Origin: Thermoproteota archaeon
GTDB taxonomy: Archaea; Thermoproteota; Thermoprotei_A; Sulfolobales; NBVN01
NCBI GenBank assembly: GCA_030550455.1
Contig: JAUQPH010000005.1
Coordinates: 1-64,000, forward strand
Direction of reading: 5' to 3'
DNA length: 64,000 bases
Part shown: positions 1 through 64,000 of the stretch, piece by piece
Layout: the number at the start of each line of letters is the position of its first letter
Numbering within the stretch: the first letter of the stretch is position 1
The notes under the pieces: generated by a model
What the model saw: only the letters and a program-made list of their open reading frames with translations
Told to the model about the DNA's origin: nothing
Databases searched by the model: none
Position numbers and translations under genes: made by a program

Positions 1-1197
1 GAATCTAAAAGATAGAATTGAAAGCTTATCCCCGCACCGGAACCGAGCCACCCGCCCATCGAGAATCTAAAAGATAGAATTGAAAGTAGCGTTATGGCTT
101 AAGTTAATGCCATTCCTACAGTCCTCCAGGAATCTAAAAGATAGAATTGAAAGGGAGCACGAGGTTCTTGGCGACAAGCTTCACCGCCTTGGTACCCGAA
201 TCTAAAAGATAGAATTGAAAGAGCTCGGTGCTAGAAAGCTACATGTCTTCAGGGTCGTTCCCGCGAATCTAAAAGATAGAATTGAAAGATCGTGACCCCG
301 GGGATGGTGCGGCACGCTACGGCGGAGAGGAATCTAAAAGATAGAATTGAAAGTTGAGAGCTGGCTCCTCAGCTTGACCACCTCGTCCTCCCAGGAATCT
401 AAAAGATAGAATTGAAAGAATATAGTTGGTATCGTATAGAACCTTGAACACCTCCTCGAGAATCTAAAAGATAGAATTGAAAGCTTAGCCCTCCATACCT
501 CGTATAGCGCGAAGAGCTCCAGCGGGAATCTAAAAGATAGAATTGAAAGAATATAGTTGGTATCGTATAGAACCTTGAACACCTCCTCGAGAATCTAAAA
601 GATAGAATTGAAAGCTTAGCCCTCCATACCTCGTATAGCGCGAAGAGCTCCAGCGGGAATCTAAAAGATAGAATTGAAAGCCTCGAACTCCCGCTGAGTG
701 ACCAGAGACAGTAGCTTCACCAGAATCTAAAAGATAGAATTGAAAGCCTCTCTGGCGTCGAAGTCATCCCCCTGTATGGTGTAGAGAATCTAAAAGATAG
801 AATTGAAAGGTTTGTTCCGGAGGTCTGCTGTAGTGTGACCTTTATGCCGTAGAATCTAAAAGATAGAATTGAAAGTGTCCAGCCTCACCCCCTTCACCCT
901 CACGAACCTGACGAAGAATCTAAAAGATAGAATTGAAAGATCGGGGGATTGACTCCATACTACCCCCACCATAATAGAATTTCGAATCTAAAAGATAGAA
1001 TTGAAAGGAAATGCGTTAAGTTTAGAGAGAAAATCGATGAAGTGATGAAGAATCTAAAAGATAGAATTGAAAGTTTTTTCTTAGATCATTTGATAATGCT
1101 TTTACTACTTTATCGAATCTAAAAGATAGAATTGAAAGCCTTCCTCCTCCCGCTAGCTACGTCCGCTAGAACCGCTTGAATCTAAAAGATAGAATTG
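1..1197 (+). CRISPR. CRISPR array, repeat GAATCTAAAAGATAGAATTGAAAG (24 nt), 18 full repeats + 1 truncated terminal repeat, 18 spacers; array continues off the left edge
   Basis: Perfect 24-nt repeats start at 1, 63, 130, 198, 265, 330, 395, 460, 526, 591, 657, 723, 786, 852, 916, 984, 1050, 1115; a last repeat at 1178-1197 lacks the terminal AAAG. The ATTGAAAG 3' end is the usual archaeal crRNA 5'-handle sequence, so transcription is inferred left to right with the leader outside the window. Confidence 0.98.
395..656 (+). repeat. Tandem duplication of a 131-bp block (two repeat-spacer units) inside the CRISPR array
   Basis: 395-525 and 526-656 are identical, including both spacers (aatatagttggtatcgtatagaaccttgaacacctcctcga and cttagccctccatacctcgtatagcgcgaagagctccagcgg). 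Confidence 0.97.
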
Positions 1198-1716
1198 GGT
1201 GACTCATGCTACTTGTTTGTTTATCTGTCCTGAGTGTGGCTATCTTATGGTGGTAGTGTCTTCTTATAGATGTGATGTGTAGTGCGTTGTTTAACGTGTT
1301 GTATGGAACAGTATGCTTAGACTAATAGCCTGCAGTAATACCATAATACCGCAGCATGCATCGAGTGGGGTGGGTATTGAGCTAGGGTGAGGGTCCGCGA
1401 TCTCAGACTTCCTGCTTCCCTCGATGGGGGTCTTATCGACCACGTTCTAAGTTACGTAATGCTTAAAATAGGGGGTACGTTGGTGTATTTACTCTCTGTG
1501 TTGTTAGAGAGACCTCGAGTAAAGTTGTTGAGGTTGTTACGTCGTACTCTACTGAGTGGTTCAAGAGGGGTGCCGCATTCACTATCATACTAGAGCTAGA
1601 GAATTTAGAACCCGGTGTAGTAGGTACTTCTACACTAAGTTCGCAGCAGATAGCGCGAGAAGCCTGTAGAGACACTAGAGTTATAAGTTGCGAATAAGAA
1701 ACAGAAAGGGAGAGCA

Positions 1717-1836
1717 GTGAGTAGGTCTAGAGCTAAGAGAACTAGGTGCAGACCCCGAAGGAAGAGGAAGAAGAGAGATTACGAAAAAGACTTCTTCAGG
1801 TATCTAGCCTTCGCCTATGCCTTCGGTCTGCTTTAG
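1717..1836 (+). CDS. possible small basic protein (39 aa, VSRSRAKRTRCRPRRKRKKRDYEKDFFRYLAFAYAFGLL)
   Basis: GTG-initiated short ORF in an otherwise decayed region; Arg/Lys-rich N-terminus. Not in the supplied ORF track. Confidence 0.2.
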   Translation: MSRSRAKRTRCRPRRKRKKRDYEKDFFRYLAFAYAFGLL

Positions 1837-2729
1837 CACCGTAAAATTCTAGCCTGAGGATATTCCGTTACGAGATAGAGAAGTCCGTCAAGTTTTGAAA
1901 ATCGAGTGAACAACCGCAAGCAGACAACTACAGAGAACTAAGTTAATCCACACATCAGCGATTTTACACCAGTGCTACGCTACCAACCACACAGCTTGAC
2001 GCACTTATGAAATAAGTGAAAGTAAGTGAACAACACCCCTCTTCGCCACCAGCTCCAGCTGCCTTTCAATACTCTCGAGTAAAGTTACGGTAGCTAAGAA
2101 AACTAAAAAATACGTAGTGAAATGCTAAATGTACTAAGGTTACTGAGGAGATGAGTGCTTTGCTCTTGCGGAATCAAGTTTCTCCACCTATAAGCTGGTG
2201 AAATCCCTACTGAAGGAAAGCAAACTGCGTCCCAAATCCTCCTTCTAGAAGGCTTAGGGTAACACCCCTAAGATTATCTACAAGACCTACCCTACATCGA
2301 GAGAGCTGGAAATGAAAGGCTGTACGTAAAGTAGTTCATCGAATTAGTCACGCAGTTAACCTCACGATTAACGAGGTAAGCAGTGCCATCTACGACACCA
2401 GCAGCCTCCACTGCTACGGGATAAGACTCATCGAAGTCATGCTTGTTCCCGTAGGGACCATAAACATAGTAAAAGAAGCTAAGAAAGCGAGCATGATCTT
2501 ACGAAGTTGAGTAAGATAGGAGTGGTCTTCTAGTCGCTCACACTAATGAGAGATCTATCCATAGTTAGAAAACGTAGTCTCTAACGCCTAAACCAATGAA
2601 CACATTCTCCACACCAGCCTACGTGAACCTCTACATCGCAGGTAGGCTCAAGCAGAAACACTTATAAGGACATCGATAGTACTCCACAGATCACACAGTG
2701 AGCCTTATACTATCAACAGAACAGCTAAG

Positions 2730-2963
2730 GTGTTCAAAATAAGGTATAGCAAAGATAAGAAACCCACACCAGCGCTGATAGGGTACGTAAACCTATACCT
2801 CAACAAATACTACCTAGACCTGTACATAGCCAAGGGCGTGGACACAGGAACACTACAGGAAGAAACACTTGCGACAACACTCGCACTAGGAATAGGAACA
2901 TCGAGAACAACAGGCTTCGAACACACCAAAATAACAACACCGACATCCGAGGTTCAGCTCTGA
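2730..2963 (+). pseudogene. remnant ORF ending ...TSEVQL-stop, directly abutting repeat copy A; C-terminal residue pattern shared with other TnpB-type remnants here
   Basis: ORF ends in EVQL*; other copies of the adjoining repeat are preceded by PGVQL*, CGVQLL*, NGVQLL*. Confidence 0.3.
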
Positions 2964-3212
2964 TACAGGTTTATATCGGTTGACTTCATCGCCTCATCTC
3001 TGTTTCCCCACGCATTGGTCTTGGGTCTGCGTTACTTTTGGGAGCGTTCAGGATGACCCCAGGCACATCACATCTTGAGTTCCTCGGGGAGAGCTGTCAT
3101 CTCGAGTCTCATAACGGCTCTCAACCCTACATCGAGATGCATCCACGTACCGCTACGCATAGAGTATTTATAAGCGTTTCTATCCATATCAACGAATGTG
3201 AGGCATGCACCT
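2951..3212 (+). repeat. Copy A of dispersed GVQL-stop element (candidate IS200/IS605 right end / omega-RNA-like scaffold)
   Basis: ggttcagctctgatacaggtttatatcggttgacttcatcgcctcatctc...ctcggggagagctgtcatct...cggctctc...tttataagcgtttctatccatatcaacgaatgtgag; clear similarity to 60080-60335 and 43716-43850. Hairpin GAGAGC/GCTCTC at 3089-3122. Confidence 0.75.
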
Positions 3213-3487
3213 ATGACCCGGCATCCGGCTCCTGACGAGGTTCAATGGGTTTTCCGAAACCAACCATGAAAACTTATAAAAACCCGAAATAGAAGAAAGA
3301 ACGAAGCAATCAAATACTGAAAGATTTAGCTAGAGTATGAGCGTGTATGAGCAAGTTTGAGTTAGAAGAAGAGCTGGATATTGCCTATTGAATTCTATCA
3401 TTTAGAGTCTACAAATATAAATTTATTTTCAATGAATAAATTAAGAGAATTTTTAGAAGAGAGAAGAAAACAGCTGACTATACGCTT

Positions 3488-3589
3488 ATGGAACCTGTAA
3501 GCATAGATAATCAATTAGCTATACTCTATATTTTACTTGCAATGAAGGAAATGTATTGGGATCAAGATGGATTTGTGTGGAATAAGTAG
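3488..3589 (+). CDS. short ORF (33 aa, MEPVSIDNQLAILYILLAMKEMYWDQDGFVWNK) overlapping the start of the 739-aa ORF
   Basis: ATG...TAG; AT-rich like the downstream gene. May be a remnant of a longer gene. Confidence 0.25.
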   Translation: MEPVSIDNQLAILYILLAMKEMYWDQDGFVWNK

Positions 3590-5786
3590 AAATAGAAAAA
3601 TTGCTTTAGCCCTATTGACTTTAGGAGCAATAATTATAACAGCAGCCTTATTGTACAATTTAAGCCAACATAAAGAAGAACCTGGACCTAAGCTTGACCT
3701 AGAGGCACCGGAAATAAAATCTATAGAGTATAAAGAAAAATTAGGTAAAGGAGAATATCAAAAAATTTCTATTTTAGTCAATGAAAAAAATCCTTCCGAC
3801 TTTGCAATCTTAAATTTAAACAAAACTTCAATTGAACTACCTCTAGTAAAAGATTATGGCAATGGAACGGTTGTTTATGAAAAAGGCTTTGATCCTTCTT
3901 CTATTTCAAATGAAGAAGGAAAATTGATTGGCTATGTTATCGTTTCAGATAAGTTTGGAAATAAAATAGAAAAAGAAATAAGCTTTTATTCTAACTTAGA
4001 AGCACCGGAAATAAGAAATTTAAATATAGAAAAAATTTCCTTGGGCGAGTACAAAATTTCTGCTGAAATATTAGATGATAGCCCAATAGAAGCTTACATT
4101 GAATTATTAAACGGAACAAAAATACCTTTAATTAAGTATGATAACAAATATCATGCAAATATTTCAACTTTACAAGATCTAGAATTTTCAATTAAAGCGA
4201 AAGATAGATACAATTTAACTTCTTCTTTAAAAGGAGAAATTAAGCTCTCTTTAAGAGATAAGTTTGAAGCATGGCTTCCTCCTGAATTCGATAAAAAACT
4301 TTGTTTGAATCTTTTTGATTCAAGTAAACTTGTTAGAGAAATTTTTGAAAATGGAAAATTAAACGAACTAATAAAAATACTTAGAATTGCCAACTTGAAT
4401 GGAAGTGCAATTCCAAAAAACTTAGCGTACCAGCTTTTGGATCAAATAGAAAGAGATTACAGAATTTTTAGCAAAATACCAATCGCCTCAAAAACTTTTG
4501 ACCTTATAGAAAAAATTGGAATCTATAACTTAAAAAATAGAGGAAGTATTTATATACCTGGAAATTTCTCCGCAGCTTTATGGAGAGGATTACCCGAAGA
4601 CTTAGAAGCCTTTTCTTATTTGCTTAAGACTGATGAAGCTAGTCCAGAAGTTAGCCAAGAGCTTTTTAACTTCCTTCCCATTTGGATAAGGGGAAAAGAA
4701 TACAACGTTAAATTATGGGACGACGAAAATGAAATACCAATATTAATTTACACGCTTGGAATTGATTTAAAACAAAGTCCCTATTTAATAGATTACCTTA
4801 AAAGTCCTCATTCAAATCCAGAATTTATTCAAGGATTGCATAGACAAAGGAATTTTATTTTGTACGATATTCTGGGATTTGATCCTGCAAATCAAACTGT
4901 AAGATTAATTTATGTTAAGCCAGATATGGACTATTATTTCCTATTCTTACCAACAAAAAAGATTGTGGTAAATGGAACAGAAATAACTTTTCCTTTATTA
5001 CCTTTACTCAATAGAACAAAGATGAAAGAGTGGTTTCCTTCAATGGAAGATAGAATGATAATATATGCTTGCCAATATCATCACAAGTTTACTGAATTTA
5101 ATGCAAAAACTGGAGAAAATAGATGGCTTGGCTCAGGTGATATGCCATGGTCAGTTGAATATGGAAGAAAAACTTTGTTGGATAATCTAAACTTAGTATG
5201 GAATGGAGGAAAATGGGGAAGATTCGAAGGAAAACTTATTGATAGAATAATAAAAGCTTATACTGATAAAGAATGGAAAAGCTATGAACCGAAAGAAATT
5301 CCATGGTTTTGGGCATGGGAAATGAGTGATTATGAAATTGGAAGAGAGATGTGGATTAATAGGATAGATATAAGTCAAATATATCCTGATTTCAAAAACA
5401 CGGCAATAGAGTTTCTAGCCAATTATGATCCAAAACTTGCAAGCGATGTGATAACAGATTTGGGTTTAAGATTTTCTGGTGGTTTAGTTCACCTAGATGG
5501 TAAAGCTAAAATACACATTCCTCATCAGTATTATCCCTATTTATATATATTGTATGCAAAAGCCTTAGGTTATGCTGGAACAGAAATTTTAGTTAAGGAT
5601 CCTTCTAACCCATTTTACCATGAAGCAATGGCTGGAGTGGTTCCTAAGTACTTACTTGATTCACTCCCAGCTGGAAGATATGCTCCTGGAAAAATGATTC
5701 ATGAATTTATCTATGGTTATGATACTTCAGGGAGACCATTAAAATTCATAGCTATATTACCCACAAAGCAAGATATAGATTTCTAA
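3567..5786 (+). CDS. large exported or membrane-anchored protein of unknown function (739 aa)
   Basis: Full-length ORF; N-terminal hydrophobic segment IALALLTLGAIIITAALLYNL followed by repeated EAPEI...KISxLGEYK-type segments; markedly AT-rich codon choice relative to flanks. Confidence 0.85.
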   Translation: MDLCGISRNRKIALALLTLGAIIITAALLYNLSQHKEEPGPKLDLEAPEIKSIEYKEKLGKGEYQKISILVNEKNPSDFAILNLNKTSIELPLVKDYGNGTVVYEKGFDPSSISNEEGKLIGYVIVSDKFGNKIEKEISFYSNLEAPEIRNLNIEKISLGEYKISAEILDDSPIEAYIELLNGTKIPLIKYDNKYHANISTLQDLEFSIKAKDRYNLTSSLKGEIKLSLRDKFEAWLPPEFDKKLCLNLFDSSKLVREIFENGKLNELIKILRIANLNGSAIPKNLAYQLLDQIERDYRIFSKIPIASKTFDLIEKIGIYNLKNRGSIYIPGNFSAALWRGLPEDLEAFSYLLKTDEASPEVSQELFNFLPIWIRGKEYNVKLWDDENEIPILIYTLGIDLKQSPYLIDYLKSPHSNPEFIQGLHRQRNFILYDILGFDPANQTVRLIYVKPDMDYYFLFLPTKKIVVNGTEITFPLLPLLNRTKMKEWFPSMEDRMIIYACQYHHKFTEFNAKTGENRWLGSGDMPWSVEYGRKTLLDNLNLVWNGGKWGRFEGKLIDRIIKAYTDKEWKSYEPKEIPWFWAWEMSDYEIGREMWINRIDISQIYPDFKNTAIEFLANYDPKLASDVITDLGLRFSGGLVHLDGKAKIHIPHQYYPYLYILYAKALGYAGTEILVKDPSNPFYHEAMAGVVPKYLLDSLPAGRYAPGKMIHEFIYGYDTSGRPLKFIAILPTKQDIDF

Positions 5787-5793
5787 AACTAGT

Positions 5794-6711
5794 TTAAGTG
5801 CACAAATAACTTTTTCCACCATAATAATAAATAGTTCCTTTACTTACACATTCATTATTTGTTCTATCAATCTCATACTTACAACAATACTGATCTTCAC
5901 AGTCAGAACTCTTTTCACAAGGTTTACATTTACACACCCCATTATCACATATTGGTTTTACATTATTAGAACAAGGGGCACAATCTGAAGAGAAATAGCA
6001 GCCCTGGCATATACACGTATAATACTTATTTGTTCCACAATTTTCAATAGCCTTACAAGCTTCAGTTAACGACTCAGAAGCGCTATAATAAGCTCCGACC
6101 ACGCTACACCATTCACCGATGACCCAACAAGAACACCATTTCCAATTTCCATTATCACAATATTCTTTACTACATCTTTCACCTGGTCTTGGATTATCAG
6201 CATCTCCAAAATTTCCACTATCAACACATTCACCACGATAATTCACACATTGTCCTGGCTTACAAACATTTATACATCTATAATTTGATGTATTACATAT
6301 TTGTCCTGAAGGACAATCTGAATCGGAGCAGCAAAAACCAGATGGTTTGCTATCTTTCCATACCCATTTTGATGACTCATAAACACAATAGTAGGTTGTT
6401 CCACCACAATCAATACTCTTCCCGCAATTATTACTATTACACTCATGCGCTGTTCCTCCAACACACCCTAAGTAAGTACAAAGGCTATCCTTGACTAAAT
6501 ATGAAATTCCTACTTGGCATTGTATGTTACAAGTATTAAAACTGCATTTACCATTACTACAAGTGGATAAATAATAGCAAGTACTTCCATCTAAATAGTA
6601 GGAACAACAATCGCTACTACTTTGACAACTACCACCCTGAGGCTTACAGGAGCAACAAGAACAATAAACACCATTAAAGCAATAATGGTCATCACAACTG
6701 CTCTCATATGT
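5794..6711 (-). pseudogene. Cys-rich repetitive secreted-type protein, longer than the called ORF; upstream part apparently frameshifted or start-less
   Basis: The 5794-6246 ORF frame stays open upstream to a TGA at 6712-6714 (...ESSCDDHYCFNGVYCSCCSCKPQGGSCQSSSDCCSYYLDGSTCYYLSTCSNGKC...CCSDSDCPSGQICNTSNYRCINVCKPGQCVNYRGEC...). A second frame upstream encodes KGVCCSLVESCFAISIYGGTACPSE, suggesting a frameshift near 6712. Confidence 0.6.
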
Positions 6712-7352
6712 TCACTTGGGCACGCAGTTCCTCCATATATGCTAATTGCGAAGCAACTCTCTACTAAAGAACAACAAACACCCTTTCAGTCCTTTCTGAT
6801 TGCTTCACCAGTGTTCTCTACACGCTAACTAGGAGCTCAAACTTGGTAGACCTTCAAGTTTTTCTAATTGTTTCCTGTAATTCTTGTCTCGGAAATCTAT
6901 TAGCTCCCTTTAGATGCGGGATGATTCACGGTATCCATTCCTTCACTTTTTATAGCTTTAAACATAGGTCCTCCAGCACATATTTTCTCAATCCTAGTAC
7001 TTATGTAACTATGATCTCTTAAGAGATTTAGGGGATAGTCTTTGTCTACCCTGCGTCTATGTTGTGTTTCTTCCTTATTTTCTCTAATATCGAGAGTGGG
7101 ATTCTAACCGTGATTCCCGTTCTCCCATAACTCCTGCCCGTATGTCTAATGTGTCCCTAGTCTCGTACTCCGTCCTCGATAAAGCTAGAGATGTTCGAGG
7201 AGCGTGCCCTCTAGGTGGAAGAGGGAGTAAAGATATACGGCTAGAATTCTGAAGTAGGGACCACTATAGGCATCTTATGAGGTTAGCTATAGACAGCTTA
7301 TCCTCACGTACTTTTCGACGACTTACTTCAGCTTTGGTGCTAGGTCTCTTTT

Positions 7353-7511
7353 TCACTCTACTCCGCTCCCCAGTTCGGTTAGTAGTTCTCTGATCTCCTC
7401 TAAGTAGCTCTGCTCCTCCATCATCCTCCACATGATGTCTGGCGTATTCACTATCGTCACTTCATAGTTTTTCGTGTAATTCCTGTTCGCATCGCTTATG
7501 GTCTGCTCCAT
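7353..7511 (-). CDS. possible small protein (52 aa, MEQTISDANRNYTKNYEVTIVNTPDIMWRMMEEQSYLEEIRELLTELGSGVE)
   Basis: ATG to TGA ORF with protein-like composition in an intergenic stretch; not in the supplied ORF track. May be a fragment. Confidence 0.3.
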   Translation of the reverse strand: MEQTISDANRNYTKNYEVTIVNTPDIMWRMMEEQSYLEEIRELLTELGSGVE

Positions 7512-7649
7512 GCTTCGGTAAGGTGTTAGCCGAGAACCCAGGCATCCAGCCCCTAACTAGGTTTCATGAACTTTCCAGACCTGGGTGAAAAGCTTAAAAA
7601 GCTCAGTCAAAGAAGTCACAAGACAGAAAGTAACTAGAAAAGACTGAAA

Positions 7650-7698
7650 GTGATGAAGCTCGAAAGGTCGGAGTGGTGAGGAGCTCGCGCAGGGCTGA
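7650..7698 (+). ncRNA. candidate C/D box sRNA
   Basis: GTGATGA (C) - AGCTCGAAAGGT - CGGA (D') - GTG - GTGAGGA (C') - GCTCGCGCAGGG - CTGA (D): spacing and both ~12-nt guides fit archaeal C/D sRNA architecture. Confidence 0.45.
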
Positions 7699-7939
7699 TG
7701 TGGGTGGTTTGTCGCTTGCTTGGGGATGAGGAGATCTGCCGCTGTTGATGTGTGATGCTTAGAATCCCCGCCTGACCCGGTATGGGTTCTCCTCTAGCTT
7801 AGCCTGGCTTCACTCTTCTTTTCGATTGCTTCTGTGGGGACTGAGTTGGTAGTTTTCTCCTTGTTTTGCTGCTGGCTTGAGTTGGGTTCTTCCGTAGCTT
7901 TTTTGCTTGCTTGGTTTTACTTTGTAGTGGATGTAGGGG

Positions 7940-8860
7940 TTGGATGAGTCGGTAGTTAGGAAGTACCTTACTGCTGGAGATATAGCTGAGAGAGTTAAGC
8001 GTAGAGCTGAGAGAGAGGTTAAGCCTGGAGTGAGGCTTCTGGACTTAGTGTCTACACTAGAGAACTACGTAGTAGAGCTTGGGGGTAGACCTGCCTTCCC
8101 TGTTAACGTCTCAGTTGACCACGAGGCAGCTCACAGGACTCCTTACGCAGATGAGGAGAGTACGATACCGGAAGACGGTGTGGTTAAGGTTGACGTAGGT
8201 GTTCACGTAGATGGGTTTATAGCGGATACAGCTATAACCGTAGCACTCTCAGAGAAGCACAGAGACCTCGTGGAGGCAGCTAGAGAGGCCTTAGAGAAGG
8301 CGTTGAGCTTTGTTAGACCGGGAGTGCGTGCTTCCGAGGTTGGAGCAGTCATAGAGAGAACCGTGCGGAGCAGAGGCTTTAAGGTGGTTAGAAACCTCAG
8401 TGGACACAGTCTAGCTGAGTACACAATACACGCAGGTGAAACGATCCCGAACTACAGAGACCCCCTAAACTTCAGCCGCCTCAAACCCGGAGTAGCGTAC
8501 GCAATAGAGCCTTTCGCAACTACCGGGAGTGGAGTAGTACATAGTGAGAAGAGAGTAAGTATATACGCCGTCAAACCCTCCACAGTCTATAGAAACACCT
8601 CGGAAGAACAGCTCATCGAGGCGATAACCAAGAAGGTTAGAACACTACCCTTTACTGAGAGGTGGTTCCCGGAGCTAGTCGCACTACTCGGACTCGAGAG
8701 ATTCCGAGAGACACTAAAGACGTTAAGCAAGAAGAACTACCTCATATCCTACCCAGTACTAAGCGACACACCCGGAAGCTACGTAGCTCAGTTCGAAGAA
8801 ACCGTTTTAATACTGAGCGACAAGTCGGTAATAGTAACAACAAGCAAGAACACACCATAA
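7940..8860 (+). CDS. map: methionine aminopeptidase, type II
   Basis: VDHEAAHRTPYADEESTIPEDGVVKVDVGVHVDGFIADTA, SGHSLAEYTIHAGETIPNY, YAIEPFAT: pita-bread metal-ligand motifs. Confidence 0.93.
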   Translation: MDESVVRKYLTAGDIAERVKRRAEREVKPGVRLLDLVSTLENYVVELGGRPAFPVNVSVDHEAAHRTPYADEESTIPEDGVVKVDVGVHVDGFIADTAITVALSEKHRDLVEAAREALEKALSFVRPGVRASEVGAVIERTVRSRGFKVVRNLSGHSLAEYTIHAGETIPNYRDPLNFSRLKPGVAYAIEPFATTGSGVVHSEKRVSIYAVKPSTVYRNTSEEQLIEAITKKVRTLPFTERWFPELVALLGLERFRETLKTLSKKNYLISYPVLSDTPGSYVAQFEETVLILSDKSVIVTTSKNTP

Positions 8861-8970
8861 ATACAGTTAAACACACTACCAGCAGTAAAACCTAGACCTA
8901 CACGAGAGTAAGTAAGGTAGTACGAACTGCGGAAAGCAGCTGTAGAACCCCTCAAAACCACTACAGATAC

Positions 8971-10383
8971 TCAAACACTCCCTCCCCACTTCGCAAGTAG
9001 AGACCTATTTAAGACCGAGAAGAGCTTAGAGAGAGTTGAAACCCTCGTTACTACAGGCTTTAACTCAGAGAGACAGTGAGATATCCAGCTCGCACCACCA
9101 CCAGCCACTAAGTAAACTGTCGGCAACCTCTCCTCAACCTGCTTGAAGTTCTCACATATTTCCCTAGGGGACTCAGCTGAAGTAGGTACATAAACAACTA
9201 CAGCAGCATCAAAGTACTGCTCAACACCGTCAACCAGTAAGGTTTTCACTACATCAGAAGACCTAGAGTCTCCACCAAAGTCTACGGGGTTCCCCCCACT
9301 AAACTCCCTACCTACTGCGACCTCAACCCTCTCCCGCAAGTCACTACCAACCTGAGGTAGAACTACACCAACACTCTCTAAGTGCGAAGCCACTAAAATC
9401 CCGTACCCCCCGGAGTTCGTAACCACTAAAACCCTAGAGAGAGCCTTCCCAACTCTCAACCTCCTCAAAACCTCAACTAAAGATACAGCATCCTCGACTT
9501 CATCAACTAGTACAGCACCCGACTGACGAACAGCAGCCTTGAAGACCTCGTAGGGAGCTGCCATACCTCCAGTGTGAGAAGCAACAGCTCTAGAGCTAGC
9601 CTCACCCCACCCACCTTTAACGATAGCAACAGGCTTAACGTATGAAAGCTTCCGCAGAGACTGCAGGAACCACCTCCCATCTCTAACCCACTCAACATAA
9701 GCGACAACGGCATCAGTATAGGGGTCTTCAGCAAGCTCCTCCAGTACTTCCTCAACACTTACGTCAACACTATTACCAACACTAACGAAGTAGCTAACAC
9801 CGGAGTTAAGCTTCTGAAGCTCGTACATCGCAACACCCCCAACAGCACCACTATGAGATACTACCGCAACTCTCCCAGGAGATGGCATAACCTCTATACT
9901 AGCGTGAAGCTTGCTAGGGCTAGAAGTTACACCTGCTGAGTTAGGTCCTACTACCCTCATTCCGCAGTCAATAGCACTAGACCTCACAAGCTCCTCTAAG
10001 TCACTCCGCCCCCTCTCTCTAAACCCGGCGGAGACGATTACGGAGACTTCAGCGTCCCTCTTACACAAGTCCCTAACTACTCCAGGAACCTGAGGTGCCG
10101 GCACGGCTACAACACCTAAGTCTACTTTGTCCGGGATCTCTCGAGGAGTCTTATAGCACTTGAACCCCAAGACCTCGTCGTACTTAGGGTTGACCGGGTA
10201 GACCCTCCCCTCAAAGCCGAACTTAACGACGTTTCGCAAGAGCTCGAAGCCTACTTTTCCCTCGATCGGTGAGGCCCCAACTATGGCTACAGACTCGATA
10301 CTGCGTAACCTAGAGATAACACCACCAGCCCCTATGGCTACTCCCAGCACGATAGTGTAGCTATAGATATATGCGTAAAGCAA
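8971..10383 (-). CDS. ADP-forming acetyl/acyl-CoA synthetase, alpha (CoA-binding) subunit
   Basis: SIESVAIVGASPIEGKVGFELLRNVVKFGFEGRVYPVNPKYDEVLG; SHSGAVGG. True start probably internal to the called ORF. Confidence 0.88.
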   Translation of the reverse strand: MLYAYIYSYTIVLGVAIGAGGVISRLRSIESVAIVGASPIEGKVGFELLRNVVKFGFEGRVYPVNPKYDEVLGFKCYKTPREIPDKVDLGVVAVPAPQVPGVVRDLCKRDAEVSVIVSAGFRERGRSDLEELVRSSAIDCGMRVVGPNSAGVTSSPSKLHASIEVMPSPGRVAVVSHSGAVGGVAMYELQKLNSGVSYFVSVGNSVDVSVEEVLEELAEDPYTDAVVAYVEWVRDGRWFLQSLRKLSYVKPVAIVKGGWGEASSRAVASHTGGMAAPYEVFKAAVRQSGAVLVDEVEDAVSLVEVLRRLRVGKALSRVLVVTNSGGYGILVASHLESVGVVLPQVGSDLRERVEVAVGREFSGGNPVDFGGDSRSSDVVKTLLVDGVEQYFDAAVVVYVPTSAESPREICENFKQVEERLPTVYLVAGGGASWISHCLSELKPVVTRVSTLSKLFSVLNRSLLAKWGGSV

Positions 10384-10420
10384 TAAGTCAAAAGCTTATT
10401 AGAGCAGCAGAAAGCATACC

Positions 10421-10759
10421 TTGGTGGTACCTACGGGAGGAGGTAAAGCTAAGAAGCCTCTTAGCGTAATGGATAAGGAAGCCAGAAAGAAAGCCAAGGA
10501 GGTACCGAAGAAGCCAGCTAAAGAAGAGAAATCAGCTAAGAAGACTCAAGTAGAACTTGGAATAAGCGACCAGCTAATAAAGAGAGCGAGTAAGGTAATC
10601 TCTGAGTCAAAAGTAGTTACACCTTCCACACTAGCCTCAGCTCTAGGAGTTAAAGTAAGCCTAGCTAGAGCCTTAATGAGAGAAGTAGTGAAATCAGGTG
10701 AAGCTATCTTAGTAAGTAAGCACAGAGGGTTCTTAATAGTTAAATCTCCCAGTAGCTAA
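10421..10759 (+). CDS. rps25e: 30S ribosomal protein S25e
   Basis: KKPLSVMDKEARKK...SKVVTPSTLASALGVKVSLARALMREVVKSGEAILVSKHRG winged-helix S25 domain. Confidence 0.9.
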   Translation: MVVPTGGGKAKKPLSVMDKEARKKAKEVPKKPAKEEKSAKKTQVELGISDQLIKRASKVISESKVVTPSTLASALGVKVSLARALMREVVKSGEAILVSKHRGFLIVKSPSS

Positions 10760-11991
10760 CTAAGAGAAGACTTCTTTAAGCAGTCAACGAAGGCGCTGTA
10801 GGGTCCGTTAGTACCTACAGCTGTTGGAGCACCGTAGTACCTCGTAGCACTATACCCCAGAGACTTCAAGCACTCAACTACTTCCTCAACTCTAGGAGCG
10901 TTAACCTTGAGCCTACGCGCCATCTGGACTACGTCGTAAGGAACTAGAGCCCCACTTTCTGCTTCAAATAGTTGGTACTCGAGTAGCTTAGAGAGCTTAC
11001 TAGCAGAGCTCATATAGGAGAAGCTAGGTAGTGCTTCTCTAGCTCTAAGAACGTGCTCTCTAGAGACCAGCCTATCTATCCACATAGGACCCACGTAGTC
11101 CAACCTACTACCGCACACCCTACAGGTAACTTCGTCGAACCAGTGAGCATACTCTCTAAACCCACAAACACTACAGTACTTCAAGTAACCTACACTCTTA
11201 GATAGCATAGCGTCAGCTGCTGTCGCACCCCTCCCCACTCTGTAGAAGACCCTGATGAAGTAGCTACCTATAGCGTAAGCAACAGGCTCTATAAACCTAT
11301 CAAGCTCACTAGCGACTCTCGCAGCGTATCCAACGAGAACTCGTAGAGCAACGAGCTTCGGGACATCGGTCAAGATGAGGTGGCACCAGTACCTCCTACT
11401 CCCAGCCCACGGTCTCGCACCAGAGAGAGAAGCTAGGTCTGTCGCAGTAACACCTAGGAACCCCCCACTCCTCACAGCCCAAGAAGCTGCCCTAAGGAAC
11501 GGTGTTGGAGAGCCGTACGGGTCGACGTCGATTACGTCGAGCTTCACGCCCGACTTCTTAAGTCTATACATAACCACGTTAGCGTCATCATTTAAAGCTT
11601 CAACAACTCCCTGAAGCTTGTTTAGAGATACGTTCTTAGCGATTAAGTCGTAAGCCCTCTCATCGATGTCGTTAGCGAAACACTTAACTACACCAGTAGC
11701 TTCTACACAGTAGCGTAACGCCCTAACACCACAACCGGAAAGTGCATCAAGTACTGTAGCATTCCGCAGCTCTAGAGTAGATACAACTAAGACACTAAAG
11801 TCTCTACTAAAAACAGCTGCTGGATTATAAAAAACCGGAGACCAAGCAGGCTCATAGACACCGTCAGGTCTTAAAAACCTACTTAAATCGTAAACCAGCA
11901 AGCGAACCTTACCCTCATTAAGCTCCACTAGCTCCCCAGGGCTAGACACTCCCACCGACCAATACTGAATCATTAATAGGAAGATATTCAC
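10756..11991 (-). CDS. trm1: tRNA (guanine26-N2)-dimethyltransferase Trm1
   Basis: VFYNPAAVFSRDFSVLVV, LDALSGCGVRALRYCVEA, DVIDVDPYGSPTPFLRAA, zinc-binding CSVCGFREY...CRVCGS. Confidence 0.95.
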   Translation of the reverse strand: MNIFLLMIQYWSVGVSSPGELVELNEGKVRLLVYDLSRFLRPDGVYEPAWSPVFYNPAAVFSRDFSVLVVSTLELRNATVLDALSGCGVRALRYCVEATGVVKCFANDIDERAYDLIAKNVSLNKLQGVVEALNDDANVVMYRLKKSGVKLDVIDVDPYGSPTPFLRAASWAVRSGGFLGVTATDLASLSGARPWAGSRRYWCHLILTDVPKLVALRVLVGYAARVASELDRFIEPVAYAIGSYFIRVFYRVGRGATAADAMLSKSVGYLKYCSVCGFREYAHWFDEVTCRVCGSRLDYVGPMWIDRLVSREHVLRAREALPSFSYMSSASKLSKLLEYQLFEAESGALVPYDVVQMARRLKVNAPRVEEVVECLKSLGYSATRYYGAPTAVGTNGPYSAFVDCLKKSSLS

Positions 11992-12187
11992 TACACCCCA
12001 ATAAAAACCACAGTAGAGACCTACAAAAACCTAGCACACTAAAACAGTTGTGTACCCTGCGGTTACTTAGAAGACGGTCGCTAGAGCCTAAAAGCTTAGA
12101 GTAGTTCGTGAAGCTTAAGTTAAAAACACCAAGGTCTGTTTTAGCTATTTAGAAAACAGTATAGTTTAGAGGAAAAGCGAAGTCTTG

Positions 12188-13879
12188 TTAGTCTAACTCG
12201 GGCTTACTTAGTCCTTTCTCTTCTTCCTCTTCCTTACCCTTCTTCTCTTTTTCTTCCTTCTTTAGTGGTGAAGCAGCTATTAGGTCGTCAACTTTCAGTA
12301 TAGCTGTAGCTGCCTCTGTTGCTGCTTTAATCACTTGCTTCTTAACGGAGAGTGGGTCCACTACCCTCAGCTTCCTCATGTCTTCAGTTATCTTACCCTC
12401 GATAACGTTGATTCCTGCGTACTTATTGCCTGAAGCATGCGCCTTTCTGAGCTCCATTAAGGTCTCCAGTGGGTCCATACCGGCAGACTTCGCTAGAATT
12501 ACAGCTATCTCCTCTACTGCGTCAGCAAAAGCTAGAACGGCCAGCTGCTCTTTACCACTAACGGTTTCAGCCCACTTCCTCAGTCTCATAGCTACCTCTA
12601 TCTCTGGAGCACCACCACCTGGTAGAACCTTAGGCTCCCTAAGAACGTTTCGCAGAGCGTTTATAGCGTCGTTCAGAGACCTCTCTGCGTCATCCAATAA
12701 CATGTCGTTAGCTCCACGCACTAGTATAGTAACTGCCTTCGGGTTTCTACAGCCCTCGACGAACACCATCTTGTCGTTTCCAACTCTTCTCTCTTCTACT
12801 AGTTCAGCGTACCCTAGGTCGTTCTCACTAAGGTCACGAACACTCGTCACGATCCTTCCTCCTGTTGCTCTCTCTAGTTTCTCCATGTCAGACCTCTTCA
12901 CTCTTCTAACAGCTAGAATACCCTTCTTAGCTAAGAAGTGCTGAGCAACATCGTCAATACCCTTCTGACAGATAACAACATTAGCACCAACAGCAACTAT
13001 CTTATCGACCATCTCCTTCAGTAGCCTCGTTTCTTCGTCTAAGAACTTCTTTATCTGGTCTGGAGACGTGATGTTTATCTTAGCGGTAATGTCTGGTTTC
13101 TCGATCTCTAGTGGTGCGTCTAGAAGAGCTATCTTAGCCTTCTCTACCCTCCTAGGCATTCCTGGGTGGACTACCTCCTTATCTAAGACTATCCCCTTAA
13201 TGAGGCGAGTCTCCGATAAGGAAGAACCCTTCTTCTTCTCTATCTTTATGTTGTCTGACCTCACGAGGTAGCCTCCTTCAGGCCTCTTCTCGGCGACTGT
13301 GGTTACGGCATCAATTACTACATTAATGAAGTGCTCTACTACGTCTGGAGAAGCTATGTACTTACTAGCGAGAGCAGCGTAAGCTAGCTCTTTAAGTATC
13401 GGTCTAGTCTTCTCTATTCCCTCCGGAGTCTCGAGGTCTACGCTTACACTATCAGCAACCTCCTCGAGTATCTCAGACGCTTTCTCAGCAGCCTTCTTAA
13501 ACCCCTCGATGATGATCGTGGGGTGGATATTCTGGTCGAGCAGGGCCTCAGCCTTAGATAGCAGAGCACCAGCTAAAACTACAGCAGATGTTGTACCATC
13601 ACCTACTTCAGCATCTACAGCCTTCGCTGTCTCCACAAGAAGCTTAGCAGCCGGATGCTGGACCTCCATCTCCTTAACTATAGTAGCACCATCGTTTGTT
13701 ACAGTTATATCACCGAAGCTATCAACAAGCATCTTATCCAATCCCTTGGGACCTAGCGAGCTCATCAAAACCTCAGCTAGAGCCTTAGCTGCCATAATGT
13801 TGTTCCTTAGTGCTTCACGACCGTACGTCCTACTCGCACCCTCCTTCAGGATTAAGACGGGAATACCGTAGGTCGACAT
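12188..13879 (-). CDS. thermosome subunit (group II chaperonin)
   Basis: [64 protein letters not shown]. Confidence 0.98.
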
Positions 13880-13913
13880 ATGTCACACCCCATTAGAATT
13901 ACATTAAAGACTT

Positions 13914-13928
13914 CTATTTAAGCTTTTA
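13914..13928 (-). promoter_or_regulatory. TATA-like promoter of the thermosome gene
   Basis: Reverse complement aaaagcttaaatag about 35 nt upstream of the ATG at 13879. Confidence 0.5.
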
Positions 13929-13984
13929 TCAAACCTTTCAGATATCCGCAACACACACCAGCACTAACAGCTTTAAGTAGTTGC

Positions 13985-14213
13985 TTCAGGCTTCACAACC
14001 GCTTACATCGGTCAATACTCGTGAAGAACTTGACAATGCGGAAATAGCCCAATGGAGAACAAAAGCTCCCCAGGGCTCTCCCCGAGCTACCCAAGGCGTG
14101 GAGTACTTAGTTCACCCCAAACGCCCTCGAGTTCGACGAAGTCGCAAGCGGGATGCGGGAAAACATGGGTGGGTAGCAGCATCACCTACTATAAACCCGT
14201 ATAGGAGCTGAAC
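13985..14213 (-). repeat. Copy B of dispersed GVQL-stop element
   Basis: Reverse complement: ggggttcagctcctatacgggtttatagtaggtgatgct...ttttcccgcatcccgcttgcgac...gggcgtttggggtgaac...gtagctcggggagagccctgg...attgaccgatgtaagcggttg. Confidence 0.65.
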
Positions 14214-14239
14214 CCCTATAGGTGACTAGAGAGTTGTCA

Positions 14240-15280
14240 CTATACTACAGTTACTTCTCGAATACCTAGCTTTTTAGTTAAGTAAGCTGCGAATTCTTCA
14301 GCACCATTACTTCGAGCTTTCACTACGTAGACTCTACTAGGTCTTACCTGGGTTACGTAGTAAATTAAGCCCCTAAAGTCAGAGTGGTCACTAAAGGCTA
14401 CATGCCAAGTACGTGTAGTTAGCTTTCTAACAGGCTTTTCGAATTCCCAACCACTCAATACAACGGAGTTCGTACCTCGCGGTACTCTACGCTGCGCTCT
14501 AGTTGTGTGGTCTAAGTACACATACCACCCGTCCCGCATTACTTCTTCGGCTTCTCGACTACCCGCAAGTAGGTAGTCACCTACTCTACTCCCCAAGCTC
14601 TCCACCTTCTTAGTCATCATGTACACCTTAGGGGGCAGTACGAACGGTGCGTCAATACCACCACTCCTAAGTAACTCCATAACCTCGTTGATCTTCCCGT
14701 AGTACCCGTAGATGTAGACACTACCCTCCGAAAGCAACTGCCTAACTAAGTCTACTAGTAGTACCTCAATTACGTCATCAAACTCTCTCACGTAAGAAGG
14801 CCTACCGTATACGGCATCTACGACTAGAGTATCGGCCTCAACTATCGGAGTGCCGACCCCAGGCTTCTTGAAGTCACTACTATACAAGACCCTACACCCT
14901 CTCTCAGACTCTACAAGAACTTGAGCTGTTCCAGGTATGTGGTGGCTCTTGACGAGCTCTACGTATATATCACCTACCTTAACTCTAGACCCGTAGCTTA
15001 ACGACATCGAGCTCCCGATTGAGTACCCTAAGACCGGGAGCCAGCTGAGTGTGATATGCGTCCCGAATATCCTATACGAGCTCCTAACACTTGAAGCCAG
15101 ATTCACCGTATGGTCGCTGTGTACATGAGTTACTACTCTAACTCTAGTTGGAACATCTCCATGTCCGTCTATGACAACACTATTTGAAACGATTATCCCC
15201 CCATCTTTCTCGATTCTAACACTACACTCACTCAATACGCACCAACTCCCCCCTACACACTCTACTAGTAAAGCAAACAC
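14240..15280 (-). CDS. metallo-beta-lactamase-fold protein, RNA-processing exonuclease-like
   Basis: VVTHVHSDHTVN (HxHxDH), SDFKKPG, HVAFSDHSDFRGL C-terminal motifs. Confidence 0.8.
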   Translation of the reverse strand: MFALLVECVGGSWCVLSECSVRIEKDGGIIVSNSVVIDGHGDVPTRVRVVTHVHSDHTVNLASSVRSSYRIFGTHITLSWLPVLGYSIGSSMSLSYGSRVKVGDIYVELVKSHHIPGTAQVLVESERGCRVLYSSDFKKPGVGTPIVEADTLVVDAVYGRPSYVREFDDVIEVLLVDLVRQLLSEGSVYIYGYYGKINEVMELLRSGGIDAPFVLPPKVYMMTKKVESLGSRVGDYLLAGSREAEEVMRDGWYVYLDHTTRAQRRVPRGTNSVVLSGWEFEKPVRKLTTRTWHVAFSDHSDFRGLIYYVTQVRPSRVYVVKARSNGAEEFAAYLTKKLGIREVTVV

Positions 15281-15414
15281 TAGATTTTTAAAACACTAAG
15301 AGACATAGTGTAAACCTCTATCCTACTACTCTACCGCAGTAAGTCGACCTAGAGGAGTTCAATACTGCTTCATCAACGCATTACTAGCAGTCTGCGAACT
15401 AATGATTCCCTAGC

Positions 15415-16002
15415 TTACTTCCAGTCATGACAAAGTAGCTTCCCACAGTTCTTTATGAGCCACTTAGCCAAACCTCTAAAAGCCTTCGCCCTATGGGAGA
15501 CCTTGTTCTTTTCCTCAATACTCATCTCGGCAAAAGTCTTAGTGTAGCCACTCGGTATAAAAATGGGGTCAAACCCGAAGCCCCCGGTACCTCTAGGTTC
15601 TTCCGATATAGTGCCGTATACTACTCCTTGAAAGAGCTTCACACCTCTAACTCTCGGGGCGGCGAGAGCTATTACTGACTTAAAGACGGCGTCCCTGTCT
15701 CTCACTCCCTCCATTAACTTCAGAATACCGTGTATTCCTATAGTCTTGTATACGTAGCTACTCAGCGCACCTGGAAACATCTTTAGCTTCTTAATGTAGA
15801 GCCCGGAGTCTTCGACTATGACGGGCTTCCTCACTGTAAGGTAAGCTACTGTAGCAGAGTATAGAGCTACTTCTTGAATGCTTTCAGACTGTACTTCAAC
15901 CTTTGGTATGTCTAGTGGGACTAGGTCTATTCCATGTTCTCTAGATAGATAGCTAAGCTCTCTTATCTTTCCTTGGTTTCTCGAGACTATGTAGAGCCTC
16001 AT
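15415..16002 (-). CDS. XTP/dITP pyrophosphatase (Ham1/RdgB family)
   Basis: MRLYIVSRNQGKIRELSYL...VEDSGLYIKKLKMFPGALSSYVYKTIG...GFGFDPIFIPSG..KTFAEMSIEEKNKVSHRAKAF. Confidence 0.95.
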   Translation of the reverse strand: MRLYIVSRNQGKIRELSYLSREHGIDLVPLDIPKVEVQSESIQEVALYSATVAYLTVRKPVIVEDSGLYIKKLKMFPGALSSYVYKTIGIHGILKLMEGVRDRDAVFKSVIALAAPRVRGVKLFQGVVYGTISEEPRGTGGFGFDPIFIPSGYTKTFAEMSIEEKNKVSHRAKAFRGLAKWLIKNCGKLLCHDWK

Positions 16003-16184
16003 TTCAAGCTACACCGATATCAACTATATGATCCAGACTCTGCGGTAATATACGGAACCGATTAGCTCTCACTCACACACGAGTAGTGAAAGCGAAGAGC
16101 GTAGTTGATATAGAAAGAGCATTACAGTTTAAACTTACTGCAATGCTTTTAAGTAACGTAAGCAACCAAATTTAAGGGGTAGAC

Positions 16185-16487
16185 TTGGGGAAGAGAAGGG
16201 AGGTCAGCGAGCCTGATGACAGTAAGAAGGAATCGAGACTTAGTCTAGATTTCAAGGTAGTTTATGAAGACCAAGAAGTACTCGTGATAAGAGCACCCAC
16301 AGAAGACGAGCTAGTAAACATAATACTGAGACTACTCAACGAGAAGCCAATGAACATTAAAGAGATACACCAATACCTACCTGGAATCGCTAGTGAAGAT
16401 AAAATAAGGAAAACACTAACTAAGCTAGTGAATGAGGGCAAGGTCTACGTTCTCGAAGACGGCCGCTTCATAGTGGTCGGAAGATAA
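16185..16487 (+). CDS. conserved winged-helix-type small protein
   Basis: IILRLLNEKPMNIKEIHQYLPGIASEDKIRKTLTKLVNEGKVYVLEDGRFIVVGR HTH/wing pattern; TTG start. Confidence 0.65.
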   Translation: MGKRREVSEPDDSKKESRLSLDFKVVYEDQEVLVIRAPTEDELVNIILRLLNEKPMNIKEIHQYLPGIASEDKIRKTLTKLVNEGKVYVLEDGRFIVVGR

Positions 16488-16495
16488 GCTACGAG

Positions 16496-16810
16496 GTGCA
16501 AGCGTTGGCTGACCAGCAGTCTTTATCGCAGAGTACTGCGTCGAAACAGCTTACAGAAAGAGCTAGGTGGGTCGAGAAGATAATAAAGTCGGCAAAACAA
16601 ACCTACAAGCTGTGCCCCTACTTCGATAAGAAAACGAGTTCCTGCTTTATTAAGATGATGAAGTCTCAGAAGAAGGCTAAGTGCGATAGAGAAGGTAAGT
16701 TCGATACGTGCCCAGTGTTCATAGACTTCATAGGAGAGCAGTACGATAAGCTAGTTGTAACTCAAAAAGTACTACCTCAAGACTTCCGCGACCTACAGCT
16801 AATCATATAG
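16496..16810 (+). CDS. conserved protein with four Cys (CPYF..C..C..CPVF), possible metal or Fe-S binding
   Basis: KLCPYFDKKTSSCFIKMMKSQKKAKCDREGKFDTCPVFIDF; adjacent to the winged-helix gene in the same orientation. Confidence 0.6.
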   Translation: MQALADQQSLSQSTASKQLTERARWVEKIIKSAKQTYKLCPYFDKKTSSCFIKMMKSQKKAKCDREGKFDTCPVFIDFIGEQYDKLVVTQKVLPQDFRDLQLII

Positions 16811-16938
16811 TACACGAAGAACCTTGAGATACTGGTTATGGTCTGTCTAACTCCTCGTTGAAGTACGCATTAGCTACTTATAACTCTAGAGGAGCAAGTA
16901 AGGTGATAGAACGTGATGAGAAGAGGGTCTGGTGATCT

Positions 16939-17436
16939 ATGAACGCTGCTGGAAATGCTGAACTCTCTGAGCAATTACGGAGTAAAAATGCTTACTCATC
17001 AGTCATTCTCGTTCTGGGTGCGTGGCTAGCTCTATGCGGAGTTCTTCTTATAACTAGAGTTCTAAACAGGTTTGGAACCGTGAGTAATAGAGAGCTGTAC
17101 GATGCCGCAGCTCTCAGCTCGCTAACCGTATTCATTACTGTATTGATAGTAACTAGCTTTCTTAAGGTAAGAACGAAGGAGGCCGTCATGCTCTCTTCAG
17201 CACTACTCGTAGTTACGTACTACGCTAGACTTCTCTACTTACTTCAGTCGGAGAGAGGTAGTGCGCTGATACTACCTTTGTTCAACATAGTAGAGTTCGA
17301 GAGAGTGACATCAGGAACCGTGACTTTAGACCTAGGGCAAATAGGTCTCTACACTCTACTCTACTTTCTAGCTAAAGACCCATCAGTAAGAACCTATCTA
17401 AGAAGAGCCTTTACCCCAAGTAGCTCTCGCTCATAG
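16939..17436 (+). CDS. membrane protein of unknown function (165 aa)
   Basis: Several hydrophobic segments (VILVLGAWLALCGVLLI; LTVFITVLIVTSF; ALLVVTYYARLLYLL). Confidence 0.6.
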   Translation: MNAAGNAELSEQLRSKNAYSSVILVLGAWLALCGVLLITRVLNRFGTVSNRELYDAAALSSLTVFITVLIVTSFLKVRTKEAVMLSSALLVVTYYARLLYLLQSERGSALILPLFNIVEFERVTSGTVTLDLGQIGLYTLLYFLAKDPSVRTYLRRAFTPSSSRS

Positions 17437-17464
17437 TATCAACTAGAGAAAGCTGAAGCCTCAC

Positions 17465-17715
17465 GCAATTGTTTCAGTTTTCATGTAAGTTATTCTACCG
17501 TGGATTGAGCTCGCCCACAATGCGGGTACGTAGCAAAAACCCGAGTGGGTGGGGCATCCAAAGCCAGGATGTGGGGGTTTCCCCACGGTCATGAACCCGA
17601 GCTGAATGAGGGAGAGCTGTGTGTTGGGGTCACCCCGAGCGAGGGAGACCGACGATGTGGGTACTGACGAGGATGTCCCGAGGTCCGTGAAGCGAGGGGT
17701 TGACATCAAGTCACG
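17465..17715. other. GC-rich multi-hairpin element of unknown identity (candidate ncRNA or very divergent copy of the GVQL-stop element)
   Basis: Consecutive hairpins (gtgggggtttccccac; catccaaagccaggatg; cgggtacgtagcaaaaacccg). Reverse complement begins tagggtttgggtttcgtgttggttgacgtgacttgatgtc, weakly like the other copies. Confidence 0.4.
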
Positions 17716-17828
17716 TCAACCAACACGAAACCCAAACCCTACTAAATAGTAGAATACCGAGGATTAATGTAGTTTAAGGTATTCTCGTAACTCCTACTTA
17801 CGAATATATAGCGAGAGTGTAGCGTGGT

Positions 17829-19187
17829 GTGTGGGAGCTAGTGTTGCTTAGTGAAATAATTAGGAAGTGCTCTGGAAACTCTATATGTGTAGTCGAAGGC
17901 TTTAAGCTACTGCTGGATAGAGGCTATACTCCAGAACCTGAAGAAGTCAAGTACGTCTCGGCTTTAATGGGGGAGCCTACGAAAAAAGTCGATACCTTTA
18001 AGAGTAGGTACATCGACGTCTTCACTCGTCTCTTAGAGAAGAACTGCTACTACTTCGACAGTAAGTCCTTATGTATATACTCGTGGAATCCGAGAGTGCC
18101 GGTTAGGTACTTCCCAGTATCACTAGATGCTACTGGAACAATCGTACTCCTAGATGAGAGCGAGGTGTCTCTAGTAGCGTACCCAACCCATAGGACCTAC
18201 GACCTAGAGGGCAGAGGTGTAGAGCTCCCTGACCCCGAGAGAGTTGGAGTTGCTGAAGTAACGTCTCGAGTTGATGGATACCAGATTACCTTCTACTTTA
18301 ATCCCTTACTAGATAGGTGGATCCCAGCCACGAGGTACTCTCTCCACAACATGAGGTATGTAAAGAACAGAGTAGTAGTTGGAGACTTAAGTAGTGTAAC
18401 AAACCCTTACGTAGCTGCGGCAGACTATATAGCGAGTAGTGAAGGTCTCTACGATAAGATCAGGCACTTGAGGGGTTGGACTCTCACGTTCGTTCTCGAA
18501 GCTCCAGAGCCTGCAGTAGTTAAACCCAACATAGAGCTATACAGCTACGAGAGCTTCAGGCTCTACCTAGTAAACGCCCGCAGCCCCGAAGGTCGCCTAC
18601 TAACAACGCGAGAATCTTCCCAGGTAGTGAGCTGGAATAGTGTTCCAATAGAGAAAGTCGAGATAAATACTGCGTCTGAACTTAAGAAGTTAATAGACAC
18701 GTGGACTTGGGATATTTACCGCAGGTCTAGGTTCATAAGGTTTCTATCTCAAGACCAGGTAAGACCTTACACGATCGAAGTGAGATCTAAGCTATACGAA
18801 AACGCTGTACTAATTAAGTACTCATCGGACCCCAAGTCACTCCTAGTCTTAGCTTCCCACGGACTAGATAACGAGGCAGTAGAGCTATTGGTAGACTACA
18901 GAGATATGAAGAGTGTCGGTAGAGAGATATGTGAACTGTATAAAACACTCAAAAAACTCGTCTCAGAGACTCTAATTCTTCCAGTCCTTGAAGAAGCTAT
19001 GAGAGATGCGGGAGTACCTAGGGACCTCTTCGGAGAGCTAGAAAAAGCTAGGCGCTCGGGAGATATAGACAGATTCACTAGAAAGCTATCACTATCTCTA
19101 TCAGGTGGAAACCTGTATGACACGAGAGAAAAGCTTAAAGCTTTTATAGAGACTTTAACCAAGCGACGAGGACCGCAGGCAACCTAG
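17829..19187 (+). CDS. T4 Rnl1-like ATP-dependent RNA ligase family protein with altered motif I
   Basis: VSLVAYPTHRTYDLEG...AEVTSRVDGYQITFYFNPLLDRWIPATRY (motif I KxDG replaced by RVDG), WTLTFVLEAPEPAVV (III), FRLYLVNARSPEG (IIIa), YENAVLIKYSSDPKSLLV (IV/V-like). Confidence 0.45.
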   Translation: MWELVLLSEIIRKCSGNSICVVEGFKLLLDRGYTPEPEEVKYVSALMGEPTKKVDTFKSRYIDVFTRLLEKNCYYFDSKSLCIYSWNPRVPVRYFPVSLDATGTIVLLDESEVSLVAYPTHRTYDLEGRGVELPDPERVGVAEVTSRVDGYQITFYFNPLLDRWIPATRYSLHNMRYVKNRVVVGDLSSVTNPYVAAADYIASSEGLYDKIRHLRGWTLTFVLEAPEPAVVKPNIELYSYESFRLYLVNARSPEGRLLTTRESSQVVSWNSVPIEKVEINTASELKKLIDTWTWDIYRRSRFIRFLSQDQVRPYTIEVRSKLYENAVLIKYSSDPKSLLVLASHGLDNEAVELLVDYRDMKSVGREICELYKTLKKLVSETLILPVLEEAMRDAGVPRDLFGELEKARRSGDIDRFTRKLSLSLSGGNLYDTREKLKAFIETLTKRRGPQAT

Positions 19188-19234
19188 GGAGTTTAAAAAG
19201 TGTCATCGAAACAAACTATGTAGTGGTGGCAAGA

Positions 19235-21055
19235 GTGTGCGGTATTATAGCAATAGCAGCTAGCGAGAGGAGAAAGGACCTAGGCTTGCTCTTAACGGAA
19301 GCTCTAAAGAGGTTGGAGTATAGAGGATATGACTCGGTGGGGATAGCCGTCATAGACGGTGGTGATCTATACATAGCTAAAAACGTGGGGACAGTCGAGT
19401 CAGTAGCTAAGTCTGAGGACTTCGCAGCTTTCTCCGGTAGCGTCGGCATAGGCCACACTAGGTGGGCCACGCATGGAGCGCCAACTAGAGAGAATGCTCA
19501 CCCACACGTAGACTGTACGAAGAAGATAGCCATCGTTCATAACGGGATAATAGAGAACTATGCTGAACTTCGAGATATGCTTAAGAGCAGGGGTCACACG
19601 TTTACTAGTGACACAGACACAGAAGTCATACCTCACCTCATAGAGGAGATCAAGTCTAGTGGATTAGATACTTACTCAGCGTTTAAGAAAGCCGTATCAA
19701 TGCTTAAAGGAACTTTCGCTATTGTGGCTATAGACAGTGATGATGCTAGAAAGATATTTTTCGCTAGGAGAGTATCTCCACTAATAATAGGAATAGGGGT
19801 CAACACGGTTCTAGCCTCAAGCGATATTGTGAGCATACTTCCATTCACTAGGAACGTAATAGTGCTTAACGACGACGAGTTAGGGTACGCCGAGCCCGGC
19901 AAAGTGTTTATTGAGGTAATTAACGGTACTCCTGTAGATATAGCGAGTAGAGTACAGCGAGTAGAGTACAGCATCGAGGAGTTTAGCAGGGGACCGTATG
20001 AGCACTACATGATTAAGGAAATCCGCGAGCAGCCCTACGCTCTCTCACAGACTATTTCCGGTCTAGTTTCTGCTAGAGACGAAGTGGATAAGTCCATTAA
20101 GATCCTTAGAGATTCGAGCACTATATACATAGTTGGAGCCGGTAGCTCGTACCACGCCTCACTAGCTGGTGCTCTCTACCTTAGATACCACGGATTTAAG
20201 GCTCATGCTGTAGTAGCCTCAGAGGCTAACATACATCTCCGCGGATTAAGGGCAGAAGATGCTGTAGTAGCTGTGAGCCAGTCTGGAGAAACTATAGATA
20301 CTCTACTAGCGGTTAGAGAATCTAAGAAGAAGGGTGCTAGAGTTATAGCGATAGTAAACAACCCACTCTCGACAATAGCTAGAGAGGCTGATACACACAT
20401 CTACATGAGGTCTGGACCTGAAATATGTGTCGCAGCAACTAAGACGTTCACGTCTCAAGTCGCAACTCTCTTGTATCTAGGTTCGACTCTAGCTGACGAT
20501 AGCTTGCGGACACCGAAAGCACTAGAAGCCCTTAAGAAGCTACCCTATGTTGCGGCTTCTATCATCGAGTCTACAGAAGAGAGAGTGAAGGTCTTAGCTA
20601 AGAGGATGTCGAGCGCTCAATCGGCCTACTACCTAGGGAGAGCCTTCGGATACCCTATCTCAGCTGAAGCCGCACTAAAGATAAAAGAAGTAGCCTACGT
20701 ACACGCCGAAGCATACCCGGCTGGTGAGTCTAAGCATGGACCGATATCGCTAGTAGTCAACGGGTTCCCGGTTGTTTTTACAGTTATTGGAGAACTAGAC
20801 GAGCTAATAGAAGGCAATATTGAAGAGATGAAGTCTAGAGGTGCGTACGTAGTAACAGTTCTCCCAACGAACAGAGTGACTCCAACGATAGTGAATAACA
20901 GTAATGAAGTCATACAGCTACCTCAAGTACCACTAGAGGTATCACTAGTGACTTACGTAATACCTCATCAGCTACTAGCTTACTATACAGCACTTGAACG
21001 AGGATATAACCCAGACAAACCTAGAAATCTAGCGAAAACAGTTACAGTGTTCTAA
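19235..21055 (+). CDS. glmS: glutamine--fructose-6-phosphate aminotransferase (isomerizing)
   Basis: CGIIAIA...RLEYRGYDSVGIAV...HTRWATHG...; two SIS domains; C-terminal LAKTVTVF. Start moved to the GTG at 19235 so the catalytic Cys is residue 2 (track start 19223). Confidence 0.97.
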   Translation: MCGIIAIAASERRKDLGLLLTEALKRLEYRGYDSVGIAVIDGGDLYIAKNVGTVESVAKSEDFAAFSGSVGIGHTRWATHGAPTRENAHPHVDCTKKIAIVHNGIIENYAELRDMLKSRGHTFTSDTDTEVIPHLIEEIKSSGLDTYSAFKKAVSMLKGTFAIVAIDSDDARKIFFARRVSPLIIGIGVNTVLASSDIVSILPFTRNVIVLNDDELGYAEPGKVFIEVINGTPVDIASRVQRVEYSIEEFSRGPYEHYMIKEIREQPYALSQTISGLVSARDEVDKSIKILRDSSTIYIVGAGSSYHASLAGALYLRYHGFKAHAVVASEANIHLRGLRAEDAVVAVSQSGETIDTLLAVRESKKKGARVIAIVNNPLSTIAREADTHIYMRSGPEICVAATKTFTSQVATLLYLGSTLADDSLRTPKALEALKKLPYVAASIIESTEERVKVLAKRMSSAQSAYYLGRAFGYPISAEAALKIKEVAYVHAEAYPAGESKHGPISLVVNGFPVVFTVIGELDELIEGNIEEMKSRGAYVVTVLPTNRVTPTIVNNSNEVIQLPQVPLEVSLVTYVIPHQLLAYYTALERGYNPDKPRNLAKTVTVF

Positions 21056-21060
21056 AAACC

Positions 21061-21483
21061 CTACACTCCGTGTACCTGGACTATAACCGTTCTTCTGCGA
21101 GGACCATCAAACTCTAGAAGAAGCACCTCCTGCCACGTACCCCTCGCTAGTCTACCCTCCAATACTGGTAGCACTCTAGATTGACCGATTACTAGAGAGG
21201 CTATGTGAGCGTGAGCATTGTCATCTATCTCATCGTGCCTCCAGCCAGCTCCAGCTGGGAAAACCTTCTTTACCCAAGCAATATAGTCTTCTACTATTCT
21301 TGGCTCATACTCGTTAACTGCTATAGCAGCTGTAGCGTGAGGAACAAAAACGAGGACGTACCCACTTCTAATACCAGACTCGCGAACTGAGTTCTCAATA
21401 AGCTCAGTTATTCTAATAACTTCGAACTTACTTCTTGTCTCAATAGAGTACGTTTTCGAGTGTACTCGATAACTCACATTCAA
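21061..21483 (-). CDS. YjbQ/UPF0047 family protein (secondary thiamine-phosphate synthase)
   Basis: VLVFVPHATAAIAVNEYEP...WRHDEIDDNAHAHIASLVIGQSRVLPVLEGRLARGTWQEVLLLEFDGPRRRTVIVQVHG. Confidence 0.93.
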   Translation of the reverse strand: MNVSYRVHSKTYSIETRSKFEVIRITELIENSVRESGIRSGYVLVFVPHATAAIAVNEYEPRIVEDYIAWVKKVFPAGAGWRHDEIDDNAHAHIASLVIGQSRVLPVLEGRLARGTWQEVLLLEFDGPRRRTVIVQVHGV

Positions 21484-21792
21484 CCCAAGAATACCTTTAA
21501 GTAATATTTTAAGCTACGCTTTCACTGTCTGAACAACCCATGAAGACCGAGCAGCAGTACGTGTTTCTAGCTAAACTACGGTGACTTTACGCAAAGTCCT
21601 CAGAAGGAGTGTTAATGACGTAGTTGGTCAGTGTTGACTAAGAGCTAAATAACCTAATTAAAAGAGTTATTGCTATAATACGCTTTAGGTGTAGTCACTC
21701 CAAAAGTAAAAGACTTCGTAATATCTTATAGCATCTAGAGGTGCTATTTAGTTCATTGGTGATTTAGTTCAGCGTGCTTATTAGAAAAAGAA

Positions 21793-22326
21793 GTGGTTAG
21801 GACTATGAGCTATATTAATGAGCCTTATACAGTACTAAGAGACGACTCTCGATACCACCCGATCGACCTAGAGTACCTAGACGACGTCATATCAGGAATA
21901 GTGTTCATCAACTCGGTGCTAAGTATAACTAACTCCCTCGGATATAGTGAGCATTCAGAAGAGCTTGTAAAGATCCTTAAGGAGTACATCGGGAAGTTCA
22001 TAGAGACTCTATCAATTGAGGGAACCTACGTACCCGGCCTCGCTTCTCTTTTAGCTACAAAGTTAAGTAAGAACCTATGGGAATTAGATACGTCTGACAG
22101 CGCCCTCATGGAGTTTTTAAACATGTTAGTTGGCTATAGAATCGAGCTCGCTAGAGGGAACCTGGGAGCGGAAGACTCAGAAGAACTGCTTAAAGCTGTT
22201 TGCTACTACCTACGCATACCTTCGTGCGAGGAAATAAAGCAGTACCTACAGCCACTAACGCCTCCACTAGCGCTTCAAGTAGCTCTAACGAGTCTAGCCC
22301 TATCTGTCGGTGGGTTAGGTGTCTAA
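21793..22326 (+). CDS. hypothetical protein (177 aa)
   Basis: Long ORF overlapping the next gene by a few bases, suggesting a two-gene operon. Confidence 0.6.
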   Translation: MVRTMSYINEPYTVLRDDSRYHPIDLEYLDDVISGIVFINSVLSITNSLGYSEHSEELVKILKEYIGKFIETLSIEGTYVPGLASLLATKLSKNLWELDTSDSALMEFLNMLVGYRIELARGNLGAEDSEELLKAVCYYLRIPSCEEIKQYLQPLTPPLALQVALTSLALSVGGLGV

Positions 22327-22648
22327 GTTGGCAATACATGACACAGATATTCTCTCTGAAAAGCTTATTGACGTAGTGATTAGAGTAGCAGTAGGATTCA
22401 AAGTCCGAAACTTCAAGCTAAAAGCAACTTCTTCAAGTTTTGAAGAAGCTGTATCTAAAGCTATCGAGTATTCGTCAAAGCATATAGTGCGAGTGATTAA
22501 CAAGCAGTTCTACTGTAATCTATGCGGAAAAGGTCCATATACTCGTAAGGGAATGTACTTACACCTCTTGAGAATGCACAAGTACGAAATCAAGAACATG
22601 GTGAGAGAAGAGCTTAAAGAAATAGAGTCCACAATAAACAGCAACTAA
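22319..22648 (+). CDS. C2H2-type zinc-finger protein
   Basis: FYCNLCGKGPYTRKGMYLHLLRMHKYE. Confidence 0.75.
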   Translation: MSKLAIHDTDILSEKLIDVVIRVAVGFKVRNFKLKATSSSFEEAVSKAIEYSSKHIVRVINKQFYCNLCGKGPYTRKGMYLHLLRMHKYEIKNMVREELKEIESTINSN

Positions 22649-22944
22649 GAGGTATACCTTAAAATCTAACTTGTAACAAGCAGAAAGCTAAAACTAAAAG
22701 AGCTTGTTTTACTCACTCACTACTGCCTCTCTACATCAGCTACTATCACCTCTACACCTAGCCACCTCTGCTCACACCTGTGAATACAGCTAACGCAGTT
22801 GGGGTAATAGCTATGCGGTAGCAGAAAACAAGCAGGCTGAACTCACTAGTAGGATAAAGTATAGTGGAGCAACTGAGCAGAAGTGGGATGGTGCGACGAA
22901 AATGTTCCCTTGTAGACGTCAACCCCTAGAGCCTGCTTGTTAGC

Positions 22945-23069
22945 GGCGGATCCCAACTTGAGGGGGCTGCGAGGCCTCGCGGACCTCACTGCCCCCTCAA
23001 CGCGGCCGGCTTAACTTCCGGGATCTGACGAGTCCGGGTGTTTCCCGACCGCTATGGTCGGGATCCGCC
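22945..23069 (-). rRNA. 5S ribosomal RNA
   Basis: Reverse complement GGCGGATCCCGACCATAGCGGTCGGGAAACACCCGGACTCGTCAGATCCCGGAAGTTAAGCCGGCCGCGTTGAGGGGGCAGTGAGGTCCGCGAGGCCTCGCAGCCCCCTCAAGTTGGGATCCGCC: canonical archaeal 5S with complementary ends. Confidence 0.97.
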
Positions 23070-23087
23070 AAACACTTATTGAGTGCC

Positions 23088-23102
23088 AAGTTTTTAAGCT
23101 TT
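23088..23102 (-). promoter_or_regulatory. TATA/BRE promoter of 5S rRNA
   Basis: Reverse complement aaagcttaaaaactt centred about 27 nt upstream of the 5S 5' end. Confidence 0.7.
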
Positions 23103-23338
23103 ACATGGTCATACGCTACTCGACCTCTAGGGACGTAGAGTGGCATAGTGTAGGACCTTAGCTATGGCTAAACCCTATTTCTATGTTAAAAGAGTTGTAG
23201 GCTAGTGACACTGGATCGAGCATAGTAATTGCTTTTGGAATACGAGAGCGAGTAACTGCCGAAAGCTATATATGGGTTTGTAGGATATGTGCGACTTTAT
23301 AAGATACTACAGTACGTATAGATTTTCTCTGGTGTAGG

Positions 23339-24250
23339 ATGACCAAGCTGAACCTCCCCCCGCCTAGTTGCCGCGAGAATTGCGACGTTAACCTCGCTCT
23401 CGAGGAGTTCCTAGCGAACCTAGAGGCGTCCGGAGCCTCGCAGAGTACAGTTAAAGCACATAGATACGCTATCAAGGACTTCATCGAGTACGTCGGCAAA
23501 AACTACGTCAACGAGCTGACTCCTCAGGATTTTACTTCTTGGAGGATTAAGCGCTTAAAAGAGGGATTTAAGTACAGTAAAGGAGATAGAGAGTCGAGTA
23601 GCTGGACTCTATACTACTACTCTCTCTACGTGCGCTCGTTTCTAGCGTGGCTAGGAGTTCTTAAGGACCCCCTCCCATCGGTCAGTAAACCTCGGAGGAG
23701 GAGATTACACACTACTCTAACACGAGACGAAATAAAGAAGCTCGTCAGTGCGTCAAGAGACATCATCGACATACTGATAGTGTCCCTACTATTAGAAACC
23801 GGGCTGAGAGCTAGAGAAGCCCTATCCCTAAAGAAATCTGATATCGACCTCAACAAGAGGGAGATTAGAGTACTTAATGCTAAGTTTGGTGAAAGTAGAA
23901 TAGTGTTCGTAGGTCCACTCACATACGAGGTTCTATCTAGGTACTTGCCTCTACTACGAGATGATGATAGAGTGCTTCAGTTATCATATACAGGTCTATA
24001 CAAAAGGTTGAAGAGTCTTGCTAGAAGAGCTGGAGTAGACGTGAGAAAGGTTAGACCACACGTCTTTAGACACACATTCGCTACAGACTCTATTAGGCGG
24101 GGTATAACACTCCCAGCTCTGCAGCTTCTCCTCGGTCATAAAGACATAAAGACTACGCAGATATACCTCCACTTAGCGGTAGAAGACATTAAGAACATGT
24201 ACTTCAAGGTATTCTACAGCAATCAAACTCCTCAAGAGTCAACTACTTAG
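23339..24250 (+). CDS. xerA: tyrosine recombinase XerA
   Basis: LLLETGLRAREALSLKKSDID, RPHVFRHTFATDSIRRGI, LLGHKDIKTTQIYLHL: R...HxxR...H...Y catalytic set. Confidence 0.93.
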   Translation: MTKLNLPPPSCRENCDVNLALEEFLANLEASGASQSTVKAHRYAIKDFIEYVGKNYVNELTPQDFTSWRIKRLKEGFKYSKGDRESSSWTLYYYSLYVRSFLAWLGVLKDPLPSVSKPRRRRLHTTLTRDEIKKLVSASRDIIDILIVSLLLETGLRAREALSLKKSDIDLNKREIRVLNAKFGESRIVFVGPLTYEVLSRYLPLLRDDDRVLQLSYTGLYKRLKSLARRAGVDVRKVRPHVFRHTFATDSIRRGITLPALQLLLGHKDIKTTQIYLHLAVEDIKNMYFKVFYSNQTPQESTT

Positions 24251-24309
24251 TGAGCAAGAGTGCACAGAGAGCTCGCACGGTGTTCAAGCCCTTGAGTAGC
24301 TACTTCGGT

Positions 24310-24540
24310 TTTTACAATTGCTCACGTTGGTTGACGCATGTAGAAACACTTGTAAGTACCCTATGCTTAGTGATGTGGAAATAACTCGAGGAAGACGAAG
24401 GCCCCTTAGGGCCCTCCCGGAGTTATTCATGCTGTGGAAGTTTAGGAGTACCCGAGTTTGATAGTGTCTTAAGCTTAATGTAGGGAATAGGGACTCTGAG
24501 CGGTGACACCAGCCAATACAAACCCTACAGGAGCTGAACT
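24310..24540 (-). repeat. Copy D of dispersed GVQL-stop element
   Basis: Reverse complement gctaacggagttcagctcctgtagggtttgtattggctggtgtcaccgctca...agggtacttacaagtgtttctacatgcgtcaaccaacgtgagcaattg; translation before it reads NGVQLL*. Confidence 0.6.
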
Positions 24541-24685
24541 CCGTTAGCTTGAATAGCTTAACTTAAGCACATAGTCAGTGCTTGCACCCTATATCATCAA
24601 CTCAACTCTTCTTCTATCATCACTCTGCGCTAGCTGACCAAGCTATGAATTACTGATTGAATAGTTATATTTTCTCGATGGCTTC

Positions 24686-25729
24686 ATGCTTGTTCTTGAG
24701 GTCGAGCTTAAAGTAGACTTATATTTATTTCAAAGAGGTTTATTTGGTGTAAGCTTGCCTAGAGTTCTAGCTATATCAGGAAAAGAACTCGAAGAACTTC
24801 TTAAACCTGAGATCTTAGTGAGTGAGATAGAGAAAGCCTTCGTTCTGTACTCTAGTGGGTCAACAGTAACTCCACCCAGGACTGTAATGTGGGTTGAAGG
24901 TAATTGGTGGGGCATAATGCAGTCGTACGTACCGAACTACGGTGTAGGTGTTAAAGTAGTGAACGTTATTCCATCTAATGTCGAGAGAGGTCTGCCTACG
25001 ATACAGGCAATCGTTACTTTATTCGATCCACTGACTGGCACACCCCTAGCTGTGATCGAGGGTGGAGTGCTTACAGCTCTTAGAACTGCTGCCGCAAGCG
25101 CTGTTTCAGCAAAGTACATGGCCCCAGAAACTAGAGGACCGATAGCTATCATTGGAACTGGGTATCAAGCCAGGTACCAGCTAGTGTTCGTCTCCCACTT
25201 CTATAAGGCAGAGGAAATCAAGATCTACGACATACGAGAAGAAGCAGCAGAAAGTTATAGAAAGTATGCTGAAAATCTCGGCTTTAAAGTTACAGTTTGC
25301 CGATCTGCTCGAGAAGCTATTGAGGGAGCCGGCGTAGTGATAGAGGCTTCAACCACTAGAACACCAGTAATCGAGGGAAAACACCTGAGGTCACCTGCTC
25401 ACGTAATATCGATTGGGGCTCACGTAAGGGACGCTAGAGCCCTAGACGACGAGGTCATTAAGAGAGCTGAGGTCGTAGTAGTTGATTCTAGAGAGGCGGT
25501 AATGCTGGAGACCGGGGACATAAGGATACCGATCGAAATAGGAATATTGAGTAAAGAAAGAGTCAGTGAGCTAGGGGAAGTGGCCTCAGGTAAGAAGCCC
25601 GGCAGAATTACGAGAGAGGGGATCACTGTATTCAAGAGCGTTGGACTAGCTATCCAGGATGCTGCAGCAGCTGCTGTAGCTTATAGGCTAGCTCTAGAGA
25701 AGGGCTTCGGTAGGTTTATAGAGCTTTAG
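24686..25729 (+). CDS. ornithine cyclodeaminase / mu-crystallin family dehydrogenase
   Basis: GGVLTALRTAAASAVSAKYMA, IAIIGTGYQARYQL, SIGAHVRDARALDDEVIKRAEVVVVDSREAV. N-terminal start uncertain. Confidence 0.88.
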   Translation: MLVLEVELKVDLYLFQRGLFGVSLPRVLAISGKELEELLKPEILVSEIEKAFVLYSSGSTVTPPRTVMWVEGNWWGIMQSYVPNYGVGVKVVNVIPSNVERGLPTIQAIVTLFDPLTGTPLAVIEGGVLTALRTAAASAVSAKYMAPETRGPIAIIGTGYQARYQLVFVSHFYKAEEIKIYDIREEAAESYRKYAENLGFKVTVCRSAREAIEGAGVVIEASTTRTPVIEGKHLRSPAHVISIGAHVRDARALDDEVIKRAEVVVVDSREAVMLETGDIRIPIEIGILSKERVSELGEVASGKKPGRITREGITVFKSVGLAIQDAAAAAVAYRLALEKGFGRFIEL

Positions 25730-25743
25730 CCACGCGTCCAGCT

Positions 25744-26232
25744 CTAGATAAAGAACATCTTTTTTATGATCTCCAAACCTAAAACAACTGAAGCAAAGAC
25801 TATCAGCGACGCTATAAGCACACCGATCTCTATGGCAAGTAAAGACTTAGTTCTCGAAAGCCCTAGTAAGTAAGCTACTAAAGACCCTGTCCACGCTCCT
25901 GTAGCTGGTAGTGGAATAGCTACGAATAAAGTTAAGCCTAGAAGACCGTATTTCTCGACGCTCTTCGACTTTCTGCGAGCTAGCTTGATGGCTCTTTCGT
26001 ATATTCTCCCGATCACTCCACAGCGCTTAATTATGGTTCTCTCTAAGTACCCTAGCGTATATAGTACAATCGGTGCTATAGCGAGATTTCCTATTACCGA
26101 GATGATAGAGGCCAATAAGAACTCGGCGTCGCTAGGGAGAAGAACTCGTGCTAGAGGTATAGCTCCCCTGACCTCACTTACTGGTGCCATACTGGTGATG
26201 AACACTATGATGTACTTAATAGCGTCTCCCAT
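25744..26232 (-). CDS. small multidrug export-type membrane protein
   Basis: PVSEVRGAIPLARVL...KYGLLGLTLFVAIPLPATGAWTGSLVAYLLGL. Confidence 0.85.
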   Translation of the reverse strand: MGDAIKYIIVFITSMAPVSEVRGAIPLARVLLPSDAEFLLASIISVIGNLAIAPIVLYTLGYLERTIIKRCGVIGRIYERAIKLARRKSKSVEKYGLLGLTLFVAIPLPATGAWTGSLVAYLLGLSRTKSLLAIEIGVLIASLIVFASVVLGLEIIKKMFFI

Positions 26233-26335
26233 GTTTGTTCCTAAACGCTATGCTTGCCAGTAAATTAAGTACCTAGTTCAACTAACGATTTTAGCTTCTT
26301 ATTAGCTTTATAGGCTGTAAGCAAGAAAGTCTTAG

Positions 26336-29101
26336 ATGGGCATCATGAGCAGAGAAGACATCTTTAGAGTCAGGATGTTCAAAGAAGTAGGGTACTCTAG
26401 GCAGGTTTGCGAAAGCTGTAGAGCCTACTTCTGGAGTAAAGTCCCTAGGAAGGATTGTGGTGACACACCTTGTACTGATTACTACTTCGACGAGATTCCG
26501 ATTAAGAGTCCTCCACTAACCTTACATGAAGTCAGAGACAAGTTTCTAAAGTTTTTCCAAGAGAGAGGACATGAGGTCATAGACCCCTACCCCGTAGTTG
26601 CTAGATGGAGGGAGGACCTATATTTAACGATAGCGTCTATAGCGGTATTTCAGCCTCACGTAACTAAAATGATAGTGCCACCACCAGCTAACCCCTTAGT
26701 CATAGCTCAACCCTGCATCAGGCTTGAAGACCTCGGGAACGTGGGCTATACCCTCGGAAGACACTTAACGAACTTCATAATGGGTGGACACCACGCTTTC
26801 AACTATCCCGACAAGTACGTCTACTTCACAGATGAAACAGTAGAGTTCGCTGTAGAGTTCTTTACTAAGTACATAGGTGTCCCAGAAGAAGAGCTATCGC
26901 TAAAGGAGTCATGGTGGGAGGGAGGTGGTAACGCTGGTCCATGCTTTGAGGTATCTGTTGGAGGTCTAGAGGTAGCGACTCTCGTGTTCATGATGTATGA
27001 CGTAGTCGACGGCAAGTATGTGGAAATGCCACTGAAGATAGTGGACACCGGGTACGGAATCGAGAGGATCGCCTGGCTAACTCAAAAGACTCCAACAGCT
27101 TTCCATGCTATTTACGGAACTCTCGTTGGAGACTACCACAAGGTCCTGGGGATCGAGGAACCTCCTCCAGAGCTTCTGCGAGTCGCATTTAAGAAATCTG
27201 GAAAGCTAGACTTGAGAGACCCGCAGCAGTTTGAGTACCTAAAGAAGTCTGTTGGCTATGAGCTCGGGATGCCTGAGAGCGAGGTGTCGAAATACTTAGA
27301 TGGGGCTGTCTTAGTGTACAACGCACTAGACCATGTAAAGACCGCTCTCCTCATGCTATCCGATGGTGTAGTTCCATCTAATAGTGGTGAAGGGTATTTA
27401 GCTAGGCTGGTCTTGAGGAAAGTGTTTAGAATACTGTCTAAACTTGATGTCAGTATAGACTCCGCATTAAAGCTATTTGATCTGCAGATACATCTGTGGA
27501 GAACCCTATACCCGAGGATCGATATAGCTAGGGACTATATCCACGACGTTATTAAAGTAGAGTACGAAAAGTTCCGAGAACTAGTCGAGAGAGCTCCCTC
27601 TGTAATCAAGAGGTACTTAAGCAGAGGAACACCGGGTCTAAGCCTCGAAGACTACGTAGAGCTCTATGAGAGCCATGGGTTACCACCTGAGCTAGCCGCT
27701 GAAGTATCTACTAAACTGGGTTACCCAGCCTATGTACCTAGAGAGTTTTACTCAGCTTTAGCGTCAAAGCGCGTGAGAGTTCCTATCAAGAAAGCCGAGT
27801 CTCTCCCGATACCGAAGGAAGTGTACGAGAAAGCGAGAGAACTACCAGCTACTAGAAAGCTGTTTCACGAAGATCCCTACTTAAAGGAGTTTAATGCTAG
27901 AGTCGTAGATGTAATAGGAGATTATGTGGTCTTAGACCAGACAGCCTTCTACCCCGAGGGAGGAGGTCAGAAGCCGGATAGAGGTATAATAAGAATAGGA
28001 GAGAACGTCTATGAGGTAGTAGACGTACAGAAAGTTGGTGACGTGGTCTTTCATAAGGTGCGTCCTACTCCACGAAACCCATCTAGAGGGCAAGAAGCTT
28101 ATGGTAGAATAGACTGGGACGTGAGATACTCACACATGAGGCACCACACAGCAACTCACATCCTCTTAGGTGTACTAAGGAGAATTTACGGTGACCACGT
28201 TTGGCAAGCAGGAGCTGAAAAAGAGGAAGTTAAGGGTAGGCTAGACGTAACCCACTTTAGGATGCCTACAGATGAAGAACTGAAGCAGATAGAGAAAGAA
28301 GTGAATAAAATAATCAATGAGGCTAGACCCGTAGCATCTAAGGTTATGCATAAGTACGACGCTGAGAGAATCTACGGGTTCAGGCTTTATCAAGGGGGAG
28401 TGCCTCTCGAGCCAACTATTAGGGTTGTAGAAGTAGAGGGTATAGATGCTGAAGCCTGCTACGGTACTCACCTCAGGAATACCGCAGAAGTAGGTGGCTT
28501 TAAGATCATCAACGTCGAGAAAATACAGGACGGTGTCATAAGGTTCGAGTACGTGGCTGGACCACAGCTCGTAGCGTACGTCAACGATCTTGAAGAAAAG
28601 ATAAGAAGTGCGGAAAAGCTAGTAGGTGGAGAGCTACTTGAGAGAATCCCGAAGTTTCTGAAGGAACTAGAGGAACTAAAGAAGACTCTCACGCGGTACA
28701 GAGACTTCTATAAGAGTTCTTTAATCGATAGTATAAGTAGGAACAAAGAGGTACTAACAGAGAGCTGCTCAATGTCCGTAATACTCACTGAGCTGTTTGA
28801 TGAGAGGCTCTTAACAGAAGCACTCAGAGAGTACGTTCGAAGCGACTCCAGTGCTGTGGTTGTAGTTATCTCAAGCCATGATGGAAGAACTCGAATAGAG
28901 ATCTCCGAAGGAGCTGAAGTATCCGCAAGAGTCGATGCTGTTGACCTATTAAACAGTATTGCGAAATCCGTAGGAGGGAGGGGAGGGGGTAAGAGAGACC
29001 ACGCCATCCTAGTTCTAGATAGAGAGCTTCGAGAGAATGACATAAGTAAGATCAGGAGTGCTGTCGCTAGTAGAGTGAGAGAGCTTTGCTCAATCCGCTA
29101 A
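26336..29101 (+). CDS. alaS: alanyl-tRNA synthetase (archaeal type)
   Basis: N-terminal archaeal extension CESCRAYFWSKVPRKDCGDTPC; HHTATHILLGVLRRIYG editing motif; CYGTHLRNTAEVGGFKI. Confidence 0.98.
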   Translation: MGIMSREDIFRVRMFKEVGYSRQVCESCRAYFWSKVPRKDCGDTPCTDYYFDEIPIKSPPLTLHEVRDKFLKFFQERGHEVIDPYPVVARWREDLYLTIASIAVFQPHVTKMIVPPPANPLVIAQPCIRLEDLGNVGYTLGRHLTNFIMGGHHAFNYPDKYVYFTDETVEFAVEFFTKYIGVPEEELSLKESWWEGGGNAGPCFEVSVGGLEVATLVFMMYDVVDGKYVEMPLKIVDTGYGIERIAWLTQKTPTAFHAIYGTLVGDYHKVLGIEEPPPELLRVAFKKSGKLDLRDPQQFEYLKKSVGYELGMPESEVSKYLDGAVLVYNALDHVKTALLMLSDGVVPSNSGEGYLARLVLRKVFRILSKLDVSIDSALKLFDLQIHLWRTLYPRIDIARDYIHDVIKVEYEKFRELVERAPSVIKRYLSRGTPGLSLEDYVELYESHGLPPELAAEVSTKLGYPAYVPREFYSALASKRVRVPIKKAESLPIPKEVYEKARELPATRKLFHEDPYLKEFNARVVDVIGDYVVLDQTAFYPEGGGQKPDRGIIRIGENVYEVVDVQKVGDVVFHKVRPTPRNPSRGQEAYGRIDWDVRYSHMRHHTATHILLGVLRRIYGDHVWQAGAEKEEVKGRLDVTHFRMPTDEELKQIEKEVNKIINEARPVASKVMHKYDAERIYGFRLYQGGVPLEPTIRVVEVEGIDAEACYGTHLRNTAEVGGFKIINVEKIQDGVIRFEYVAGPQLVAYVNDLEEKIRSAEKLVGGELLERIPKFLKELEELKKTLTRYRDFYKSSLIDSISRNKEVLTESCSMSVILTELFDERLLTEALREYVRSDSSAVVVVISSHDGRTRIEISEGAEVSARVDAVDLLNSIAKSVGGRGGGKRDHAILVLDRELRENDISKIRSAVASRVRELCSIR

Positions 29102-29739
29102 GAAGCGAGGTTATAGAGGCAGCTAGGGACTATAGGTATCTACTCAATAGAGGGTTTCCGCAAAAAGCTTCACTCGACTTTATTTCAGCTAACTACAACC
29201 TCACAGCAGTAGAGAGGAATCTCTTATTTAGGTGCGTACACCGAGCTACTGATTCAGAAGTTGTAAAGAGAAAGATCGTCCACAGTGTGAGAGACCTAGA
29301 GCTAGTCATTGATGGGTATAACGTTATTCTGACCATTACTTCAGCTATAGAGGGACTACCGCTTTTCCTATGCGATGACGGGTTCCTCAGAGACCTTAGA
29401 AGTAGCTACGCAAAGAACTTTGAGGCCCCTACGGTAAAAGAGGCCATACACTACGTAGCTAGAGCTATAAGCATTCTCGAAACCAAGAGCTCTCTAATAG
29501 TTCTTGACAAGAACGTAAGTTGGAGCGCTAAACATGCTGAGCTTATTAGAGAGACTTACGGCATTAACGTTACCATGGCCCCTAAGGCCGATATAGCCGT
29601 TATAGGTTCCGGCAAGGTGGTGAGCAGTAGTGATTTCGTAATCCTGTTAAGGTCGGGGAGGGTATACGACTTAGCGCAGTTTGTAGTCAGGAACTTCTTA
29701 CCGAAAACCGAAGTAATAGAGCTACATCACTTACTTTAG
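29086..29739 (+). CDS. DUF434-containing conserved archaeal protein
   Basis: AARDYRYLLNRGFPQKASLDFISANYNLTAVERNLLFRCVH; LVIDGYNVILTITSAIEG. Overlaps the alaS end by 16 nt. Confidence 0.75.
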   Translation: MLNPLRSEVIEAARDYRYLLNRGFPQKASLDFISANYNLTAVERNLLFRCVHRATDSEVVKRKIVHSVRDLELVIDGYNVILTITSAIEGLPLFLCDDGFLRDLRSSYAKNFEAPTVKEAIHYVARAISILETKSSLIVLDKNVSWSAKHAELIRETYGINVTMAPKADIAVIGSGKVVSSSDFVILLRSGRVYDLAQFVVRNFLPKTEVIELHHLL

Positions 29740-29817
29740 TCACTACTTACGGCTCAAGTCTCGAGCGAGTAAAGAGGAAACACGATTACGATCTACTCTA
29801 GAGCTACGGTGATTTCT

Positions 29818-30513
29818 CTAAGTAGCTTTAGAGGAGTCATTAAGTATACTACAAGCTCTCCTAATAATCCTAGTTGAAGAGTAGTCATTAAGTCTATCTT
29901 TAACCCTCGCTACCTTCGTTGAGGACAGACCTCTCTTTTCTAGCTCCTTAACTAAGCTAGCCTCATCAACGGGTTGGTCCGGTCCTAAGAGAACTATGTC
30001 TGGTCGTATCTCTAGTAGAGGCTTCAGGTAGTCCTCTAGATCACCCAGTACAGCCCTATAGACAGGCTTTAGAGAACTAACCACTAGTAGTCTATCCTGC
30101 TCACTCATTACCGGTGACCTGCCTTTATTTCTTAAAACATTAGCGTCTCTCGAGATAACAACATATGGGAGACCTAACTCGAAAGCTTTATTCAAGAAAT
30201 ATATATGTCCTGGATGCAGTATATCGAATGTTCCAGCGACTAAGACTTTGTAAGTATTTGGCTTCTTCCAGCTAAACTCAGTTAACCCGAGCATTCTAAG
30301 TGCGTCAATCAAGCCCTCAGCGTAGGCCACACACGAAGTCGACGTTAAGTAATCTCCCAGACTTAAGTAGTACTTAGCGTCTTCTAGATAGAGCTCAGCC
30401 AGTCTGATGACCTCGTTTACCTCCTTAGACTGAGAAACCCTAGTTTTCGCTTCTTTTAATGCTGATTCCAGCGCTCCTATATAACTCCTAACTCTAGCGG
30501 ACTGCTCACTCAA
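29818..30513 (-). CDS. DUF357-like N-terminus fused to a cytidylyltransferase (RibL/FAD synthase-type) domain
   Basis: YKVLVAGTFDILHPGHIYFLNKAFELG (HxGH), RLNDYSSTRIIRRA (SSTxIR-like); helical N-terminal ~90 aa. Confidence 0.8.
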   Translation of the reverse strand: MSEQSARVRSYIGALESALKEAKTRVSQSKEVNEVIRLAELYLEDAKYYLSLGDYLTSTSCVAYAEGLIDALRMLGLTEFSWKKPNTYKVLVAGTFDILHPGHIYFLNKAFELGLPYVVISRDANVLRNKGRSPVMSEQDRLLVVSSLKPVYRAVLGDLEDYLKPLLEIRPDIVLLGPDQPVDEASLVKELEKRGLSSTKVARVKDRLNDYSSTRIIRRACSILNDSSKAT

Positions 30514-31351
30514 CTCTACACCACCTAGAGCTAACTACCTTCATCATCTCTACTTCTATAGGGTGAAGCCTGGGGGATGCGAACACCAGTGTTTGAGGCA
30601 CCACTTCTACCTTTAGCATGAGTATCCTTTTAAGTTCGCCTACACAAACTATGAAGTCTGGGTAGCCTAGGGATGCCACAACGGAGACCAATCTATCGTC
30701 CCTTACGACACCCTCACGCTTAATCTCCTCAATACTCTTCAAGATCTCGATTGCTTCAGAAGCTCTCATCGCAATTCCTTTCTCTCCATCGTATTCTAGT
30801 AAGAGCAGTGTGTGAAGATTTAGAGAATCGTTTGCCTTGATGACGTCGTAAGCGTATTCATAAACTATACCATCTTTAGGATACACGACTGTAGCTATCT
30901 TACCCATTTTGTACACCATTAGTCCACTCATCGAGAGAGCTGTAGGTACTATACTAACACCCGGAATAACATGAAACCTGAACCCACGTGCGTGCGCCTC
31001 AAGGAGGAGAGTTACGTGAGTTGTCGCAACTAGAGGATCACCTGGTACGAGAAGAACCACTCTCTTACCTTCTTCAAGTAGATCCAGGATAACTCTCCCA
31101 GAACCTTCTTCTAGTTCTCTCCTAGATACCTTAACGAAGCTCTTTGCCAACACTTTTTCGAGACCTTCTAAATCTACCTGCCCCGTGTACGTATCTACGA
31201 ACACTCTATCTGCTTTAGCTATGGCCTCGAGAGCCTCTAGAGTTAAGTACTTGTAGGACAACCCCATTCCAACTAAGTAAAGCTCTCCTTTCTTATCTAG
31301 CACACCGTCCCCTGATTTAAATGCTAGAATCGTAATTGAGTTTACTAACAT
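30506..31351 (-). CDS. dphB: diphthine synthase
   Basis: LYLVGMGLSYKYLTLEALEAIAKADRVFVDTYT...VVLLVPGDPLVATTHVTLLLEA...; start probably at ELYLVGMG. Confidence 0.93.
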   Translation of the reverse strand: MLVNSITILAFKSGDGVLDKKGELYLVGMGLSYKYLTLEALEAIAKADRVFVDTYTGQVDLEGLEKVLAKSFVKVSRRELEEGSGRVILDLLEEGKRVVLLVPGDPLVATTHVTLLLEAHARGFRFHVIPGVSIVPTALSMSGLMVYKMGKIATVVYPKDGIVYEYAYDVIKANDSLNLHTLLLLEYDGEKGIAMRASEAIEILKSIEEIKREGVVRDDRLVSVVASLGYPDFIVCVGELKRILMLKVEVVPQTLVFASPRLHPIEVEMMKVVSSRWCRVE

Positions 31352-31509
31352 TATCTACTAGCATAACCCAAAAATCTCCTCAAGACCTCGAGAGGACGTA
31401 GAGGACAACTAATTAAATAGGGATAAACCTTATTGAGTAAGTACCTAACTCAAGTAGGTAGCTACTAGGGTTAGCACTTAGGTTTCTATATTTAGACTGG
31501 TACGCGTAG

Positions 31510-33324
31510 CTATGGCTCCACTTTCTCGACTGTTTCTTCAGTTACTTTCTTTAGTTGCTTTAAGTACATCTCGACTAGCTCTTTCGTCGTTGTCGCATCT
31601 TCCGGACCCTTGTCATCTCTCCACCTAATGAACCTCGGAAATCTAATCGATATGCCGGCACCCTTCTTAACAGCTCCTCTGCAGCATGTATGTTGAGGTG
31701 ATAAAGTCAGTTCTGCTCCGAGCACCTCGATAACTAGTGCTGGAACAGTCCAGACGTCGGGTTCTACCTCTGATACAACTCTAGGGTGTTTGTGCTCGAT
31801 AACGTAGGGCGATATGAGCTCGTCTAGCTTACTTAAGTCCTCGTCTGTAAAGCCGGAGCCAACCTTGCAGACCGTCTGGAAAGTATCTGAATCGGGGTCG
31901 TAAGCAGCTACTAGCAGTGCCCCTATTTTACCACCCCTCCTCCCCCTACCCTTAAATGCCCCTACGACCACCAAGTCGACTGTGTCGATCATCTCACTCT
32001 TGTAGTCTCGCTTATACTTAATCCAAAGCCAACCTCTAGCACCAGCTTGATAGATGGACTGCGCGTGCATAGCTTTCACCATAACCCCTTCCGCTCCATC
32101 TTCTACAGCCTTCAGAAAGAACTTCTCAAGGTCGGAGGCGCTCGTAACAGTTATTGCCTCTGAGAGCCTGAACCTCTCGTTTTCCGCAATTGTCTTAGCT
32201 AAGACCTCTCTTCTCGTCTTTATGGGCTCACCTATCAGGTTTACTCCGTCTACGTATAGAGCGTCGAAGAGATAAACAGCTACTGGGTACTCCTTTACAG
32301 CCTCGTGAATATCGTGTTTTCTCTTTCTGTGCATAAGCTCTTGGAAGGGCCTCATAGTACCTGTCTCCGGGTCTATGCAGACTATTTCACCTTCAACTAT
32401 AGCCTCGTTCGCTTTAATACTCTCCCTGGCTAGCTCGACAACATCGGGGTACTGGTGGGTTATGTTCTCTAGTCTCCTCGAGAATATTAGCACCTTATCT
32501 CCCGCTTTATGTATTTGAGCCCTCTCGCCATCGTATTTATACTCGACTAAGGCTAGCCCCCCAGTTTTATCCAGTATTTCCTGGGGGTCGCTCAGTCTCT
32601 CTGCTAGCATAGGTCTAATCGGTATACCGGGTGTTGGAGCTATACCTCTGAGACCGTCTAACCCCTTCGTAGCTAAAATTTTCGCTACGTTTCCTAGGTC
32701 TGCTCTTACGTTATACGCGTACTCGACTATCTGCCTATTTAGGGACGAGCCTGTAAAGGTAATTGAAAGGGCGTCCATGATCGTAGCGTCCCCGATTCCG
32801 AGTCGGAGTCTTCCCTCCACTAGTCTAGCTATATACTTAGCTTCTAATGGTGTCGCCTTGCTAATTAGGCTTGCTATAAGGTTTATCTTAATGTCCCTGC
32901 TTCCCTCACCAACAGCTAGAGCGACCTTAGCTAAAGTATCGTAAACCTCTACTACCGTGAGCTTCGTAACTTCAGCTTTCTGAATAAACTTCGATAACCC
33001 TCCTAGAGCCTGTGTTGACCTAGTCGACTTTAAGTACTCAGCCACCTTTCCAGAATCCCCCAGTTTTACGTATAGTGCCTCTATGTCACTCTCTCTCACG
33101 CTTAAGGCTTTAGACATGGCCTTTATGAGGAGTTTCACTCCAACCCCTAGTTCGGGTAGACCTGCCCAATCGGGCCATAGCCTGCCCTGCAGTAAGTATA
33201 TTACCTTATCGATAACGTCGGGCTCGGACTTCTTAAAGAGGTCTACAAGTATTGAAGTTAGCTGCGTTCTGCTAGTAGTACGCTCCGCACTATCTAGAGC
33301 TTTAACTAGGACCTCAAATAGCAT
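31510..33324 (-). CDS. lig: ATP-dependent DNA ligase
   Basis: ALVEYKYDGERAQIHK (motif I KYDGER), EGVMVKA, WLWIKYKRDY, FPRFIRWRDDKGPEDATTTKELVEMY. Confidence 0.98.
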   Translation of the reverse strand: MLFEVLVKALDSAERTTSRTQLTSILVDLFKKSEPDVIDKVIYLLQGRLWPDWAGLPELGVGVKLLIKAMSKALSVRESDIEALYVKLGDSGKVAEYLKSTRSTQALGGLSKFIQKAEVTKLTVVEVYDTLAKVALAVGEGSRDIKINLIASLISKATPLEAKYIARLVEGRLRLGIGDATIMDALSITFTGSSLNRQIVEYAYNVRADLGNVAKILATKGLDGLRGIAPTPGIPIRPMLAERLSDPQEILDKTGGLALVEYKYDGERAQIHKAGDKVLIFSRRLENITHQYPDVVELARESIKANEAIVEGEIVCIDPETGTMRPFQELMHRKRKHDIHEAVKEYPVAVYLFDALYVDGVNLIGEPIKTRREVLAKTIAENERFRLSEAITVTSASDLEKFFLKAVEDGAEGVMVKAMHAQSIYQAGARGWLWIKYKRDYKSEMIDTVDLVVVGAFKGRGRRGGKIGALLVAAYDPDSDTFQTVCKVGSGFTDEDLSKLDELISPYVIEHKHPRVVSEVEPDVWTVPALVIEVLGAELTLSPQHTCCRGAVKKGAGISIRFPRFIRWRDDKGPEDATTTKELVEMYLKQLKKVTEETVEKVEP

Positions 33325-33488
33325 TCTTTCCCCGCATAAGCTAGCTTTCGAGAATTAAATAAAAATCACCTACTTTAAAACATCAAGTAGATAGTATTCT
33401 AGCTGTAGCTCGTTAAAGGCAAATCGGCTTTACCTTCCCAGTACCAGTAGGTAGAGCCAACGCCCTCAAGTAGGTTTCTAATAGGCCG

Positions 33489-33506
33489 CAAGCACTTAAG
33501 TGCTTG
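33489..33506. repeat. perfect 18-bp palindrome CAAGCACTTAAGTGCTTG
   Basis: Sequence equals its own reverse complement. Confidence 0.9.
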
Positions 33507-33533
33507 TGGATTCCTTGTAAGACTATAGTGACT

Positions 33534-33832
33534 GTCCGCAGGTTGTTTAGTTTTCGGTTTTTCTAATTATTTGGGTTACCTCCGTGGGCTTCGGGAGTCG
33601 ACCTAGAAGTATATAGATGACTGAGTGTTTTAGTAGCTAGGAGTCGGTGAGCCGTTAGCGAGGGACGGGCTCTGTGAACAACTCTTCACCGATGGCTCTA
33701 GGAAACCCGGTGAACCCCGAGAGCCGTAGGCGGGGAGAAGGAGTAGCCATGTGGGGTGAACCTGTGCCCAGTAAATCCAAAACAACAGAAATAACTAAAA
33801 CAACCACGTTGATGGGTGCGGGCAACCACTCC
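33534..33832 (+). repeat. Structured two-copy element, copy 1 (candidate ncRNA or MITE-like)
   Basis: Aligns along its whole length with the reverse complement of 51001-51303; 31-nt identical core gtgagccgttagcgagggacgggctctgtga (33647-33677); ends ggttgttt.../...aaacaacc can pair. Confidence 0.8.
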
Positions 33833-33904
33833 TAATACTCGAAGCACTAACTTCTGAATACTCTAAACACTCTTCAGAGCTCTGGCGAGAAGCCTATCAC
33901 CCTC

Positions 33905-34600
33905 TTAGAGTATTCTTAGTAGTTCCTCACAGCTAGAAACAACTCTGGATACTACAACCCAAGTATCCAAGGGCTTTGAATAGATCGAGTAAACATGCTT
34001 TGCGTAAGACCTTATGACTGAACTAAAATCTCCTCTGGGAAACCCACCTATTGTTATCGGTAAACCACCTTCCAAAGACTTGCGGCACACCTCGATAGGT
34101 TTCTCTCTGATTCCTTTTTCATCCAGTAATATGACTTCATCAACCCCGAGCTCCTTGAGGAGGCTTGGAAAATCCATTGCTACAGCCTGAATCAGGGGCT
34201 CCTGAGAGTTCGGAGGAGCCTTCCCGAACTTAAGCACCTGCTCCATTAGTCCTAGAAACCTGAGGTAGTTTCTCGGTATTTTAGTTCGCGGGTTTACGAG
34301 AATAGTGTAGTCGTTGATAGTGTGAACTACGAACCTCAACTTACCTTCTATATTTAAAGGAGATGAAAGCGCTTCCAGTAGCGAGAAGTGAACTATGTCT
34401 GGCCTACCGCGCTTCTCCTTATCCCGCAATTTCTTCATTGCGTGGTAGTGTAGAGATACATCTAGTAATGTTTCAGTAGGGTTCTTACCCCTGCGAGCAG
34501 CCCACTTTTTTATTGATGGATGCCAAGCTATTTCTCTTGGAACGAGCTCTAGAGAAGACTCTGCCAGTATAATAGTCACAACGTTTCTTGAGAAACTCAT
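33905..34600 (-). CDS. nep1: ribosome biogenesis methyltransferase Nep1/Emg1
   Basis: IILAESSLELVPREI...RGRPDIVHFSLLEALSSPLN...VHTINDYTILVNPRTKIPRNYLRFLGLMEQV. Confidence 0.95.
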   Translation of the reverse strand: MSFSRNVVTIILAESSLELVPREIAWHPSIKKWAARRGKNPTETLLDVSLHYHAMKKLRDKEKRGRPDIVHFSLLEALSSPLNIEGKLRFVVHTINDYTILVNPRTKIPRNYLRFLGLMEQVLKFGKAPPNSQEPLIQAVAMDFPSLLKELGVDEVILLDEKGIREKPIEVCRKSLEGGLPITIGGFPRGDFSSVIRSYAKHVYSIYSKPLDTWVVVSRVVSSCEELLRIL

Positions 34601-34881
34601 TTTCGATGCCTACCCTTACCGGCTTTTCTTCGAAGAACAAAAACGTGTCCACGTACAGTAACGACTTCTGCTTTAACTAGCTTAGCTACCTCACTTGCTA
34701 CATACTTCACATCGTTGCCTGAGCTAGTGAGATACGATTTTAGAACTCGAACCTTTATTACTTCACTTTCTTCAAGCCTCCTATTTATCTCCTCGATTAA
34801 GCCGTTATGTACTCCACTCTTACCTATTCTAAGGTGTGGTCTACCGTGTATCACTCTAGCTGTTTTTCTGTCTTTAACCAC
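34597..34881 (-). CDS. YhbY/CRM-domain RNA-binding protein
   Basis: GRPHLRIGKSGVHNGLIEEINRRLEESEVIKVRVLKS...RGHVFVLRRK. Confidence 0.85.
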   Translation of the reverse strand: MVKDRKTARVIHGRPHLRIGKSGVHNGLIEEINRRLEESEVIKVRVLKSYLTSSGNDVKYVASEVAKLVKAEVVTVRGHVFVLRRKAGKGRHRK

Positions 34882-34937
34882 TTACTCTATCACCACACAA
34901 CTAGACTCTGCCTAATACACTATTAACTATAGCATTC

Positions 34938-35924
34938 CTAAACTAGAAACGATAGAGCAAGCGAGAGTATTGAGAGAGGTAGAGGCATCTTAAACAGTGT
35001 CCTAAGGGCTTGATCTAGCCTTATCCTCCCCATAGAGTACGCTACTACAACAATCAGCGTCAGAACTACTACGTACTTCACTAGGGACGCTACTACGTTT
35101 AAAGCGTCGGGTAACATAGGTGGTACAGGTATTAGCAGGTTCGAAAACACTAGTACGTATAGTGCTAGCTCTACTTCGTGAAGTAGGATCGCCATACCAA
35201 GAGCAGGACCGCTTAACTCAGCTAAATAACCACCAGCCACCTCCGTTTCAGCCTCTGGAATGTCGAACGGCTTCATCATAGCTTTAGAGAGAACAGCTAT
35301 GGAAAACGATATGCCGGCAACAGCTAGTACAAGTACTTGAACGAGAGAGCCTAGAGGCTGGTTGAGCTCGAGTATCCTCGGCTTACCCAAGGCTTCATAT
35401 AGAGAAAGACTGTAGGGAGACAGTGTGCGCACCATGGCCAGTAGAGACAGAGCTACTGCTGGCTCAAATACTAGCATCATGGTGGTGTATCTTACTCCCC
35501 CGAAGCTCGGGTATGGCGATACACTTCCAAAACCTACTATAGCAAACGCTATAGAGGCATACAGCGTTAAGTATATAAACAATAAGATGTCGTAGCTAAC
35601 TCCAAACGAAAACGGTGATAGAGGTAGGAAGATAGTGCTAGTCGAGAGAGCTGCTATACCCAGTGTAAGCACGTACACCAGTAGTTTAGCCGGACTGTAA
35701 GAACCTGTAACTAACTCTTTAACGAATAACAACTTGTAGAGGTCGGCAAAAGGCTGTAGAATGCCTATTGGACCAACGTACTTAGGGCCAACTCTGTTCT
35801 GCAGTCTAGCCACAAGCTTACGCCTATACCACTGCGATAGCAACCCTAGAACGGTTAGGAATAGTAAACCCGGATAAACTAGTGTTGTAAACAGCACCCT
35901 CCCAAAGACTTCAATAAGGTCCAT
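34938..35924 (-). CDS. Mbh-type hydrogenase membrane subunit, NuoH/MbhM-like
   Basis: RLQNRVGPKYVGPIGILQPFADLYKLLFVKE; KPFDIPEAETEVAGGYLAELSGP. Start placed at ATG MDLIEVFGRV (track start 36008). Confidence 0.93.
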   Translation of the reverse strand: MDLIEVFGRVLFTTLVYPGLLFLTVLGLLSQWYRRKLVARLQNRVGPKYVGPIGILQPFADLYKLLFVKELVTGSYSPAKLLVYVLTLGIAALSTSTIFLPLSPFSFGVSYDILLFIYLTLYASIAFAIVGFGSVSPYPSFGGVRYTTMMLVFEPAVALSLLAMVRTLSPYSLSLYEALGKPRILELNQPLGSLVQVLVLAVAGISFSIAVLSKAMMKPFDIPEAETEVAGGYLAELSGPALGMAILLHEVELALYVLVFSNLLIPVPPMLPDALNVVASLVKYVVVLTLIVVVAYSMGRIRLDQALRTLFKMPLPLSILSLALSFLV

Positions 35925-35926
35925 TT

Positions 35927-36280
35927 CTACACACCCCCTCTTGATACAATAGCTACAGTAAGTAAGACTAAAAGTAGCAGTAAGTAGGGAAGAGAGAGTG
36001 AAAACCAATCATTGAATACCCCTGTCTGCACATAGTTTATTATCGTCGTATACAGTCTTTCTAAAACACTCCTAACCGCCCAGGAGATCTCCGCAATACC
36101 TATGGAGAAGTGTGCCTGGGGCTCTCCAGAGAGATACACCTCGGTCTTTCTAACTCTGATTTTAGTAGCTAGAGGTAGCCATATGACTAAAGACACTAGC
36201 AAGGAGACAGCTGTTAATAGACCGATCAACGTTAAAGCATCCAACTTACCCACCCGCCGATAGCTGATACCCTCTAACAT
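35927..36280 (-). CDS. small hydrogenase membrane subunit, MbhI-like
   Basis: Position between the MnhD/MbhH-like and NuoH/MbhM-like genes; two TM segments. Confidence 0.6.
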   Translation of the reverse strand: MLEGISYRRVGKLDALTLIGLLTAVSLLVSLVIWLPLATKIRVRKTEVYLSGEPQAHFSIGIAEISWAVRSVLERLYTTIINYVQTGVFNDWFSLSLPYLLLLLVLLTVAIVSRGGV

Positions 36281-37862
36281 ACTCTAGGAAAGAGCGAATA
36301 GCTTCACTTATGTACTTATCAGCGTAAACGACAGACTCAGAAGCCTTATCGAGTAGCCCTCCAACGACAAGTGGGTTTAAGGCTACAAGTATGAGTAGTA
36401 GAGGCAGTAGAGATACCCAAAGTGAGAGCTCCTTGAGTTTAGAGGCTTCCGCATTACTAGGTGGTACGCTAAAAACTGTCGGCTGTATCACTTTGAAGTA
36501 ACCTAATAAAGCCAACCCTGAAGATACAAATAAAACAGCAACTAGGTCAAAGCGGCCAGCCTCGATAAAGGCTTGATATAGAGCGAACTTACTAAAGAAT
36601 CCCCCAAGTGGAGGTAGACCAACGAGTGAGAAGCTAGACATAACTATCGACGCCCCCACTATAGGGTTCAGTCTACCCACTGCCTTTAGGTCAGACACGC
36701 TTCTAGTCCTAGAGATCTCTATAGCTACTCCTACGCTCATGAAGAGAAGAGCCTTACCCGCAGCATGAGCGAGTACGTGGTATATAGACGCTCTAACTCC
36801 TAAAACTGTCCCAAGAGAAAAGCCTGTAAACACTAGTCCTAAGTGCATTATAGTGCTATATGCGATAAGCCTCTTAACATCCCGCTGTATTATCATCATT
36901 ACTGACGCAAAGATCGCTGAGATAGCTCCAACGGCAGATAGCACGATCTTGAAGTAAGGAGATAGCTCATAGAACGTGCTGAGCGGGTCGTAAACCCCGA
37001 ATATGGTGTATAAAAACCTCATCGAGGCGTAAGCGCCTGCGTTGACTACTAACCCAGATAGAACAGCTGAGATAGGTGTTGGTGCGGCAGGGTGAGCGTC
37101 TGGAAGCCAGAAGTGGTTTGGAAACACTCCAGCCTTAAACGTAAACGTCCAGAGTGAGAGAGCTAGTATTGCTACTACCGCACTAGTGATATTTCCCCAC
37201 ACGAAGACATCAGTAAACTGGTAGAAGTACCTAAACAGAGGTCTAGAGGTTGTAGCAATAAACCCCATTGCAAGGTTCCCAAAGCTGGAGTAAGCTAGTA
37301 CAGCGGCAACGAAGTATATTAGTCCAGCTATAGCCCCAAAGAATGCGTACTTAAACGAGGCCTCTACAGCTTCCCTACTGCTCCTATAGTATGCTACAAG
37401 ACCATAGCAGGTTATACCCAACACCTCCAACATCACGAATAAGTTGAAGACGTCTCCAGTATAGTATATCCCGATGAGTCCGGCCTCTAACCCTAACAGG
37501 AGTGAGTAGTAGTAGGGAGTGCCCGGATCGTCTCGCAAGTACCAGTAGCTGTAGGCTACCACGAAAACTAAAATGAGAGCTGTATATGTTGCTAGCAGAG
37601 ATGAGAAAGAGTCTACCTCGTAGACTATCCCAAGAGGTGGTGGCCACCCACCCATTCTATACACAACTGGACTGCTTTGGTTCACTACGTAGAGGTGAGT
37701 ATGTAAAGAGAGAGCAAAAGCTACAGTAGTCGTAGCTAAAGCTACTCCGTGAAATACCTTCACTGTCTTTATCCTTAGATAAGCTAGAGGTAGTGCGAAT
37801 GCGGTAGCAACCAGAAGTGCTGGAGTAACTCCAACTGAGTGCAACACGTTCACCCTACTCAA
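36246..37862 (-). CDS. antiporter-like subunit (MnhD/MbhH)
   Basis: YTGDVFNLFVMLEVLGITCYGLVAYYRS...TFKAGVFPNHFWLPDAHPAAPTPISAVLSGLVVNAGAYA...KRLIAYSTIMHLGLVFTGFSLG. Confidence 0.93.
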   Translation of the reverse strand: MSRVNVLHSVGVTPALLVATAFALPLAYLRIKTVKVFHGVALATTTVAFALSLHTHLYVVNQSSPVVYRMGGWPPPLGIVYEVDSFSSLLATYTALILVFVVAYSYWYLRDDPGTPYYYSLLLGLEAGLIGIYYTGDVFNLFVMLEVLGITCYGLVAYYRSSREAVEASFKYAFFGAIAGLIYFVAAVLAYSSFGNLAMGFIATTSRPLFRYFYQFTDVFVWGNITSAVVAILALSLWTFTFKAGVFPNHFWLPDAHPAAPTPISAVLSGLVVNAGAYASMRFLYTIFGVYDPLSTFYELSPYFKIVLSAVGAISAIFASVMMIIQRDVKRLIAYSTIMHLGLVFTGFSLGTVLGVRASIYHVLAHAAGKALLFMSVGVAIEISRTRSVSDLKAVGRLNPIVGASIVMSSFSLVGLPPLGGFFSKFALYQAFIEAGRFDLVAVLFVSSGLALLGYFKVIQPTVFSVPPSNAEASKLKELSLWVSLLPLLLILVALNPLVVGGLLDKASESVVYADKYISEAIRSFLEYVRGYQLSAGG

Positions 37863-38361
37863 ACACCTTGAGAAGTCTTTTCTCGAAATCCTTGAGGATG
37901 TTTTCGTATGTTACCTCCGGTTCTAATCCTACCGCATATATCCAGTGAACGTAGTATTGAGACTTTTCCGTATCGATATCGACGACCACCGTACCCGGGG
38001 TATTCGTTATCGAGTTGGCACATGCTACTATAGTGTACTCGTTTTTAGCTCTATACGGGACTCTCACGATCGCTGGCTTTACAGGCATGCTTTTGCTGAG
38101 TATTATCCTCGTGACCATTAGGTGAGCCTTAAATTCAGCTATAGTAAGGTAGTAAAAAGCGTATGCTATCAAGTGTATAAACCTTCTTAAGCTCAGAGCT
38201 TTCTTCGAGTCCTGAACCACGTATTTCGTTACTACCAAGCTTGTTCCGATAGCGAGTGCTATACCGATGGCTATGTCGTACGGAGAGATACTGCCGCTGA
38301 AAACTATGTAGACAGTAAAAACGAGGACGGCTATCGGGATGTACTTCCTCACACCCCTCAC
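37855..38361 (-). CDS. MnhE/MbhA-like subunit
   Basis: VRVPYRAKNEYTIVACANSITNTPGTVVVDIDTEKSQYYVHWI. Confidence 0.9.
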   Translation of the reverse strand: MRGVRKYIPIAVLVFTVYIVFSGSISPYDIAIGIALAIGTSLVVTKYVVQDSKKALSLRRFIHLIAYAFYYLTIAEFKAHLMVTRIILSKSMPVKPAIVRVPYRAKNEYTIVACANSITNTPGTVVVDIDTEKSQYYVHWIYAVGLEPEVTYENILKDFEKRLLKVFE

Positions 38362-38762
38362 CCCCTAAGTTCCTTTATCTTCCTTGAGTCGAGGGTACCG
38401 TAGAGTCTATACACCTGTAGAGCTAGAAAGATCAAGAAGAGGTTTACAGCTAATCCTATAACTATAGCTGTAAGAACTAGCGCTTGCGGGAGGGGGTCTA
38501 CAGCTGAGTAAGCTAGATTGAGTAACTCATCTGGGTTGGCGTCAAGCTTTAATAGAACTGGAGGCACGGAAAACACTCTAAAGCCTATTAATATGGCCAA
38601 AACATTTAGGCTGTCACCTAAAATAGTTAGTGAAATTATCTTTTTCGTAATGCTGGGTCTGGCGACAATACCGTAGAGAGAGATAGCTGCTGTTACAAGT
38701 AGGTTGTACAGAGTTAACACAATTAAAAATCTCTCTATAAAGCTAGTGTCCATGTTCCTCAC
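38358..38762 (-). CDS. MnhC/MbhG-like subunit
   Basis: DPLPQALVLTAIVIGLAVNLFLIFLALQVYRLYGTLD NuoK-like motif. Confidence 0.88.
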   Translation of the reverse strand: MRNMDTSFIERFLIVLTLYNLLVTAAISLYGIVARPSITKKIISLTILGDSLNVLAILIGFRVFSVPPVLLKLDANPDELLNLAYSAVDPLPQALVLTAIVIGLAVNLFLIFLALQVYRLYGTLDSRKIKELRG

Positions 38763-39546
38763 CCAATTGTTCTCTAACTACGTCTTCCCGCAACGACAGC
38801 AGCATGAACACTACGAAAAAGCCGAAGCTTACTGCTAGAAACTCCGCTAAGTTAAACCATATGAGAGTCCCCGAGATCAGCTGGCTCTGAATGTGTGTGG
38901 GAAAGGCGAACTCCGAGTCAACCTTTACGTAGTTCTGCATCAAGTAAGCCTGAACACCCGTTAAGGCATTGAAAACTACGGGAACAAATACTACTGCGGC
39001 TATTGCTAGTAACCCTACTGTTCTCAGAGCAATAGCCTTAGATAAACTAACTCCAACTCTAGCGAAAGACGATGCTGAGAACACTACAGCCAGTAAAACC
39101 GATATTACAGCTAGAGCAGCTCCAGCTTGAAACCCTCCTCCGGGAGTTAAGTGCCCGTGAGCAGCTACTGAAACCGCTATAGCTATATTTATTGGTATGA
39201 GGAGTTTAGTGACAACTTTAACTATGATGGATAAACCTTTCTCGCTTCGGATACTTGGGTAGCCTACGCCTCTATATATAGCTAAAGCAGCAATTATCGC
39301 CATATAGAAAACTACTGTTTCGTAGAAGGTATCTATACCTCTAAAGTCCCAGACGATGGAGGTCACTGCTTCAGGTGATAAAACTGTCAACTCTCGAGCA
39401 AGCGGGTTGTATGCGAGCGTGAGGAAAAGCTTCGCTAAGTACCTAGTGTCAAGCCCGACTAGCCCGATGGCTTCTAGGTAAGTGGTTATGTAGGCTAGGA
39501 CGGATGTAGTTAGAACTATAGAGAGCAAAACTATGTACTTCCTCAT
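38743..39546 (-). CDS. MnhB-like subunit with N-terminal MbhE-type segment (apparent MbhE-MbhF fusion)
   Basis: N-terminal VTSIVWDFRGIDTFYETVVFYMAIIAALA plus C-terminal VAAHGHLTPGGGFQAGAALAVISVLLA. Confidence 0.85.
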   Translation of the reverse strand: MRKYIVLLSIVLTTSVLAYITTYLEAIGLVGLDTRYLAKLFLTLAYNPLARELTVLSPEAVTSIVWDFRGIDTFYETVVFYMAIIAALAIYRGVGYPSIRSEKGLSIIVKVVTKLLIPINIAIAVSVAAHGHLTPGGGFQAGAALAVISVLLAVVFSASSFARVGVSLSKAIALRTVGLLAIAAVVFVPVVFNALTGVQAYLMQNYVKVDSEFAFPTHIQSQLISGTLIWFNLAEFLAVSFGFFVVFMLLSLREDVVREQLGEEHGH

Positions 39547-39800
39547 TTTTCCTCAACCTTCTCGGTTTTTCCAATTAGGAAAAGAATAGCCGCCGGATAC
39601 AGCCCTACCGCTACAGGCAAGTAAACCAGCACTATGTCGGGTGCCCGAAGTAGGTATAGTACTGCGACATACGCAGTACTTTGGATCGCTGAGAAGATAA
39701 CTGCTTTAACTAAGTCTTTTTCTACAACTGCTAAGTAAGTGAAGACTAGGCCGACCGTGCTAAAGAGTGCCAGCAGGATTAGCGTAACGTCCATAATCAC
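39543..39800 (-). CDS. DUF4040/MbhD-like subunit
   Basis: VEKDLVKAVIFSAIQSTAYVAVLYLLRAPDIVLVYLPVAVGLYPAAILFLI. Confidence 0.85.
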   Translation of the reverse strand: MIMDVTLILLALFSTVGLVFTYLAVVEKDLVKAVIFSAIQSTAYVAVLYLLRAPDIVLVYLPVAVGLYPAAILFLIGKTEKVEEK

Positions 39801-40162
39801 CTACCTCTATCTTCCTCTAGGTGGTCTGCGATGATCGGCTCTGGTCTAGAGACCGACGTTCTATGGGTTGCTCTAGCAAGAGCGTGAGAACCGGCAGGAG
39901 CTAGTATAAGTAGGACGAATGCTGCTACCACAAGAGAGCCCCCCATAAAGAACCTCCACTCTCCTAAGTCTTTAGTCGAGAAGGAGATTAGGGCGAGACC
40001 CAGCAGAGGGTAGAACGTCCCACCAATAGTGCTTACCGTGGCAGCATGTAGTCTTAAATAGAAGTTTTTGAATCTGTTTAATCCAATAGCACCTACTAAG
40101 TTAATAAAGGTACCTAAGACTAGCAGAGCCGCTCCCACATACCTCACTATCTCTTCAATCAC
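39797..40162 (-). CDS. MnhG/MbhC-like subunit
   Basis: LNRFKNFYLRLHAATVSTIGGTFYPLLGLAL...PAGSHALARATHRTS. Confidence 0.92.
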   Translation of the reverse strand: MIEEIVRYVGAALLVLGTFINLVGAIGLNRFKNFYLRLHAATVSTIGGTFYPLLGLALISFSTKDLGEWRFFMGGSLVVAAFVLLILAPAGSHALARATHRTSVSRPEPIIADHLEEDRGR

Positions 40163-40433
40163 CTAGCTCACCTCTCTCCAAGTATTTTGCTACATAAATG
40201 TCTAGAGCATAAGCCCAAAGCACTAAAACTACTGTACAAGCTGTCATTATGGGGGACCTAATCAAGAGTCCTATAGCTCCAAAAAGTATAGAGGTAGAGT
40301 AGAAGAATACGTCGGCCGCTAGCACTCTATCAGATATAGTTGGACCTCTATATGCGACTAGTAAATAGAGAGCGTAAGACAGTGAGAGAACCGGAAGTAC
40401 TACGTAACTAATTAAGACCTCGATGAGGCTCAC
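40155..40433 (-). CDS. MnhF/MbhB-like subunit
   Basis: YRGPTISDRVLAADVFFYSTSILFGAIGL. Confidence 0.9.
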   Translation of the reverse strand: MSLIEVLISYVVLPVLSLSYALYLLVAYRGPTISDRVLAADVFFYSTSILFGAIGLLIRSPIMTACTVVLVLWAYALDIYVAKYLERGELGD

Positions 40434-40831
40434 TTTGAACCACCCGAAGCAATAGTGGATAGACTAGATTCTCGTGAGGTAAATGTACTGTAATCCGCTA
40501 ATTCAAACGCCTCAGTAGTTATGTAAGCCTTTACCGGACATACGAAAACGCATTGATAGCAGAAAATGCACTTCCCATAGTCTACTACGGGAAACACCCC
40601 CCTCGGATTATGCTTAAGTGGTTCTGGAAGCTTTTCCATAACTATGGCATTTGCTGGGCAGTCTATAGCACAAAGAGAACAGCCTATGCACTTCATTAAG
40701 TCAGCGTACTGCCTTCCCCGAGATCCGGGAGCTACCGTCACCTCTCTAGCTACTGGGTACTTAATCGTCGACGGCCGCCTAGTTAGATTCGCTATGGCTT
40801 CCCTAAGTATGCTTAACCTCGTCCTACCCAC
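40430..40831 (-). CDS. 2x[4Fe-4S] ferredoxin-like hydrogenase subunit (NuoI/MbhN-like)
   Basis: CIGCSLCAIDCPANAI and CIFCYQCVFVCPVKA. Confidence 0.95.
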   Translation of the reverse strand: MGRTRLSILREAIANLTRRPSTIKYPVAREVTVAPGSRGRQYADLMKCIGCSLCAIDCPANAIVMEKLPEPLKHNPRGVFPVVDYGKCIFCYQCVFVCPVKAYITTEAFELADYSTFTSRESSLSTIASGGSK

Positions 40832-41978
40832 CTCTGGCGAGTTCTTTGAGGCTTACGTAAGCTTTTCTACCACTCTTTTCGTCTACGACTACTACGCGCT
40901 CTGTACAGGAAATGCAGGGATCGTAAGACGCGAATATCACTGGTACATCAGCTAGTCTATGACCTAAGTAAGTAGATTCAGTGTTTAATATGTTCAGAAA
41001 CGAGGGGGTTCTTATCTTTACTCTATAGGGATTCGAGCCGCCAGTGCTTACGATGTGGTAGAGGAGTTCTCCTCTCGGGGCTTCAACTCTAGAGATAACT
41101 TCTCCCGGCTTAGCAGCTCTTGGGATAGTCTTCGGCACGGCCGGTCCTTGAGGTAGTTTCTCTACAGTATAGCGAACTATGTTAACAGATTCTAGTGCTT
41201 CATCGAGACGTACCATCATGCGGGCCCACGAGTCTCCCTCATCGCGATACTCTACGTTAAAGGGTATCTCAGAGTAGGCAGCATATGGGTCGTCAAACCT
41301 GACATCAGATTTAACGCCTGAGGCTCGAAGCGTTGGACCTACTACAGATAGCCGAATCGCGTCTGACTTACTTATCCTACCGACTTCTGATAGTCTTCTT
41401 ATGAGAGTGTAGTCGCTTTCGTATACTTTCTTATAGTACTTAAGCCTCTCCTCGATTTTCCTTAGTTCATCCAGTATTCTAGCCCTCCTAACTTCGTCTA
41501 CGTCTCTCTTGACGCCTCCAAGGACGTGAATGTCCGCGTGCACCCTGCTCCCAGTTATTAGTTCCTTAAGGTACATCACCCTCTCTCTATCCCTCATCAT
41601 CAGCATAAACAAAGTATCAAAGCCTACTATCTCAGCCATAACAGCACAAATAAGCATGTGGGAGTGTATCCTCTCGAGCTCCATAACCATGGTTCTTATG
41701 TAGTTAGCTCTTGGCGTAGGCTCTACACCCATAAGTTTCTCAACACCTTGTACGTACGTCTGCGTGTGCACGGCATTACATATTCCACAAACTCTACCAG
41801 CGATGTACATTCCCCGTATCCAGCTGTTTTTCTCTAGTAGCTTTTCTATCCCCCTATGATTATATCCGGTTGTGACAGCTACTTCAACTACCTCTTCACC
41901 ATCTGTTTTAACTTTCAGCATTATGGGTTCGTGAAGAGCTGGGTGCTGTGGACCTATCGGGATCTCGACTATTACCAT
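40824..41978 (-). CDS. [NiFe] hydrogenase large subunit (group 4, MbhL-like)
   Basis: N-terminal GRVCGICNAVH and C-terminal SYDPCISCTERV both keep the CxxC Ni-Fe ligand pairs; C-terminal extension after CTER. Confidence 0.95.
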   Translation of the reverse strand: MVIVEIPIGPQHPALHEPIMLKVKTDGEEVVEVAVTTGYNHRGIEKLLEKNSWIRGMYIAGRVCGICNAVHTQTYVQGVEKLMGVEPTPRANYIRTMVMELERIHSHMLICAVMAEIVGFDTLFMLMMRDRERVMYLKELITGSRVHADIHVLGGVKRDVDEVRRARILDELRKIEERLKYYKKVYESDYTLIRRLSEVGRISKSDAIRLSVVGPTLRASGVKSDVRFDDPYAAYSEIPFNVEYRDEGDSWARMMVRLDEALESVNIVRYTVEKLPQGPAVPKTIPRAAKPGEVISRVEAPRGELLYHIVSTGGSNPYRVKIRTPSFLNILNTESTYLGHRLADVPVIFASYDPCISCTERVVVVDEKSGRKAYVSLKELARGG

Positions 41979-41981
41979 ATC

Positions 41982-42407
41982 TTACACACCCGAGTCTTTT
42001 CTTAGTGGATAGACTCCTTTAGCTACTACATCTTCAGGTACCATAAAACCTCTCCTTAGGTTTTTGTTACCCTCGAAGACTACTCCCATTAAGTCGTAGG
42101 TCTCAACTTCGCTCTTAGTTGCTCCGGGAACTATGTCTGATATGCTTGGAACAACCGGGTTCTCTCTATTAACTAGTACCTTTATTACTAAAGCAGCTTT
42201 ATGCTTAACACTCCAGAAAATGTAGTTTAATTCTATTTTTCCATCTTTAGGTAAGTCAACAGCAGATATAGAAGAGAGGTAGGATTCTTCTTTTACTACC
42301 GCCTCAACAACTCCTCTCAGCTCTGACTGCGCTACTGTGATGACGTATCTCCTAGGACTAACTTCAGTAAAGCTAAAATTACCTAGCACTAGACTCAAGA
42401 TGACCAC
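41982..42407 (-). CDS. NuoC/MbhK-like hydrogenase subunit
   Basis: Position plus LPKDGKIELNYIFWSVKHKAALVIKVLVNRENPVVPSISDIVPGATKSEVETYDLMGVVFEGNKNLRRGFMVPED. Confidence 0.9.
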   Translation of the reverse strand: MVILSLVLGNFSFTEVSPRRYVITVAQSELRGVVEAVVKEESYLSSISAVDLPKDGKIELNYIFWSVKHKAALVIKVLVNRENPVVPSISDIVPGATKSEVETYDLMGVVFEGNKNLRRGFMVPEDVVAKGVYPLRKDSGV

Positions 42408-42828
42408 CCAGCTTGTCTAAAAGCTTCTTGATTCCGTAGATTATGGCCTCAGGTCTAGGTGGACATCCCGGTACGTAGACGTCGACTGGAACTACTTTAT
42501 CAGCTCTAGAGATGACCGGGTACGAGTCTGTGAAAACTCCACCCGAGATTGCGCACGCACCACACGCTATAACGAACTTAGGAGATGGAGTTTGGTCATA
42601 CAGTCTTCTAAGTCTTTCGGCAGCCTTTTTGTTTAACGCTCCAGTTACAATAATGACGTCAGCATGCCTTGGGTTAGGGGCGAGCTTGACGCCCAAGCGC
42701 TCTGGGTCGAAAAAAGGAGTGAGAGCTGCGAGAACCTCTATATCGCATCCGTTGCATGCCCCGGCATTAAAGTGCATCACCCAGGGAGAGTACCTTATCG
42801 CTTTTGCTCCCATCCCAGCACCACGCAT
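42379..42828 (-). CDS. [NiFe] hydrogenase small subunit (NuoB/MbhJ-like)
   Basis: NAGACNGCDIEVLAALTP...IACGACAISGGVF...VYVPGCPPRPEAIIYGIKKLL. Confidence 0.95.
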   Translation of the reverse strand: MRGAGMGAKAIRYSPWVMHFNAGACNGCDIEVLAALTPFFDPERLGVKLAPNPRHADVIIVTGALNKKAAERLRRLYDQTPSPKFVIACGACAISGGVFTDSYPVISRADKVVPVDVYVPGCPPRPEAIIYGIKKLLDKLGGHLESSAR

Positions 42829-42913
42829 TTAGTACCCGAACAGATTTAAGCATTTAGAGGTCTGTATTTACTTAAACACAGCTCTATAAGCGTGTTTAAT
42901 ACTCAAGCAGAAA

Positions 42914-43459
42914 TCAAGGTTGGTGCGGAAATAGGGACTCGACACACCCGTATCTCTCGAGAACTCTTATGATCGCTTTAATGGTCTTCTGGATAGCCTG
43001 CGCAACAGGCTTCGTAACACCTATTCTAATATCTAAGCACAGAGCTCTGGTGCCGACTACGAAAACCTCTGAAGTAACTAAGCCTACTAGTAAGCTTACG
43101 TCTATAGTGTGAGTAGATAAGACCACGCTATGTTCTGAAATCTCGTTTCCACTAAGTAAAGCTATATCAGACGGAGGAATGGGGGCCTCGATGGCGTCTA
43201 ACAGTATGGATACTCTCTTTGAGTTAAGAACATCTAGGTAGGATTCAAGAGCGGTACCGACATCCACGACTGTAACACACTCTTTCTTAGAGTATCTTGC
43301 CAACAGGTTCGATAGAGACCTAGCTAAGTAGACTCCAAACCCATCGTCACACCTTAGCTCGCTACCCATACCCACTATAGCAGTCTCACCAGGTATTACA
43401 ACCTTCCTTAATAGCTCCTCCAACTCTGCTTCAGTACTAACCACTAACACATTTTTCAC
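42914..43459 (-). CDS. [NiFe] hydrogenase maturation protease (HycI/HyaD family)
   Basis: ETAIVGMGSELRCDDGFGVYLARSL...VDVGTALESYLD; STHTIDVSLLVGL. Confidence 0.88.
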   Translation of the reverse strand: MKNVLVVSTEAELEELLRKVVIPGETAIVGMGSELRCDDGFGVYLARSLSNLLARYSKKECVTVVDVGTALESYLDVLNSKRVSILLDAIEAPIPPSDIALLSGNEISEHSVVLSTHTIDVSLLVGLVTSEVFVVGTRALCLDIRIGVTKPVAQAIQKTIKAIIRVLERYGCVESLFPHQP

Positions 43460-43635
43460 CGCTTAGTAGTAAGCTGTTGGTTTATCACAGTAGACCTCCT
43501 GAAACCGTATTTCGCATCTATTAGACGAGCCGCAGCCCAACATCTTGGTGGGGACTGCCTAAAGCAACTGTTTCGGGTTTCATATCCAAGGTGTGAAACA
43601 GATTGAAAGACTATGGCGATAGAGTACTAAAGTAG

Positions 43636-43731
43636 TGTAAGTGCGGATTCGCAGATGATAGAGACGTAATTGCGTGCATCAACATATTCCTATTCCTAAG
43701 ATGCTCAAGATGTGGGGTTCAGCTCTTATAA
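43636..43731 (+). pseudogene. TnpB C-terminal fragment (zinc-finger half and RuvC-III region)
   Basis: In-frame CKCGFADDRDVIACINIFLFLRCSRCGVQLL*; preceded in frame by a stop at 43633-43635. Confidence 0.8.
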
Positions 43732-43850
43732 AAGTTTATGTAAGTTAATGTCATCGCCTCATCTTTTCCACCGCATTCCGCTCGGGTTTTTATCGGGCTT
43801 AGAGACGTTCAGGGCGACCCCTAGCACCCCTAGCTTTAACACTACTGAAA
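43716..43850 (+). repeat. Copy E of dispersed GVQL-stop element, attached to the TnpB fragment
   Basis: gttcagctcttataaaagtttatgtaagttaatgtcatcgcctcatcttttccaccgcattccgctcgggtttttatcgggcttagagacgttcagggcgacccctagcacccc: nearly identical to copy F over ~75 nt. Confidence 0.85.
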
Positions 43851-43874
43851 TTACTTAATGCACGGTGTCTCGCT

Positions 43875-44162
43875 GTGAACCTAGGGTTGAAGGCTCTGTT
43901 AAGGTTATGCTACGGGGACTCCCTCTCTGAAACTCTAGCCAAATCCCTCGGTCCCGACGATATTCCCCCGAAAGGTTTTTCTCTACGTGGATACTACGAG
44001 TTAGGGTGTTACATTTACGAGGTATTTTGCAAGAACTGCGCTAATGAAGACCTTCTAACTCTAGCATCGATCTTGAGTGAGGTAATTCTTCTATCAAAAC
44101 TAGTGAGGAATGTCGTAAGAGTAGGGGGAGATGAACACAGTAAGCATAGTGATCTTCCATGA
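43875..44162 (+). CDS. hypothetical protein (95 aa)
   Basis: Compact ORF immediately after repeat copy E. Confidence 0.4.
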   Translation: MNLGLKALLRLCYGDSLSETLAKSLGPDDIPPKGFSLRGYYELGCYIYEVFCKNCANEDLLTLASILSEVILLSKLVRNVVRVGGDEHSKHSDLP

Positions 44163-44167
44163 ATCTC

Positions 44168-44983
44168 TTAAGTTTTACCTTTTACCTTTCTGTCGCTGTC
44201 CGAATGCTGGCTTAACTCGCTATATAAAAACCTATAAAGTAACTCTGGATGCTCCATAGAGAGCTGAGACGCAAACCTACTTAGTGCGTCCGGCTCATTT
44301 AGACAAGTTGGGTAACTCAAGCCTCTGAGAATACCTGAGGCTAGAGCGTAGGCAAGTATGTCGGTCTTAAGTATTCTATGCATTGGGAAAATAAACTCAA
44401 CCCCATCGTGCTTAGCGTAGACTTTCGGCTTCACTATCTCGTAATCATATACTAAACTATTTAAGAAGGATACGAGTATGTCGTCTAAAGTAGCCGGCAA
44501 AGCCACCACGTCGAACCTTGCCCCGAGAGAGCTAAACGCTTTAAAAACATCGATACTCTTCTTGACGTCTTCATAGCCAAGAGCTATAAAGACTATGTCA
44601 TTACAGTACCTTCTCACATTGGTAATACTGTCGAGTAACTCTTCCTCTGTAACTACTCCAACAACTTCACCACTGAACTCCTGCTCGACTTCGTTCAATA
44701 ACTTCATAAGTACTACACTTTCGATGAACTTGCAGGAGACTATCGGTACTGCCACCTTAAGTCCAAGACCTTTCTTACCTATTAATGAAAACGACCTTTT
44801 AATTTCTTTGACTAGATCTCTATGTAGACATATAGAACAGAGTCTCTCGCCGGAGTGTCTCCTAAAGTAAATGGCGGGACGTCTTCCACAGCTTGAGCAC
44901 TCTATAACGCCTCCCGCCTTCAACACCCCTACTAAAGCTTTAAATACTTTTAAAATCGATGAAGTTCTAATGAAGTTCTTCAC
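44168..44983 (-). CDS. TtuA/Ncs6-like protein with degenerate PP-loop
   Basis: ECSSCGRRPAIYFRRHSGERLCSICLHRDLVKEIKRSF zinc finger typical of TtuA/Ncs6; the SGGKDS position reads VAVPIVSCKFIESVVLMKLL. Confidence 0.6.
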   Translation of the reverse strand: MKNFIRTSSILKVFKALVGVLKAGGVIECSSCGRRPAIYFRRHSGERLCSICLHRDLVKEIKRSFSLIGKKGLGLKVAVPIVSCKFIESVVLMKLLNEVEQEFSGEVVGVVTEEELLDSITNVRRYCNDIVFIALGYEDVKKSIDVFKAFSSLGARFDVVALPATLDDILVSFLNSLVYDYEIVKPKVYAKHDGVEFIFPMHRILKTDILAYALASGILRGLSYPTCLNEPDALSRFASQLSMEHPELLYRFLYSELSQHSDSDRKVKGKT

Positions 44984-45148
44984 TAGACCTTACTAAAACT
45001 GTTAATACAACTCTAGTTTATGACCAGATGTTGAAGAGGGGGAGATACAGAAACAGCTAGAATTCGGAGTGCTTAAGAGGTTAAGGTAAGTCTGCGCTAA
45101 GGAAAGCTTAAATACTTGAGCCCAGTCTTGTGTTTGATTGGGAAACGC

Positions 45149-45892
45149 ATGGTAAAAGTATTGGCAATAAACGCATCGCCAAGGAAATATGGAAACAGCT
45201 ACAAGCTACTTAGAGTAGCAGTTGAAGCATCCAAGTTTGCTGGAGCGTCAGTAGACATGCTACATCTATACGACTACTCTATAGAGCCTTGCTTAGGGTG
45301 TGTAAGTGATGAGCAACTAATATGTAGGTACCCATGCCTGATCGATACCGACGATGGAAACAAAGTTCTCAACAAGATCGTAGACTCTGATGCTATAATA
45401 GTGTCTACACCCATTTACTGGTACGGTCCAAGCGGTCTTTTAAAGAACCTTATTGACAGAATGACCTCCCTCGAGAACATGATCTTCATCTCCGGGAAGT
45501 CCTTACTTGAAGGTAGAGTAGTCGGATTCATAGCTGTAGGAGCAGATAGCGGCAACATTGCCGCTATATCCTATCTGATGGTTGTAATGAACTCCATGGG
45601 GGCCTTGATACCTCCGTGGGCTCTAGCTTATTACTTAGGGCAAGGCGATGCTCTACAAAATAAAGAGTCAGTATTAGATGCTGCTAATCTAGGTTTTTTA
45701 GTAACTAAAGCTGCCCAAGGCTACCACCCGAGAGATCTTAAGTACAATCCACTACTCATCGAAGAACTAGGGGGGCAGGAGCTCATAAACAAGATAGCTG
45801 CGGAAACCCACAGCCTCTATAGCCTAGAGCAGTTAAAAAGGAAATCACTCTTTCAAAGCCATCTCCGGGAAAAGCCTTCAAGGGACAGATAA
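45149..45892 (+). CDS. NADPH-dependent FMN reductase / flavodoxin-fold protein
   Basis: MVKVLAINASPRKYGNSYKLL...CLGCVSDEQLICRYPC...ADAIIVSTPIYWYGPSGLLKNLIDR-type motif. Start moved to internal ATG (track start 45116). Confidence 0.88.
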   Translation: MVKVLAINASPRKYGNSYKLLRVAVEASKFAGASVDMLHLYDYSIEPCLGCVSDEQLICRYPCLIDTDDGNKVLNKIVDSDAIIVSTPIYWYGPSGLLKNLIDRMTSLENMIFISGKSLLEGRVVGFIAVGADSGNIAAISYLMVVMNSMGALIPPWALAYYLGQGDALQNKESVLDAANLGFLVTKAAQGYHPRDLKYNPLLIEELGGQELINKIAAETHSLYSLEQLKRKSLFQSHLREKPSRDR

Positions 45893-46510
45893 ATAAGTTT
45901 CTCAGAGCTATCTAGGTCCTATACCACAGCATTCCCGCTGCTTCCCAGTTTTCGGTAAAGCATGGTAGGTCTCAATTTGCGGTATTTGTGCTCGAAGACG
46001 AGCTTGAGATTCTCACTCTAACTCTGTGTTGACCTCAGAATTCGACCACACTAAATACAGCAGGATACACCAAGTAACCTCGATGTAGATCCCTGGTCGA
46101 CACTACAGTTTTACACTTCAACCTCAACTTCGAAGTAAAGAGTTTATACTTGCGAACTCGTGAATAACTACGGTTAGTTCCGAAGGAGAGATCCCCATCT
46201 ATACTAAGCTTTAGGTTACTAAAGCATGATTTAACCGTAGCGCACAGACACTACACTATCAAAACTATCGCTCCGTAGGTTAAACATAGACTATTACTCA
46301 GACACTCAGACAAATGCCTTTACATCACTTCTTCAGTGCCGGAGGAATTCATCACTAGGAGGGGTCGTAGCGTGGGTTACACATCATGAGTCAGCGCTTA
46401 AAGACCCCTTTCATCCCCCATCTATTTGTTACCTGAGTTTAATAGCGTTAGCTTCTCGAGACCAGACACGCTTTGCTTTACTCATATCGCACAGTAATGA
46501 ATTCCGCACA

Positions 46511-47626
46511 GTGCCTATTAGTCGGTATGCGCTGAATATATGTTGGTGCGTTGGAGTGTCTTCAGGAATCGATGTTAGTGTGATAGTGCCGACGTACAAC
46601 GAAAGAGAAAATGTGACTCGCCTTATAAAGTTTCTTCATGAGATCATGGTTAAGGAGAAGATATCTTATGAGATAGTGGTTGTAGACGACAACTCGCCGG
46701 ATGGAACGGCTGAAGCTGTGAAATCTCTTTCACACATGTATAACGTCAAATTAATAGTGAGACCAGGTAAGCTGGGGCTGGCGTCAGCTGTACTTGAAGG
46801 TCTAAAGGTAGCGAAGGGATCTATTATAGCTGTCATGGACGCCGACCTCCAGCATCCTCCTGAGGCACTACCAGAGATGTTGAAGAAGGTCTCGAGCGGG
46901 TGCGATGTAGTCATAGGTTCGAGGTACGTCAAGGGGGGATCTATAGCTGAGTGGTCTCTCTTCAGGAGGGTTGTATCTAGGGGTGCTGATCTCATAGCTA
47001 AGATATTACTGCCGAAGACTCGAGGAATAAAGGACACTATGTCTGGGTACTTCGTACTAAAAAGGGAGGTCATCGATGGAGTTTCCTTAAACCCACGAGG
47101 GTTTAAAATACTTCTCGAGGTCATAACCAAGGGACGCTTCAAGAAGGTCTGCGAGTATCCGATAGAGTTTAGAGCTAGAACGTGGGGTGAATCAAAGCTA
47201 GGGGTCGGCGAGGTCTTTAACTACATACTTCATGTGCTTGATCTAGCCCATGAGGCAGTAAGGTTCGTAATCGTTGGGACTATGGGGACCTTAGTGAACT
47301 TAGCGACACTGTTTTTCCTTGGGTACTTGCTGAGTCTAGAGCATTGGATTACGGTGCTAGTAGCTTTCGAGACTTCGACTTTATTTAACTTCACACTACA
47401 TGAGCTATGGACGTTCAAGACAGGATTCAGCAAGGGTGTTGGCAATAGACTCGCAGAGTTTCATGGAGCAGTAGCTCTACACTTCATATCTCAAGTTGTC
47501 ATATCGAACCTGCTGTTTTATGGCTATGGTGTAGAAAGAGTTCTATCTCAGTTATCTGGCATACTAGTTGGGTTTTCTCTTAACTATATACTAAGTAAGC
47601 ACGTTGTTTGGAGGAGGCGCAGATGA
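46511..47626 (+). CDS. dolichyl-phosphate mannose synthase-type GT2 glycosyltransferase fused to a GtrA-like membrane domain
   Basis: VSVIVPTYNERENVTRLI...DADLQHPPEALPEM...; C-terminal FVIVGTMGTLVNLATLFFLGYLLSL...FNFTLHELWTF. Confidence 0.9.
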   Translation: MPISRYALNICWCVGVSSGIDVSVIVPTYNERENVTRLIKFLHEIMVKEKISYEIVVVDDNSPDGTAEAVKSLSHMYNVKLIVRPGKLGLASAVLEGLKVAKGSIIAVMDADLQHPPEALPEMLKKVSSGCDVVIGSRYVKGGSIAEWSLFRRVVSRGADLIAKILLPKTRGIKDTMSGYFVLKREVIDGVSLNPRGFKILLEVITKGRFKKVCEYPIEFRARTWGESKLGVGEVFNYILHVLDLAHEAVRFVIVGTMGTLVNLATLFFLGYLLSLEHWITVLVAFETSTLFNFTLHELWTFKTGFSKGVGNRLAEFHGAVALHFISQVVISNLLFYGYGVERVLSQLSGILVGFSLNYILSKHVVWRRRR

Positions 47627-47725
47627 AGTGGGTAGTTTCTTTTAGCTAAAGTATGGTGATGAGTACGAGAGGACATTTTGTTGCTAATACTGAGTTGTGG
47701 TTAAGCAATTAAGGTGTAGAGTGAG

Positions 47726-50038
47726 TTGACATCACTTAAGGTTATCGTAAGTGGGCTAGTTCAAGGAGTAGGCTTTCGGCCTTACGTAGACATACTAGCG
47801 AGATCGCTGGGATTGCGCGGCTATGTGAAGAACGTAGGTGGTTCAGAAGTAGAGATCTTTGTAGAAGGAAGCGAGGATACTATTTCACGGTTTCTATACG
47901 TTTTACTGCTGAACACCCCAAAACCTGCCGAAATAGAGCACATAGTTGTCGAGAAAACTAGCTCGAAAGGTTACCAAGAGTTTAAGATAGAGAAATCTGC
48001 TGAAGCGTTCTATATGCGTTCTATGGTTCCACCGGACTTCAGTATATGCGACGACTGCCTTCGAGAAGTCCTCGACCCAGCTGATAGAAGATACTCATAT
48101 CCGTTTAACTCGTGCGCTTGGTGTGGCCCGAGATTTTCGATGATGTATGGAGTACCATACGACAGAGATAAGACTGCGATGAGGGAATTCCCTCTTTGCC
48201 CCGAGTGTCTCCGAGATTACACTAACTCTGAGAGCAAAAGGAGGTATCACGCTCAAGGTATCTCATGTCCTACGTGTGGACCTAGAGTACTGCTCTACAC
48301 GCGTGACTGGGAACTAGTGAACACCGCTGACCCTATACAGGAGGCAGCTAGGCTCATAAACGAGGGATACATCGTTGGGGTTAAGGGAGTCGGGGGTTAC
48401 CATGTTGCCTGCTTAGCTACTGACGATGACGTAATCCTCAGACTTAGAGAGAGAAAGAGAAGACCCACAAAGCCTTTCGCCGTAATGGCTTTAGACTTGG
48501 ATACCATAGAGAGACTAGTGGTTCTCAACAATTTAGCGATAAAACTGTTAAAATCTCCTCAAAGACCGATCGTCCTACTACCAAAAAGAGAGAATTCCCC
48601 GGTCTCCAAGTACGTGTCTCCGGGTATGGCTCACGAAGGTGTCTTTTTACCATATACAGCACTCCACTACATTCTCTTAAGTAAGGTAAAGGATAAATTT
48701 GCTGTAATGACCAGCGGCAACTTAACGGACGAGCCTATGTGTTATAGTGATCAGTGCGCAAAAGATAGGTTAAGTAGAATCACTGACTATATTTTAACTC
48801 ATAATAGGTCTATAGTCAACCGTGTGGACGACAGTGTTATTAGGTTTACTGACGGTAGCCCCGTCATTCTTAGAAGAGCTAGAGGTTATGTTCCACGCTG
48901 GCTCAGAATTCCATTTAGACTAGGTAGTGACGTTGTAGCTATGGGGGCGGACATAATTAGCGCCCCAGCGGTAGCCTTCGAGGACAAGGTAGTGCTGACT
49001 CAATACATTGGGGAGTTAGGCAATGGAGACACCATCTCCGAGTTTATTAAGTATTTAAGGTACTTTTCGGAGGTCTATAAAATAGACCTAGCTAAATCCA
49101 CGTATGTTGTTGATAAGCACCCTAGGTATGTATCGCGTGCTATAGGGTTAGAGATGGGTAAGAAGTCGGGGGAAGTTAAGGAGCTTCAGCATCACGTAGC
49201 GCACATCCTCAGCACTATGGCAGACAGTAACCTACTAAGTGAGGCGTACGTAGGAATAGCAGCAGATGGTGTTGGTTACGGGGACGACGGAGCCGTGTGG
49301 GGTTGTGAAATAATTGAAGTGTCGAGAAAGGGCTACAAGAGAGTAGGTAGACTCTCTTATGTAAAGCTAAGTGGGAGTGACCGTGACGTAGAGTATCCAG
49401 CACGTGTACTAGCTTCCTACTTGACAAACATAATGAGCTACGAGGAACTTATAACCTTCTATGAGAAACACAACTTACTTAAAGCTCTCCCAGGAGGTAG
49501 ACTAGAGCTAGAGGTACTTTTGAGTAGCTTGAGAAAGAATTGGGTTTATTCCTCCAGTCTTGGGAGGTTACTGGATGCTATATCCGTTCTTCTTGGCATA
49601 TCGATAGCTAGGGAATACGAGGGTAGTCCAGCAATTAGGCTCGAAGAGGCTTCATTTGGTGGAAGAGTACTACTACCAAACGATATCGTCGACGAGCTAG
49701 TTCATGCTAGAGAGACTATCGAGATAGACCCAACCCCATTAATAGAGAAGATCATCGATCTCAAAGAGGAAAGTGCGTCTCGGGCAGACCTAGCCTACAC
49801 GTTTCAGTACATTATAGGACGAGCAATAGGGAGAGCTGTCCTCATTTCAACAAAGGGAAGAAGGGTTAGTAGACTAATACCGGCAGGTGGCGGAGCCATC
49901 GTTAACACGGTTCTCACTAAAGGAATCAAGGACGAACTCAGAAGTGGGGACCTCACATTGGTCTTACCTACCCGCGTACCACCAAACGACGGTGGCATAG
50001 CTTTAGGTCAAGTGTACTCACTGGTATACGTAAGTTAA
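47726..50038 (+). CDS. hypF: carbamoyltransferase HypF (hydrogenase maturation)
   Basis: Acylphosphatase start VSGLVQGVGFRPYV; CDDCLREVLDPADRRYSYPFNSCAWCGPRFS; YrdC-like domain; C-terminal GGGAIVNTVLTKG...PPNDGGIALGQ. Confidence 0.97.
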   Translation: MTSLKVIVSGLVQGVGFRPYVDILARSLGLRGYVKNVGGSEVEIFVEGSEDTISRFLYVLLLNTPKPAEIEHIVVEKTSSKGYQEFKIEKSAEAFYMRSMVPPDFSICDDCLREVLDPADRRYSYPFNSCAWCGPRFSMMYGVPYDRDKTAMREFPLCPECLRDYTNSESKRRYHAQGISCPTCGPRVLLYTRDWELVNTADPIQEAARLINEGYIVGVKGVGGYHVACLATDDDVILRLRERKRRPTKPFAVMALDLDTIERLVVLNNLAIKLLKSPQRPIVLLPKRENSPVSKYVSPGMAHEGVFLPYTALHYILLSKVKDKFAVMTSGNLTDEPMCYSDQCAKDRLSRITDYILTHNRSIVNRVDDSVIRFTDGSPVILRRARGYVPRWLRIPFRLGSDVVAMGADIISAPAVAFEDKVVLTQYIGELGNGDTISEFIKYLRYFSEVYKIDLAKSTYVVDKHPRYVSRAIGLEMGKKSGEVKELQHHVAHILSTMADSNLLSEAYVGIAADGVGYGDDGAVWGCEIIEVSRKGYKRVGRLSYVKLSGSDRDVEYPARVLASYLTNIMSYEELITFYEKHNLLKALPGGRLELEVLLSSLRKNWVYSSSLGRLLDAISVLLGISIAREYEGSPAIRLEEASFGGRVLLPNDIVDELVHARETIEIDPTPLIEKIIDLKEESASRADLAYTFQYIIGRAIGRAVLISTKGRRVSRLIPAGGGAIVNTVLTKGIKDELRSGDLTLVLPTRVPPNDGGIALGQVYSLVYVS

Positions 50039-50396
50039 CTATCGCAGGAGCGATGGCCGTTCTCCATTCTCAGAAGCTCGCAGTGATTAATGCAGTACCT
50101 TGTTTTACTAGAGAAATTCATCGGATGAACTTGTTGATTTCCGGCAACGTATTAAAAAATCAAACCTCGGAAGTTAGAACGATAACGAAATCGAGCTAAG
50201 CTAGATTCGGTCATCAGCTTAGCGTAGTTAGTTCTCGTTAAAAGCGCAGACTAAGCAAACCAGAAATTCTCGAGGCATTAGAAGGAAGTATGGCTTCCAA
50301 ACTTCGCCTACTAGAGAGCTATACTATACCGTAAGTCAGCCTTTAACTAAAGCTTCGCAGTATTGAACTAATACTCTCGAGGTTGAAGCTACAACC

Positions 50397-50810
50397 TCAT
50401 TCTAGTCTGACTCTTCTTGCTATTCTGCTTCTAACTATCCTCCCGAAAGGATCTACATAAAGTTGCCAGTAGTTTATTAAGTCTTTGCCTATGTATGCCT
50501 CAAATTGGGAGGATCTCCTCAAAGCTCTAGCTACATGTACAACTGTTGGTAGAGAAATTTCATACCCATTGAATATTACCCTATCAATAGTACATACAGA
50601 GAAGATCACGTATTTCCCCCCATCAGGCACTTCTACTTCCACTTCTTCCAGTAGATCCACTTTTTCGTAGCATCTGAGGTCGTTCGCTACAGACTCGTCT
50701 ATAAATGACACGTTTATGTTCTCGACTACCGCAGCTCTCGCATAGCTAAACCTGCTCCTACAGAAGAAACCTAGTAGGAGCGCTAATCCATTCTTTTCAT
50801 TCTTTTCCAT
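50397..50810 (-). CDS. hypothetical protein (137 aa)
   Basis: Single ORF with protein-like composition; no recognised motif. Confidence 0.5.
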   Translation of the reverse strand: MEKNEKNGLALLLGFFCRSRFSYARAAVVENINVSFIDESVANDLRCYEKVDLLEEVEVEVPDGGKYVIFSVCTIDRVIFNGYEISLPTVVHVARALRRSSQFEAYIGKDLINYWQLYVDPFGRIVRSRIARRVRLE

Positions 50811-51000
50811 ACTAATCGAGTTACTTTAGGTTCACACCGATTTAAAGTTTAGGTAGCACGAAAAGCCCACAGTTCAGCGACCTCTAAGATTTTTCTATGC
50901 GCAGTTTTGTTCAAACAGATTTAGACACCCTCTATACCTCTCCATGATCTCCGTAAAGGATATCATGCGGTGGTGCTAGAAAGTCACTTAGAACATGTAG

Positions 51001-51303
51001 GTGGTTGCCCGTGCCCATTAGCTAGGTTGTCGTAGTTGTTTTGTTTGTTTCGGTTTTCGGGCAAAGGTACACCCCACCTGTTCGTTCACGTCCTCCCCGC
51101 CTACGGCTCCGGGGGTTGCTGAGTCCCCAGAGCCGCCGGCGAAGAGTAGCTCACAGAGCCCGTCCCTCGCTAACGGCTCACTAGCTCATCGGCTCCTAAC
51201 TACCCAAACACCCGGTTTTCTGTACATATGTTTTATTAGTTCTGGGAATTCACAGAGATAACTCAAGTAACCAGAAAACCAAAAAGCAGACAACCTGTAG
51301 ACG
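51001..51303 (-). repeat. Structured two-copy element, copy 2
   Basis: Reverse complement aligns with 33534-33832; identical 31-nt core at 51151-51181; terminal ggttgtc/gacaacc pairing differs from copy 1 but is preserved. Confidence 0.8.
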
Positions 51304-51410
51304 GTTTACGTGAGAATAGTGAGAATATGTGAAAGAGTAGCTACACACCACGATGTAGTGTAAGCTTCGAGATGCTCGTGATGTTTTCTGAGGGCTGAAA
51401 CCGTAGCTAA

Positions 51411-51424
51411 AAGCTTTTAAGTCT
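51411..51424 (+). promoter_or_regulatory. TATA-like promoter of rps3ae
   Basis: aaagcttttaagtc about 35 nt upstream of the GTG start at 51454. Confidence 0.45.
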
Positions 51425-51453
51425 TTGCTTGCTTTTAAAGCTAAGGAGAGAGT

Positions 51454-52074
51454 GTGTCGTCAGCTGTAAGGACTAAGTGGAGGGCGAAAAAGTGGTATAC
51501 CGTATTGGCTCCAGAGGTTTTCGGAGGTGTGCCCATAGGGAGTATTCCAACGGACGAAAGCTGGAAGCTCTTGGGAAGGGTTATAGAGACGACTTTATTC
51601 GACCTTACTGGTGACTTCACTAAACACTACATACACCTCTACTTCCAAGTGTATAAGTATGATGAAGAAAACGCTTACACTAGGTTTAAAGGACATGAAC
51701 TATCTAGAGACTACATCAAGTCGATAACCAGAAGGAGGTCGTCTAAGATTACTGGAATAATCGACACTGTAACTAGTGATGGATATGCGTTAAGAGTGAT
51801 TGGGTTAGTGCTTACAGCATATAACTGTAACGCAAGCCACAAGAGAGCCATTAGGAAGGTCATATTTCAGACGATTAACGAGTGGGCTCAAAAGAACTCT
51901 TTCGATGAGTTCATTAAGGCTATGATCTTCGGTAATATGGCAGTAGACTTGATGACGCGTGCTAAGAAGATTTATCCAGTTAGAAAAGCTGAAATTTACA
52001 AGTCCAAACTTCTAGCCATACCAGCAGCAACAGGTTTAACACCAGCTGTGATAGTAGCACAAAAACCTGCTTAA
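51454..52074 (+). CDS. rps3ae: 30S ribosomal protein S3Ae
   Basis: KKWYTVLAPEVFGGVPIGSIPTDESWKLLGRVIETTLFDLTGDFTKHYIHLYFQV...RRRSSKITGIIDTVTSDGYALRV. Confidence 0.96.
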   Translation: MSSAVRTKWRAKKWYTVLAPEVFGGVPIGSIPTDESWKLLGRVIETTLFDLTGDFTKHYIHLYFQVYKYDEENAYTRFKGHELSRDYIKSITRRRSSKITGIIDTVTSDGYALRVIGLVLTAYNCNASHKRAIRKVIFQTINEWAQKNSFDEFIKAMIFGNMAVDLMTRAKKIYPVRKAEIYKSKLLAIPAATGLTPAVIVAQKPA

Positions 52075-52151
52075 CTGTTTTAACTTACTAGTCTCTCGAT
52101 ACCTATACTTCTGTACGCAAAGACCTACGTAGCGTTCATAGACGGAGTCCG

Positions 52152-52310
52152 ACATCCTCTAGCCCTAAAGGGCGGGGCTTTCGGGATGTAAAAGCGTCTT
52201 TAAACCTCCGGAAGTAAGTTCAGGCTAAACTTACACCGCCTCTAGAGGATTACCTAAACATCTCATTCCTAGGGTTAGGCGGTGGCTTTAGGTACAGCTA
52301 GGTGACGAAG
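52152..52310 (+). other. hairpin cluster resembling an IS200/IS605 terminal hairpin plus further stems
   Basis: acatcctctagccctaaagggcggggctttcgggatgt (nested hairpin), then gtaagttcaggctaaacttac and accgcc...ggcggt stems in an intergenic gap. Confidence 0.4.
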
Positions 52311-52411
52311 CATGCACTAAAGCAGTTACTTAGAGCAGATTATTAATAATTTAAAGTGTTATGAGCTATATTTCTACAGTGGGGTAGAATCTGGGGCAGA
52401 ACAACCAACAT

Positions 52412-52633
52412 GTGTGTATAGTGTGCGGTCGTAAATTTCCAGATGGTCAAGGTATAGTCGTGAAAATTGAGGACAGAGAGATAGCTTTTCACAGTAGTAA
52501 GTGCGCTGCTAAGTTCTACAAAATGCTTGTTGACAGAGGTTCTAAGGAGGTCATTAGCGAGTCCTTAAAGCTCGCTAAAGAGCTTGAGAACGTTTTGAAT
52601 AAGAGAATGGAGAGTATGTCGAAGAAGATCTAG
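52412..52633 (+). CDS. small L24e/TRASH-type zinc-binding protein
   Basis: CIVCGRKFPDGQGIVVKIEDREIAFHSSKCAAKFYKML. Confidence 0.65.
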   Translation: MCIVCGRKFPDGQGIVVKIEDREIAFHSSKCAAKFYKMLVDRGSKEVISESLKLAKELENVLNKRMESMSKKI

Positions 52634-52881
52634 TGACCAAAGCAGCAACATGCTCTTTAAGGTACGTTACCTCATCTCTAGCCCCGACAACAAGATGAAG
52701 CATTTACGTGGGTCTGCTAGTATTAGCGCGCAAGCTTTTAATCACAACAGCACATGAAGTCCGTGCGTGCTACACCTAATAACCTCTACTACTTAAAGCC
52801 AGATAAACTTTTAAAGTGGATGTCTGTTTAATAGTGTTCTGTTTTCAGTAAGTACTAGGGAGGTGCTCTATAGTAAAGATA

Positions 52882-55536
52882 GTGACTGAAGTGCCAGAAG
52901 AAAGTGAAGTAGTAAAGTTTCTTAAGGACTATACGTTAACGTGGTTTAAGAGATCTTTTACTGCTTTTACTCCAGCTCAGTTAATGGCAATACCGTACAT
53001 AAAGCAAGGCTATAACGTACTGATCTCTAGCCCCACGGGCACCGGCAAAACGCTGGCTGCTTTCTTACCTATAGTTGATGAACTGTTTAAGATGGGGGAG
53101 TTAGGAGATCTTAAAGACCAAGTGTACGTTATATACGTATCCCCCCTTAGAGCATTAAACAACGATATAGTTAAGAATCTTAGAAAGCCAATAGAGGAAA
53201 TACGTGAAACAGCACTAAGTATAGGTATAAAACTCCCAGAACTGAAAGTAAAGGTAAGAACGAGTGATACCCTACCCAACGAGAAGCAGAAAATGTTGAG
53301 AGAACCCCCTCATATTCTCATAACGACTCCTGAATCCTTAGCGATAGCTCTAGCTGCTCCAAAGTTTAGAGAGAAGCTCTCTGGAGTTCGATGGGTAATT
53401 GTTGATGAAGTACACGATTTAGCATCTAGCAAGAGGGGGGCACATTTATCACTAAGCCTTGAAAGGTTGGAGGAACTCGCTTCGAGAGAAATCCAAAGGA
53501 TAGGTTTAAGCGCTACTATAGCTCCCCTCGAAAGCATAGCTCAGTTCCTAGTAGGCTTTAAGTCAGACTTAGAGCCGAGGAACTGCGTAGTTATCGACGC
53601 AAGGTTCTTAAAGCCTATGGACATAAAGGTACTAACCCCTAGAGTAGACATAATTAGAGATCCAGCTGAGGTCGTTAACGAAGCTATATACCAGGAACTC
53701 AAAGAGATAGTCCTTAGCCACAGAACGACATTGATATTTACGAATACGAGAAGCTCCACTGAGAGAGTAGTATTCAAGTTGAGGAAGATGTTCGAGAGAG
53801 AAGGTGTAGTAAACGCAGATGAGGTTGAAGCACATCACAGCTCTCTCAGTAGAGACCTAAGACTAGACGTAGAAAACAGACTGAAGAGCGGTGAGCTTAG
53901 AGCTATAGTTAGTTCAACGTCTCTTGAACTAGGTATAGATATAGGTCACATCGACGCTGTAGTCTTACTCAGCTCCCCCAAGAGCACTACGAGGTTAATT
54001 CAGAGAGTTGGAAGATCAGGACACAGCGTAACTGATGTTAGTAAAGGCTACTTAGTGGCAGTGGACAGAGATGACCTCGTTGAGGTAGTGGTACTAGCTA
54101 AGCTAGCTAGGCAGCGAAAGCTAGATAAGATAAAAATCGTTAGGAAACCCCTCGACATACTTGCGCAACACATTGTAGGTATGTCTTTAGAGAAGAAATG
54201 GAAGCTTAAGGAGGCTTACCAGGTAGTTAAGAGGTCGTATAACTACCGCGACTTAACCTGGGAGGAGTTTTTACGGGTTATTGAGTATCTGTCCGGAAAG
54301 TATGAAGACCTAATGTCTACCACCAGGACTTACTCTAAGATAAGGTACTACGAGGAGGAAGAGGCCTTCGGAAGGAAGAGAGGTACTCGAATGATTTACT
54401 ACTTAAACTCTGGAGCGATACCTGATGAGGCTAAAGTCAAGGTATTCACTGAAGATGGACGCTATGTAGGAGACCTAGAGGAGGAGTTCGTGGAGTACTT
54501 AGAGCCGGGAGACGTCTTCGTACTAGGAGGTAGAACATTCCAGTTCGTTAAGTCGAGTGCTATGAGAGTGATTGTGAGGAGGGTCGAGCATCAGAGGCCT
54601 ACGGTTCCGAGTTGGTTCTCTGAGATGCTTCCACTCGCTTTTGATTCGGCACTTGAAGTAGCTAAGTTCCGAGGCTACATCTCTCAATTGATAGATAGAG
54701 TTGGTATAGAAGGTGCTATTGAGGAAGTATCGGCGAATTACGATATAGAAAGACGTTTAGCTAAGTACATAGTTGACTACGTCAACGAGCAAAAGAACTA
54801 CGTTGGTGTGGTACCAGACGATAAAACGGTATTAATAGAAATGTGGTATGATGAAACTCTGCGGGCTGATAACCTGATCTTTCACACCCTATTTGGAAGA
54901 AAAACTAACGACGCTCTCGCGAGAGCCTTAGCTTTACTAGTAAGCGACCTCGTAGGTGTTAACGTAAGGGTTACTGTTACCGATAACGGCTTCATGCTAA
55001 CTGTTCCATCTGACCGACCATTATTTAATAGTGAAATAGTTCAAGAAGTTCTAGCTAGACTGAGTGAGAGTGAGCTCAGAGATATACTTAGAAAAGCGTT
55101 AAGAAGGTCGGAAATTCTGAAGAGAAGATTTAGGCATTGTGCCGAGAGAGCGCTAGCTCTACTTAGAAACTACAAAGGTGAAGAAACAAGCATTAACAGA
55201 AGGCAGGTAAACGCTGAGACTTTAATAAAAGTCGTTGAGTCCCTTCCGGGTTTTCCGATACTGGAGGAAGCCTATAGAGAGGTAATGGAGGACGTCATGG
55301 ACGTAGAGAGTGCTGAAAAGATCCTTAGCTCTATAAAGAGCGGTAAAATAGCTCTACGAAGCGTGAGAGTTGAGGGACCGCCTTCACCTTTTGCGCACAC
55401 TATAGTCACACACGGATATAACGACATCGTGCTAATGGAGGACAGAAAGAGAATGCTCCTAAAGCTTTATGAGGAAGTGCTTAAGAGACTATCCGAGAAA
55501 CGCACCATAGATCAAGAAGCCTCGTTCACAACCTAA
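52882..55536 (+). CDS. lhr: Lhr-like DEAD/DEAH-box helicase
   Basis: FTPAQLMAIPYIKQGYNVLISSPTGTGKTLAAFLP; DEVHDLASSKRGAHLSLSLERLEEL; IVSSTSLELGIDIGHIDAVVLLSSPKSTTRLIQRVGRSGH. Confidence 0.95.
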   Translation: MTEVPEESEVVKFLKDYTLTWFKRSFTAFTPAQLMAIPYIKQGYNVLISSPTGTGKTLAAFLPIVDELFKMGELGDLKDQVYVIYVSPLRALNNDIVKNLRKPIEEIRETALSIGIKLPELKVKVRTSDTLPNEKQKMLREPPHILITTPESLAIALAAPKFREKLSGVRWVIVDEVHDLASSKRGAHLSLSLERLEELASREIQRIGLSATIAPLESIAQFLVGFKSDLEPRNCVVIDARFLKPMDIKVLTPRVDIIRDPAEVVNEAIYQELKEIVLSHRTTLIFTNTRSSTERVVFKLRKMFEREGVVNADEVEAHHSSLSRDLRLDVENRLKSGELRAIVSSTSLELGIDIGHIDAVVLLSSPKSTTRLIQRVGRSGHSVTDVSKGYLVAVDRDDLVEVVVLAKLARQRKLDKIKIVRKPLDILAQHIVGMSLEKKWKLKEAYQVVKRSYNYRDLTWEEFLRVIEYLSGKYEDLMSTTRTYSKIRYYEEEEAFGRKRGTRMIYYLNSGAIPDEAKVKVFTEDGRYVGDLEEEFVEYLEPGDVFVLGGRTFQFVKSSAMRVIVRRVEHQRPTVPSWFSEMLPLAFDSALEVAKFRGYISQLIDRVGIEGAIEEVSANYDIERRLAKYIVDYVNEQKNYVGVVPDDKTVLIEMWYDETLRADNLIFHTLFGRKTNDALARALALLVSDLVGVNVRVTVTDNGFMLTVPSDRPLFNSEIVQEVLARLSESELRDILRKALRRSEILKRRFRHCAERALALLRNYKGEETSINRRQVNAETLIKVVESLPGFPILEEAYREVMEDVMDVESAEKILSSIKSGKIALRSVRVEGPPSPFAHTIVTHGYNDIVLMEDRKRMLLKLYEEVLKRLSEKRTIDQEASFTT

Positions 55537-55686
55537 AGTCCCGCTCCCTGCTTTCGGAGCTAAATGAACACTTTGGAGAAGATAGTTTCGCTACTAGTTT
55601 ATCTATAACTCTACAGAGTCCTCTGCGAAGTAGGCCGAGCTGTACCATAGCTCAATTAACAGGTAGCGCTCGAGCGCCCCATGCTA

Positions 55687-56238
55687 TCAATGCCCGACCG
55701 TCCACAAACGTATTAGCTCCTCGGTCGTTGTTACTTCAGCTCCATACATCGTCTTCATATAGTCTAACGCTCGTTCGTGAACCGTTGCGTCAAACGTGGC
55801 CGTAGCATCTCTTACAACTATGATCTTGTAGCCTCTAAAGAAAGCGTCAGCGGCCGTATGCTTTACGCATATGTGCGTATGAATTCCGGTGATAACTACT
55901 GTTTTGACTTCAAGTCCTCTAAGCAAGAGGTCCAGCCCGGTTTCGAAGAAGGCCGAGTAAGTCCTTTTCTCAAGGACGTAGTCGCGAGGCAGTGGCTTGA
56001 GTTCCTCAACCACTTTAGACGCTTCATCACCCTTCATTGAATGCTCTCCCCAGAGCCTTATTTCAGGATCTGTTGGAAGGTGGGAGTCATTTACGTATAC
56101 AACTGGAATACCGATAGACCTAGCCACCTGAATAACCTTCTTTACGTTATCTATTATTTCAGCACACGGCTGACACCTAAGTCTCCCATAAATGAAATCG
56201 TACAACATGTCTATAACGAGTACTGCGTATCCGCTCAT
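55687..56238 (-). CDS. isochorismatase/nicotinamidase-family hydrolase
   Basis: AVLVIDMLYDFIYG...YVLEKRTYSAFFETGLDLLLRGL...VVITGIHTHICVKHTAADAFFRGYKIIVVRDATAT. Confidence 0.92.
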   Translation of the reverse strand: MSGYAVLVIDMLYDFIYGRLRCQPCAEIIDNVKKVIQVARSIGIPVVYVNDSHLPTDPEIRLWGEHSMKGDEASKVVEELKPLPRDYVLEKRTYSAFFETGLDLLLRGLEVKTVVITGIHTHICVKHTAADAFFRGYKIIVVRDATATFDATVHERALDYMKTMYGAEVTTTEELIRLWTVGH

Positions 56239-56347
56239 ATTAGCCCCCAGATCGCTCGCTCTAGTCTTAATTATTCTTCTTTATGCTACCCGTCTCTGAG
56301 TACCATAAAACGCTCATCGATAAATGCTGTAGTTCTTATTCCCTCAT

Positions 56348-57346
56348 TTATGACTGCTTTATCAACTCTAGGATATCCTTGCTTACAGCAAAAACAGCGC
56401 AAACAAGTTCTTCCTCAGATTTTTCTAGAATTTCGAGAGCTTTTTCTCCCTTGAGTGACTTGTCTCCCAGCTCTAGAAGGATCCCCAGTATGTTGTTGTC
56501 CTCCATCAGTAGTCTCGCAGTGTGCTTCTCGCCCTTAAGGACTGCATATATTGGGCTCTTGTTTTTAGTACTGATATTCGATAGTGCCTCCATTAATGAG
56601 GACGAATATTTCATTCTAAAAGTAGTTATGGACTTTCCTTGTGTAGTTAGTTTATACACAGCTATCGGATCTTCAAGAAGGTTTGAATAGAGATCTGAAA
56701 CAGGCTTAGGCACAATTCCACTACTTATACTTACTCCTTTAGGTGCCTCAGGAACTGAAGGTTCCGCAACTCTTTTCTCTTCTTCTTTCTTCTCGGCACC
56801 GATTACCTCAGTTGCTCGTAATTTTTCTTCAGGCGATGAAACCTCTGCTAGCTTGGGAGGTTCTGCGGTCTCGCGTTGAGCCATTATCGGCTTAGTAGAA
56901 ACACCTTTTAAAGCTTCTGAGACACTCTTAGGTATTCTCGATATAAATCTCTCGGTTTCGTTGACTATTCCAGAGAGCCTCTCTCTTAGAGCACTTGACC
57001 GAACGTAAACCTCAAAGCTAATTTCAGTGCCACCCTCAACCTTCGTAGCAGTCATCCTAAAGGTTAAATCCATACGAGGCGGTCTGAAAAAGCCTAATAT
57101 TATCTCTCCTATCATGCTGCTCTCTAACGTAAATCTACTAGTCCCCTTCGTTATCACGTAGCTAAAGACTGCGTCCCCTTTAAACCCAAAAGCGTCCATG
57201 TGAATAACTACATCGCTTCCTCTAAACGATTTAAACTCTACTGACAGAGGCAGTAATGAAAAGAAGTCCTTGGGCCTTAAAACTGCTTCGTACACTTCTT
57301 CTAGAGTGTTAGGTACTCTAAACGTTATACTTCGATGAACTGGCAC
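56348..57346 (-). CDS. SRPBCC (START-like)-domain protein with charged linker and extra C-terminal domain
   Basis: N-terminal SITFRVPNTLEEVYEAVLRPKDFFSLLP...; Glu/Lys/Pro-rich linker; distinct C-terminal ~120 aa. Confidence 0.6.
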   Translation of the reverse strand: MPVHRSITFRVPNTLEEVYEAVLRPKDFFSLLPLSVEFKSFRGSDVVIHMDAFGFKGDAVFSYVITKGTSRFTLESSMIGEIILGFFRPPRMDLTFRMTATKVEGGTEISFEVYVRSSALRERLSGIVNETERFISRIPKSVSEALKGVSTKPIMAQRETAEPPKLAEVSSPEEKLRATEVIGAEKKEEEKRVAEPSVPEAPKGVSISSGIVPKPVSDLYSNLLEDPIAVYKLTTQGKSITTFRMKYSSSLMEALSNISTKNKSPIYAVLKGEKHTARLLMEDNNILGILLELGDKSLKGEKALEILEKSEEELVCAVFAVSKDILELIKQS

Positions 57347-57436
57347 GGTACCTCATATTAATAAGCCGTTCGACCCTTAAATAATTGCTAAGCTAGACTA
57401 ACATAGGCTACTGTCGGGTGCAAATTATAGCACTTA

Positions 57437-58300
57437 TTAACAGGTTAAGTGTTTAACACTTACTTTTCTCTTGAGTATATCGAGTTCTTGAGCTGTAAAC
57501 CACGGTAGTCTACCCCTCAATTTTAGAGCGGCAGCTACTGATGCTACAGTAGCAGCATCCAAAAGCTTTGACCCCTCAATAAACAAATAATAAGTTAATA
57601 CTGCCGTAAATACGTCTCCTAACCCAACCGATTCTCCGTAAAAGCCATGCAGTGGAGCTATCTCGTATAAACACCTATCCTTATATGATAAAACCTTGAA
57701 CGGTTTCTCACCATCGGTTATGATGATGTCGGACCCAAGTCTCTCAGCACACTCCAGGGGAGATACCCAACACTCTTTAGGGAATTCCTCCCTCTCACCT
57801 CTTAAGATACTCCACTTAGATGCCTCTAGATATTTTCCTACTTCAAAAACTTTTTGTGTGTCATGAACTATCATACCGTCTTCACCTACTCTCCTAACGA
57901 AACCCTGAATATCGACAACTACGTTACGGCCTTTTGCTAGTTCTACCAAGTACCGAGGGTCGAGTTCACCATATGTTGTGGAAATAAGTACCGAACTGTG
58001 TTTCGCTAAAACTTTCGCAAAAGTCTCTACTTCTAAGAACGACCGCTTTAAAACGCGAAGACTTCTACTACCGCACTCATGTAGCTCTATCTCAAATACA
58101 GTTTCACCTGAACCAGCTTCCACTACATCTAAGTAGTGAGCTAGCTTGCTCAGATATCTCGATACCGAAGATCTTGTTGTCACCAAGAGAGCACGTAGGT
58201 CAAGATGTAGTAGCGCTAGGCCGATATAGTAAGCTGGTCCACCCATGCGTACTCCTCCCGCTATATAATCAAGAGTAGATGTCGCAATTACCACTAGCAC
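57437..58300 (-). CDS. PfkB-family carbohydrate kinase
   Basis: GGVRMGGPAYYIGLALLHLDLRALLVT...GFYGESVGLGDVFTAVLTYYLF (GxGD-like). Confidence 0.85.
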   Translation of the reverse strand: MLVVIATSTLDYIAGGVRMGGPAYYIGLALLHLDLRALLVTTRSSVSRYLSKLAHYLDVVEAGSGETVFEIELHECGSRSLRVLKRSFLEVETFAKVLAKHSSVLISTTYGELDPRYLVELAKGRNVVVDIQGFVRRVGEDGMIVHDTQKVFEVGKYLEASKWSILRGEREEFPKECWVSPLECAERLGSDIIITDGEKPFKVLSYKDRCLYEIAPLHGFYGESVGLGDVFTAVLTYYLFIEGSKLLDAATVASVAAALKLRGRLPWFTAQELDILKRKVSVKHLTC

Positions 58301-58750
58301 TGAAGCTCTCCTGAATTTTATGGTAAGCTAGAGAGTATTAAGCATGCTAAATAAAGTTTTAGCGCTCAGAAGTAGTAGAGTCTGTTTAGCTATGTGATGT
58401 ATCGATAGCTAACACAACCGAATATTCTCGAAATTCGTGTTAGTAGTGGTTAAGTATTTGACCGTGATTTCAAGCCTTTCGAGATCCTTAATCCTCTACG
58501 AGGGAGTTAGGAAACCGATTAACTGCTTAAAAGTGTAAGCTAGAGCGATCTAGAACGAGTGATTATGTGGAGAAAGTTCTATTAGAGATGGATTTTAGTT
58601 GCGCCCTTAATCACAGGTATTAGTGAAAGTTGTAGTAGTATTCGAAAAAGACTAGAGTAGTCGACTCCCCGTAAAGCAAGATTTAGGTACTGACCTTGAG
58701 GAATAGTGGCTATCTGCTACTAGAGGGGGACAAACCTTGAACTAGGGCTG

Positions 58751-59443
58751 TTAAGAAGTTAGCCTATACTCTCTCCCGCAGTGTAAGTACACTATTCCCT
58801 CCTTAATCATTGCATTCATAAGTTCTCTCTCTTCGTAGCTCAGCTTAGAGACTTCAAGCTTCTTAATCGGAAACTTACTTGAGAAGTTCTTGTAGAACTC
58901 TGAGTCTACCGCTAGATCCGATACTACTACTACCAGCCCAGCTTTAACGTATTCATCTATGGGTTTTTTAGCAATAGCTATGACCTCACTGAGCTTCATA
59001 ATTTTTCTACTCTTTAACTCCTTGACGGTTCTGTCTTCATTGAGGTCTTGTTCAAGTAGTGACCTCGGTCTGACTTCTTGACCAACTTTTGTTAGAGCCT
59101 CTAGTGCTACTTTGATCTCCTTTACCTCTTTTTCGAGTTTATTAACGCGAGCGACAAGATGACTAACTTCTTCTCTAAGCTTCTCTATATCAAAGGAGAG
59201 CCCGTCTTTCTGCTTCTTTAGCTCCACACTAGACTCCGTTTCAGCTTCCTCGAGGCTGGTGGAATCAGCAACTCTAGCGTAGTATCCCTCACCTGGGACT
59301 CTAACCACGTGACCTGAGTCTCTAAGTCTATTAAGAGCTATTCGAACTTGACTCAATGGTAACCCTAGAGCGTCAGCTATCAGTCTAGGTGTCGCACCCG
59401 GATTCTCCTTCAAATACTTAAGTATTCTAAGTTCTACACTCAA
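58751..59443 (-). CDS. winged-helix transcriptional regulator-like protein with coiled coil
   Basis: LRILKYLKENPGATPRLIADALGLPLSQVRIALNRLRDSGHVVRVPGEGYYARV; central coiled coil. Confidence 0.75.
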   Translation of the reverse strand: MSVELRILKYLKENPGATPRLIADALGLPLSQVRIALNRLRDSGHVVRVPGEGYYARVADSTSLEEAETESSVELKKQKDGLSFDIEKLREEVSHLVARVNKLEKEVKEIKVALEALTKVGQEVRPRSLLEQDLNEDRTVKELKSRKIMKLSEVIAIAKKPIDEYVKAGLVVVVSDLAVDSEFYKNFSSKFPIKKLEVSKLSYEERELMNAMIKEGIVYLHCGREYRLTS

Positions 59444-59483
59444 GATATACCAAGGAACTTATAATGTTAGGTAGCTAATAAGT

Positions 59484-59861
59484 ATGGGTAAGAGTACGAA
59501 CGCCACTATAGAGTCTAAGAAGAAGAGGTTGATGGAGCTAGTAGACCTCAGTGCGGAACCCTGGAGAAAGGCTGCGTTTTACTCAAACGATGAAGCTATA
59601 CTACTAGTGACAGAACTATACCAGCGCTGGGAAACTCAAAAAAGAAGGGGTAATCCACTTGACTACGCTTCTGAGGAGGAGCTCGATAGATTGCTACTGA
59701 TAGCAGAGAAAATAGAGCCCGGCGACATTCAAGATCAACAGGCTAGAATGCTTATCGCAGCACTCTATGGTGAGGAAGCCCTAGAATCTATAAAGCATGA
59801 AGAAAGAAAGAGATCCAGGAAGTTCACGAGAATCTTGAAGAGAATGTTTTTCCTAGAGTAG
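59484..59861 (+). CDS. hypothetical protein (125 aa)
   Basis: Divergently oriented from the winged-helix gene; helical, charged. Confidence 0.55.
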   Translation: MGKSTNATIESKKKRLMELVDLSAEPWRKAAFYSNDEAILLVTELYQRWETQKRRGNPLDYASEEELDRLLLIAEKIEPGDIQDQQARMLIAALYGEEALESIKHEERKRSRKFTRILKRMFFLE

Positions 59862-60079
59862 GCTCTTCGATAGCTTACGGCTTATAGTTACGCTAAGGTG
59901 CGTATACTCCATTAGTAAAGTATCTACCTCAACTCAAAGTATCTCGCAGTACCGACGAACTTTGCAGATCTTGATAAAACAAGATAAAACAAATTGAAAG
60001 CGATCTAGCGATCGGAATTTCTTGATGAGCGACATAGAACCTATTGGAGCGATTGAGATCGGTCTCTACTCGAGCCAGG

Positions 60080-60335
60080 GGTTCAGCTCTGATGTAGGTT
60101 TATATTGGTTGATTTCATTGTCTCATCTCTTTCCCCCGCATTCCGCTCGGGTTTTCATCGGGCTTGGGGGCGTTTAGGGCGACCCCTAGCACCCCACATC
60201 TTAGATGTCTCGGGGAGAGCCACCATCTATACTATCAAACGGCTCTCGATCCCTCATCGAAGTACCTCCGCGTATATCACTATATAAGGTGTTTATAAGC
60301 GTCTCTATCAATACCAACCAATACAAACAAATATG
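60080..60335 (+). repeat. Copy F of dispersed GVQL-stop element
   Basis: ggttcagctctgatgtaggtttatattggttgatttcattgtctcatctctttcccccgcattccgctcgggttttcatcgggcttgggggcgtttagggcgacccctagcaccccacatcttagatgtctcggggagagcc...ggctctcg...; hairpin GAGAGCC/GGCTCTC 60215-60247. Confidence 0.8.
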
Positions 60336-60505
60336 AAAAACGAAACACCTTCACAAGGCATGACCATGAGTTCGCCCCAATTGGCAAACGCTAAGACCTC
60401 TGAACAAGACTGAATGCCTACGAAGATAATGCATCCTCATGCTTATGCTTTGAGGAGGAAAGATGGTGACGATAGCTCGCATAGATCGATGCTGGAGCCG
60501 AGCTC

Positions 60506-61132
60506 TTAGCGCAGACTTTGGGTTAACATGTATTTTTCGTAGACCCTAACTGCTATTGCTATGGCCGCTTTTAAGTCCTCAGGTAATTTATCGACTTCTA
60601 CTCCAGCGAGCCTCGGAATAATGGACCTATTCGTTTTTTCCTCTTCTATTATGTAGGCGGCAGCCACTTTTTCGCTCTCAATGATGCTCGATATTTCGGC
60701 TGGTAGCTCTTTCAAGTACTCAGCACCTATACCTAGAAGGATAATTCGCGGCTTAAGTGAGCTAAGCCTCTCGATGATATTCTTTACTTCTTCAACTCGG
60801 TCTACGTAATCGCACGTGAGGAGCCTTCTTCCCGCTAGAACCGCGTAAGCTATCCTCCTCCCAAGGTCTATCCCTACAGAAATCGGGCTACTGGTGTCCA
60901 GTATTCTAGGTAGTAACACACTGTATATCTCTTCAACATTGTTTATGTTTAATACCTCAACACATAGTTCTGTAGATACTTTACTTTTAGTTATGTACTC
61001 CAAGCCTTCGTTATCAGTAACGAGGAGTTCGTGGTTAAGACATAAGTCTCTTAAGCCCATGGGAATTCTGAATCTGAGCCCGTATTTCCTAAGTAACGCT
61101 ACGAGCTCTAGAGACAGCCTTGGGTCCAGCAC
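60506..61132 (-). CDS. RNase H-fold/RuvC-like conserved protein (208 aa)
   Basis: PISVGIDLGRRIAYAVLAGRRLLTCDYVDRVEEVKNII...KPRIILLGIGAEY...LPEDLKAAIAIAVRVYE. Confidence 0.5.
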   Translation of the reverse strand: MLDPRLSLELVALLRKYGLRFRIPMGLRDLCLNHELLVTDNEGLEYITKSKVSTELCVEVLNINNVEEIYSVLLPRILDTSSPISVGIDLGRRIAYAVLAGRRLLTCDYVDRVEEVKNIIERLSSLKPRIILLGIGAEYLKELPAEISSIIESEKVAAAYIIEEEKTNRSIIPRLAGVEVDKLPEDLKAAIAIAVRVYEKYMLTQSLR

Positions 61133-61269
61133 AAAGAGAGATAACCCTGTTACCGCTGTACACCTCCAATCTTTGCTATCTATACCGTAGTATATTATAC
61201 CATATATAGTGAGAGCTCCCTAAAGTTAAGCCCATATTCCAAAACCCACACCCAATTAAAATAGGGGGA

Positions 61270-61500
61270 ACTCTGCTCACGCTGTTCAGCCGTTGAGTTG
61301 AGTCTGTTTCCCGCTCTAGGTTTTTGTAGGTTTTCCTAGGGTGGGTCGTGCCTCCTACCAGCGGTTTACTGAGGCTACTAGCTACTCTACGCAGGAGTCA
61401 TGGGCACCGCTCGAGCCCAACAGCACGGGGCCCACATCTAGACTCTACCTCTAGGTGTCTCAAAGTACCTCCCATCATCGTGAAAAAGTCCTACAAAACC
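61270..61500 (+). repeat. Copy H: divergent relative of the GVQL-stop element
   Basis: gttcagccgttgagttgagtctgtttcccgctctaggttttt...cccacatctagactctacctctaggtgtctcaaagtacctccc; shares the TTTCCC.CGC...GGTTTT and CACATCT.AGA...AGTACCTCC blocks with copy F; acatctaga/tctaggtgt can form a stem. Confidence 0.4.
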
Positions 61501-61609
61501 TTTAACCTAATACACTAAAGCAGTTACGAGCCCTTTATATGGAAAGAAATCGGCTTCAAAACTCCCCGGTTTACAAGATATGGAGTTCTGTAGAGTAGCG
61601 AGGTTCGGA

Positions 61610-62095
61610 CTACCTAGGCTTCAGTCTTGACTTTAATCTTGCTAAGGTTGTTTTAAGGTCCTCGGGCATTACTTTTGTCTCTGCGATGGTCGGCATAAAG
61701 TTTGTGTCACCCAGCCACCTAGGCACTATGTGAACGTGTATATGAGCCTCTACACCAGCACCTGCCACTCTACCGACATTTACTCCTATGTTGTAGCCGT
61801 CAGGTCTGTATTCTTCGTCTATGGCCTTTATGACTTCTTTAGCGAGATTAAATAAGTCCATAACTTCATGATCGTGAAGCAGCTCAATTCTCGCTACATG
61901 CCTTTTGGGTGCTATCATAACGTGAGCAGTGTTGTATGGATAGGCGTTCAGCATCGCTAGACTATGGTTTGTGCGCAGTAAGACGAGGTTCTCTTCTTCG
62001 TTATTTGTCACAGCAGCCCTGCAAAATAAGCAAACAGACATCTCGGCTGCTCTTTTTATGTAGCTCATTCTCCAGGGTGCCCACAGTACTCTCAC
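61610..62095 (-). CDS. HIT-family nucleotide hydrolase/transferase
   Basis: LWAPWRMSYIKRA...CLFCRA...LNAYPYNTAHVMIAPKRHVARI...GVEAHIHVHIVPRWLGDTNFMP. Confidence 0.95.
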   Translation of the reverse strand: MRVLWAPWRMSYIKRAAEMSVCLFCRAAVTNNEEENLVLLRTNHSLAMLNAYPYNTAHVMIAPKRHVARIELLHDHEVMDLFNLAKEVIKAIDEEYRPDGYNIGVNVGRVAGAGVEAHIHVHIVPRWLGDTNFMPTIAETKVMPEDLKTTLARLKSRLKPR

Positions 62096-62179
62096 TCAGT
62101 GTCCCCATTAGTCTAGCCTAACTAAGCTATAATAGCTAGCTCTCTAGGTCTCTAATATACGATGCTGACTCGCAATAAT

Positions 62180-62902
62180 CTAGGTGAAGAATGCCGATGC
62201 TTCTAGGAATGGCGCTACAGTGATGGCAGCTACGTACGATAGTGCTATAAACAATATATGAGGTAGTGCTGGAGAGTATACCAAGTAGTCTTCTAGCCTG
62301 ATAAACCCTTTGTTTAAGGCTTCTTCTACGTCGGCCCTCTGCTTTCCAAAATCTATATTGACATCGACTGAACTATAACATATGAATCCTTCTCGAGATG
62401 GATATGTATGGAGGAAAACGAACTTCTTCTTTAAAAAAGTCGCTACATTGATTGGCCTACCTACAAGGTAAAGAACTTTCTTACCTCCTTGAACACACTT
62501 AATGCTACTCATAGCACTTCTGTGTACTGTCAGGTTTCCTACTAAGTTAACAAGAACTAGTGGAAGAGGTAAGAGAGACGATAGGACAAACGTGAAAAGT
62601 GGGACTATTGGTTCATCTAAGTGCACCAGCGATACCGCCACCACAGCAAGAAGGTCTGCCCCACCTATCAATCCGAAAACAAAAAGAATGCCGTAAACCG
62701 CTGATGGTAGTATAGCTAAAATAACTCCTAAAAGAGAGTAATTCGTCGTAGGTTTAAACACAGTACTGAGTATAGCTATTGCGTAAACAGGTATCCAGCT
62801 TACCTCCGGTATCTCCCTATCTCTTAGGTCTCGATACGCCGCATACGCAAAAGTAATTACTAGAGCTACTACTGCTATGCTCTCAAGCATACTGGAGACC
62901 AA
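62180..62902 (-). CDS. archaeal preflagellin/prepilin peptidase-like (A24 family)
   Basis: AYRDLRDREIPEVSW and GLIGGADLLAVVAVS Asp-containing motifs; polytopic membrane protein. Confidence 0.8.
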   Translation of the reverse strand: MVSSMLESIAVVALVITFAYAAYRDLRDREIPEVSWIPVYAIAILSTVFKPTTNYSLLGVILAILPSAVYGILFVFGLIGGADLLAVVAVSLVHLDEPIVPLFTFVLSSLLPLPLVLVNLVGNLTVHRSAMSSIKCVQGGKKVLYLVGRPINVATFLKKKFVFLHTYPSREGFICYSSVDVNIDFGKQRADVEEALNKGFIRLEDYLVYSPALPHILFIALSYVAAITVAPFLEASAFFT

Positions 62903-62922
62903 CTGCGTCTATTCTTTGACTG

Positions 62923-63870
62923 CTACTCTTCTACGTCCTTAATACCCTCTTCTGTAATAGCGAAGATGGCCTCACCCTCCGGTAGATGAGGTGCGTCAAC
63001 TACTCTAGCGATCCTCCTATTACCTCTAGACTTCCTCAGCTGAACTCTTACTCCCGGTGCGTGAGCTAGAACGTGTCCACCCACAGCCTGAGTCGGATCA
63101 CCGTAGAATACATCAGGTCTAGCCATCACTTGGTTTGTTACTACTACCGCTACTTCGTAGATATCAGCAACTCTAGATAGCTGGTGAAGATGTCTATTCA
63201 GTTTCTGCTGTCTAACTGCTAGATTCTCTCTACCAGGGTACTCCGCTCTGAAATGCCCGGTTACCGAGTCTACCACTATCAACCCTATGTTCTCCTTTGG
63301 TATTAAGTCCATTATTTCCTCAATTATCGCCATCTGGTGATCACTAGATATAGCCCTCACCCAGTAGATGTTAGTCATCGTCTTCTCAGGGTCTAAACCG
63401 ACAGCTTTCGCCATAGCTTCTATTCTTTCCCATCTAAACGTACCCTCAGAATCTACGAAAACAGCTTTAGCTTCAAGCCCTCCCCTATCTCTCGGCAGCT
63501 GGACGTTGACGGAAAGCTGTAGACACAGTTGCGTCTTACCTGTACCATATTCACCAAAGAACTCAGTAACAGTTCCTATTTCGACTCCTCCACCTAAAAG
63601 TCCGTCAAGTCTCTTAGACCCAGTCGTTATCTTAGGTAACGCACCTTTTTCTTTCTTTAGATCGAGAGCTGTCTTTAGAGTTAGACCTAGGAGCTCTCGC
63701 GCCTTAGAAACAATTCTGTGTGCTGTTGGAAGCGGAATTCCAGCTACACTTGCTAGCTCGCTTACGTTGGCTACAGCTATAGATTCGAGAGTTTTATATC
63801 CTGCTTCCTTCAATTTAGCAAGAATAGTTGAAGAAATACCTAAGTCCTCAAGATTCTTCTTACTGCTCAT
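62923..63870 (-). CDS. radA: DNA repair and recombination protein RadA
   Basis: [91 protein letters not shown]. Confidence 0.98.
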
Positions 63871-63911
63871 ACCTCTCTCCTCATTTAAAGAGTTAGAAAG
63901 CTATTAAACGC

Positions 63912-64000
63912 TCATCTTTCAGTACATGAAGCTCTCAGTAAGTCGTAGACCTCAGGAACTACTTTAGATGCCTCCTCTAGCATGTGCTTAACTAACTCTC
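63912..64000 (-). CDS. 3' end of a gene cut by the window edge (...ELVKHMLEEASKVVPEVYDLLRASCTER)
   Basis: Open frame on the minus strand to a TGA at 63912-63914. Confidence 0.4.
   Translation of the reverse strand, partial: ELVKHMLEEASKVVPEVYDLLRASCTER

Follow-up and report, generated by a model that had tools for sequence, protein, structure and literature searches.

The stretch of archaeal DNA analysed here (the window, 64,000 nucleotides) contains two copies of a short structured element, which we call family A (Table 1). From the ORF reading, copy 1 is flanked by genes for an ATP-dependent DNA ligase and for a protein that we take to be Nep1, and copy 2 lies upstream of a gene that presumably encodes ribosomal protein S3Ae. 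The window also holds a 5S rRNA gene (22948-23065, minus strand; Rfam RF00001, 74.1 bits). In agreement with a preliminary description of this DNA, which had claimed that no ORF spans the element, zero ORFs of at least 60 aa overlap copy 1 or copy 2.

The two copies are about 74% identical over 224 nt (BLAST, E 5.6e-33), and their similarity is therefore far above chance. The multi-copy alignment places copy 1 where the preliminary description had put it, with each end shifted by 3-4 nt. The 31-nt identical core that it had claimed is present in both copies, and its account of the second hairpin, the GGCGGGGAG block and the ...GGGCAACCAC end is confirmed. Copy 1 also has the end pairing of GGTTGTTT with AAACAACC, which belongs to a longer, imperfect inverted repeat whose arms are the T/G-rich left end and an A/C-rich stretch near the right end.

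Table 1. Positions of the family-A features in the window, and of related elements elsewhere in the same genome (G000).
Feature	Position	Strand	Details
Family-A copy 1, complete	33530..33829	+	300 bp; limits from multi-copy alignment, flanks differing
Family-A copy 2, complete	51001..51305	-	305 bp; limits from multi-copy alignment, flanks differing
Left end GACTGTCCGCAGGTTGTTTAG of copy 1	33530..33550	+	multi-copy alignment
GGTTGTTT, left arm of subterminal inverted repeat	33541..33548	+	partner AAACAACC at 33798-33805; direct reading
TATA-like box GAAGTATATAGA, putative RNA promoter	33606..33617	+	weak score, consistent position
RNA core of copy 1, model R1	33635..33740	+	112.8 bits
RNA core of copy 2, model R1	51090..51193	-	105.1 bits
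31-nt core, same in both window copies (copy 1)	33647..33677	+	direct reading
31-nt core, same in both window copies (copy 2)	51151..51181	-	direct reading
Best-supported helix	33682..33737	+	CTCTTC (33682-33687) with GGGGAG (33732-33737); encloses GGCTCT/AGAGCC hairpin
3' terminal hairpin, k-turn-like	33751..33829	+	pairing retained through changes in other copies
Right end GGGTGCGGGCAACCAC of copy 1	33814..33829	+	same kind of end closes IS607 element G041:C40
Family-B copy	G000:C9:56778-57003 (L032:1-226)		plus about 9 other places
Intact IS607 element	G000:C3:27636-29577 (L171:1137-3078)		tnpA 215 aa, tnpB 438 aa

Dispersal and mobility of family A

The genome that carries the window, that of a heat-loving archaeon, comprises 1.65 Mb in 17 contigs and is judged 87.8% complete. 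The element had been described as two-copy; both copies are real, but this count is too low, since copy 1 gives 17 BLAST matches genome-wide. They represent fragments and about 11 copies that are either complete or shortened by internal deletion, and a covariance-model search adds two diverged copies; G000 has about 14 in all. Left ends of the copies follow the pattern GACTGTCCGCAGGTTGTTTAG and right ends the pattern GGGYRCGGGCAACCAC, while their flanks are unrelated. The left-end pattern is found at 10 genome sites at up to 3 mismatches; its reversal, used as a control, is found at 0. Internal deletions have shortened several copies, in the extreme case to a 74-nt remnant that consists of the two ends only. 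Two right-part fragments (L013:2158-2221 and L014:2223-2275) terminate in an inverted left end (AACAACCTGCGGACAGAC in L013), as if an inversion had occurred between the subterminal repeats.

Both window insertions are missing in six congeners (same genus), where the flanking genes are conserved. Empty sites, which the preliminary description had proposed to look for, are thus seen as element-free loci with their flanking genes; the exact junction could not be read in the six congeners because the intergenic sequence is too diverged, although the synteny is clear. Among 214 genomes of the order the family-A core model matches 15, three of them with 10, 9 and 4 matches, and it has no match elsewhere in the genus. 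Even sampling across the phylum gave matches in 7 of 398 genomes, and an exact-pattern scan for the family-A core found nothing in public genome contigs or viral contigs.

Being multi-copy, absent at both insertion sites from the congeners and patchy across the order, family A can be taken as a mobile, non-autonomous element. The sharp common ends set in differing flanks, the internal-deletion derivatives and the lineage-specific insertions are further signs of mobility, and the element is short, dispersed and ORF-less, as a MITE is. Target-site duplications, also proposed for inspection, were not seen in the aligned flanks of family-A copies or of those of a sister family, B, described below. 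Fully matched terminal inverted repeats were not found either: the termini differ (GACTGT versus GGGCAACCAC), and there is only the imperfect subterminal repeat. Family A is therefore not a MITE of the classical DDE type.

A covarying RNA fold with a k-turn-like 3' end

For the covariation analysis 32 homologues (E <= 0.002) were gathered and aligned by covariance model, a check that the preliminary description had suggested. In the resulting fold 88.5% of the cells are paired, and two-sided compensatory change occurs in 16 of the 21 pairs. Covariation was 0.295, compared with 0.157 ± 0.010 for shuffled alignments (0/500) and <= 0.105 when slid, a strength that is somewhat overstated, given the fitting of the alignment to the model and the relatedness of the sequences. 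From this alignment a separate RNAalifold run recovered 11 pairs, 9 of them with compensatory changes. In the best-supported helix, CTCTTC/GGGGAG, five of the six pairs show two-sided compensatory changes. When RNAalifold was applied to the first 10 copies, from G000 and the genome G022, covariation was nil (covariation term -0.07), since these copies are too little diverged; the larger set reversed this result. The core is kept in eight G000 and two G022 copies with a mean column identity of 80%. The core has a genuine fold of the RNA type.

The core is followed by a terminal hairpin that resembles a kink-turn. In copy 1 its 5' side reads GTGG (33751-33754), GGT, GA, A and CCTGTGCCC (33761-33769); on the partner side GGGTGCGGG (33814-33822), which pairs with CCTGTGCCC, is followed by CAA and CCAC (33826-33829). 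The general form is CCCGTGYCC/GGRCACGGG closed by GTGG/CCAC, with a GAT-GA bulge. The standard kink-turn is approached more nearly in a relative, L078 (CCGT-AAT-GA-ACCC...GGGT-GA-ACGG), and in the IS607 element of G000 (CCACC-CAT-GA-ACCC...GGGC-GA-GGTGG). Only 19 of 40 sequences passed a strict k-turn scan, in part owing to search windows that were too tight; the arms are visible directly. The base flanking the terminal CCAC is mostly T or C, and a T can lengthen the terminal stem.

Upstream of the core lies a TATA-like box, whose score is only modestly above that of shuffles. Its distance to the core is 37 nt in a group of family-A copies from G000 and the genome G159, and 29 nt in copy 1, owing to an 8-nt deletion.

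Relatives of the two families: TnpB genes and IS607 elements

The preliminary description had named a significant match to a known RNA family as a reason to abandon its proposal of a new RNA family or MITE-like element. For the window copies Rfam gave no match at gathering score, and neither copy had one even at E <= 1. A homologous RNA in locus L109 of a Sulfolobaceae-like genome, where it lies beside a TnpB gene, is matched by Rfam Sso133 at E 2.4e-17. More generally, diverged homologues of the family-A RNA sit divergently upstream of TnpB genes. Of 26 named TnpB loci, 13 have a core motif in this position, at 204-253 nt from the match start; it was found in none of three control positions. 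Since such homologues adjoin TnpB genes and one of them is Sso133, the family-A RNA is not an unrelated new family. Both halves of the earlier proposal are partly right, structured RNA and mobility being properties of one object.

The proteins linked to these RNAs form a TnpB clade without a zinc ribbon. One linked protein matched the NCBIfam models TIGR01766 (E 2.6e-7, just under the cut-off) and guided_TnpB (E 2.3e-6, under the cut-off), and another contains a Cas12f1-like TNB domain according to Pfam. An AlphaFold2 model of a linked protein (mean pLDDT 86.5) had its best PDB matches to Cas12f, and ISDra2 TnpB was also matched. D, E and D are conserved in the clade at positions that we take to be the RuvC triad. 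It occurs in 63 of the 214 genomes of the order and in named Desulfurococcales, Staphylothermus, Zestosphaera, Metallosphaera and Vulcanisaeta records. In G000 and G159, the two genomes with the most family-A matches, it gave no match (E <= 1e-15 in G000). Nine or more other TnpBs are encoded in G000, and these might conceivably use the family-A RNA.

Features of an omega-RNA were found in this set: a covarying scaffold, linkage to tnpB at a fixed place, and a scaffold that ends at the transposon right end, with the flank next. This work points to a zinc-less TnpB clade with a divergent RNA ending in a kink-turn. At the loci of this clade (L124-L160, L094-L117) a small AbrB- or RHH-like gene often precedes tnpB, and the divergent RNA, 200-250 nt upstream, ends in its kink-turn at the transposon end.

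Family B was found beside a TnpB gene; G000 has about 10 copies of it, and several more occur in G027, a genome of another family. Its termini (GACTGTGTC... and ...CACGGGCAACCAC) are of the same kind as those of family A (GACTGT... and ...GGGCAACCAC). Five copies have one internal deletion in common, and therefore the deleted form itself multiplied. In G000:C5 (L172) and G027:C4 (L173) the left end runs directly into pseudogenes of the IS607 serine recombinase, tnpA. Contig G041:C40 contains an element with an IS607 tnpA and a frameshifted tnpB; it ends on the right in GGGCACGGGCAACCAC, and the 3' end of its tnpB is homologous to family B. The right half of family B is thus a tnpB 3' end with its guide-RNA region, and the tnpB 3' end is the usual place of a guide-RNA scaffold (PMC8612924). 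Because its left end enters tnpA and the G041:C40 tnpB 3' end aligns with it, family B is an IS607-derived MITE whose structured part is a tnpB 3' end.

Other candidate sources were rejected. A Y1 transposase of the IS200/IS605 type as the mobiliser was ruled out by the absence of PF01797 from G000, a genome 87.8% complete. Nine zinc-ribbon TnpB elements of G000 were considered as parents; they have their own ends, and their 3' RNA differs. A family of tnpB-only elements with zinc-ribbon TnpB in G000 has the common ends CAACTGTTTCGG.../...GAGCTGAACCCC, and several of its members lie close to family-A or family-B copies (C9:58278, C5:259751, C1:4834, C11:199286, C9:42517 and others). In the intact IS607 element of G000 a near-perfect kink-turn hairpin lies within the tnpB 3' region.

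Origin of family A and alternative readings

Taken together, these results allow us to address the origin of family A. It is probably a MITE derived from a TnpB-carrying IS607-type transposon, having kept both ends and the guide-RNA scaffold and lost tnpA and tnpB. This explanation builds on observed multi-copy dispersal, lineage-specific insertion, conserved ends, the covarying fold, the linkage to TnpB and the derivation of family B from IS607. An autonomous transposon with the complete family-A RNA and A ends was not found, and for this reason the IS607 origin of family A rests on the termini that it has in common with B. Both terminal motifs are held in common by the two families, and the IS607 tnpA of G000 is intact; we infer that an IS607-type TnpA moves family A. 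The family-A core is closest to the RNAs of the zinc-less TnpB clade, which are read divergently, whereas B is an ordinary tnpB 3' end, and family A may be a hybrid. As the zinc-less clade is absent from G000 and G159, the copies in the window genome are most likely passengers.

In the mechanism that we propose, the serine recombinase TnpA, supplied in trans, would recombine the two ends into new sites. IS607 recombination takes place at matching dinucleotides (PMC10711439). For family A the insertion would occur at a matching dinucleotide, apparently AC, and would produce no target-site duplication. Most A and B copies have AC at both their left and their right limit, which fits IS607-type insertion without proving it, since fixed element sequence would look the same where no exact empty site can be read. 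Transcription and any guide role are likewise inferred: the TATA-like box would drive an RNA of about 190 nt that passes through the k-turn-like hairpin at the right end and runs on into flanking DNA. In TnpB systems this run-on into the flank is the guide, and that of the family-A RNA might serve in the same way.

The strongest competing explanation is a pure DNA MITE, in which the hairpins are structures recognised by the transposase at the ends of an IS607/IS605-type transposon and there is no functional RNA; the covariation would then be inherited from an ancestral guide-RNA function or reflect DNA hairpins. It agrees with the preferred explanation on the transposon half and differs only on the RNA. 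We regard it as a serious possibility, though somewhat short of probable. The TnpB clade that matches the family-A RNA is absent from the genome, covariation among the G000 and G022 copies alone is nil, and in many copies an internal deletion runs through the RNA core, which is therefore unnecessary for spread. On the other hand, the core has been kept in the eight G000 and two G022 copies at the identity given above, the spacing of the TATA-like box is constant in many of these, and the cross-genome covariation is strong.

A more far-reaching version of the guide-RNA idea, that family A consists of tnpB-less solo guide-RNA MITEs with their own promoter, is unlikely on present evidence. Each 3' flank would be a different guide for a TnpB acting in trans, cleavage of emptied sites would retain the MITEs, and the k-turn would recruit L7Ae into the TnpB ribonucleoprotein. 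Less likely still is a family of stand-alone regulatory RNA genes, dispersed by duplication and acting in trans on mRNAs or transposase genes. The RNAs are structured, intergenic and multi-copy, and Rfam lists one relative among the sRNAs (Sso133), but the sharp ends with differing flanks, the internal-deletion copies, the patchy occurrence, the ends common with IS607 elements and the TnpB-linked homologues all fit a transposon. A MITE of the classical DDE-transposase kind, having terminal inverted repeats and flanked by target-site duplications, to which the GGTTGTTT/AAACAACC repeat and the inverted left ends of L013 and L014 could be attributed, is highly improbable, given the unlike termini of complete copies, the aligned flanks lacking duplications and the ends common with IS607 elements.

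What is new here is the recognition of such an element, a MITE derived under the preferred reading from an IS607-type transposon, as the carrier of a TnpB-type guide-RNA scaffold with a kink-turn-like 3' end, as well as its relation to Sso133 and to IS607 ends. Among open-licence papers we found no report of a MITE with a TnpB-type guide-RNA scaffold; to our knowledge, the tnpB gene is normally included when TnpB guide RNAs are studied. Elements that retain scaffold and ends but neither gene would be parasites of the RNA-guided retention system and would provide a natural test of guides working in trans. Earlier, separate observations are thereby linked, namely the Sso133 sRNA, crenarchaeal MITEs and IS607 elements.

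Rfam RF02814 (Sso133, Sulfolobus sRNA133) is the counterpart of the second hairpin in the window copies, and the L109 RNA that it matches is in the same divergent position; the model spans only 73 nt of the RNA and does not match the window copies. In the known TnpB omega-RNA or right-end RNA systems, which include ISDra2 (PMC8612924), SisTnpB1 of S. islandicus (PMC10640517) and the IS607 elements ISFba1 (PMC11061315) and ISXfa1 (PMC10711439), a structured scaffold extends, as in family A, up to the transposon right end, and the flanking DNA is then the guide; in ISXfa1 the first flanking nucleotide is part of the scaffold (PMC10711439). Each of these elements has its own tnpB, and the RNA usually comes from the 3' end of that gene, whereas family A has no tnpB, a putative promoter of its own and a k-turn-like hairpin at its end. 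The G041:C40 element has a right end, GGGCACGGGCAACCAC, of the same kind as that of family A but differs in having tnpA and a frameshifted tnpB, and its RNA is of the B type, not the A type.

Two groups of archaeal MITEs can be compared by description. For Staphylothermus marinus 14 MITE copies of about 260 nt with inverted repeats are reported, which resemble the region upstream of four transposase ORFs (PMC2678158). Like family A these are crenarchaeal and of similar size and copy number, and the region that they resemble lies in the same upstream position as the RNA here; in the passage concerned they are presented as DNA repeats, without an RNA fold or a link to TnpB or guide RNA (PMC2678158). 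SMN1 of Sulfolobus islandicus (320 bp), which reportedly depends on the ISC1733 transposase (PMC3718332), is like family A in size class, archaeal host and non-autonomy, and its mobilisation in trans by a related transposase resembles the one proposed for family A.

What the first reader, a model, noticed from the sequence alone, without database searches (positions are those of the whole stretch)
43636..43850. Direct link between the orphan repeat family and TnpB
CKCGFADDRDVIACINI is the second zinc-finger half plus the RuvC-III Asp motif of TnpB, ending CSRCGVQLL* exactly where the repeat core begins. An in-frame stop lies directly before the Cys and nothing recognisable remains upstream: the nuclease is dead but the 3' scaffold is well preserved (almost identical to copy F).
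Basis: partly seen in the sequence, partly recalled or inferred. Interest (0 to 1): 0.7.

Follow-up and report, generated by a model that had tools for sequence, protein, structure and literature searches.

The report
Dead transposon relic, right end flipped
This is the 274-base remains of a common archaeal jumping gene (IS607/TnpB type) that lost most of its nuclease gene and whose guide-RNA end was then flipped around; it explains the repeat family but is itself an ordinary dead relic.

Summary
The tnpB remnant is real: zinc-finger half plus RuvC-III Asp, joined to a genome-wide repeat. The join is not the native one. Intact 1.5-kb tnpB elements elsewhere in the genome read tnpB then right end (putative omega-RNA scaffold) in the same sense. 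Here the right end is inverted. The window reads LE 1-29 (43557-43585), element 1255-1383 in sense (43585-43718), then element 1497-1379 antisense (43714-43830). The breakpoints are GGGG and CCCC; the outer one is the transposon terminus. All 18 other tnpB 3'/RE copies examined keep the normal orientation. 'CSRCGVQLL*' is therefore an inversion junction, not a TnpB C-terminus. Upstream sequence is recognisable: first zinc knuckle and left end. The repeat family has about 40 copies, mostly 268-294-nt MITEs made of LE and RE of this element; their termini match elements carrying an IS607 serine transposase. The scaffold shows compensatory base changes. IS607 exchanges at GG, so an aberrant TnpA inversion is plausible but unproven. 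Similar MITEs are reported in Staphylothermus marinus. The repeat-TnpB link is correct; the locus is a dead, core-deleted, end-inverted relic. Interest is low.

The parts
43557..43585 (+). Left end (LE) of the transposon
   Evidence: 29 nt, 90% identical to LE positions 1-29 of the intact C9 element, E 2.8e-6; same LE precedes IS607 tnpA in G026
43585..43717 (+). tnpB 3' remnant: zinc finger and RuvC-III codons, with frameshift and TAG 43633-43635
   Evidence: element 1255-1383, 73% identity, E 3e-18; PF07282 22.3 bits
43663..43665 (+). GAC codon of the RuvC-III Asp
   Evidence: translation; placement through the intact homologue
43714..43717 (.). Inner breakpoint, GGGG
   Evidence: overlap of the sense and antisense blocks
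43714..43830 (-). Inverted right end (RE), putative omega-RNA scaffold read on the minus strand
   Evidence: element 1497-1379 antisense, 83-85% identity, E about 1e-31; keeps 12 of 13 covarying pairs
43827..43830 (.). Outer breakpoint, CCCC = transposon terminus; host flank starts at 43831
   Evidence: similarity to all copies stops here
60078..60359 (-). MITE of the same family (282 nt), LE and RE in normal order; comparison copy
2949..3184 (-). Degenerate MITE copy of the same family; comparison copy
   Evidence: 74% over 230 nt

Best explanation
The feature is a dead, non-autonomous relic of an IS607-type, tnpB-only insertion sequence, about 274 nt long. It once ran LE - tnpB - right end, with the putative omega-RNA scaffold overlapping the last ~40 codons of tnpB. 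Two rearrangements made the present form (shown by alignment): a deletion of positions 30-1254, fusing LE to the zinc-finger codons, and an inversion of the ~109-nt right end between a GGGG inside tnpB and the terminal CCCC. The gene also has a stop at a zinc-finger Cys and a frameshift. The relic now makes neither nuclease nor a scaffold in native order (inferred from sequence). The related repeats in this genome are mostly MITEs built from LE and RE of the same element, presumably moved in trans by an IS607 TnpA (inference). The inversion may be an aberrant TnpA exchange at GG or a simple short-inverted-repeat inversion; that step is not shown.
For: Three collinear blocks with one inverted, exact 4-nt breakpoints. 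All 18 other loci with tnpB 3' end plus RE, own genome and relatives, have the same-sense order. The exact junction sequence occurs only here among 98 genomes. Both halves are about equally diverged from their homologues, as expected for one element (0.70 and 0.78 against about 0.73 and 0.80 among the others). LE and CCCC terminus are shared with tnpA-bearing IS607 elements; no Y1 transposase in the genome.
Against: The ancestral non-inverted state at this very locus was not seen; no empty site was found. A nested insertion followed by deletion can give the same sequence. The window comes from a draft metagenome-like assembly in which copies of this family often lie at contig ends, so the junction deserves confirmation, although the scaffold sequence is unique (best match about 86%).
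Confidence: 0.85

Rival explanations
1. Transposase-made inversion (a sub-hypothesis on mechanism): an IS607 TnpA exchanged the terminal CC/GG with a GG inside tnpB in inverted orientation and flipped the segment between them.
For: One breakpoint is exactly the transposon terminus; only 2 of 68 possible arm pairs of 5 nt or more reach it. IS607 exchanges at GG, and its authors note that subunit rotation would give an intramolecular inversion (PMC6188088).
Against: A single case, judged after the event. A 5-nt inverted repeat (GGGGT/ACCCC) may suffice for a template-switch inversion. The same authors favour excision and insertion without rotation.
Confidence: 0.35
2. Nested insertion: a second copy inserted in opposite orientation at the GGGG of the tnpB relic, and the stretch from its internal CCCC to the first element's terminal CCCC was later deleted.
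For: GG is the known IS607 target; CCCC at both places would serve as deletion microhomology.
Against: Needs two events with coinciding ends instead of one; scaffold and tnpB halves look equally old; no trace of the second element's LE.
Confidence: 0.12
3. One reading: native tnpB 3' end followed directly by its own scaffold.
For: The two are adjacent, and the family link is real.
Against: The scaffold is in the opposite orientation to every other tnpB copy.
Confidence: 0.02
4. Assembly artefact: a tnpB relic wrongly joined to an inverted repeat copy.
For: Copies of this family lie at many contig ends of this draft.
Against: The scaffold here is a unique, diverged sequence, and homology ends exactly at the element terminus followed by host flank.
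Confidence: 0.03

Closest known systems
MITEs of Staphylothermus marinus, ~260 nt, linked to IS607-family elements with mostly one ORF (PMC2678158)
   Same: Thermophilic Thermoproteota (as far as the tnpB relatives show), similar size, multi-copy, derived from one-ORF IS607 elements
   Different: Sequence identity to them was not tested here; that paper ties them to the upstream region of the ORF and the passages I read do not mention a guide-RNA scaffold. The window relic keeps tnpB codons and has a flipped RE
PATEs of Haloquadratum (PMC3119063)
   Same: Transposase-free short elements formed by core deletion of tnpB transposons, ends retained
   Different: Derived from IS605-type elements with terminal palindromes, not IS607-type
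IS607-family insertion sequences (IS607, ISC1926; PMC6188088)
   Same: GG at the termini (CC on this strand), no evident target duplication, serine-recombinase tnpA in the relatives with the same ends
   Different: The window element has no tnpA, little tnpB, and an inverted right end
SisTnpB1 and its omega-RNA, Sulfolobus islandicus (PMC10640517)
   Same: tnpB with a hairpin-bearing scaffold at the 3' end followed by variable flank
   Different: IS200/IS605 type with AT-rich TAM; active nuclease; native order

Membership tests
TnpB (RNA-guided nuclease, PF07282) | Zinc finger and RuvC-III segment | tested here: met
   remnant 22.3 bits, just below the 26.3 cut-off; 73% to intact tnpB, E 3e-18
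TnpB (RNA-guided nuclease, PF07282) | Complete RuvC-I/II/III catalytic set in one open frame | tested here: not met
   positions 30-1254 missing; TAG 43633-43635 and frameshift. It is a pseudogene remnant
omega-RNA scaffold of TnpB elements | Conserved structured RNA overlapping the tnpB 3' end | tested here: met
   for the family: covariation 0.422 against 0.189 shuffled, 93% of cells paired, overlap with the tnpB 3' end. No expression data
omega-RNA scaffold of TnpB elements | Same sense as tnpB, guide = flank beyond the right end | tested here: not met
   window copy inverted
omega-RNA scaffold of TnpB elements | RNA made and bound by TnpB | not testable with these tools
   needs RNA data
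IS607 family | Serine-recombinase tnpA with the same ends | tested here: met
   for the family: G026 element with intact TnpA has matching LE and CCCC end; own C11 element likewise. Not in the window relic itself
IS607 family | GG (CC) at both junctions, no target duplication, GG in the empty target | tested here: inconclusive
   GCC at LE in 34-35 of 37 copies and CCCC at most REs, no repeated flanks seen; no empty site available
IS200/IS605 family | Y1 TnpA in the genome and an AT-rich motif before LE | tested here: not met
   no PF01797 match, genome 87.8% complete; no AT-rich motif before LE in 37 copies
MITE | Short, multi-copy, no ORF, ends of a known transposon | tested here: met
   for the family: 24 elements of 268-294 nt with both ends. 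The window relic is a single differently deleted copy, not a multiplied MITE

The most novel reading that the evidence does not exclude
The genome carries dozens of MITEs that each keep the covarying scaffold next to a different flanking sequence, while only a handful of tnpB copies remain intact. The MITEs could supply guide RNAs in trans to those few TnpB proteins and be protected from loss because TnpB cuts their empty sites. The window relic, with its scaffold flipped, would be a natural mutant that lost this.
Probability: 0.3. Interest if true: 0.5.

Novelty: new member of a known kind. Interest (0 to 1): 0.2.

Why it matters
It identifies an unexplained repeat family as the ends of an IS607-type tnpB element and warns that adjacency of a tnpB remnant and a scaffold does not prove native order. 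If MITE-borne scaffolds work in trans, they would form a dispersed set of natural guide RNAs, testable by sequencing RNA bound to TnpB. The relic itself matters little.

Tried and rejected
Rfam: no omega-RNA-like family matched at gathering scores, only 5S rRNA. RNAalifold on the MAFFT alignment found only a weak structure; the hairpins were found by pairwise covariation and counted on a structure I named, so that structure is derived from the same alignment and the score is to that extent favourable. Empty site in relatives: the downstream genes are conserved, but the hycI-side gene was not found in the stretches examined. A G002 near-match to the junction (2 mismatches) shows no tnpB remnant upstream. 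The genome-contig scan found only three tnpB relatives. Considered and rejected: a real TnpA-TnpB fusion in the C11 element (it crosses 100 N).

Full report
What is there. The window is part of a 1.65-Mb draft genome of 17 contigs, apparently of a thermophilic Thermoproteota archaeon: the relatives of its tnpB that carry names come from Thermoproteota and Bathyarchaeota metagenome genomes. At 43633-43717 the plus strand reads *CKCGFADDRDVIACINIFLFLRCSRCG. It matches the end of PF07282 with 21.5-22.3 bits, just under the cut-off, E 1.5e-4 for the remnant alone. An intact sister protein from the same genome scores 63.8 bits in Pfam and 94.7 bits in the guided_TnpB model, whose cut-off is 100. 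It aligns to solved Cas12f and TnpB chains through the same segment, which puts the D of RDV at the RuvC-III position.

The join is rearranged. Intact elements of 1495-1500 nt lie at C9 (two), C5 and C11. They start with a GCCT...CAACTGTTTCGG left end and end in GAGCTGAACCCC, with tnpB running into the right end; in the C9 copy L098 and in the C11 copy the stop lies at HQS*, inside the terminal sequence. Against the C9 copy the window gives three blocks: 43557-43585 = 1-29 (plus), 43585-43718 = 1255-1383 (plus), 43714-43830 = 1497-1379 (minus). Block 1 is the left end, so the region upstream is recognisable. Block 3 is the right end in reverse. Blocks 2 and 3 overlap by the breakpoint GGGG, and block 3 ends at CCCC, after which all similarity stops. 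A deletion plus one inversion explains everything. Eighteen other loci with both a tnpB 3' end and a right end, in this genome and in relatives, all have the same-sense order, so the inversion is derived. The exact junction AAGATGTGGGGTTCAGCTC occurs only here among 98 genomes.

Chance and mechanism of the inversion. In the pre-inversion order with 100-nt flanks, 68 inverted-repeat pairs of 5 nt or more lie within reach of each other, and 2 of them touch the transposon terminus. The observed use of the terminus suggests, but does not prove, a role of the transposase; it was judged after the event. The element type fits: the same left end and a CCCC right end flank IS607 elements with tnpA (G026:C7 with an intact frame of 231 aa; own C11 interrupted by an assembly gap). 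No Y1 transposase was found. IS607 enzymes exchange at GG without target duplication, and Chen et al. remark that subunit rotation on their complex would produce an intramolecular inversion (PMC6188088). Random short-repeat inversion and a two-step nested insertion remain open. The tnpB and scaffold halves are about as diverged from their homologues (0.70 and 0.78) as those homologues are from each other (about 0.73 and 0.80), which fits one element of one age.

The repeat family. A BLAST search with the 60080 copy gives 40 places in this genome. Twenty-eight elements with both ends were delimited: four full-length and twenty-four MITE-sized of 268-294 nt. The MITEs join the left end, a hairpin-forming middle and the right end. 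The right end shows paired changes in helices that I named from the covariation itself: columns 12-21 GC/UG/UA, 11-22 UG/GC/UA, 40-59 and 41-58 CG/GC, 42-54 CG/UA. The covariation score is 0.422 against 0.189 in shuffles and at most 0.158 in slid versions, and 93% of cells are paired. This supports a structured RNA, most simply the omega-RNA scaffold overlapping the tnpB 3' end, as described for SisTnpB1 (PMC10640517). The window copy keeps 12 of 13 pairs, which may only reflect ancestry.

Function. Shown: the nuclease is gone (RuvC-I and -II deleted, stop, frameshift) and the scaffold is not in native order. Inferred: the copy no longer transposes or guides. On the minus strand the flipped scaffold would be followed by the complement of tnpB codons in the guide position; nothing here suggests that such an RNA is made.

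Known or new. Staphylothermus marinus has 14 MITEs of about 260 nt tied to IS607 elements with mostly one ORF (PMC2678158), and Haloquadratum PATEs include core-deleted tnpB elements of IS605 type (PMC3119063). This family is a new member of that kind; sequence identity to the S. marinus MITEs was not tested. The flipped end is a curiosity. The one idea of wider interest, MITE-borne guides used in trans by a few TnpB copies, is untested.

Noticed in passing
window 394-655: A perfect 131-nt tandem duplication (two copies, 100% identical).
   Followed up: no
window 14085-14216 and 17458-17497: A degenerate right end and, separately, a left-end-like sequence of the same transposon family: further decayed relics.
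   Followed up: partly
window 33647-33702 and 51126-51181: A 56-nt, 89% inverted repeat pair 17 kb apart, a different sequence family.
   Followed up: no
L020 (G000:C5:110589-111023): A remnant of an IS607 tnpA HTH region lies directly beside a MITE right end, outside the MITE, as if the MITE had inserted into a tnpA gene.
   Followed up: no
contig ends of C1, C3, C5, C7, C9, C10, C14: Copies of this repeat family or its tnpB lie within about 0.3 kb of many contig ends, so they probably break the assembly.
   Followed up: no
L036 (G000:C11:6677-9835): One open frame joins an IS607 TnpA N-terminus to TnpB across a run of 100 N; an assembly gap, not a real fusion.
   Followed up: yes
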